A stretch of DNA of 39,093 nucleotides from Candidatus Poseidoniaceae archaeon (lineage in GTDB: Archaea; Thermoplasmatota; Poseidoniia; Poseidoniales; Poseidoniaceae). The notes below the pieces were generated by a model. That model made no database searches, was not told the origin of the DNA, and was given only the letters and a program-made list of their open reading frames with translations. Shown in pieces: positions 1-39,093 of this stretch. A program made the position numbers and the translations under genes. The first letter of the stretch is position 1; each line of letters opens with the position of its first letter. The stretch covers positions 1 through 39,093 of the forward strand of contig JANXHP010000047.1 of NCBI GenBank assembly GCA_024958795.1, read 5' to 3'.

Positions 1-267
1 AAAGTTCATTGGGATTCGTTACAAGTATTGAATCGATTTGAGGGAAATGAACTTGTGTGCACAGGTCATGACCCCCCTGGTACTGAAATGAAGACTCTAA
101 TTTGGAATCGGGAAAATAATTTTGTTTTGAAGATGACTTCGTTTGATGAATATCAACAATGGCAGAATGAAAATAATATCAAATTAGGTTCCGTGTCTAA
201 GATTAAAACCGCAGTACCTGCGAATTTATTTCGTGAAATTCCAGACGTAATTCCCTGGTTAGATTGA
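1..267 (+). CDS. Partial CDS (5' truncated by window edge), unknown function
   Basis: Frame 1 is open from base 1 (KVHWDSLQVLNRFEGNELV...) to the stop at 265-267. The track start at 28 is a TTG, so the gene probably begins upstream of the window. Confidence 0.6.
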   Translation, partial: KVHWDSLQVLNRFEGNELVCTGHDPPGTEMKTLIWNRENNFVLKMTSFDEYQQWQNENNIKLGSVSKIKTAVPANLFREIPDVIPWLD

Positions 268-328
268 TAATCAATAGATTGAACAATATTTTGTGAAAGA
301 CTTCAACAACTGAAGGGTTCTCGCAGGT

Positions 329-1492
329 ATGGGGTTATTGATGGCTACGCCTGTTGATTTGAGCGGTTTGATGTGGGCAGCTGGCCTATTATCCATACCT
401 ATCTTCTTAGCAATACCAATGAAAATTGCGTGGCAATACTGGATAGGCGCTGGACATGAAGAAACTGAATATCGCGGCATGGTTAGGCAAATCATTGACT
501 CAGGTAGGCAACTTTCTCCATTTAGAGACACTCTCGATGATTTGGCAAGGGGATTAAGAATAAAGCCAGGTAGGCAGAGATTGATTGAAGCAGATTTACT
601 GCATCCTCTAACACTATCACACTTTTTGATATTACCTGCATTAATTATTTTCCCACTAGCAGTTATTGTTGCCTTACCAGTAATATTGATTGGATTACCA
701 TTTTTGATATTAGTTGAGTTTATTTTGATAAAAAACAAAGTCCTGATGAGAAGTCTCAGATTGATTGAAACATGGTTACATTGGCAAGTTATCCACATAC
801 CAAAACCACATAGAGGTTCAGTGCTAACAAAAACAGGGATTGGGGAATTTTCTCAACACGTTGTCCATTTTGCACAAGTTCCCCAAGGTACATTCCTTGG
901 ATTATTTGCATGGTTGATAGTTCACTGGACATTGAAGATAGATTCCTTTTGGGTTGAATTATCAATCGCTGCTGGACTTTACATTATTTTGCTAGGAATC
1001 TTAAGTGTGCTCAATACGGCATTTGAATCTGATTTAGTATTTGTAGATCCTTCAAAAGGTCGATTAGTTCCTGTAGACCAATGGTTGGAGAGTATACTCA
1101 AACCTATTGTTGGAATTGGTTTGTTATTTTTAATCGTAAGAAATTTGCTTGACGAAGCAAGAGGTGGTAACCCAACTTTATTTGCAACTACAGTATTATC
1201 TCTTCTTTATGGTGCTGCAATTGTTGGAATTGCCTATCGTTGGGGGTATTCTCTATGGCGAGGTAATAGTGTTCGAACAAACTTTGAATCTCAAATAATT
1301 GAAGGATTAGCACCTCTTTCCTATGACCTAACGCGTAACAAAGGGAGAATTGATTTCAGGGTGAGAATGACGATGCAAGAAAGAATTGAGACGATATCAG
1401 AACTACCCAATAATCAGATGTCTTTTGAGGCGCTACAAAATCTTCCAAAGAGTCATACATCAGATGTGATTCCATTAAATCCAATAGAGTAG
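329..1492 (+). CDS. Hypothetical multi-pass membrane protein
   Basis: 387-aa ORF with several long hydrophobic segments (LTLSHFLILPALIIFPLAVIVALPVILIGLPFLILVEFIL; LSIAAGLYIILLGILSVLN). No family recognised. An ATG at 344 is an alternative start. Confidence 0.75.
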   Translation: MGLLMATPVDLSGLMWAAGLLSIPIFLAIPMKIAWQYWIGAGHEETEYRGMVRQIIDSGRQLSPFRDTLDDLARGLRIKPGRQRLIEADLLHPLTLSHFLILPALIIFPLAVIVALPVILIGLPFLILVEFILIKNKVLMRSLRLIETWLHWQVIHIPKPHRGSVLTKTGIGEFSQHVVHFAQVPQGTFLGLFAWLIVHWTLKIDSFWVELSIAAGLYIILLGILSVLNTAFESDLVFVDPSKGRLVPVDQWLESILKPIVGIGLLFLIVRNLLDEARGGNPTLFATTVLSLLYGAAIVGIAYRWGYSLWRGNSVRTNFESQIIEGLAPLSYDLTRNKGRIDFRVRMTMQERIETISELPNNQMSFEALQNLPKSHTSDVIPLNPIE

Positions 1493-1553
1493 CACTAGAA
1501 TGTGTATATTTTGCGAGCGAAGGTTGATGTGACTTAGTCAGTCGCCGTAATTT

Positions 1554-2537
1554 ATGGCTAGAATCGCTATCGCCGATGGAATGGCTCCCGCAGCAATTCA
1601 ATTACTGACAAATGCGGGGCATGAAGTTGTAAATCAACCAATCAAAGCCTCTGAATTACTTGACGGTGCGTTATCAAATTTTGATGCCATTGTTGTCCGT
1701 AGTGCTACAAAACTTCCTGCTGAAGTAATCGCTGCTACCAGTGACCGTTTGAAGGTAATTGGGAGAGCTGGAGTTGGTGTAGACAACATCGACATCAAGG
1801 CCGCTGCAGAAGCAGGGATTCCTGTTGTCAATGCTCCAAGAGCATCAACACAATCCGTAGTTGAATTGACAATTGGTCATCTCTTAGCAAGCCTACGCCA
1901 TTTACCTAGAGCTAATCGCGGTATGAGGGAAGGAAAGTGGCAGAAAAAAATCATGGGTGGTACTGAACTAAGTGGGAAATGTTTGGGATTAATTGGTTTT
2001 GGAAGAATAGCACAAGGTGTTGGATTAGTAGCGCAATCAATGGGTATGGAAGTGCATGCATATGATCCCTATCTTCCAGCAAAAATTGCCAAGTCACAAA
2101 ACACAATATTGCATAAATCAGTAGATACATTATTCAAAAATTGTACGCACATCTCTATACATTGTAATTTAACTGATGAAACACATCACTTAGTAAATAA
2201 TGAAAGAATGGCAATGATGCCTGGAAAATCAAGAGATGGAATAAAGTGCGGAAATCATATTGTAAATTGCGCACGTGGTGGAATTATTGACGAGGTAGCA
2301 TTATTACAGTCACTGGAAAATGGAACTATTTCTTCAGCCGCTTTGGATGTATTTGAATTTGAACCAGTTGAACCTGGTTATGCATTAATACAACATGATA
2401 ATTTCCATGGAACTCCTCATATTGGTGCAGCCACATTAGAAGCGCAAGCAAGAGTTGGCAGAGATATTGCTAATGCAATAATGACTGTACTCAATGGTGA
2501 ACAGTGTGAAACTACAGTAAACCAACATCTGTTGTAA
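1554..2537 (+). CDS. serA: D-3-phosphoglycerate dehydrogenase-type 2-hydroxyacid dehydrogenase, short form without ACT domain
   Basis: Motifs VIGRAGVGVDNIDIKAAAEAGIPVVNAP, GLIGFGRIAQGV, NCARGGIIDEVAL and HIGAATLEAQARVG. 327 aa, with no C-terminal ACT region. Confidence 0.9.
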   Translation: MARIAIADGMAPAAIQLLTNAGHEVVNQPIKASELLDGALSNFDAIVVRSATKLPAEVIAATSDRLKVIGRAGVGVDNIDIKAAAEAGIPVVNAPRASTQSVVELTIGHLLASLRHLPRANRGMREGKWQKKIMGGTELSGKCLGLIGFGRIAQGVGLVAQSMGMEVHAYDPYLPAKIAKSQNTILHKSVDTLFKNCTHISIHCNLTDETHHLVNNERMAMMPGKSRDGIKCGNHIVNCARGGIIDEVALLQSLENGTISSAALDVFEFEPVEPGYALIQHDNFHGTPHIGAATLEAQARVGRDIANAIMTVLNGEQCETTVNQHLL

Positions 2538-2601
2538 AACCATAGAAGTTCATCTGCTTGTAAATTTAGAGTTATAGTTAAACACCGCTGACAGTCAAGT
2601 A

Positions 2602-3765
2602 ATGTCAATGACTGCTGATGGAACCAATTCCTCCGATGAAGAAGGACATTCTTCAGATGGTACTGGTGATGAAAGTAGCAGGATAATTGTCCACTGTGAC
2701 TTGGATGCATTTTTTGCGGCTGTTGAAACATTGCACCATGACTTAGATCCAACAATTCCATTAATTATCGGTTCTGATCCAAACCAAGGTCGTGCCAGAG
2801 GCATCGTTTCGACTTGTAATTATCCTGCACGAAAATATGGTATTCATTCTGCTATGCCCATTGGTGAAGCATGGCGGCGATGTCCTGGAGAGCCATATGG
2901 AAACGCCATCTATATCAGCGGAACTAGAGGATTATACAGTAGGGCAAGCCGAAAGGTAATGGAAATTCTAAAACCTCATGCTAATAAATTTGAGAAAGCT
3001 AGTATTGATGAAGCCTATCTCGATATTACAGAGTCAGTTGATGGAGATTGGGATTCTGCCTTTGCATTATGCAGAGAGTTACAACAAGCGATTTTTAAGA
3101 AAGTAGGATTAACTGCTTCTTTTGGCATTGGGCCTACTCGGATTTTAGCAAAAATGTCAAGTGAAATCAACAAACCAAATGGAATTTTTAGAATTTTACC
3201 AGATGAAATCCAAGAGTTTTTTGATGATAGACCTGTAAGGGAAGTTCCTGGTGTCGGTCCCAAAACAGCAACGATGTTAGCTGAATGGGGTATTAGTAAT
3301 GTTGATGAAGCATATGAATTAGGTGAATTGGCTTTGGCAAGAATGACAAATGAGAGATTTGCTTCTTGGATAATTAGATTGGCTGATGGAAAAACAACCA
3401 ATGAAGTAAGTCCACTAAGGAGTCGGAAATCAGTTGGTAAGGAGCATACTTTTGATATTGATCAATTTGATTCAGAAGTAGTTTTGACAAGGCTTAGTCA
3501 ATTAGTCACCACAGTAATGGAAAGAGCCCATGATATGGGAGTTGCCGGAAGGTTGGCAGAAGTAAAAATAAGGTATACTGGATTTGAAACACATACGCAT
3601 GGAAAGTCCATTCCTGTAGCAATGGATGATGCTGAAGTATTTTCTCGACTTGCTCAACAACTATTTGCGAATAATCTTCATCATGAGGAAAAGGTACGCT
3701 TAATCGGTTTTAGGCTTGGCAATTTAGAGATGCCAATTTCACGTCAAATAACATTACAATTATAG
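2602..3765 (+). CDS. dinB: DNA polymerase IV (Y-family)
   Basis: IIVHCDLDAFFAAVE, YPARKYGIHSAMP, KASIDEAYLDIT, SFGIGPTRILAKMSS, VPGVGPKTATMLAEWGI. Confidence 0.95.
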   Translation: MSMTADGTNSSDEEGHSSDGTGDESSRIIVHCDLDAFFAAVETLHHDLDPTIPLIIGSDPNQGRARGIVSTCNYPARKYGIHSAMPIGEAWRRCPGEPYGNAIYISGTRGLYSRASRKVMEILKPHANKFEKASIDEAYLDITESVDGDWDSAFALCRELQQAIFKKVGLTASFGIGPTRILAKMSSEINKPNGIFRILPDEIQEFFDDRPVREVPGVGPKTATMLAEWGISNVDEAYELGELALARMTNERFASWIIRLADGKTTNEVSPLRSRKSVGKEHTFDIDQFDSEVVLTRLSQLVTTVMERAHDMGVAGRLAEVKIRYTGFETHTHGKSIPVAMDDAEVFSRLAQQLFANNLHHEEKVRLIGFRLGNLEMPISRQITLQL

Positions 3766-3768
3766 AAA

Positions 3769-6261
3769 TCATTCTAACGAATGCATACTAGTTAGAATAT
3801 CTGAAAATTCTACCAATTCATCAGGGATTGAAATCCCCGAAATTGGTTTGTTTAACGAAATTCCCGCATCTTTCTTACCATTCCAAATCGATGAATTAAA
3901 TTCTTGAATTGAAGCTGTTAATTTTCTCAAATCATCTCCTTCCATACTATCAATTGACAATTCGTCAACAATGATGCTTGGGAATGAATCAACATCGACG
4001 GCAGACTTAGAATATATTGTTTGTGAAATGTGATGAGAGAAGAAAGGACAGATTGGTGAAAATGCACTAAGGAAATCTCTAACGATTCTGTGAATTGTCC
4101 ATGCAGCAGCAACATCTTCGTCATATAATCTGGTCTTTACCATCTCTAACCAATGGCTTGGTAATACTCCAGTAGCGAATGATTTCAATGCTTGAGTTGC
4201 GGTGTAAATATCAAGGTTAATCCATGCATTTTCCACGATTGACATTGTACTTTGGAACTCTGCGATAATCCATTTATCTTCAATTGCCAAATCACTAGGA
4301 GTTGTTTCTAAATCATCAGGGCAAGGGAACATAGAGGCAAATCTAGCAACATTGAAAATTTTGGTTAATACTCCAAAATATTTCTTTTCAATTTCTTCCG
4401 GATTTATTTGGAAGTCATCACCAACTTGAGCATCACATGCCTTCCACAAACGGAAACATTCAGATCCTATTTTATTAGCTCTCAAACTTACAGTTTTCTC
4501 CGGTCCTTTAACCTTCCAAGAACCAGTTTTTCCACCCGCACCACATTCTAGAACAGAATCAGCATCAATACCATTACCTAGAGATTTACTCATTTTTCGA
4601 CCCCATGGGTCCATTCCCAAACCATCAATCCAAACATGCTTAAATCCAGGCTTATCTAACAGCAAAGTTGATTTTAACAAAGTATAGTAAAGCCATGTTC
4701 TAACGATTTCCTTCCCTTGAGGACGAAGAGCAGTTGGAAATGCCTTCTCAAAGATTTCAGGATGATTGAGATATCCACTAACAAAAAGGTTAGAGTTGGA
4801 AGAATCCATCCATGTATCGAATACTTTTTCTTCGCCACTAATACTACCAATACTTTCTTTCAAGTCTTCAAACAAACCTAAATCTTCTCTAGTTTCTCTA
4901 TTTAGAACTCTGCTACCAGTTGGTGGTGAATCCTTCCAAGGTTGGACATAAGTACCACTTGGAGGGACGATTACCTTGGTTTCATCTTCTGAATACCAAA
5001 TAGGAATTTCTGTATGATACCACCTTCGGCGGGATATCGGCCAATCTATGCTGATATTATCCATCCAATCAATCAAAAATTGCTTATTTCTTACAGGATG
5101 AAATTCAATTTCTTCAATGTGCTCCTTCATCTTATCCTGAATATGGGTTTGGCGAACATACCACTCCTTAAGGAGAATTATTTCTACAGGGTTTTTTCCT
5201 CTCTCAGAAACAGGAATTTCTTGGTCACGTTCAACAATTTCATGGATTTTTCCATTTTCTTCTAAGTATTCAGTAACAGCTTTACGAGCATCTAGAACTT
5301 TACTTCCAGCCCAAGGGCCAGCAATTTCAGTCATACATCCATCTAAATCAATCGCTCTAAACGGGGTCAACCCCATTTCTCTAAACACAGCAACATCGTT
5401 TTGATCACCAAATGAACACACCATAAGTACGCCTGAACCAAAGTCTGATTTCACTGATGCATGGGTTTTGATTTCAACGCTAGTTTCTCTTCCATCAACT
5501 GGAATTGGTAAATTGATTTTCTTACCAATCAAGTCCCTATATCTCTCATCATCAGGGTGTACAACCACCACTCCACAAGCACAAATTAATTCAGGTCTTG
5601 TTGTTGAAATAATTACTTCATCACCATCTTCAGTATACCATTTAATGTCAATCAACATTGTCCTTCTCGTTAAACGTTCAACCTCTGCATCTGCAATTGT
5701 AGTCCCCTCAACAGGGTCGTAAATATTAGGTCTCAAGTCTTCAACAATTTCTCCTTTCTTGAAAAGTTCAACAAATATTGCTTGGGTTACCTGACGATAT
5801 TCAGGAGAGTCAGTAAGATATTCTTTACTAAAATCACAAGATAATCCTACTCTTTTAGCTGTATCTCTCATTGCTTGAGTAAATTCCTCAATAGTCTCTT
5901 TACACAATGAAAGAAATTCCTCTCTATCATAAGTTTTCATCTTTCTTTTTGTATTGCGTTCAACAACGAATTCAATATTGATGCCATTTCTATCAACTCC
6001 CCAAGGAAAATACACCTCTTTTCCAAGTAGGCGTTGAGAACGTGCGATAACATCTATCATTGAATATTGAGCAACTGCACCGATATGCCAAGTTCCAGAT
6101 GGATATGGTGGCGGTGTGTCAATGACAAAAATTTCCTTACCACTGTTTGGATTGAACCCATATCTCTGAGTATATTCTTGCTCATCCTCTGAATGAGCCT
6201 CTTGAATTTTCTTTTCTAGGTCAATTGACCATCTTTTTTCTGGTAATGTTGGGGCTGGCAT
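3769..6261 (-). CDS. valS: Valyl-tRNA synthetase
   Basis: Class I aaRS: PPPYPSGTWHIGAVAQYSMIDVIARSQRLLGKEVYFPWGVDRNGINIE and KMSKSLGNGIDADSV. ORF opens at 6285; MPAPTLPEKRW at 6261 is the more likely start. Confidence 0.9.
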   Translation of the reverse strand: MPAPTLPEKRWSIDLEKKIQEAHSEDEQEYTQRYGFNPNSGKEIFVIDTPPPYPSGTWHIGAVAQYSMIDVIARSQRLLGKEVYFPWGVDRNGINIEFVVERNTKRKMKTYDREEFLSLCKETIEEFTQAMRDTAKRVGLSCDFSKEYLTDSPEYRQVTQAIFVELFKKGEIVEDLRPNIYDPVEGTTIADAEVERLTRRTMLIDIKWYTEDGDEVIISTTRPELICACGVVVVHPDDERYRDLIGKKINLPIPVDGRETSVEIKTHASVKSDFGSGVLMVCSFGDQNDVAVFREMGLTPFRAIDLDGCMTEIAGPWAGSKVLDARKAVTEYLEENGKIHEIVERDQEIPVSERGKNPVEIILLKEWYVRQTHIQDKMKEHIEEIEFHPVRNKQFLIDWMDNISIDWPISRRRWYHTEIPIWYSEDETKVIVPPSGTYVQPWKDSPPTGSRVLNRETREDLGLFEDLKESIGSISGEEKVFDTWMDSSNSNLFVSGYLNHPEIFEKAFPTALRPQGKEIVRTWLYYTLLKSTLLLDKPGFKHVWIDGLGMDPWGRKMSKSLGNGIDADSVLECGAGGKTGSWKVKGPEKTVSLRANKIGSECFRLWKACDAQVGDDFQINPEEIEKKYFGVLTKIFNVARFASMFPCPDDLETTPSDLAIEDKWIIAEFQSTMSIVENAWINLDIYTATQALKSFATGVLPSHWLEMVKTRLYDEDVAAAWTIHRIVRDFLSAFSPICPFFSHHISQTIYSKSAVDVDSFPSIIVDELSIDSMEGDDLRKLTASIQEFNSSIWNGKKDAGISLNKPISGISIPDELVEFSDILTSMHSLE

Positions 6262-6468
6262 TTGCCTCACCTCGGCTCCACACACGTTAACAGTGCGACT
6301 CCATGGGGCGCTCTAACATATCACCTTTGAACCTCTCCCTAATATTTGGTGAAATGACACCTAATCGGCAATAGAAAAACACCCGCAAAATCGCATTATT
6401 TACAAACATCAATCGGTATACCTTTCAAGGGCCTTGTGTCACAGCAATAATATTAGGGGGTCGCATAT

Positions 6469-9400
6469 ATGTCAAAGGACAAAATTACCGACGACGAAAC
6501 CTCCGTTAGTGACCGAATGGGGGCGATTGCAGATTATAGCAAGAGCAAATTCCAATCCAGTGCTTCAGACATTGGACAAAGGGTCAAAGATTTTGATGCT
6601 AAGGATGCATTAGACGCAGTACTAGAAGCACCTGACCGGTTCAAAAGGGAATGGCAAAAGCATGGTGCAGCCGGTGCAATAACCAAATTTCCAATTGCTA
6701 CTGTTCTAATTTTTCTTTTTATTACAAGTTTCTTCGTTACACAATCAGGGTTCCTTGATGGTACAAAATTTGATGAGGATCCAGAAAATTCTGCATTAAA
6801 TGTCAATGGGGACATGGAGGTATATCTTCCTGAAGGGAGTCCTGTTGGGGAACTCATCAAACTGATTGAAGAAGATTGGACTACAAATGTAATGGTCGTA
6901 TATATTGAACTGGGAGATGACTCTGATCGAAATATTACCGATAAAAGAATTTTACAGGAAATAGACTATGTTGAGAAGGTATTGAATCCACATGTTTCCA
7001 ATTCAGTAGATGATAATGTAATCTATATCTTATCACTCTCAACAGTTCTCAAAGAAGTAAATTCGAGCGCACCTAGAGTTAGACAGGCATTCGTAACGGA
7101 ATTAGGGCAATTAGGATGTTTGTCCGGCCAAAACGATTGTGCTAGCGCAGCAGCAGCTGGAATATTAAACGACCAACTGAATCTAACAGATGCACAATTT
7201 GGCGGTGGATATGAGATTCCATCTCAGCAAACAATTGATTTGATTGTGCAGGAAATGTATGAAGATGATGGTAGTCCATCTCCTGGTTTGGATAAACTGG
7301 CTAGAGATGTAAAAGGTTCGGAAGAAGGAGGTCCAGACGGCAAATTGGATAGAGCAATAATGGCGGTTGCAGTTGCAGTATCCGATGAAAAAGGGGGTAC
7401 TGCAAAAGATATTATTGAAAGTACACAGGCAACACTTGACAATATATCTGTTCAAGAGAGACCCTGTGAGTTTGATCAGAACGGCCAACCAGTTCCAGAA
7501 GAAGGTGTTTGCATATGGGGTGAATTATCAGAAGAGCAAAAACAACGAGGCGTAGTTAGTTTTAATCTTTCAATGACTCTAACAGGGGCAGTTCCGATAA
7601 CCAATGCAGTAACCGAGTTTTCATTCGTCTTGTTCTGGCAAATATTTCCAACCGCTTGTATATTGGTAGCATTAGGTTTATTCGTATTTCACTCCGATGT
7701 TCTTCAAACTGGATTGAATGGAATACGTCCACTTCAGGGACTTAAGGTAGTTGTTATTTCAGGACTGCCAACCCTGTGCGCTGTGTTTTGGACACTGGGG
7801 ATAATTGGTTTTACCAATTATGAGGTGACGATGACGGTAATTATTGTTGGACCAATTCTGCTCGCGTTAGGAGTATCATACGGGCTCCATATCACCAATA
7901 GGTATGCCGAAGAGGGTGGAACAAAACACGAAAAAATGAAAGCATCTCTTGGTTCAACAGGAAAAGCAGTATTTTTGTCAGCAGTAACTACGGTAATTGG
8001 TTTTATTTCATTAGTCTTCACTCCTATGGCTCCGATTCAAACTGTCGGAATCGCATTATCGGGTGGGATCGTCGTGGTATACATACTAACGATGTTTATG
8101 GTTCCCAATCTCACATTGATTTTGGATTTACGAAAACCAAAACATCCCCCGATAAAAATCTTCGAAAAGATGGTTGAAATTCCAGTAAAATATAATGTTC
8201 CAGTAATTGCCGTATTCCTGATACTGATATTATTCTCTGCAACAGTAGGACAACAAAATGTACAAGAGAATATTGATTTGTTGGGTATGGCTCCAGAAGG
8301 AGAATTATCAGTTAAAAAAATGAAACAATACAGTGAAGAATTTGAGGCAGGTCAAATTGGAATGATATTGATTCATGCAAATATTAGTGGCGATATCAAT
8401 GATGGTGATCCCGCTAATGATGACCCTGCAAGTAATTTAGATATTATTGATGTACTAGAAGGTAAAATAAATGGTATAGAAAATACTTCTGCCGTATCAA
8501 TTGTTTTCTTGATGAAATCTACGGGTGTTGAAGTAGCTGTTTCTGGCTCACAATTATATGATTTCATTGACAATACTCCTCTGCCCGATGACATTAAACA
8601 AACCGCCCAAGTATTATTGGATAGGGATGTGTCTGCGGATGCTTCATTTTGGGATTTGCTAATGACACCCGAGGATTATGGACTACCTGGGACAAAACAA
8701 AGTCAGATTTTCTTGTTGGATGTATTTTATGCATCAATAACGCAAGAAACAAGAGAAATTTTCGTCAATGAAGATTTCGATAGAACATTAATATTCGTCG
8801 ATATGCCCTTCGTCCCAGTTGCTGAAACATCCAAATATGTAGATCAAGTAAATATGCACGCTGAATCATTTAGGGGTGGGCATGGAGAAACTGCAGAAGA
8901 TTTGACTGGTGTTGCTGCAACAGTGATAGAAGTAAACGAGTTGATTGTTGGCTCTCAGTGGACTTCTTTGGGCTTTGCTATTATTCTAACACTCATTACT
9001 CTTGCAATTGTTTTCAGGGATATTCGATATTCATTCTGGACAACTTCTCCAGTAATTGCGACAGTTGCTTTACAATGGCTTTTCATGTGGCAATTGAATG
9101 TACCTTTATCTCTAGTAACGGTGATGATAGGCTCAATTTTAGTTGGTGTAGGGGTTGACTTTTCAATTCACATAGCCAACAGAATAAAGGAATTGGGTGG
9201 AGGTATACCCGCAATTAAAACTGCAGCAATCGGCACTGGAATGTCATTATTTGAAGCTGCTACAGTGACATCACTCGGTCTAATTACTGCAAAGAGTATA
9301 CCGATACCCGAAATTCAACCGTTCATCAATGTCATAATTATCCTACTTTGGGTCGCAGCAGCCTCCGCTCTTATTCTACTACCAGCAATTTTCGTAACTT

Positions 9401-9537
9401 TAGAAAAAATGGGCGTCGGTGCTGTTGGAGGACCATCTGGTATGGCTAAGAAACTGGGATTAGGTGCTATTGGTAAGAGAAATGAAATTGATGTTCTCGA
9501 TGCAGCGTTAGTTGATGATGTTGTTGACTCTTGGTGA
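6469..9537 (+). CDS. MMPL/RND-superfamily membrane transporter-like protein
   Basis: 1022 aa with two similar TM cassettes, each containing a GxxxGxSxxIHIxNR-type element (ALGVSYGLHITNRYAEE and VGVGVDFSIHIANRIKE) and large extracytoplasmic loops. Confidence 0.85.
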   Translation: MSKDKITDDETSVSDRMGAIADYSKSKFQSSASDIGQRVKDFDAKDALDAVLEAPDRFKREWQKHGAAGAITKFPIATVLIFLFITSFFVTQSGFLDGTKFDEDPENSALNVNGDMEVYLPEGSPVGELIKLIEEDWTTNVMVVYIELGDDSDRNITDKRILQEIDYVEKVLNPHVSNSVDDNVIYILSLSTVLKEVNSSAPRVRQAFVTELGQLGCLSGQNDCASAAAAGILNDQLNLTDAQFGGGYEIPSQQTIDLIVQEMYEDDGSPSPGLDKLARDVKGSEEGGPDGKLDRAIMAVAVAVSDEKGGTAKDIIESTQATLDNISVQERPCEFDQNGQPVPEEGVCIWGELSEEQKQRGVVSFNLSMTLTGAVPITNAVTEFSFVLFWQIFPTACILVALGLFVFHSDVLQTGLNGIRPLQGLKVVVISGLPTLCAVFWTLGIIGFTNYEVTMTVIIVGPILLALGVSYGLHITNRYAEEGGTKHEKMKASLGSTGKAVFLSAVTTVIGFISLVFTPMAPIQTVGIALSGGIVVVYILTMFMVPNLTLILDLRKPKHPPIKIFEKMVEIPVKYNVPVIAVFLILILFSATVGQQNVQENIDLLGMAPEGELSVKKMKQYSEEFEAGQIGMILIHANISGDINDGDPANDDPASNLDIIDVLEGKINGIENTSAVSIVFLMKSTGVEVAVSGSQLYDFIDNTPLPDDIKQTAQVLLDRDVSADASFWDLLMTPEDYGLPGTKQSQIFLLDVFYASITQETREIFVNEDFDRTLIFVDMPFVPVAETSKYVDQVNMHAESFRGGHGETAEDLTGVAATVIEVNELIVGSQWTSLGFAIILTLITLAIVFRDIRYSFWTTSPVIATVALQWLFMWQLNVPLSLVTVMIGSILVGVGVDFSIHIANRIKELGGGIPAIKTAAIGTGMSLFEAATVTSLGLITAKSIPIPEIQPFINVIIILLWVAAASALILLPAIFVTLEKMGVGAVGGPSGMAKKLGLGAIGKRNEIDVLDAALVDDVVDSW

Positions 9538-9591
9538 TTTTCTTCACTTATGCAAGTAATGGTCATAGAGTAGCACCATGTCAATGGTTTC

Positions 9592-10068
9592 ATGGCAAAC
9601 TATTGGCTGATGAAATCAGAGCCCGATGTATATCCTTATTCACAACTTGTGGCGGATGGTTCAACCCATTGGGATGGAGTTAGAAATTACCAAGCGAGAA
9701 ATATTATGCGCGATGATATGAAGGTTGGCGATTTTGTATTATTTTACCATTCAAATACCAAACCACCCCATGTTGCAGGGATTGCTAAGGTATGCAGAGA
9801 AGGTTATCCTGACCATACTTCATGGGATAGAAAGAGCAAATATTTTGATGAGAAATCTTCAGAAGAAAAACCTCGATGGATAATGGTAGACATTGAACCT
9901 GTGTGTGAATTGCCTAGTATTATTTCACTTGGGTCTGTAAGAGAAAATGAACGATGTGAGGGTATGCTATTGATCAGAAAGGGGCAACGTCTTTCCGTTC
10001 AACCAGTAGAAGAACTCCATTTTGATGCGATTTTAGACATGATCGGAATGTCAAGAGATGATTTGTAG
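9592..10068 (+). CDS. EVE-domain protein (thymocyte nuclear protein 1-like)
   Basis: ANYWLMKSEPDVYPYSQL...WDGVRNYQARNIMRDDMKVGDFVLFYHSN...PPHVAGIAKV is the typical EVE/PUA-like signature. Confidence 0.9.
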   Translation: MANYWLMKSEPDVYPYSQLVADGSTHWDGVRNYQARNIMRDDMKVGDFVLFYHSNTKPPHVAGIAKVCREGYPDHTSWDRKSKYFDEKSSEEKPRWIMVDIEPVCELPSIISLGSVRENERCEGMLLIRKGQRLSVQPVEELHFDAILDMIGMSRDDL

Positions 10069-10082
10069 GTTAAGTTTGATAG

Positions 10083-11318
10083 TTGGTTGTCCATGGGGTG
10101 AATGTCATGAGTGAAAATCAGATACCTGTTACCGCCCGTGCTTCAAATATTGAATATGCCATTCGCGATGTAGTAGTTCCAGCGACAGCACTTGAAGCAC
10201 AGGGTCATGAAATTCTCAAATTGAATATTGGTGACCCGATTGCATATCCAGGATTACCAACACCAGAACATATGGTTGATGCATATGTTAATGCATTGAA
10301 AGATGGTAGAAATGGCTACTCACATTCATATGGATTGCCTGAGTTAAGAGATGCAATTGCAGAGGATGAACATAACAAAGGATGGAATGCTACAGCAGAT
10401 GATGTCTATATTTGTCACGGAGTTACCGAGGCACTTCAGATAATATTTGCAGCTACATTATCACAAGGAGATATTGTTTTAGCACCAGGTCCACATTATC
10501 CTCCATACATGGCATATCCACAAGGATATGGTGCTGAAACAGTTGAGTATAGATTGAAACCAGATGATGGCTGGAAAATTGACTTTGATGATATTGAATC
10601 AAAAATGAATGAATCTGTGCGCTTGTTGGTAATAATAAATCCTAATAATCCATGTGGTAATGTTGCCACTGAAGACGAAGTTGACCGATTATTGTCAATT
10701 GCATCTAAATGGCCAAATTGTATGGTAATTGCTGATGAAATATACGATGGATTAGATTTTACAGGCCATCAAGTAAGTGTAGCAAGTCGCTCAAAAAAAG
10801 TACCAGTTTTTTCTTTGAATGGAGTGTCAAAGGTATACTATGCCCCTGGATGGAGGATTGGGTATATGGCAATTCATGACCCAACTGGAAGAATGAATTT
10901 AGTAAGAGATGGCATTGAACGTATGCTTCGATCACGGCTGTGTGCATCTACACCTGCTCAATTGGGCTATCTTGCTGGCTTAACAAGTGACAGAACTTGG
11001 ATGAAAGGATATAGGCAGAAAGTAATTGCTCAACGCGACCTTTGTCTCGATAGAATCGATGCAATAGATGGTCTAGAAGTACAATCTCCGGGAGGGGCAT
11101 TCTACATGTTTGTGAAATTGACCGATGAAAGATGGGCTCAAGATGATAAGCAATTTGTCCTTGATTTGCTACATCAAGAGCATGTATTGGTAGTACATGG
11201 GAGTGGTTTTTCAGCAAACTTAGGTAAAGGGCATTTCCGGATAGTGTATCTACCAAGTGTGGAGATATTGAATGAAGCATTCGATAGAATAGGCCGTTTT
11301 TTACAAAATAATCGCTAA
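10083..11318 (+). CDS. Class I/II PLP-dependent aminotransferase (alanine/aspartate aminotransferase-like)
   Basis: LNIGDPIAYPGLPTPEHMVDAY, INPNNPCGN, VIADEIYDGL, SLNGVSKVYYAPGWRIGYMA (PLP lysine), FRIVYLPS. An ATG at 10107 (MSENQIPVTARASNI) is a likely start. Confidence 0.9.
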   Translation: MVVHGVNVMSENQIPVTARASNIEYAIRDVVVPATALEAQGHEILKLNIGDPIAYPGLPTPEHMVDAYVNALKDGRNGYSHSYGLPELRDAIAEDEHNKGWNATADDVYICHGVTEALQIIFAATLSQGDIVLAPGPHYPPYMAYPQGYGAETVEYRLKPDDGWKIDFDDIESKMNESVRLLVIINPNNPCGNVATEDEVDRLLSIASKWPNCMVIADEIYDGLDFTGHQVSVASRSKKVPVFSLNGVSKVYYAPGWRIGYMAIHDPTGRMNLVRDGIERMLRSRLCASTPAQLGYLAGLTSDRTWMKGYRQKVIAQRDLCLDRIDAIDGLEVQSPGGAFYMFVKLTDERWAQDDKQFVLDLLHQEHVLVVHGSGFSANLGKGHFRIVYLPSVEILNEAFDRIGRFLQNNR

Positions 11319-11375
11319 GTTGGTAATACTCCTGTTGGCGATTAGTTGATGAGTCTAATGCTGTGTGGCGTAAAC

Positions 11376-14300
11376 ATGAAGAGAGGCAATCAAGTCCATT
11401 TCCTCTATTTATTTTCATTATTTGCAATAATTGCAATACCCAGTGCTCAAGCTGTAACAATTGCAAATCCAACTGACCTTCAAATCCGCTACATATTCCC
11501 AGCACTGATTGCTTTCACTATTGCAATACCAGTTTGGACATGGTTTATTCCTAGACAATTATCCAATCTGCAGGTTGCATTTGAGATAGACGAAGATCTA
11601 TACGAAGTGCATCGAATTACCCGAAGTATACGGGATGCAAGAGAACTGTTGAGAGAGAAAACGGTCACTCTTGGTGTGGGTTTGTACATGATGGGGATGA
11701 CCGGAGTACTATTGTTAATTACAGAATTGCTGTTTAATGCAGAGGTATTCTATGAACCCAATTTGTTTTTGATTGCTGTGTTAATCGGAATACCTGTAAT
11801 AATTTCACCATGGGAAACACTCAATGCCCAACTTATTGGTAAAAGAAAGAAGAGCACCATAAAGAGTAGAATATTCCGCAGAGGATTTCGTCGTGTTCTA
11901 ACATTGGGATTTTTAGTTGGAGCAACAATCGGCACTACCATTTTTGGGATTCAATCAGAGGGGACACTGACTCCTGTTTGGCTTGCTGCAGCAATGCTGA
12001 CATTTATGGCTCCAGCTATTATTGCATATGGTAGAATAATGGGTGCCTCTTGGAATATGCTTCTAATCAATAAATGGAGAACAGCTAATGGGAGGCCAAA
12101 TCCTATTGATCCTGATAAGGCAGGATTTCTATCTCGAGTGTTTTCACTGATATTGGTTATATTTTTGGCTACAATGCCAATTACTGCATTGAATGGTATT
12201 GTAACTGTTTTCTATATTCTAGTAAATCAGCCAGACAATGCCACTGAAGTGTTGAATTTTGGAGGTATTATCGGCCACTCCATATATCTCAGAATTGATT
12301 TAATTTCCGAATTATTGTTCCATTGGCAATTCATCAAAGCAATGCCCCAATTCTTATCTATTTACTTAACGATGAATATTGCGATTGTGGGTCTAGCATT
12401 CATTTTTGAATTGACAAGAAACTTGATTTTGGGCGGGCAATCATTTGGTGGATTATTCGGAGTCACTCTAGATACGCCAAGGGAAATTAGAACAGAAACT
12501 GCGGCACAGTCAAGACAGTTAACATTTGCATTTGCAGGATTTTCAGGATACACTGTATTGTTGTTAATTTTAGTAAGTTACAAAGAATTTGGCGATTTAA
12601 TGCCACTTACTGATTGGTTAGAATCGAAGGGATTTAATGAGGGAATGAGATTACTTACTACATGGATGTTCATTGCTGTAGGACAGGCGATTTTCCTATT
12701 GACTTGGTTATTGTCGATATTTAGGTTCTCTCATCTAAGTAAATTGCGATTTGATTTAAATCCAGATGAAAGAAGAGAAGGTGCTGTGAAATTAGAAGGC
12801 GGAGGTTGGATGAGACAAGCCGTAGAAATGGCTGCTCGCAGTGAAGATTTAGATGGCTTGATCAATTTCCAAAGGCGCTCTATTAGCGAGGATGCAGCAA
12901 TAGTAAGACATGAAAAAGCTCGTGCAAAGATGTGGGAGATGGCGATTAGAGGTCTTTGGCCTTTAGCGATTGAAGAAGCAAGGAAAGTATTAGCACAATC
13001 TGGTGGTGATGATGATGAGTCGCGAATGATTATTGCAACAGGTCAAATCGCTTCAAGAAGATTAGATGCAGCAAGGGAAGCATTGCATGGGTTACAGCAA
13101 CCTGAAGGATATGATGAGCCTGAATTATTGGCCTTCATTTGTGAATGGATGGATCCATGGCAAGGCAATGTTACCGAAGATGACATTTGGGACTGGGAAA
13201 ACAATTCATGTATTGATCATCTACAAATGCTAATGAGTATGTTACGTGGTTGGAAGTCTAACCCATCGATCAATAATGTCCACAATGACCGTCTTTCTCG
13301 TGTTGCAAAATTATCTATGATCGCATTGATGAGGGCTCAAAGGCAACACGATGAAGCATTAGAGTTAGCACTTCAGTTGGTTAAAGAAGAACCTGTTGGC
13401 GTACGTCCAAGGATTGCAGCAGCACTTTGTTTAGTCGATAAGGGTGACTGGCATTCAGCTCGTTCAATAACGACTGAATTGATAGAAAGCGACCCAAGAG
13501 ACCCAAGAGTGATGGCATTATCATTTATCTTAGGCCAACCGCAAGATGAGGATGAATTGGAAGTTGCATTAGTTAATTCAGATAAAAAGAAAATGAAGAA
13601 ATTAATCAATGAGGCACCAGTAAATTCAGTTGCAGCGCTTTCGGTCAAAGGAGGAATGGACGAGGCAATAAATGCTAATATTCTAATCGCTAGCCATGAA
13701 GCAGTAAAACGCGGGATGACTCCAAGATATTCATTTGGAGTCTTAAGTATAATTATGCATTATTTTGTATTATTTCCCTCTTGGTTAATTGCAGGAATAT
13801 ATGTCTCCTCTCTAAGGGGAGAAGCCCAAGGTGCTGCAGTTGTTGTAGGGCTCATATTCTTCCATCTAGGGGCTCGTCGTTTCTCAAAGCAGCAGAGGAG
13901 AGTAGTTCGTCATCGTGACCAAAAGGCAATGGTTGCCTATGCAAAACGTATGAAAAGAAGTAAAGTGATTCCAGCTAAGGGAAATTTACCAGTAGGAACA
14001 CATCTGTTGATTTCTGGAATTTTGGTAACAGTAAACGGTGTTGTTCTAGATGTTGGAATGCCTGGTTGGTTAACTGTTAGGTTACCAAAAGATACAGATA
14101 AAACAGTGAAATCCAAGTTATTGAGACAGGCAGGTCTTATTGGAAAATCCCGACCTCCAAGATTGCAACCTTTGGGTGAAGGATGGTGGCTCAAAAGGCC
14201 GAAAGAAGATGGTGCTGAAATACCCGCATTAGAGAGATTAATCGGGCCTGCAGCATATCGGGGACGACAACAATATGTTGAGCGCAAAAAAGGCAAGGCA

Positions 14301-14525
14301 AGCCGCCCTAGGGGAAGGGTTTCAGGTAATCCTAAACAAGTTACTAGAGTTGACTTAAAGACAAAAGAAATCCCTTCCAATACGATTCGTTCAGAACGAA
14401 AAAAGGAACGTAATCTTTCCGATAGTCCTATGTCTAGAATTGGCACATTGACTCCTGAAAGAGGAATAATTCCTCAACGTAAGAACAACGATGATGATTC
14501 GGGCGATGATATTTCATTCCTTTAA
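11376..14525 (+). CDS. Large multi-pass membrane protein with a TPR-like cytoplasmic region and a basic C-terminal tail, unknown function
   Basis: Signal/TM start MKRGNQVHFLYLFSLFAIIAIPSAQA, about 9-10 hydrophobic segments, then a helical repeat-like region (EALHGLQQPEGYDEPELLAFI...DEALELALQLVKEEPVGVRPRIAAALCLVDKGDWHSARSITTELIESDPRDPRVMAL), two further TMs, and a K/R-rich tail. ORF opens at 11346. Confidence 0.75.
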   Translation: MKRGNQVHFLYLFSLFAIIAIPSAQAVTIANPTDLQIRYIFPALIAFTIAIPVWTWFIPRQLSNLQVAFEIDEDLYEVHRITRSIRDARELLREKTVTLGVGLYMMGMTGVLLLITELLFNAEVFYEPNLFLIAVLIGIPVIISPWETLNAQLIGKRKKSTIKSRIFRRGFRRVLTLGFLVGATIGTTIFGIQSEGTLTPVWLAAAMLTFMAPAIIAYGRIMGASWNMLLINKWRTANGRPNPIDPDKAGFLSRVFSLILVIFLATMPITALNGIVTVFYILVNQPDNATEVLNFGGIIGHSIYLRIDLISELLFHWQFIKAMPQFLSIYLTMNIAIVGLAFIFELTRNLILGGQSFGGLFGVTLDTPREIRTETAAQSRQLTFAFAGFSGYTVLLLILVSYKEFGDLMPLTDWLESKGFNEGMRLLTTWMFIAVGQAIFLLTWLLSIFRFSHLSKLRFDLNPDERREGAVKLEGGGWMRQAVEMAARSEDLDGLINFQRRSISEDAAIVRHEKARAKMWEMAIRGLWPLAIEEARKVLAQSGGDDDESRMIIATGQIASRRLDAAREALHGLQQPEGYDEPELLAFICEWMDPWQGNVTEDDIWDWENNSCIDHLQMLMSMLRGWKSNPSINNVHNDRLSRVAKLSMIALMRAQRQHDEALELALQLVKEEPVGVRPRIAAALCLVDKGDWHSARSITTELIESDPRDPRVMALSFILGQPQDEDELEVALVNSDKKKMKKLINEAPVNSVAALSVKGGMDEAINANILIASHEAVKRGMTPRYSFGVLSIIMHYFVLFPSWLIAGIYVSSLRGEAQGAAVVVGLIFFHLGARRFSKQQRRVVRHRDQKAMVAYAKRMKRSKVIPAKGNLPVGTHLLISGILVTVNGVVLDVGMPGWLTVRLPKDTDKTVKSKLLRQAGLIGKSRPPRLQPLGEGWWLKRPKEDGAEIPALERLIGPAAYRGRQQYVERKKGKASRPRGRVSGNPKQVTRVDLKTKEIPSNTIRSERKKERNLSDSPMSRIGTLTPERGIIPQRKNNDDDSGDDISFL

Positions 14526-14587
14526 TTCAATATTATCAAAGCAAGAGCATCAATTAATTCAAAGACCGTATACGAGAACCATGCATT

Positions 14588-15901
14588 ATGTCCGATAGAA
14601 GAGGCGCATGGTCTCCCTCAAATTCTACGCTTAGAAAAGCACAAGCAGTGATGGAAGCAACACAAGATAGTGGTAATTTGTACCGAAATGGTTTCGGGAT
14701 GATCGCATCGGAAAATATTGTTTCTCCAATGGTTCAAAGAATCGTCTCAAGCGACTTACATGGTAGATATGCAGAGGGGCTTCCTGGAAAGAGATATTAC
14801 CAAGGTTGTGATGATTTTGATACAATTGAATCAATTGGTATCGATTTAGCGAAGAAAGTGTTCAATGCACCTTTTGCAAATATTCAATCAACATCGGGCA
14901 CGGTCTCAAATATCGCTGCACTCAAAGCACTTGCAAAACCAGGGGATAATATCACTGCGGTTTCAACAGCAGATGGTGGACACATTTCTCATGCTAGGAT
15001 GGGTGCTGTTGGTTTAAGAGATCTCAATCTCTCTACATACCCATGGGATGTGGACAGAATGGAACCAGATGTTGATGGTGCATGCCAATTAATTAGAGAA
15101 ATGCAACCAAAAATTGCATTAATTGGCCAATCAGTATTCCTATTCCCCACTCCACTAACTGAAATCGCTGATGCTGCACATGAGGTTGGTGCAAAGGTGA
15201 TGTATGACGGAGCGCATGTTTTGGGATTGATTGCCGGAGGCGTATTCCAAGATCCACTAAAGGAAGGTGCTGATGTGATGACTGGTTCATCCCACAAAAC
15301 ATTCCCAGGTCCTCAGGGTGGTTTTTTGATATCATCAAGTGAGGATGAAAAATTTCAAAAGAAATTGAATAATGCAATATTCCCAGGTGTATGTTCGTCA
15401 TATCATCTTCATCATGTTGCAGGAAAAGTAGTTGCATTAGCTGAATTTGAGGAATACGGTCAAGCCTATGCTCAAGATACAGTGGCAAATGCAAAAGCAT
15501 TTGCGAATGCGTTAGCAGCAGAAGGGTTTGATGTATTGGCTGAATCTAGAGGTTATACTGCAAGTCATCAAGTTCTAACCCGTCATGGGGGATTAGATTC
15601 AGGTGCTGGTGCGAAAGCAGCGCAATTATTAGAGGATGCAGGCATCATTACTAACATGAATATGCTACCTGGAGATACAAAGGCGATGACACCTTCTGGA
15701 TTACGCCTTGGTGTACAAGAATTAACACGCGTTGGTATGGACCAAACCCAAATGGAAGAAGTAGCATCACTTTATGCCAGAGTATTGCTCAAGGGAGAAG
15801 ATCCAGCAAGTGTCAAGAAAGATGTAAAACAATTAAAATCAGAGTTCCAAATAATTCGTTATTGCTTTAATGAGGATGAACTCAATGGTTATCCATTTTG
15901 A
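14588..15901 (+). CDS. glyA: Serine hydroxymethyltransferase
   Basis: GMIASENIVSPMVQRIVSSDLHGRYAEGLPGKRYYQGCDDFDTIE, VMTGSSHKTFPGPQGG (PLP lysine), TPSGLRLGVQELTRVGM. Confidence 0.95.
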   Translation: MSDRRGAWSPSNSTLRKAQAVMEATQDSGNLYRNGFGMIASENIVSPMVQRIVSSDLHGRYAEGLPGKRYYQGCDDFDTIESIGIDLAKKVFNAPFANIQSTSGTVSNIAALKALAKPGDNITAVSTADGGHISHARMGAVGLRDLNLSTYPWDVDRMEPDVDGACQLIREMQPKIALIGQSVFLFPTPLTEIADAAHEVGAKVMYDGAHVLGLIAGGVFQDPLKEGADVMTGSSHKTFPGPQGGFLISSSEDEKFQKKLNNAIFPGVCSSYHLHHVAGKVVALAEFEEYGQAYAQDTVANAKAFANALAAEGFDVLAESRGYTASHQVLTRHGGLDSGAGAKAAQLLEDAGIITNMNMLPGDTKAMTPSGLRLGVQELTRVGMDQTQMEEVASLYARVLLKGEDPASVKKDVKQLKSEFQIIRYCFNEDELNGYPF

Positions 15902-15946
15902 ACATCCCACAGTAACAGTCAAAGAGGATTTTGCTAAGGGGTAGTT

Positions 15947-17023
15947 ATGCCCTTAGTCGATGGTGAAGAAGAACCCATTGATTATGAATTGAGCAAAGAA
16001 CTTGAGAGTTCACTAAAGAAAGATGCAATAGGTCACATCTTTGACTCATCAGGAAATCACCTCCTGTTATGGAAAGCGGTTGAATTTGAGTCCTGGTGGA
16101 TTCAATTTGAAAAAATCATAGGAATACCAATGGGGAGAAAAATGGTAAATGCTGCAACTGATGAGGAAGAATTTCACTTATTGACTAATGATGAATACAA
16201 ACTAAGTGGTTTTTTCAAAAATTCACGCAGGAGAAAAATAATTGCTACAAGGTGGTTACAATATGGCTGGGGTGAATTGAATTTCAATGAAAACCATATT
16301 ACTACTCCAACATTAGCTCCTTTTTCAGTTGGAGTTGCTTTAGCAGCAATTGAATATTGCAAGCAGAAAAGGTTCAAAATCACTTGGACTCAGCCAAATT
16401 CAGTATTAATTGCTCTAGATTTAGTGGAAGAGTTACGTGAAATTTCACCTTCCAAGCAAGTGACTGAATTCACTTGGACAAAAAATTGTAATGATAATTA
16501 TTCCACAATGCTTGAGGTTGGTGAATTTCAAGTCGTACGGAAAAATGGCGGCTGGGATTTTGAAGGAGAACGTATGGTTTTCATTCCAGCCAATATATTG
16601 ACAAGATTATTATTCACTACTCAGTCAAGAGCATTGACTATTGGCGATGAATTATCCAGTGCCATTAAATTCGTTGGAATAGAGGAAGCGGAAAAGTCAA
16701 CATTTCTTTGTACTGCACTTTCGATGGTTAATGTGATTGAACAAAGTGAAAGGCCAATTTATATTCTTTCAGACTCTGAGTGGATAAATAAATGTCAATA
16801 TTTACTCGGAAGATTTGGCTTTGTTTGTCCAAATGAAGTGTCTTCACTCAAGGAGAATGGTGCAGTTAAATTTTCATTTTATCACTCACCAACATTACCA
16901 TTTTCAGTTGGAGCGTTAATGGCATTTTGGCAAAGGGCTCATGGCAGATTGGCAAAGGTAACTATAATGTTCCAAGATGTGCTATGTATTGTCGAAATAA
17001 GTTCAAAATTGGAATATAATTAG
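15947..17023 (+). CDS. Conserved-looking hypothetical protein with an internally duplicated motif
   Basis: 358-aa ORF with ATG start and good spacing. Two 'LxPFSVGxxxAxxxxxxxR' segments, one per half. No family recognised. Confidence 0.7.
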   Translation: MPLVDGEEEPIDYELSKELESSLKKDAIGHIFDSSGNHLLLWKAVEFESWWIQFEKIIGIPMGRKMVNAATDEEEFHLLTNDEYKLSGFFKNSRRRKIIATRWLQYGWGELNFNENHITTPTLAPFSVGVALAAIEYCKQKRFKITWTQPNSVLIALDLVEELREISPSKQVTEFTWTKNCNDNYSTMLEVGEFQVVRKNGGWDFEGERMVFIPANILTRLLFTTQSRALTIGDELSSAIKFVGIEEAEKSTFLCTALSMVNVIEQSERPIYILSDSEWINKCQYLLGRFGFVCPNEVSSLKENGAVKFSFYHSPTLPFSVGALMAFWQRAHGRLAKVTIMFQDVLCIVEISSKLEYN

Positions 17024-17141
17024 TATTCATTGGTCATTATTCAAAAGTGCCTTTGGAGCGCATTTTCCGCCCATCCATAGTTAAGGACTATAACCGATAC
17101 ATAAAGTCGGCAATCTTGCACGTAAGTGCACGGTGTTCCAA

Positions 17142-20100
17142 ATGACCCTCTCTCACAACCAAATGGCCTATGTGGCAATCGTTTCAACACTAATCTTTGG
17201 CTCCCTTTTCGTGGGTGTCTCAGGATACTACCAAACCAGTGGTTCTATCGGTCAATTCGATAGCGCTGTTGAAGATGATTTATTTGGTAAAGGCACCACT
17301 AGTTCTGAAGCCTTAGATTCTGATGGCGACGGACTTGCAGACTCACTTGAGGAGACTCAATATGGTACAGATCCATTAGATGAGGATACAGATAAAGACG
17401 GTATGAGTGATGGTTGGGAAGTAGAACACGGCCTTAATCCACTCGATAATGGTGAATCTGATGACTTGGAAACAGACCCCGGTCAAGCAGAAACAGAAGA
17501 TGCATCGGAAAAGAATGAAACAGAATCATGGCCTGATCCTAATCAAGGTCCAAATGGAGATCCTGATGGTGATGGCTTAACCAACGAAGCAGAAGCAGAA
17601 TTGGGAACAGACCCACAGAGGTCAGACAGTGATAACGATGGTCTTGGAGACCGCTGGGAATCACTTTACACCACTACTGTTCAAACCCCTGGTGGAACAG
17701 TTACATTATTTGACCCACTTTCTGGTAATTGGGATTGCCTACTGCTAGACCAAGCGATGGTTGATGCTCTATCAGAGAGATTTGATGGAGAGAATGGTAA
17801 TGCAAACTGGGATGACTTAGCAAATCCTGCTGGAACTCACTCCTGTGACATGGTCCTAGATACAGATGATGATGGATTAGCCAATTTTGAGGAAGAAATG
17901 TTTGGAACAAATCCAACAGCAAGGGATTCTGATATGGATTTAATAGATGATATCGTCGAAGTATCTAACACCTCAGTAAGCTTGTTTGTCGGAACTGGTG
18001 AAGATTGTAACATTCCATTATTAGACCCAATTATTAGGGCAGCCCCTTACATGGGAATGGAAAGATCATGGTTCTTACAAGACATGGATAATGATGGAAT
18101 AAACAATGGCCCATCTGATTGGGATACCGATGGAGATGGAATGCCTGATGGATTTGAGTATTGTTACTCACATCAATTAGAACACCCTCAAAATAATGAT
18201 TATGAGACACTTGACCCTGCAAACGCATCCGATGGATATGGCGATTGGGATGAAGATGGAATGAATAATTTAGAGGAATACGAAGTAGCACTAATTTTCG
18301 GTTCAACAAATTTCACATCTCCTTGGAGAGTTGATACCGACCTTGACGGAATGCCAGATGGCTGGGAGTCAACAAATGGACTACACCCAAGAGATGGGTC
18401 AAATGGTGATATTGACCAAGACCGTGATGGTTGGGATGCTGATGGAGACGGAGCTGTACGTTATGACACTCTTGAATTAACAGCAGTTGTCATTGGAATA
18501 GATGTGGTAATGGACCAATGGGTTGTTGCAAATCAAACAGTTGCACGAGCCCAAATTACCCTTGGTGGAGGAAATAAGCAGACTATTCCTCTAACAGCAC
18601 CTGTTGATGGATATGTCTATTCAATCCATGTTGTACTAGGACAAACAATTGAATCAAGGCTGACTATCTGGCTTGAAATTGTAGAACCTGAAGAACAATT
18701 TACAAATGTCATGGAATACAATGCAAGAGATAGAGATGGAGATGGAATAATCGATGGTCGCTCTACAAATCCATTGAACCCCGACACTGATGGAGACGGA
18801 TTGATTGATGGAATTGAAGTAATGGGTTGGGAAATCCTTGTTGTTAATCGTGGTGTCCAAAGAACTTGGGTTACTTCAGACCCTGGTTTGTATGATACCG
18901 ATGCAGATGGTCTAAGCGATTACGAAGAATTCGCATCAATTTGTAACCAAGGTTCAAACGCTTCTAATCCAGATACTGATGGTGATGGTTTGGGAGACCA
19001 AACTGAATCCTTGTCTGGATTCACTTGGGATGGAGAAGCATACTTCACAAGTCCATGTATGTTTGATACAGACAATGATGGTCTTGAAGATGGAGAAGAG
19101 GTAATCGCTGGAGCAGACAATTTCCTAACACATGCAAATAATTCAGATACAGATAATGATGGATTAATTGATGGACATGAAGTGTTGTATATTCCGAGAC
19201 CGTTCCAAAACCCCACAAATCCGTTAATCAATGATACGGATTCTGATGGAATGCTCGATGGTTGGGAAATGCAGGTAAAGTCGACTGAAGAGAACACAAA
19301 TTCTCACTCGTTATGGGTTACCACATCTTCGTGGCAACGTCCAAGTTGTACACCATCGCAAAATGATGATTGCTCAATGCCAGCTGGTGGATATATGTGG
19401 CAAAGTTGGCTTGGAGGCTTTGTTCAGACAGCCAAGTATGAAGTATCGGAGATGAATCTAACCGGATTCGCAATGCCATCTAATTCTAAGTGTGATGGAT
19501 GTTCTGGAAGATGGGCTTTAGATCCATCACTAGATTCATTGAAAGATGATACCTTCGATATCGATAATGATACTCTTCCGAATGGTGCTGAAGCACCTGA
19601 TAGATGGAATACTAACCCAGTAGATGATGATACTGATGGAGATCAACTTCCAGATGGATGGGAAGTTCATTACTCTGAAATCGCTCTAGAACTTGGATTG
19701 ACTGATAATTCAACAACTAGCGTATATGGAGCACGTGGTGTAATGGATCCATCAATGCCAGATAGTGACTTAGACGGAATATGGGATGGAGAAGAAGACC
19801 CTGACCATGATGGTTTGAACCGTTCTGGATTGATTAAGAAATATTGCCCTGGACATAATGATACTACAAATTCAGATTGTCATATTGACCCTGAAACTCC
19901 AGATGGTAAGAAATTCTATGATAACTTAGAAAATTACACTAATCTTGAAGAGATGCAGAATAATACTAACCCGGTATCAAATGATACTGATGGAGATGAA
20001 TGGAATGACGGACCTGAAGTCTACTACCAAGATCATGATGATGATGGTATGGCAACAGGTTGGGAACATCACTTCAAATTCGACCCTGAAGATGCTGCCG

Positions 20101-20225
20101 ATAGAATGGTGGATACAGATGGTGATGGCCATGTTAATTTCTGTGAATATAAGTGGGATACCAATCCAAGAAACCCTCTTTCATATCCTGGACAGGGTGA
20201 ACTTTGCGATCCATTCAGCGAATGA
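17142..20225 (+). CDS. Giant surface/secreted protein with thrombospondin type 3 / EF-hand-like Ca-binding repeats
   Basis: N-terminal TM/signal (MAYVAIVSTLIFGSLFVGVSGYY), then many D-x-D-x-D-G repeats (DSDGDGLADSLEETQYGTDPLDEDTDKDGMSDGWEVEHGLNPLD). ORF opens at 17133 with GTG; ATG is at 17142. Confidence 0.85.
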   Translation: MTLSHNQMAYVAIVSTLIFGSLFVGVSGYYQTSGSIGQFDSAVEDDLFGKGTTSSEALDSDGDGLADSLEETQYGTDPLDEDTDKDGMSDGWEVEHGLNPLDNGESDDLETDPGQAETEDASEKNETESWPDPNQGPNGDPDGDGLTNEAEAELGTDPQRSDSDNDGLGDRWESLYTTTVQTPGGTVTLFDPLSGNWDCLLLDQAMVDALSERFDGENGNANWDDLANPAGTHSCDMVLDTDDDGLANFEEEMFGTNPTARDSDMDLIDDIVEVSNTSVSLFVGTGEDCNIPLLDPIIRAAPYMGMERSWFLQDMDNDGINNGPSDWDTDGDGMPDGFEYCYSHQLEHPQNNDYETLDPANASDGYGDWDEDGMNNLEEYEVALIFGSTNFTSPWRVDTDLDGMPDGWESTNGLHPRDGSNGDIDQDRDGWDADGDGAVRYDTLELTAVVIGIDVVMDQWVVANQTVARAQITLGGGNKQTIPLTAPVDGYVYSIHVVLGQTIESRLTIWLEIVEPEEQFTNVMEYNARDRDGDGIIDGRSTNPLNPDTDGDGLIDGIEVMGWEILVVNRGVQRTWVTSDPGLYDTDADGLSDYEEFASICNQGSNASNPDTDGDGLGDQTESLSGFTWDGEAYFTSPCMFDTDNDGLEDGEEVIAGADNFLTHANNSDTDNDGLIDGHEVLYIPRPFQNPTNPLINDTDSDGMLDGWEMQVKSTEENTNSHSLWVTTSSWQRPSCTPSQNDDCSMPAGGYMWQSWLGGFVQTAKYEVSEMNLTGFAMPSNSKCDGCSGRWALDPSLDSLKDDTFDIDNDTLPNGAEAPDRWNTNPVDDDTDGDQLPDGWEVHYSEIALELGLTDNSTTSVYGARGVMDPSMPDSDLDGIWDGEEDPDHDGLNRSGLIKKYCPGHNDTTNSDCHIDPETPDGKKFYDNLENYTNLEEMQNNTNPVSNDTDGDEWNDGPEVYYQDHDDDGMATGWEHHFKFDPEDAADRMVDTDGDGHVNFCEYKWDTNPRNPLSYPGQGELCDPFSE

Positions 20226-21850
20226 TTAATGTTGTAAATAACAACCATATTGCACTAAACTTGATGTCTTATAGCGTTGCACCTGTATTCATGGGAGTAG
20301 GTAGGTCAATTGCAGCCTGCTTAGTCTGCCTAATATTTTGCACACTACCACTTACAGTTTCGGTATTTGCACATCATATTGATGAAGAAAATTACAACTT
20401 ATTTATTTTTCAAGAAGATGGTTCTATCTTTTCTGAAAATATCTCATTAAATGGTACAACGACGCTACCTCCGAGTGAGGCGACATGGGAATTGTGGAAT
20501 GTTGGCGATGGTAATTCTAATTGGAACATGGAAGCCTCTGGTTCTCATTTCAGTAGTGTTGTCCCGGTATCAGATAATTTGTGGAATTGGACACTAGAGA
20601 TTAATGTAACAGAAATTGAGTGCACTTGTTTACTTACAATTTCTGTACCAAATGGATTAGACCCAATGACAAAATCAATTATTGTTTACTTGGGAGAAAT
20701 AGGACATAGGCCGATGATATTAGATATTGAATATACTACGACGATAGTTGTAGAAGAGCCAGTAACAATAGAAATAGACTATGTTGTTCCAGGAATCAAC
20801 AATGCAGGCGTTACTGTTTTCGCCACAGTATGTGAAGCACCACATACGGTTTGTTTGGAAGAACCATCCCCAATCACATTGAACCAAACAGATCACAATG
20901 GAACAGTGATTATTACATTAAATAATATTGAACTAAACCTTGCAGATGGAATATATCAATTTGAATATTTTGTCAAGGATGCACTGTTATTAAATTCCAA
21001 TTCAGAAACAATTGCAATAGTAATCGATACTCAGGAGCCAATAGTGAGTATTAATGGTCCTGAAAATGCAATAGAATCACAAACAATTTACATTTCTGCA
21101 ACAGTTGATGATGGTTATAGTGGTTCTAGTGAAAATCTAGTTTGGACGATTTATTCACCTGATGGTAAAGTACGCAGCCCAACTACTGAGGAAAGGCAAG
21201 ATGATTATTCTCTGAATATTATTCCTCTAATTTCAGGAGACTGGACCATTGAATTATTAGTGCGAGATGTTGGAGGACATTTTGTCAATACATATCATTC
21301 ATTTTCTATTGCAAATAATGATCCACAAGCATATCTGACATTGGATGGATTTGAGGTTGCCAATGGTAGTTCAATAACACCTGCTAATGCAAATGATTGG
21401 ATATTAGATTGCTCTGGAAGTACTGATACAATTGATGATATGGAAACATTACAATATGTGTGGTATGTTGAAGGAAAGGCAAGAGTTAGTGGTAAAGAAA
21501 ATTTCACTCAAGATGATTTTGTCATTATAGGTCAGCAACAGATGATGCTAGTAGTGACTGATGATGATGGAGTTGAGTCAACAATAAATTTCACACTATT
21601 TGTCGAAGAGCAACCAATTACATCGAATGATTCATCAATATTGCTTGGAATCTTTGTTTTAGCAATTATCGTATCTGGAATCTTTGCAGTTCAAAAGTTT
21701 TCTAAGAAGTCCAAGGATTCAAAAAAATCCAAAAATATCCCGAAATGGGGAGAGCACAAAAAAACTGATGATAGCCAAGATGAAGAATTGGTGATTACTA
21801 ATAATGAAGACAGTATCTGGAACGATAAATCCTTTGATGGTAAATCCTAA
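20222..21850 (+). CDS. Membrane-anchored extracellular protein with Ig/PKD-like domains
   Basis: ATGA overlap with the upstream stop (20222-20225) implies translational coupling. N-terminal signal, beta-rich repeats (VSINGPENAIESQTIYISATVDDGYSGSSENLVWTI; CSGSTDTIDDMETLQYVWYVEG...QQMMLVVTDDDGVESTINFTL), then a C-terminal TM (SILLGIFVLAIIVSGIFAV) and a Lys-rich tail. Confidence 0.8.
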   Translation: MINVVNNNHIALNLMSYSVAPVFMGVGRSIAACLVCLIFCTLPLTVSVFAHHIDEENYNLFIFQEDGSIFSENISLNGTTTLPPSEATWELWNVGDGNSNWNMEASGSHFSSVVPVSDNLWNWTLEINVTEIECTCLLTISVPNGLDPMTKSIIVYLGEIGHRPMILDIEYTTTIVVEEPVTIEIDYVVPGINNAGVTVFATVCEAPHTVCLEEPSPITLNQTDHNGTVIITLNNIELNLADGIYQFEYFVKDALLLNSNSETIAIVIDTQEPIVSINGPENAIESQTIYISATVDDGYSGSSENLVWTIYSPDGKVRSPTTEERQDDYSLNIIPLISGDWTIELLVRDVGGHFVNTYHSFSIANNDPQAYLTLDGFEVANGSSITPANANDWILDCSGSTDTIDDMETLQYVWYVEGKARVSGKENFTQDDFVIIGQQQMMLVVTDDDGVESTINFTLFVEEQPITSNDSSILLGIFVLAIIVSGIFAVQKFSKKSKDSKKSKNIPKWGEHKKTDDSQDEELVITNNEDSIWNDKSFDGKS

Positions 21851-21891
21851 CAGTGCAACGGTTGAAAATGGGGTAACCCTTGGCCAACACT

Positions 21892-23265
21892 ATGTTCGAG
21901 GCGGCCATGTCGCAAATTGGTGAGAAACCAGCAGAGATTAGCATCGATGAGTTTCGTTCAAGACAAAACAGATTATTGTCACAATTGCGCCCAGATGACC
22001 TACTTGTTATCTGTCCAAATGTTGAATCAAATCGCTCAAATGATGTTCATTATCCTTATCGCAGTAGTAGCGATATGCTATATTTATCTGGTTGGAAAGA
22101 CCCAGAATCAATAATGACAGCTCATCATGATGGAGAGTCATGGGTTGTAACATTATTTGTTCAACCAAAAGATACGCTCAAAGAGATATGGGAAGGGAGA
22201 AGAGAGGGTGTTGAAGGGGCACTAAATGGATGGCCGATTGATTCTGCTCATTCAATAGAAGACTTGTCAACAATATTCTCAGAAATGGTCAGTAAAGCAA
22301 ATCGAGTATTGGTTAGAAGTGGAATCAATACAGCAGTAGATGTCATGGTTAAGGATGCTATAGAAAGAAGGGATAGGGCTCGCCAACAATTTGGTAACGG
22401 TCCAATATCAATTGAAGATCCTTCCGCAAAAATTGCAGAATTAAGACTAAGAAAGTCCGATGCTGAAATAGCTCAAATGCGCCATGTTTCCCAAATCAGT
22501 TCCCTCGCTCACGAGATATCAATGCGTCATTCTGCAGTGGGAAGAAAGGAGTATCAATTACAATCAGTAATAGAGGGTTTCTTCTCATATGCTGGAACAA
22601 GTGGATGGGCTTATCCTTCAATAGTTGGTTGTGGAGAAAATGCAACTATTCTACATTATACTGTAAATGATGATACTTGTGAAGATGGAGACATTATATT
22701 GATAGATGCAGGTGCAGAATACAATGGTTATGCTGCTGACATTACACGTTCTTGGCCTATAAACGGAAAGTTTACTGAAGCGCAGAAAGAAATTTACCAA
22801 CTTGTATTAGATGCGCAATTGGCGGCTATTGACGAGTGTAGAGTCGGCCGGCCATACAATGCCCCTCATGAGGCAGCAAGAAGAGTGCTTGCAGAAGGTC
22901 TCATTGAATTAGGAGTTATCACACAGTCGTTGGATGATGCTCTTTGCATGGAAAATGGACAATTAAAAAAGTGGTATATGCATAACACTGGCCATTGGAT
23001 TGGATTGGATGTTCATGATGTTGGAATATACAAACCAAATGGTGAACCAAGATTGCTTGAAGAGGGAATGTGTTTAACGGTTGAACCTGGATTGTATTTC
23101 GGCGCATGGCGTCCAGATGTAGAATGTCCAAAGAGATATGCTGACATTGGAATGCGTATTGAAGATGATATTCTTGTTACTTCTAAAGGACCTGATGTGT
23201 TGACCAAAGATTGTCCAAAAACAATTTCAGATTTGGAATCATTGATTGGAAAAGATTTCGAGTAG
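21892..23265 (+). CDS. pepP: Xaa-Pro aminopeptidase / M24B metallopeptidase
   Basis: ILIDAGAEYNGYAADITRSWPINGKFTEAQKEIYQLVLDAQ, HNTGHWIGLDVHDVG, LTVEPGLYF, GMRIEDDILVT: the M24 metal-ligand motifs are intact. A TTG at 21880 is an alternative start. Confidence 0.9.
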   Translation: MFEAAMSQIGEKPAEISIDEFRSRQNRLLSQLRPDDLLVICPNVESNRSNDVHYPYRSSSDMLYLSGWKDPESIMTAHHDGESWVVTLFVQPKDTLKEIWEGRREGVEGALNGWPIDSAHSIEDLSTIFSEMVSKANRVLVRSGINTAVDVMVKDAIERRDRARQQFGNGPISIEDPSAKIAELRLRKSDAEIAQMRHVSQISSLAHEISMRHSAVGRKEYQLQSVIEGFFSYAGTSGWAYPSIVGCGENATILHYTVNDDTCEDGDIILIDAGAEYNGYAADITRSWPINGKFTEAQKEIYQLVLDAQLAAIDECRVGRPYNAPHEAARRVLAEGLIELGVITQSLDDALCMENGQLKKWYMHNTGHWIGLDVHDVGIYKPNGEPRLLEEGMCLTVEPGLYFGAWRPDVECPKRYADIGMRIEDDILVTSKGPDVLTKDCPKTISDLESLIGKDFE

Positions 23266-24456
23266 GTGGTCCTATTGGATTGGGTTCAGATATTACAGCA
23301 GCAGGCCAAATGGTCAAGTAATAATAAATCTGAAAACAGACTAACTTCACAACAGGCAATAGAGTTGTACGATAACGCTCCATTACACCAATTAATGGCT
23401 GCAGCGATGGAGAGGAGAAAAGCAATACATCCGGAAGGATATGTTACTTATCTAATAGATAGAAATATCAATTATACAAATATCTGTACTATTAATTGCC
23501 AGTTTTGTTCTTTTTATCGTCCACCAAATCATCCGGAAACTTATACTCAGACATTTGAGGAGATAAGTGCAAGGATAGTGGAATTAGAGCAAATTGGAGG
23601 GAGTAGAATCCTAATGCAAGGGGGAGTGAACCCTGATTTGCCGATAAATTGGTATCAAGAATTGATCACTTCCTTGAGAAAACATCATCCAACTATTGCA
23701 CTTGATTGCTTTTCACCAATTGAAATTGAAGGAATTGCAGACGTTAGTGGATTGACTACCCTTGAAGTGCTTACAAAATTCCAATCTGTAGGTATGCATG
23801 GTCTACCAGGTGGAGGTGCAGAAATGCTCGTGGAATCAGTTAGGAAGGATGTTTCTCCCAAAAAGGGTCTTCCTGAGAATTGGCTAAAAGTGATGAAAGA
23901 AGCTCAATCGCTTGGTCTTACTACCAGTGCCACAAATGTGTTTGGTTTTGGCGAGGGAGCGACTGAGAGAGTTGAACATATGAGGAGAATACGAGAATTA
24001 CAAGACCAATCTCTCGAATCATACAATATAGGATTCACATCATTCATCGCATGGCCAGTTCAATTAGAAGTGAACAGTTTTGGAAGGAGAAACAGAGGTC
24101 AAAATAAATTTGAATTAGGTGCAGGTTCAAGCGAATATCTTCGCCATGTAGCAGTATCTAGACTATTTTTTGACAATATTGAAAATATTCAATCTTCATG
24201 GCCAACAATGGGTATTTCAGTAGCCCAAATGGCATTGATGGGTGGAGCTAACGATATAGGTTCAACTATGATGGAAGAAAATGTTGTTTCAGCATCTGGT
24301 ACAACCAAATTAAGTGCAAGTGAAAAAGAGTTACAAGATGTGATTCTGAGAGCAGGATTCCGCCCTGCAATAAGAGATTCGGACTACAATTTACTACCAA
24401 CAACATTAGTTGCAGCTGAAGTAACTTCTCTGAAGGCACCAACGCCCATTCAGTAA
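23266..24456 (+). CDS. mqnC: Radical SAM cyclic dehypoxanthine futalosine synthase-like (MqnC family)
   Basis: INYTNICTINCQFCSFYRPP (CxxxCxxC), RLTSQQAIELYDNAPLHQL, IGGSRILMQGGVNPDLPINWY, MGGANDIGSTMMEENVVSASG. The pattern matches MqnC more closely than CofH or MqnE. GTG start directly abuts the pepP stop. Confidence 0.8.
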   Translation: MVLLDWVQILQQQAKWSSNNKSENRLTSQQAIELYDNAPLHQLMAAAMERRKAIHPEGYVTYLIDRNINYTNICTINCQFCSFYRPPNHPETYTQTFEEISARIVELEQIGGSRILMQGGVNPDLPINWYQELITSLRKHHPTIALDCFSPIEIEGIADVSGLTTLEVLTKFQSVGMHGLPGGGAEMLVESVRKDVSPKKGLPENWLKVMKEAQSLGLTTSATNVFGFGEGATERVEHMRRIRELQDQSLESYNIGFTSFIAWPVQLEVNSFGRRNRGQNKFELGAGSSEYLRHVAVSRLFFDNIENIQSSWPTMGISVAQMALMGGANDIGSTMMEENVVSASGTTKLSASEKELQDVILRAGFRPAIRDSDYNLLPTTLVAAEVTSLKAPTPIQ

Positions 24457-27400
24457 TCAACTACTAGTTGCTGCTGAAAATACCACATATACAACAGCCC
24501 TTATTTGTCGTTGTCCATTTCCAATATTTTCGCTTGGAGTATATTCTTGGCCATTATACAATCCTTTGTAAACCAAGTGATTATTTCCACCATCCATATC
24601 ACTCCACGAAGTAATATCGTATGTCCACTGTTTCACATCTTGACCTGCACACCATCCTGCTCTACCATACGGCCATGAGCCATACTGATTTGCAACTACG
24701 CCATTTGCGATCTCTACCTTGCATCCATTTGCCTGATTATGAACAACAGGGTGCCATTCATAGGTATGACTTCCATTCATGTAATAATGGTGTTCATGGT
24801 CGCAGAATTCAGCACAATTAGCAGCATCTTTTTGGAAGCCATGTCCGGTAATTGTTGCAACCAATGAGACTTTAGTTGCCCAAGAGGGAACTGTGAAATT
24901 CATTTGTCTATTATACTTAGATTCATTATTGTAAGTTCCATCAAATTGACCACCTGAGAATGCGTAATCAGCCTCATATGAACGCTCACCACTACCCCAA
25001 TCACTGAAGAGGAATTTCACAGTCAAATCACCCTTATTTGCACCACCATATTTGAAACGTCTTTCCTCACCATCATCTATCATGAATAAGTATGGTGAAA
25101 TATCAGTTAACCACATTCCCTCTCGCCCATATGTAGTAATCCATCGCATTATTTCTGTACTACATTGCGAACTATTTTGTTCATTACAGATGTATAGATT
25201 TGCTAAGTAATCCCATTCATGACATCCACCATAACTGCCATCAGAATTACTATGTCTATTTTCTCTATCAGGGCATGCATGCTCATGGTATACCTCTAAT
25301 GTATCATATGAACTAATATTATTCGCTAAGTCAAATGTTGCATTTGAGAAACTACTGAATCCTCCACCCCATCCTCCAGCATGATTTTGGAAATCCATTA
25401 TTGTGACAACTTCAACACCAGGATCTAATTCTCTAACCTTTGTAGGAAATTCTACATTCCATTGTACTGGCTCAAATGCGATATGGCTTGGGTCATTTGA
25501 TTGAGTTGGCCAATCATAGAATGAACCAACTTCACGCGAAAGTTGAAATCGGTCAATTCCCATGTATAATGGGTTATTAAATGAATTAATCATTTGACCT
25601 AATCCTCCACCAATACTACTCGCTCGTTGGTCAATATAGTGGATTCGATCTCCCCATTTTTCTTCTTCAGAAGGGTTTAATGCTGCAAGAACAGACGATT
25701 TCTGTTGAGTAACATCACTGTGATATGTGGAATCAAAAGAGCCGTAGAATAAGTGAGTATTATCTGGAAGTGCGCGAATCAACTTACCAGGGTTTTGTCC
25801 CCATGTAGCAGAGTTGGAACTTCCATCTCCATTGGTATATTTGAACATTAATAAGTAAACATCATCCCCCGTCCAGCGTTGTTCAAAATAGAATGTTCCA
25901 TCTAAAGTTGGAACGCTAAAATGCGGTACTGCTTGCATGGGGCCACTCAATGATGTTGCAGATGTCCAAGCAATCGGTTGTTGAATAACAGCGCAACCAG
26001 AACTATTTGCAGTCCAACGTTGAGGAGTATCGGGACAAATATCCACATTTGAGAAAACACCATCATTGTCAATATCTGCACACCCGACTCCATTCACGAC
26101 AATATTAGCAGGAGTCCCCTCACACATATCATAGAAATCAAGAACGCCATCAGAATCACTGTCACGCTCTATCGAAGCACAACCATCTTCATCAATATCG
26201 ATGCCTGTTTTCGGAGTTCGTGGACATTGGTCCAACGTAGCACCTGTTGAATTGTAATCATTTACACCGTCATTATCATCGTCATCATCTTCAGAAGTAT
26301 CGAAGCATCCGTCGTCATCAAAATCATTGAATTCATCTCTAATCCATGATGTCAAACCTTTTGGACATGAATCAACCGAATCATTTCTTTGGTCATTATC
26401 ATCATCATCATCTTCATCTAAATCAGAACAACCATCACCATCCCAATCACTGTATAGATTAGAAATCCAACCGGTTAGTCCCATCGGGCAAGAATCGACC
26501 AAATCATCAACTCCATCTCCATCATCATCAAGATCAAATGATTCATCATGACAACCATCTTGGTCATAATCTGCATCAATTGTGCTTTTCCATCCTACCG
26601 AATTTGGGCAATTGTCCTTCACATCCTCAATCCCGTCTGCATCATCATCATCGTCTTCATCTCTATCCCTACATCCATCTGAATCCATATCATCAGTAGT
26701 TGAAGAAATCCAACCCTCCGCTTCACCAATTCCATTAGGGCAATTGTCATTATCGTCAATTATTCCATCACCATCCGCATCAATACCCGCATTTTCAACG
26801 ATAATGGTGGTAGTTGAGGTGTCCGTTAGTATTGTCCATTCTCCACATGTGGCAACAAAAGTGATTGTAATATCAGTTACTCCATCGTATAGTTCAGTAA
26901 GCAATTTCCAAGAACCATCTGATTTTACATCTACTTGTCCTTGTTCTTCATCACTTGAGTAACTTAATGAACAACTTTCTAAATGGTCATGAGAAATTGT
27001 GCCTGAAACCCATGTTAATCCTGAATCCTCTAACAGTATTAGGGAAGGAGCATTCAATATTGGTGCTCCTTCAATGGGTGGCAAAATCTGTATTATGTGA
27101 GATACTATAACAGGTCCGTCAACAATTGTTGTTTCTTTATCAGCTGCCTCAAAAGTTGCAGCGATATTGTAACTCACAATTTCACTTGGCATGAAAGTAA
27201 CATGTACAATGTCTTTGGATTGTGTCATTGCAAATTCAACTTCCGGATAAATGGATACTGATGCCAACCAATCCCCTTCACCTTGACTTTGAACTGTGAT
27301 TTGAAGGCTTACAATTTCCTCCAATATTGCATTTGTAGGCGGTTCAACGAATTGCACATTGAGCTCTAATTCCTTCACTACAGGTGTTATTTCTTCTTCA

Positions 27401-27483
27401 GCAATTTCATCTGTAGCACCGAAACAACCAGCACTTAACATCACGAAAATTAATATTACAGCAGAAGTACGCTGACTGCCCAT
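24457..27483 (-). CDS. Secreted lipoprotein: Cys-paired Ca-binding (TSP3-like) repeats plus C-terminal PNGase F-like domain
   Basis: Lipobox-like signal MGSQRTSAVILIFVMLSAGC. 4-5 repeats CPxG...W...D-x-D-x-DGC. The C-terminus contains GGCHEWDYLANLYIC...IMRWITTYGREG...LTDISPYLF...ITGHGF....CAEFCDHEHHYYMNG...YGSWPYGRAGWCAGQ, resembling PNGase F motifs (CDEWDRYANVYV; GRFITPYW; CAEWCFRTHTIAIN; NWAPDRAGWCPG). Confidence 0.8.
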   Translation of the reverse strand: MGSQRTSAVILIFVMLSAGCFGATDEIAEEEITPVVKELELNVQFVEPPTNAILEEIVSLQITVQSQGEGDWLASVSIYPEVEFAMTQSKDIVHVTFMPSEIVSYNIAATFEAADKETTIVDGPVIVSHIIQILPPIEGAPILNAPSLILLEDSGLTWVSGTISHDHLESCSLSYSSDEEQGQVDVKSDGSWKLLTELYDGVTDITITFVATCGEWTILTDTSTTTIIVENAGIDADGDGIIDDNDNCPNGIGEAEGWISSTTDDMDSDGCRDRDEDDDDDADGIEDVKDNCPNSVGWKSTIDADYDQDGCHDESFDLDDDGDGVDDLVDSCPMGLTGWISNLYSDWDGDGCSDLDEDDDDDNDQRNDSVDSCPKGLTSWIRDEFNDFDDDGCFDTSEDDDDDNDGVNDYNSTGATLDQCPRTPKTGIDIDEDGCASIERDSDSDGVLDFYDMCEGTPANIVVNGVGCADIDNDGVFSNVDICPDTPQRWTANSSGCAVIQQPIAWTSATSLSGPMQAVPHFSVPTLDGTFYFEQRWTGDDVYLLMFKYTNGDGSSNSATWGQNPGKLIRALPDNTHLFYGSFDSTYHSDVTQQKSSVLAALNPSEEEKWGDRIHYIDQRASSIGGGLGQMINSFNNPLYMGIDRFQLSREVGSFYDWPTQSNDPSHIAFEPVQWNVEFPTKVRELDPGVEVVTIMDFQNHAGGWGGGFSSFSNATFDLANNISSYDTLEVYHEHACPDRENRHSNSDGSYGGCHEWDYLANLYICNEQNSSQCSTEIMRWITTYGREGMWLTDISPYLFMIDDGEERRFKYGGANKGDLTVKFLFSDWGSGERSYEADYAFSGGQFDGTYNNESKYNRQMNFTVPSWATKVSLVATITGHGFQKDAANCAEFCDHEHHYYMNGSHTYEWHPVVHNQANGCKVEIANGVVANQYGSWPYGRAGWCAGQDVKQWTYDITSWSDMDGGNNHLVYKGLYNGQEYTPSENIGNGQRQIRAVVYVVFSAATSS

Positions 27484-27528
27484 AATATTGCATGGAATAA
27501 AGCAACCCTTCAATGTGTTGTTTTAGAA

Positions 27529-28671
27529 TCATTCAATTTCAGATTCAGTTCTTCCATCATTTACAATCAGAGTCTTCTGTTCAACATGTTTTGAAGAATG
27601 CTTAACCCTGAGTGGTTCAACCCATAATAATGGTCCCTCATTTTCCCTTTCAATTTTTATTATTAATTCCCAATGAATTTTCACTAGAGGGCTAATCGTA
27701 GTACCAGGCCAAGAGTTTTTTGGATTTTTAAGAATCATTTCCTCTTCACTATATTCAACTATGCCACCAGATTGCATTACCCGCATTGGTCTTAAAAATA
27801 AGCCTCCAATAACTTCTTGGCGCTGCATCGGTGCATCCTCTCCAGCACCAGTTCCATCATCAAGTCCCGCTTCCCAATGGTGTGGTAATTTAGTTGTCAA
27901 ACCAGGAGGTGGCTGTCCCTCAACAGTTCGATTTAATGCTGAAAAAACAGCATCTCTTGCAGGTGGTAATGCACCAACCCTCCAATAGACCGTAATTGAA
28001 TTCCAATTAGTTTGAAGTGTATCAAATTTAACTTTTATTTTCAAGTCCTTATCGGCTACTGCTTCACCAATTATTTTTATTTCTGGATTTGAGGGTGACT
28101 TATTTAGGAACATTTTTTGTCTACGTAAATCGCCAAAATTCGCAGCAACTCTCAAACCGAGTGGAATGAAAAATAGTGGGGCTACTATTATTGCTAGTAA
28201 TGGATAATCTAGTAGACCAACACGAACTGTCCCAGTTCCAATTCCAGGAATCCCAACAAGTGAAAGTATTGGTTCAATGAATAAATAAAGTAGTGAAATT
28301 AGGAGGACATAGACAACTGCATTGATAAATTTTCTAGCAGCAGCATGAATTGGGTGAGGGGTCAAATACCATCCTCTTCGTTGTTTGTCCACGACGATCG
28401 GCCACTCTGAATCATCAAGTATTCCATAGTCATAGACTTCATTTTTGATAGTATTTCCATCAAATATGTATCTTCGTTCTACCAACCAACTGGATTTCTC
28501 TCCGATTTTAAAACTTGGAATCGATTTTGTAATAATTTCATTAGCCTGTTGTAGACTAATATCATCTGAAATAATTTCATTCTTCCTCGAGATTGGCAAT
28601 TCTGATGCCACTAATCTATGCGCTTCAAATGGAGGGTATTTCACCAAATGCTGTACTTCTAATATCCCCAT
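27529..28671 (-). CDS. Hypothetical membrane protein
   Basis: 380 aa with two hydrophobic segments (AVVYVLLISLLYLFIEPILSLVG; LLDYPLLAIIVAPLFFIPLGL) followed by a soluble region. No family recognised. Confidence 0.65.
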   Translation of the reverse strand: MGILEVQHLVKYPPFEAHRLVASELPISRKNEIISDDISLQQANEIITKSIPSFKIGEKSSWLVERRYIFDGNTIKNEVYDYGILDDSEWPIVVDKQRRGWYLTPHPIHAAARKFINAVVYVLLISLLYLFIEPILSLVGIPGIGTGTVRVGLLDYPLLAIIVAPLFFIPLGLRVAANFGDLRRQKMFLNKSPSNPEIKIIGEAVADKDLKIKVKFDTLQTNWNSITVYWRVGALPPARDAVFSALNRTVEGQPPPGLTTKLPHHWEAGLDDGTGAGEDAPMQRQEVIGGLFLRPMRVMQSGGIVEYSEEEMILKNPKNSWPGTTISPLVKIHWELIIKIERENEGPLLWVEPLRVKHSSKHVEQKTLIVNDGRTESEIE

Positions 28672-28680
28672 CTCATCGCC

Positions 28681-29895
28681 TCATGTAAATAGTAGTTTAA
28701 CGCCTGCCTTTACCGCAAGTTTACGGAAGGCGGGTACCTTTTTCAACAGTGCCATTCCTAATGGTACTGGTTTTTCAATATCGCCAATTGTATTAATCAA
28801 TTCCAAAACTTCTGGCTTTGAAAAATTTTCAAAGTGCTCATCTAATTCATCATCAGTACAGTTACTCACCAACAAATCCCTCAATGCTCTTGCTTTGTCT
28901 TGAACCCTTTTCATCTCATTCCATCGTTTTGAAGTAATTTTACGTAAATCCTTTTTCGATAATTTATCACTGCTAATTGCAGAAGAAAGATCATCAATTA
29001 TCATTTCAATTTGCTTAAATCCAGGTCCAATTCCTCCACCCGTTGTCGGTTTTGCCATTCCTGCAGCATCACCTACTAACATCACTCTATTTTTGACAGG
29101 ATTCTTAACCATTCCACATGGAATAGGGCCGCAATATCTTGCAGTTTCCTTAACAGCACTGAATCTTTCTTGCCAAAGTGGATGATTTAGTAAATCATGA
29201 TAACATTGCTCAACCGAACGTCCCTGTAAATGTTCAGCAGTTGACCAAATACCGATTCTGTGAGTTCCGAAACCAGAAGGTATTACCCAAGCAAAAAATC
29301 CCGGAGCAACTTTTGAACCACTATACATTTCCAACCATCTATTGTCGTTTTGGTAACCGACAACTTCTGCTTGGAAACCAATCATCAATTCTTTCGGTTT
29401 GCCCATTTTAAAATATCTTCTTGTCCACGACTGAGCACCATCACAGCCAAGTAACAATTTACATTTCAAGTCAACAATTTCACCGTCATTATTTACAGTC
29501 AATGATACGCCATCATCATCTGCTGAGGCATCTATTGGCATCGAATTAAGCCAAATATGAGCTCCTGCTTCTAAGGACTGCTGGACTACTCCTTGGTCAA
29601 ATCGCTTACGACAGACAACAAATGTTCTGGGATTATTACTTTCACCAACTGGTACTAGTGTTCCACTTGGTCCGTGAATTAGTGCCCCATCAATTTCTTG
29701 AAGAATGGTATCTTCAAGTGATACTGATTTCATTGCTCTCGGATTTACTAATCCTGCACACTGGAAAGGACGACCGATTTCACTATGTTCTTCTAACAAC
29801 AATACTGAATGCCCTCTTTCAGATAATAATGATGCACAGCGCCCACCTATCGGTCCAGCGCCAACAATGACTACGTCCCACATCATCTCTGTCAT
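28681..29895 (-). CDS. Geranylgeranyl reductase family FAD-dependent oxidoreductase
   Basis: WDVVIVGAGPIGGRCASLLSERGHSVLLLEEHSEIGRPFQCAGLVN (Rossmann FAD plus GRPxQCAG), NRVMLVGDAAGMAKPTTGGGIGPGFKQ. ORF opens at 29922; MTEMMWDVVIVG is at 29895. Confidence 0.85.
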   Translation of the reverse strand: MTEMMWDVVIVGAGPIGGRCASLLSERGHSVLLLEEHSEIGRPFQCAGLVNPRAMKSVSLEDTILQEIDGALIHGPSGTLVPVGESNNPRTFVVCRKRFDQGVVQQSLEAGAHIWLNSMPIDASADDDGVSLTVNNDGEIVDLKCKLLLGCDGAQSWTRRYFKMGKPKELMIGFQAEVVGYQNDNRWLEMYSGSKVAPGFFAWVIPSGFGTHRIGIWSTAEHLQGRSVEQCYHDLLNHPLWQERFSAVKETARYCGPIPCGMVKNPVKNRVMLVGDAAGMAKPTTGGGIGPGFKQIEMIIDDLSSAISSDKLSKKDLRKITSKRWNEMKRVQDKARALRDLLVSNCTDDELDEHFENFSKPEVLELINTIGDIEKPVPLGMALLKKVPAFRKLAVKAGVKLLFT

Positions 29896-29967
29896 CAAGC
29901 AACAACCATAACCGATGAGCAATCAACCTTCTCATTAAAATCGAGGAAATATTAAGAAATTGAGGTA

Positions 29968-32733
29968 CTAATTTCTTTTGGCGAACTTATATCCAACGGA
30001 TTCGTTCTTTTTCAGGTAAAGAGATGAACTGAAAGGTCTTTGAGTTTTCTTTGAGATGAAATCATCAAATGGTCCGAGTGATTTCTTTTCTATCAATTGG
30101 TTTGCTTCTTCACGGGTAATTTCTCTCTTTGAAATTTCTCTCATCAATTGAATCTTACATTCAGTACCATCTTCTTCAGGTTGATATGTCGTTTCAGTTT
30201 CAACAATGTTGACCTTATGGATTGGGCAAATAGCGACAACTCCTTCCACGATTGGGAACTTTGTTGCATCGGCAGGTGCAGCACGAGGAGGGAATTCAAA
30301 ATTAATCTTATTACCACTTTTTACAAGGAACGCACTAAATGGACGTCCACGCTTTGAGGTGAAATTTTCCAAGAGTGGTGACTTACCATCAGTTAGAATT
30401 ATTTTTGCTTCCTCAGGTGTGATTACTCTTTTGCACATTTCCTTAGAAACACCTCTGAATTTACAATCATCATAATCGCAAGCATATACATTTGTCCCAA
30501 TTCGGATTACGCCATGATCACAAGCAGGACACGGGCATAATTCTTCATCACTAGATTTACTGGTTGATTCTCCACCACCAGCTAGTATTACCTTACCTTC
30601 ATTATCAAGAGTAATTGTTGCTTCATAACTCTCGCCACTGCGATTGAAGAAACCATGCAAGTCACTTATTGATTTATTCTCGATCAATCTGGTTGCAGTA
30701 ATCCTATCAAACCAACGTCCGGATGTATCCTTCCAAAATACGAATGAACAACCCTTATCGCGGCCTTGATTATCAGCACATTGGTAGGATAATGTTGTCT
30801 CTTTTATTTCATTTCCACACTGAGGACAATTTCCTAATGATGGTTCGTCAGCGTATAATTGAACTCGGTCATGGTCGCGAATTAAATTGACCATAGAGGT
30901 AGTTTTTTCCACTATACTTTGCATATATTTTTCACGAGGCTCCTCACCACGTTGAACACTTAGAAGTGAAGATTCCATTTCTCCTGTTAATTCAGCAGAA
31001 GTAATCCAATCAACAGGAATTCTTCGTAACACATCAATAATTCTAATTCCATGTGCAGCAGCACTGATAGACCCATTGCGTGAACGACCAATGTATCCCC
31101 TATCAACTAATTTTTCAATAGTATCTGCTCTAGTTGCTGGAGTTCCAAGACCTTTATCCTTAATTGCTGCTGCCAATTCATCATCATCAATTTTTTTACC
31201 TGCATGTTCCATTAGTCGTAACAATCCTGCTTCCTTCAATCGGTTTTTAGGCTTTGATTTCTCCTCTTTAAACTCAGATTCAGTAATGTCTGCCTTGCAT
31301 GGGTTGGATGGTAATGAATTCCAACCTTCTGGCAAATCTTGCTTTTTCGGTTTTACACTCCTCCACCCAGGAACCTTAATGCAACGACTTTCTTTGACAA
31401 AATTTTCATTCTGAATTGATGCGACTCTCTTTTGAACATCCCAAGTCGCTTCTGGATACCATGACGCAAGGAAAGTTCGCACAATTAAATCGTACAGTTT
31501 TGCGTGGTCGCCACCAAGCCCTTCAGGTATCTTACCTGTAGGAATAACAGCAAAGTGATCACTAACTTTTGCATCATTGAAATTTCTTTTCGTATTTTTC
31601 ATTCCTGCCCCATTTGTGGCTGATGAATCAACAATTTGTAGTGCATGATTATTATAATTATCTTGAGCAGCTAACTGGCGGATTGTCTTTGTTATTTCTT
31701 CGAACATATCCTCTGGTAGGTAGCGAGAATCTGTACGTGGGTATGTTGTCAATTTGTAAGTATCATACAAATCCTGAGCAACACCAAGTGTTCTTTTTGC
31801 CGACCATGACCAAATGTTATTCGCTTCTCTTTGTAATGCTGTCAAATCAAAATTCAATGGAGGTTTTTCAATTGAATCTCTATTGGTTTGAGTCACATCT
31901 GCTTGAGAACCTGAAGATAGAATTGCCTCAAGTTTTTCCTTTTCAGATGCTTCAATAATTCGATGAGATTTGTATTCAGGTCTATCTTCATCATCCTTGT
32001 GTCCAGTTCTCTCCCAGCGAGCATTCCATGAAGCATCACCAGCACAAAATTGTGCTTCCAATTGCCAGTATGGTACTGCTTGATGAGCCAATATTTCCAA
32101 TTCGTGGTCAACTATCATTGCAAGTGTTGCGGTTTGAACCCGTCCAAGAGAAATAGCACCCTTTTCAGTTCTCTTCTTAGGAAGAAATGAATTAGCAATT
32201 CTTGAACCATTCATTCCAATTATCCAATCTGCCTCACTACGAGAATATGCAGCATCTCTAAGTGCACTATATTCATCTCCGGATTTTCTATTATCCCAAG
32301 CGCTTTGAATTGAATCGCGTGTCATAGATTGTAGCCACATACGACTAGTTGGTAATTTTGACTTACTATGTGCAACAATCGTTCTAAAAATTAGTTCACC
32401 TTCTCTTGCTGCGTCACAAGCATTAACAATCTCTGTAATGCTTTTATCTTTGATCAATTTTGTAATTGCAGTGAGTTGTTTTTTCCCTCTTCCACCGATT
32501 GCCTTATACTTGAATTCTTCAGGAATAAAAGGCAACCTATCTACAGTTTTTCTCCAATCTTTAAAATCTGCATCATAATCATCCATATATTTTAACTGCA
32601 ATAAATGACCAATTGCCCATGTGACAATTAAGTCATTTCCTTGCCAATGTGTCTCGTGTTTGTCATTAGCTCCAAGCACATTGGCAACATCAGCAGCAAC
32701 ACTTGGTTTTTCAGCGAGGATGAGAACTGCCAT
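29968..32733 (-). CDS. topB: Type IA DNA topoisomerase, TopB/topo III-like, with C-terminal Zn-finger and topo C-terminal repeats
   Basis: MAVLILAEKPSVAADVANVLG (Toprim), ACDAAREGELIFR, SLGRVQTATLAMIVD, LTTYPRTDSRYLPEDM (active-site Tyr), CPQCGNEI and CPCPACDHGVIRIGTNVYACDYDDC, followed by repeats of FxSKxGRPFSAxLxLK..K..F type. Confidence 0.9.
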   Translation of the reverse strand: MAVLILAEKPSVAADVANVLGANDKHETHWQGNDLIVTWAIGHLLQLKYMDDYDADFKDWRKTVDRLPFIPEEFKYKAIGGRGKKQLTAITKLIKDKSITEIVNACDAAREGELIFRTIVAHSKSKLPTSRMWLQSMTRDSIQSAWDNRKSGDEYSALRDAAYSRSEADWIIGMNGSRIANSFLPKKRTEKGAISLGRVQTATLAMIVDHELEILAHQAVPYWQLEAQFCAGDASWNARWERTGHKDDEDRPEYKSHRIIEASEKEKLEAILSSGSQADVTQTNRDSIEKPPLNFDLTALQREANNIWSWSAKRTLGVAQDLYDTYKLTTYPRTDSRYLPEDMFEEITKTIRQLAAQDNYNNHALQIVDSSATNGAGMKNTKRNFNDAKVSDHFAVIPTGKIPEGLGGDHAKLYDLIVRTFLASWYPEATWDVQKRVASIQNENFVKESRCIKVPGWRSVKPKKQDLPEGWNSLPSNPCKADITESEFKEEKSKPKNRLKEAGLLRLMEHAGKKIDDDELAAAIKDKGLGTPATRADTIEKLVDRGYIGRSRNGSISAAAHGIRIIDVLRRIPVDWITSAELTGEMESSLLSVQRGEEPREKYMQSIVEKTTSMVNLIRDHDRVQLYADEPSLGNCPQCGNEIKETTLSYQCADNQGRDKGCSFVFWKDTSGRWFDRITATRLIENKSISDLHGFFNRSGESYEATITLDNEGKVILAGGGESTSKSSDEELCPCPACDHGVIRIGTNVYACDYDDCKFRGVSKEMCKRVITPEEAKIILTDGKSPLLENFTSKRGRPFSAFLVKSGNKINFEFPPRAAPADATKFPIVEGVVAICPIHKVNIVETETTYQPEEDGTECKIQLMREISKREITREEANQLIEKKSLGPFDDFISKKTQRPFSSSLYLKKNESVGYKFAKRN

Positions 32734-32799
32734 GATTTTGAAGGCCAATGGCGACAATACTTGAACCCTCTCTAAGTTGGATTTGGAAGGCTCTCTAAA

Positions 32800-32817
32800 T
32801 AGATACTTTAGTATCTA
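32800..32817. repeat. Perfect 7-bp inverted repeat TAGATAC-TTTA-GTATCTA
   Basis: Read directly in the intergenic region upstream of the minus-strand topoisomerase gene. Confidence 0.6.
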
Positions 32818-32847
32818 GTCAAAACAAGCAATATTTTTTTCATATTT

Positions 32848-33300
32848 TCATAGATCGCCGGAATATATTTTTTTACAGGTATTTCTGTGATTGAACTCAT
32901 CCCATTTTTCTTCCGAGTTAGGACCTCCACAACCAATACAACCTGGGTATCCAGCGGATAATAATTCATCACAAGAATTTAGAATATCTAACCATAAATC
33001 ACCCTCGCCATAAATCCAAACAATTTCTAATTCAGGTTCATCAAGAGATATTTGTATTATTGTACCAGCAAGTTCTTCCTCCTCAGCTATCATTTCAATA
33101 CTGATTAATTCACTTTCCGTAATTATGGGAAACGACAATCGTGATGGTTGCTTTTCACCAAGTTCTAGTATCATCTTTTTTGTTATTGAATGAAATCTCT
33201 TTGGAATATTAATCTGGATTTCCTGTAATCTCAATATTCGCCTAGAAGCCTCGCGCAGGGCTGGCCATTGGGGGTCAGTGATGCGCATATTATCACCCAT
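32848..33300 (-). CDS. Hypothetical protein with C-terminal Cys-rich motif
   Basis: 150-aa ORF ending ...GYPGCIGCGGPNSEEKWDEFNHRNTCKKIYSGDL. Divergent from pyrD. Confidence 0.6.
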   Translation of the reverse strand: MGDNMRITDPQWPALREASRRILRLQEIQINIPKRFHSITKKMILELGEKQPSRLSFPIITESELISIEMIAEEEELAGTIIQISLDEPELEIVWIYGEGDLWLDILNSCDELLSAGYPGCIGCGGPNSEEKWDEFNHRNTCKKIYSGDL

Positions 33301-33343
33301 ACGAGCACAAGTCTTGAAGAATACCTTTCATCACCCACTAAAT

Positions 33344-34471
33344 ATGGGACTTGGTCATAGCATCTTTGCCAAGCCCCTTTTGGCTGTACAAGATTCAGAG
33401 AAAGCACATAGCAGGGCCCTAAAATTACTACGTTTCATGGTTTCAAATCCGATCACTAGGGGTACTGTAACTCTTCTATACAAACCCTCTAATCGAATTC
33501 CGATTTCAAAATTTGGTATCGATTTCAGAAATCCATTTGGAATAGCAGCTGGAATGGATAAGAAAGCTGAAGCCTTACGCGGATGGGAGTCTCTAGGTTT
33601 AGGATTCATGGAAATTGGTGGAATTACTATGCTTGAACAATTAGGAAATTCTAAACCTAGAATGTTCCGTGCAGGAAAATCAAAGGCGTTAGTTAACAGA
33701 ATGGGATTTAATAATCCGGGTAGCGAGAAAATTGCAATACAACTCAACAAACATTTTTCAAAACATGGTCAACCAAAGATTCCGCTTTGGATAAATCTAG
33801 GTAAGTCAAAGTTAACAGAACTTGAGGATGCCTCTGATGATTATGCCACAACAATGCAGAGATTGTGGAAATATGGAGATGTCTTTGTAATCAACGTTTC
33901 ATCACCTAATACTCCAAATCTTAGAGAATTGCAAAAGGATGATGATTTGAAGAAGATAATCAAGGCCTGTAAAGATGTAAACAAAACTGAGGCAGCATTA
34001 CATAAAATGTCCCCAAGACCAATATTGGTAAAGATTTCACCAGATGTTGATGATGCGCAATTGCTTGCAATAGTCAATACTGCCCGTTCTAATGGCTGTA
34101 ATGGCATCATTGCATCAAATACGACCACGAGTCGCCCAGAAGCAAAAAGTAGCGGGGAACGAAAGGTATTCGCACAAGCAGGAGGGTTGAGTGGCTTACC
34201 TTTGCAAAACCAATCAACTGAAATGATTTCAAAAATTTATAAAATGACTAATGGAGAATTTCCTATTATTGGAGTCGGCGGGATAATGTCTGGTGAAGAT
34301 GCTTGGCAAAAAATATGTGCCGGAGCATCATTACTTCAGGCCTATAGCGGATTTGTTTTCCAAGGTGCATCTTTAACAAAACAGGTCGTAAATGGTATTG
34401 AAAAGAAAATGCGACAAAACGGCTATTCAACATTGGATCAAGCAATTGGCAGTGCTCACAGGGATGATTGA
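33344..34471 (+). CDS. pyrD: Dihydroorotate dehydrogenase, class 2 (quinone-dependent type)
   Basis: FGIDFRNPFGIAAGMDKKAEALRGWESLGLGFMEIGGIT, RMGFNNPG, VINVSSPNTPNLRELQ (catalytic Ser region), IIASNTTTSR, GGLSGLPLQNQSTEMI, GVGGIMSGEDAWQKICAGASLLQAYSGFVFQG. ORF opens at 33278; ATG at 33344. Confidence 0.92.
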   Translation: MGLGHSIFAKPLLAVQDSEKAHSRALKLLRFMVSNPITRGTVTLLYKPSNRIPISKFGIDFRNPFGIAAGMDKKAEALRGWESLGLGFMEIGGITMLEQLGNSKPRMFRAGKSKALVNRMGFNNPGSEKIAIQLNKHFSKHGQPKIPLWINLGKSKLTELEDASDDYATTMQRLWKYGDVFVINVSSPNTPNLRELQKDDDLKKIIKACKDVNKTEAALHKMSPRPILVKISPDVDDAQLLAIVNTARSNGCNGIIASNTTTSRPEAKSSGERKVFAQAGGLSGLPLQNQSTEMISKIYKMTNGEFPIIGVGGIMSGEDAWQKICAGASLLQAYSGFVFQGASLTKQVVNGIEKKMRQNGYSTLDQAIGSAHRDD

Positions 34472-34862
34472 GATGTTAGCACGAAGAACTAGGTTTCTGA
34501 TTATTGGTGCACTAATCACCATAGGAATTCTTGGGGTGATTGTACTCGATGCTCCAGAGCCAACTAAAACAGTTGATGTACTGATGGATGACCCAGATTC
34601 ACTCGTAGGCAAATCAATTGCCATTAGGGGTGAAGTTACAGATGGAAGTATCGTCAATGAAACTCTGACATTCACATTACACGGAGATAATGCCTCAGTG
34701 ATAGTTGACTTTTCTCAAGCATCTGTTTCCAACGGTCTTGGAGATAATAGAACCGTATATGCAGAAGGAATATTGAGGTTTGAAAACGGAACATATGTCT
34801 TTGAGGCTGATATTATCAAAACCTCTTGTCCATCAAAATATGAAGAACAAGCAGAACAATAA
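34464..34862 (+). CDS. ccmE: CcmE-like cytochrome c maturation heme chaperone, CxxxY variant
   Basis: N-terminal TM anchor (RFLIIGALITIGILGVIVLD), OB-fold pattern SIAIRGEVTDGSIVNETLTFTLHGDNASVIVDF...VYAEGILRFENGTYVFEADIIKTSCPSKYEE. The end aligns to the HDENY heme-binding element of bacterial CcmE as CPSKY. Overlaps the pyrD stop. Confidence 0.8.
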   Translation: MIEMLARRTRFLIIGALITIGILGVIVLDAPEPTKTVDVLMDDPDSLVGKSIAIRGEVTDGSIVNETLTFTLHGDNASVIVDFSQASVSNGLGDNRTVYAEGILRFENGTYVFEADIIKTSCPSKYEEQAEQ

Positions 34863-34897
34863 CCTAAATAATTAGCCTGTTGCTAAAGCGTGTTGTT

Positions 34898-34908
34898 CAA
34901 ATATAGTC
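34898..34908 (+). promoter_or_regulatory. Candidate TATA box for the SRP RNA gene
   Basis: TTCAAATATAG at about 34897-34907, some 25-30 bp before the inferred RNA 5' end. Position is consistent with an archaeal TATA element. Confidence 0.4.
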
Positions 34909-34930
34909 AGTGTTAGGATTGGATGGGATA

Positions 34931-35225
34931 GGTGGGGAGCTAGGCGTACCCTATACCACAAATCGTCTTCATGGTGGGCTGAAAGCCTTGGGGCGGCGAA
35001 AGCGGCCTATTGGTTTCTGTATGCGGACATTGATGTCTCGCCCCCACATGATTCGGGTGCTTTGAACCGTCTTCGGAAGAAAACGGGAATTTGATAACCG
35101 AGGGATTAGGTCAGGCCGGGAACGGAGCAGCCCTACTCGGGGCCATGGGTGCTGTGGGGTTTCGGGATGGAGGAAGTGTGCAGATTTGGCTGATAGGAAC
35201 GAGCGTCCACCCTCGGATTCCCACC
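34931..35225 (+). ncRNA. ffs: Signal recognition particle (7S) RNA, archaeal type
   Basis: Helix 8 signature GGTCAGG-CCG-GGAA-CGG-AGCAGCC at 35109-35132, with symmetric loop and GGAA tetraloop. Ends pair (GGTGGGG 34931-34937 with TCCCACC 35219-35225). Strong local GC rise, followed by TTCTTTT. Exact ends approximate. Confidence 0.92.
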
Positions 35226-35231
35226 TTCTTT

Positions 35232-35732
35232 TCAAATATCAAAAATGACATCACAATACCAACCTGGTCCTTGGAAGGATGGGACTTCTAGCCATTCACT
35301 AGAAATCTCTTGTCCAGTTGATACCTTTTCAAATATTAACTTATGACTAGTAACTGCCTTGATCTCAATTTCGCGCGTAACAAGTTTTGAATCAATCCAT
35401 GAAACTTGGGCTTTCAAATTCAATTTTCCTTCACAATATTCAATGATAATTTGACCATCAACAAGCCATTGCTGGTGAATTTCACACCGATAAAGGACTT
35501 CATCTAGCCAATTGATCAAGAGTAGGTCATAGCACATTTCACTCTCATCACTATCAATGCTAACATTCCATTGCGAATTATGACGTATATGATTATTCAA
35601 TTTTCTATTTGATTCCTCATTCATCAGAATAGATTGCATTCCCAATGCAGCCTCCATCATCAAATTGTTCTGTGAGTTAGAAAATGCTCTCAAACCAATA
35701 TCGGCAGTGGTTGGCCTTGGCCAATAACTCAT
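35232..35732 (-). CDS. Archease (tRNA ligase RtcB activator family)
   Basis: TTADIGLRAFSNSQNNLMMEAALGM, YDLLLINWLDEVLYRCEIHQQWLVDG, TREIEIKAVTSHKLIFEKV, terminal WYCDVIFDI: the characteristic archease pattern. Confidence 0.88.
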   Translation of the reverse strand: MSYWPRPTTADIGLRAFSNSQNNLMMEAALGMQSILMNEESNRKLNNHIRHNSQWNVSIDSDESEMCYDLLLINWLDEVLYRCEIHQQWLVDGQIIIEYCEGKLNLKAQVSWIDSKLVTREIEIKAVTSHKLIFEKVSTGQEISSEWLEVPSFQGPGWYCDVIFDI

Positions 35733-35741
35733 ATCATCACC

Positions 35742-36842
35742 TCAGCGCTTAGATACTTGAAGATTCCAAGCCATTTCGCCAATTCTATCTACTAAATCAT
35801 CACGACTTAATACAAATGAATCTGAACTGCTTGCTGCAAGAATACATTCACAAGCTGCATTTACTAATTGGGCTGTATGTGAAACCCCTAATTTTTCTGA
35901 AATTGCAACTGCAATAGCAACTACAGCAGCATCCACTAAACCAATCATTTGACGCAGGTCAGTCAGTGTACATTCAGCATGTACAGAACTTCCATCTTTG
36001 GAATATATTGTTACTCCACCTGCTCCACATACAACTACCAAATGTTTCCAATCATGATTATTTATCAGCATGTGCGCAGCATCATCACCACTATCTTCTC
36101 CCAATCGTCTACGCATTAATTCCAATCCATTGGCTTGGAAAATAACCCAATCAACACCATGTGTGTGATGCAATCCTGTTAGTTTTGGGTCGGCAATAAT
36201 TGGAATGTTACTTTCGGATGCAGCTTCAATAATCTTCTTTACACCTTCTTCGACAATAACACCTTGGCCATAATCTGAAATGATGACCGCAGTTGCTTCT
36301 TCAAGATGTATTTTTGCTTCCTCAAACAATGCATCTATGGCTTCATCAGGAACTTTTTCATCCCCTTCAATATCCCATCGTAGAAGCAATTGCTCTTCAC
36401 TAACCAAACTTTCTCTAGTAGCAAGAAGTCGGTTTTTCACAGTAGTTGTTATTCCCTCAACTATAGCGATTCCAGTGGAATTAACACCTTCATTTTCTAG
36501 TGATTCTAAAATATTTAATCCTGCTCTATCGTCTCCAACTACTCCAAATAAGTGTGTGTCGACTCCTATTGAAATTAATCCTCTTGCTACGTGCGCAGCA
36601 CCACCTACATCTTCTTCTCGACGGGTTTCTCTCAAGACTGGAACAGGAGCATTTGAATTGAGGTTATTTGCATAACCATGGATATATCTATCCAACATAA
36701 TATCTCCAATCAATACCACTTTACTATATTCAATCGATTTAACTTGAACTCGTAGTGCGTTTAGTTGGTCGTGGATTGCGACTTCCTCATCGGTCATGCC
36801 CATTTTCAGTCCCCTCGTAATGGGTGGTTGTGGGGGCATCAT
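35742..36842 (-). CDS. PfkB-family carbohydrate kinase, HldE/RfaE N-domain-like
   Basis: KVVLIGDIMLDRYIHGYANNLNSNAPVPVLRETRREEDVGGAAHVARGLISIGVDTHLFGVVGDD matches the HldE kinase-domain signature. GAGD motif is altered. 4-bp overlap (ATGA) with the upstream gene. Confidence 0.82.
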   Translation of the reverse strand: MMPPQPPITRGLKMGMTDEEVAIHDQLNALRVQVKSIEYSKVVLIGDIMLDRYIHGYANNLNSNAPVPVLRETRREEDVGGAAHVARGLISIGVDTHLFGVVGDDRAGLNILESLENEGVNSTGIAIVEGITTTVKNRLLATRESLVSEEQLLLRWDIEGDEKVPDEAIDALFEEAKIHLEEATAVIISDYGQGVIVEEGVKKIIEAASESNIPIIADPKLTGLHHTHGVDWVIFQANGLELMRRRLGEDSGDDAAHMLINNHDWKHLVVVCGAGGVTIYSKDGSSVHAECTLTDLRQMIGLVDAAVVAIAVAISEKLGVSHTAQLVNAACECILAASSSDSFVLSRDDLVDRIGEMAWNLQVSKR

Positions 36843-37837
36843 TTGATGCTATCGCGTAATTCAGCAAGTAATTCAGCATGTAGAGATTGTGAAATATTCA
36901 AAACTTCTCTTAAGGTTTGCAACATTGCATCTTCATCCGCAGTGATAATTCCATCTGCTAGAGCGGTTTCTAATGTTGCTCTATAAGAAGCAATATCTTG
37001 AGGTAATTCAGGGTCGCTTATTGCAATCTTTAGCAATTTTTGATGAGTCAATTGATCTATCCCAAATGCTACTCTAACAGTCTCCAGTAGAGCGATTTCA
37101 TCTTCAATTAACTCACCATCAACCAGTGCTTGTTTCAACATATCAAGATATATTTCTTCAGGAGGTGGGGCTTTTTGGTCACGACGAGACTCATCAGATA
37201 ATCTGCGAACTCTTTCGGGGTGCATGCCCAAAAATTCAACGACTTCAGACAATAATTGCTGCTCATCCTTTGTAATCTTTCCATCAGCCCACGCCCTTGC
37301 AAATAACCGACGAACCAATTGCTCACCTGCTTGCGCATCAAGCGATGCCACACCTTCTGGATTTGAAACAGGTGAAATCACTGGAACTTCATGAAATACC
37401 ATGGCTTCATCGATATGAGATAATAACTCAAGAGTCAACTGGCCACCTTTTCTCAATTCAGAAATCATAATTGTAGAATCATCCTTATTCACTTCTCTAG
37501 AGAGAATTTTTCCTCGCAATTCAGAAGCCCTCTTACGCCCATCTGAAGATAATCCGTAGACGGTACGCCTTTGTTTTGCTCCAGGGATGTGGCGCTTACT
37601 GGAAACTAAACAACCTCTAGATTCTAATCGCTTCAATGTTCTCGGAACATGTTTTCGTTGAACATGCACTGCAGCAGAAATACCTGCTTGTGTCAATGAT
37701 AGTGGAGCTTCCCATTCTCCTTCCGGCAATATGTGGTCGTGAAGATGTAATAACATCCTTTCTTCAGTGGTTAATGAGCCTAAAAAACCGTCAACCACAA
37801 TATCCCCTCCATGTGGGCTAAAATAGCGAAAGCACAT
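36839..37837 (-). CDS. Winged-helix (MarR-like) protein with three TerB-like helical repeats
   Basis: N-terminal HTH (LSLTQAGISAAVHVQRKHVPRTLKRLESRGCLVSSKRHIPGAKQRRTVYGLSSDGRKRASEL), then WADGKITKDEQQLL, LVDGELIEDEIALL, LADGIITADEDAML repeats. Confidence 0.75.
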   Translation of the reverse strand: MCFRYFSPHGGDIVVDGFLGSLTTEERMLLHLHDHILPEGEWEAPLSLTQAGISAAVHVQRKHVPRTLKRLESRGCLVSSKRHIPGAKQRRTVYGLSSDGRKRASELRGKILSREVNKDDSTIMISELRKGGQLTLELLSHIDEAMVFHEVPVISPVSNPEGVASLDAQAGEQLVRRLFARAWADGKITKDEQQLLSEVVEFLGMHPERVRRLSDESRRDQKAPPPEEIYLDMLKQALVDGELIEDEIALLETVRVAFGIDQLTHQKLLKIAISDPELPQDIASYRATLETALADGIITADEDAMLQTLREVLNISQSLHAELLAELRDSIK

Positions 37838-37939
37838 AGGGGCATCGGTCTAAAGATTGTGCAATATTTTCTTTAGAGGTAAAAATTATCAGCATTGATT
37901 ATCCGACGCACTCAATTATGTGTGTTGCTAGCCGACATT

Positions 37940-39055
37940 ATGGGGGACCAAAGCCGCAAGTTCACGCCACGGCAAAGAAATCGCCGTCCACTCGGTCTTC
38001 AGACTAGTAAAGATAAGGCGCCAGCAATCCCCTTATCTGCACCAATAAAACGTGGTGATTATTGGTATGTGCCAGCACCATTAGCATCAAGATTACATCA
38101 AAAAAGTGGGCTCGGAAAAACAACATCAGATGGAGGTATTTTGCTACTAAGTGAAGAGGTAATGTTCTGCCATTGGCACAGACATATGCCACTTCCAGAT
38201 GAAGTATGGTTTTCAGAACAATTGTCATTAAATTCACAGCACATTGCCCGTTCAGTAGTTTTTGATGTCGCTAGAAGTGGAGGAGAGTTGGTTATCCCTA
38301 CGAGTCATCTAAAGGACGACTTAATCAAAAGTATTCACCCAAATACTTGGGCGGTAAGGTGGAGAAGAGATCAATCGTTTAGCAAAGAACAGCCAGAAGC
38401 ACAAACAAGGTGGGCTTGTACTAATGACACTGTAGATATTATAGAATTATTAGATTGGGCAAATGAAGTCAAATCAGAGGGATTTATTCCCGAGTTATAC
38501 ATTGTTGATGAAGAGATGGATGTGACAATGTATAGACTTGACATTATCAATATGAAGGGTAATCAAAATACTTGGGATAACTTTTCAGATGAAGAACAAG
38601 AATCTGTGCGCCAATTGTGGTCACAAAGGCTAGCTTGGGGAGAGGGATGGTATATTCCATGCCAACAGCAGTGGGTATGGTCTACTGTTGGTATTGAGCA
38701 CATGAGCGGCAGATTACTGAGGGAAGAAGAGGCTAAGTGGCTTTCAAATATATTATCCAACAATGAGGACTTATCTGGTATTGATTCATTATTTTCTCAC
38801 TTAATGTCCAAGGGGCTAATCATTCGCCCCGGATTCAAATTTGGTTGCCGCTGGAGAGTATATGATGATGCAGTTGAGCAATCACATGCTCCTTGGCTAG
38901 TACAAACTGAATCCGATGCACCCTCAACATGGGAAGGAATCTGCTTATCAGTAAGATTGGCGGAAGGTGTACACAAAAGTTGGGTCTGCATTCTTGGCCA
39001 GCAAGATAATTGGAGTTGCTTACAAATAAAACGCTGGTTACCTGGAAGAACTTAA
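37940..39055 (+). CDS. endA: tRNA-splicing endonuclease, two-lobed (EndA family)
   Basis: C-terminal FSHLMSKGLIIRPGFKFGCRWRVYDDAVEQSHAPWLVQ...VRLAEGVHKSWVC resembles archaeal EndA (RGYVVKTGFKFGADFRVY...HAxxLV...VRLAHxVRK), with candidate catalytic Y, H and K all present. ORF opens at 37895; ATG at 37940. Confidence 0.85.
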   Translation: MGDQSRKFTPRQRNRRPLGLQTSKDKAPAIPLSAPIKRGDYWYVPAPLASRLHQKSGLGKTTSDGGILLLSEEVMFCHWHRHMPLPDEVWFSEQLSLNSQHIARSVVFDVARSGGELVIPTSHLKDDLIKSIHPNTWAVRWRRDQSFSKEQPEAQTRWACTNDTVDIIELLDWANEVKSEGFIPELYIVDEEMDVTMYRLDIINMKGNQNTWDNFSDEEQESVRQLWSQRLAWGEGWYIPCQQQWVWSTVGIEHMSGRLLREEEAKWLSNILSNNEDLSGIDSLFSHLMSKGLIIRPGFKFGCRWRVYDDAVEQSHAPWLVQTESDAPSTWEGICLSVRLAEGVHKSWVCILGQQDNWSCLQIKRWLPGRT

Positions 39056-39093
39056 TCCATCAGACGTCCCCATGAATCTACTTCTTGGTGATT

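Follow-up and report, generated by a model that had tools for sequence, protein, structure and literature searches.

The C-terminus of a predicted lipoprotein from a Candidatus Poseidoniaceae archaeon is a domain of the PNGase F superfamily, with a similarity to known members far above chance. Its closest characterised relative is the zebrafish enzyme Ngly2 rather than PNGase F, and its gene is a core, syntenic gene of Poseidoniales, not peculiar to one genome. We consider it probable that the protein is a surface, lipid-anchored peptide:N-glycanase of the Ngly2 type, acting most likely on foreign glycoproteins or glycopeptides and feeding proteases. The DNA analysed, called here the window, is the whole 39,093-nucleotide stretch of contig JANXHP010000047.1. 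The gene and its parts are laid out as follows.

24457..27483, minus strand: PNGase lipoprotein gene with its likely ATG start, coding for signal peptide and lipobox, N-terminal region, TSP3 stalk, thioredoxin-like (Tx-like) domain and PNGase domain
27424..27483, minus strand: signal peptide and lipobox ending in LSAGC (C30), a predicted lipid anchor read from the sequence
26782..27423, minus strand: N-terminal extracellular region, residues ~31-244, fast-evolving
25993..26781, minus strand: Asp-rich thrombospondin type-3 (TSP3)-like repeats (DxDxDGxxDxxDxCP; PF02412), residues ~245-507
25414..25977, minus strand: cysteine-free thioredoxin-like domain and helical linker, residues ~513-700, from the 9lwg alignment and Foldseek
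24460..25413, minus strand: PNGase domain with two jelly rolls, residues ~701-1018, from PF09113, 9lwg and PNGase F

The longest open reading frame, 24457..27513 on the minus strand, begins with a TTG at 27513 and codes for 1018 aa; residue numbers (C30, D768, E902) count from this frame. The shorter form of 1008 aa, starting at the in-frame ATG at 27483, is more likely because homologues share an N-terminus beginning there. From this start, processing is predicted to leave a mature lipoprotein of about 990 aa. In an alignment of 20 homologues, G29-C30 of the lipobox was invariant, and the Asp and Cys columns of the TSP3 repeats and the paired cysteines were invariant or almost so. An earlier note, made from the sequence alone, had proposed both the lipoprotein anchor and the paired cysteines, and is borne out by the invariant C30 and the near-invariant cysteines. 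PF02412 matched two stretches of the repeats under its curated cut-off (E 0.0012, 18.9 bits, cut-off 25); these repeats probably form a Ca2+-binding stalk. The N-terminal region gave no Pfam match and is only 27-30% identical to that of other Poseidoniaceae, whereas the PNGase domain keeps 70-73% identity.

Assignment to the PNGase F superfamily was supported by sequence and structure searches alike. PF09113 (N-glycanase_C) matched with 78.6 bits (cut-off 25, E 5e-22). PF09112 (N-glycanase_N) stayed below threshold (E 0.19, 11.9 bits against a cut-off of 22.4) and gave no match in the genome scan, where the controls were likewise silent. The N-terminal jelly roll of PNGase F was nonetheless covered by profile and structure alignments, the profile spanning PNGase F residues 5-278. 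Searched with phmmer against the PDB, the protein matched 9lwg with an E-value of 9.6e-50 and PNGase F with 1.5e-11. A profile built from 41 archaeal and bacterial relatives matched 9lwg with an E-value of 1.1e-89. An AlphaFold2 model of residues 508-1018, fed the 41-sequence alignment, reached a pLDDT of 86.4 and a pTM of 0.88, and in this model the two predicted jelly-roll subdomains were recovered. Foldseek again ranked 9lwg first (E 4.6e-34); PNGase F (1pgs) was found at 2.7e-15 with a TM-score (target) of 0.68, PNGF-II and the B. massiliensis PNGase (plant/insect-type) at about 4e-12, then Bacteroides PNGases and PNGase Bb and, lower down, thioredoxin-fold proteins and, weakly, PHM. Pfam domains of PNGase A/H+ and NGLY1 (e.g. 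PF12222) were absent at E up to 1, and a viral fold library returned just weak, low-TM matches. Chance similarity was ruled out by these E-values.

The earlier note had placed a PNGase F-like domain on an archaeal lipoprotein, and Pfam, the PDB sequence search, the predicted structure and catalytic-residue conservation all agree with it. Of the two Pfam families it named, only the C-terminal one rose above threshold; profile and structure searches both returned PNGase F, and the predicted fold contains the two jelly rolls and the catalytic carboxylates. The interval it gave, 24457-25560, corresponds to residues 652-1018 and contains the domain, the PNGase domain proper being the shorter stretch listed above. 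The likeness to PNGase F holds at the level of the superfamily, but the protein is nearer to Ngly2 in its pairing of a Tx-like and a PNGase domain, and the upstream Tx-like domain had been overlooked.

The best PDB relative, 9lwg, is zebrafish Si:dkey-256h2.1, that is Ngly2, an acid PNGase identified and solved in 2025, in which a PA domain interrupts the Tx-like domain (PMC12753239). The alignment of the profile with 9lwg fell into two segments, residues 79-202 and residues 345-687 of the chain, and nothing in the profile corresponded to residues 203-344, the site of the PA domain. Thus the archaeal and bacterial proteins share the Tx-like and PNGase pair without the PA insertion. The Tx-like domain, with no cysteine in residues ~513-700, is the counterpart of the Tx-like dimerisation domain of Ngly2. 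Both proteins have the Tx-like domain followed by the PNGase double jelly roll, with about 35% identity over the PNGase domain, the equivalents of W420-D421, E555 and H546, and no Glu118. Unlike Ngly2, the archaeal protein has no PA insertion and no W480, and has a Tyr in place of H422; Ngly2 is lysosomal, whereas a lipid anchor and a TSP3 stalk are predicted for the archaeal protein.

Other relatives are less close. PNGase F (Elizabethkingia, type I; 1pgs/1pnf/3pms) shares the double jelly roll, D60, E206 and W59, RAGWC and the paired cysteines, but it is only about 20% identical by structure alignment, its R61, Glu118, W120 and W191 are not kept in the archaeal protein, and it has neither a Tx-like domain nor a lipid tether. 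PNGF-II and the Bacteroides group 2 PNGases (4r4x, 7zgn) share the catalytic fold and the lack of Glu at position 118 (Gly in these), but the additional domain at their N-terminus is of the NBL type and not thioredoxin-like, and sequence identity is 11-14%. The Tx-like and PNGase proteins of Myxococcota and Sumerlaeota (L057-L059, L067, L068, L090, L095, L103, L108, L130 and L135) have the same domain order and catalytic residues and no apparent PA insertion; they differ in length (550-832 aa against about 1,000 aa), and the archaeal sequences form a separate clade.

The active site was located by alignment with these enzymes.

25210..25215, minus strand: W767-D768 (in EWD), equivalent to PNGase F W59-D60 and Ngly2 W420-D421, the Asp being catalytic
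25030..25056, minus strand: FKYGGANKG strand (820-828), aligned with PNGase F ~115-122, lacking a conserved acid where Glu118 would lie
24841..24843, minus strand: H891 (in ITGHGF), equivalent to PNGase F W191 and Ngly2 H546, an Ngly2-type marker
24808..24810, minus strand: E902 (in NCAEFC), equivalent to PNGase F E206 and Ngly2 E555, the catalytic Glu

D768 and E902 (numbered D261 and E395 within the aligned region) were invariant in 41 sequences, and the catalytic pair is kept in archaea and bacteria. C[A/S]EFC was present in 105/105 fetched sequences, and several His residues were invariant too. The motifs quoted in the earlier note all occur in the ORF, and the Asp60 and Glu206 equivalents that it described as retained are conserved throughout the family. 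Its doubt about Glu118 was justified: the 41-sequence alignment holds no conserved acid in the FKYGGANKG strand, whose alignment could be shifted by one or two residues. It is this strand, and not SDWGSGER (837-844) as had been suggested, that aligns with the Glu118 region.

H891 is conserved, and at the position of PNGase F R61 and Ngly2 H422 the archaeal protein has Tyr769. There is no clear equivalent of Ngly2 W480 in it, and the short insertion in which this residue sits is missing (residue numbers of the Ngly2 paper were verified against 9lwg, from which they are offset by 25). In Ngly2, D421A and E555A are inactive, and W480A leaves feeble activity (PMC12753239). Bacteroides group 2 PNGases carry at position 118 a Gly that admits core alpha-1,3-fucose (PMC9522356). 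Since zebrafish Ngly2 is active without Glu118 and a Gly stands there in Bacteroides group 2, the missing Glu118 is not a defect, and loss of function on this ground was rejected (PMC12753239, PMC9522356). The absence of the W480 insertion makes a different glycan recognition probable; with Tyr769 and without clear equivalents of Glu118 and W480, it may differ from that for eukaryotic chitobiose-core glycans.

The gene was found in 99 of the 194 genomes of the order Poseidoniales (Marine Group II, MGII). Tallied from the table for these genomes, it occurs in 32/40 genomes of the genus, 81/97 of the family and 18/97 of the sister family. Outside the order, a phylum sample of 390 genomes contained it in only four genomes of one genus of the same class, and these relatives also carry the lipobox, TSP3, Tx and PNGase parts. 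A scan of GTDB contigs gave 320 relatives, the best 80 of which come from Poseidoniales and, among bacteria, from Myxococcota, Sumerlaeota and a small number of further MAGs. Both families preserve the arrangement GGR, 380-aa protein, PNGase, facing an MqnC/CofH-like gene and an M24 peptidase gene in convergent orientation, which places the PNGase gene in their common ancestor. The 380-aa protein had no Pfam or NCBIfam match:

27529..28671, minus strand: upstream neighbour of 380 aa with apparent membrane helices, adjoining PNGase in nearly all Poseidoniales loci

Contamination of the MAG was ruled out by the frequency of the gene in the order and by the kept synteny. The archaeal origin claimed in the earlier note is confirmed by homologous syntenic contigs labelled Poseidoniaceae or Poseidonia. 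In a maximum-likelihood tree, archaeal sequences formed one group (98/94), apart from bacteria and Ngly2. Long branches leave the positions of Ngly2 and PNGase F uncertain, and no direction of transfer is claimed.

Two of the loci deserve a separate remark. CALDQY010000189.1, titled 'uncultured Rhodobiaceae bacterium', has both the gene order and the protein of Poseidoniales, and its record title therefore appears wrong. In a 2.06-Mb single-contig genome (L047; G002:C1, ~1320852), the PNGase ORF is split into two frames, one of 560 aa with the domain and an upstream piece; this is a frameshift or sequencing error.

The neighbours of the gene (tRNA synthetase, topoisomerase, GGR, MqnC/CofH-like, aminopeptidase P and DHOdh) form a housekeeping neighbourhood; a glycan-catabolic cluster was sought there and rejected, and neither is the gene placed in a peptide-degradation locus. 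Elsewhere in the genomes, subtilases gave 9-15 matches per genome in 19/19 Poseidoniaceae genomes. GH92, GH20 and GH18 were found in 0/19 of these, with positive controls detected, and consumption of N-glycans was rejected for this reason. GH38 was found in 6/19; the genome of the window lacks it. Extracellular peptidases and an oligopeptide transporter are reported to be common to MGII genomes (PMC6336850). With many subtilases, this shared equipment and none of the three glycosidase families, removal of glycans to expose protein is likelier than eating glycans.

We propose the following mechanism. The lipobox cysteine would tether the protein to the membrane, and the TSP3 stalk, probably Ca2+-binding, would keep the enzyme away from the cell. 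The non-redox Tx-like domain probably makes a dimer. The double jelly roll, with D768 and E902, would hydrolyse the GlcNAc-Asn amide bond, converting Asn to Asp and releasing the N-glycan. Substrates would most likely be glycoproteins or glycopeptides of other organisms in seawater (algae, protists, animals), and the stripped protein would become accessible to the many proteases of the cell, followed by peptide uptake. Counted against this reading are the lack of clear Glu118 and W480 equivalents, Tyr769, the lack of a glycan- or peptide-degradation locus, and an STT3/AglB oligosaccharyltransferase gene in 19/19 genomes of the family. The pH also speaks against it: Ngly2 requires acid conditions for its activity, and seawater has a pH of about 8. 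PNGase F, for comparison, has a working range from neutral to alkaline (PMC12753239).

The presence of AglB raises the alternative of an active PNGase whose substrates are the cell's own AglB-made N-glycoproteins, serving surface remodelling, turnover or quality control instead of feeding. Its status as a core gene in a housekeeping neighbourhood rather than a catabolic locus, and recognition residues unlike those of PNGase F and Ngly2, would fit such a role. However, AglB is present in many archaea, whereas PNGase was found within the phylum sample only in this class; the sister family mostly does without PNGase, so that cells probably glycosylating themselves too can dispense with it; and the bacterial and fish homologues have the same catalytic core. 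We regard this alternative as a serious rival, though an unlikely one. It is slightly less probable still that removal of own AglB N-glycans makes archaeal surface N-glycosylation enzymatically reversible, with the altered recognition residues reflecting an archaeal glycan core. As an observation on AglB itself, the AglB/STT3 match sits in a giant frame (~2,200-3,270 aa) in most of the 19 Poseidoniaceae genomes. In one of them (L137; G094:C16, minus strand), a 3245-aa frame consists of a multi-membrane-spanning part with WWDYG, then about 2,000 aa of repeated, extracellular-looking sequence.

The protein might instead be a jelly-roll protein, catalytically dead or divergent, whose role is to bind glycans or peptides as a lectin-like adhesin, without hydrolysis. 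That both Glu118 and the substrate-binding Trp have been lost would agree with this, and thrombospondin genes have been linked to adhesion in MGII (PMC6461757). The PNGase domain, however, is under strong purifying selection. Compared with near relatives, dN/dS was 0.022-0.030 in this domain, the slowest-evolving part of the protein, 0.042-0.070 in the Tx-like domain and 0.14-0.24 in the N-terminal region, values that are approximate as dS was often >1. Together with family-wide retention of the Asp and Glu in the NCAEFC, TGHG and EWD motifs, and with the activity of Ngly2 despite its missing Glu118, this makes a non-enzymatic role improbable. Several invariant His and a weak Foldseek match to 1opm (E 1.1e-4, TM 0.23-0.33) suggested a further reading, namely an enzyme resembling the copper-dependent monooxygenase PHM, or one of another kind with a double jelly roll, in place of an amidase. 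This is very improbable: Pfam, searched at E up to 1, gave no Cu2_monooxygen match, the PNGase catalytic pair is invariant, and in both structure and sequence the protein resembles PNGases far more closely.

Poseidoniales are the most abundant archaea of the sunlit surface ocean, and glycoproteins are a fraction of marine protein protected against proteases. If active, the Ngly2-type enzyme proposed here would give MGII a defined route into this fraction, and, within the open-licence literature searched, no archaeal member of the PNGase F superfamily would have been reported before it. Our search of open-licence papers for PNGase in MGII or archaea found no report, an absence that is not proof, and a word search of the main text of the MGII genome papers found no mention of N-glycans or glycosidases. 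Ngly2 orthologues have been reported in aquatic animals and some bacteria, and a word search of the same paper found no mention of archaea (PMC12753239). The Tx-like and PNGase pair of fish Ngly2 is widespread in prokaryotes without a PA domain, and this form is thus a plausible ancestor of the animal enzyme as well as a source of new deglycosylation tools.

Other genes of the window showed features of their own, all on the plus strand. The product of 23266..24456 is a CofH-family radical SAM protein, best matched as MqnC (TIGR03699) with 415 bits, just below the cut-off of 428, which suggests a futalosine menaquinone-pathway enzyme. A 1030-aa TSP3-repeat protein is encoded at 17133..20225; its synteny is kept in most Poseidoniales and its sequence is conserved at 50-93%. 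The 548-aa product of 20204..21850 looks secreted, with a C-terminal membrane helix, and diverges fast (24-64%) with synteny kept in most Poseidoniales.
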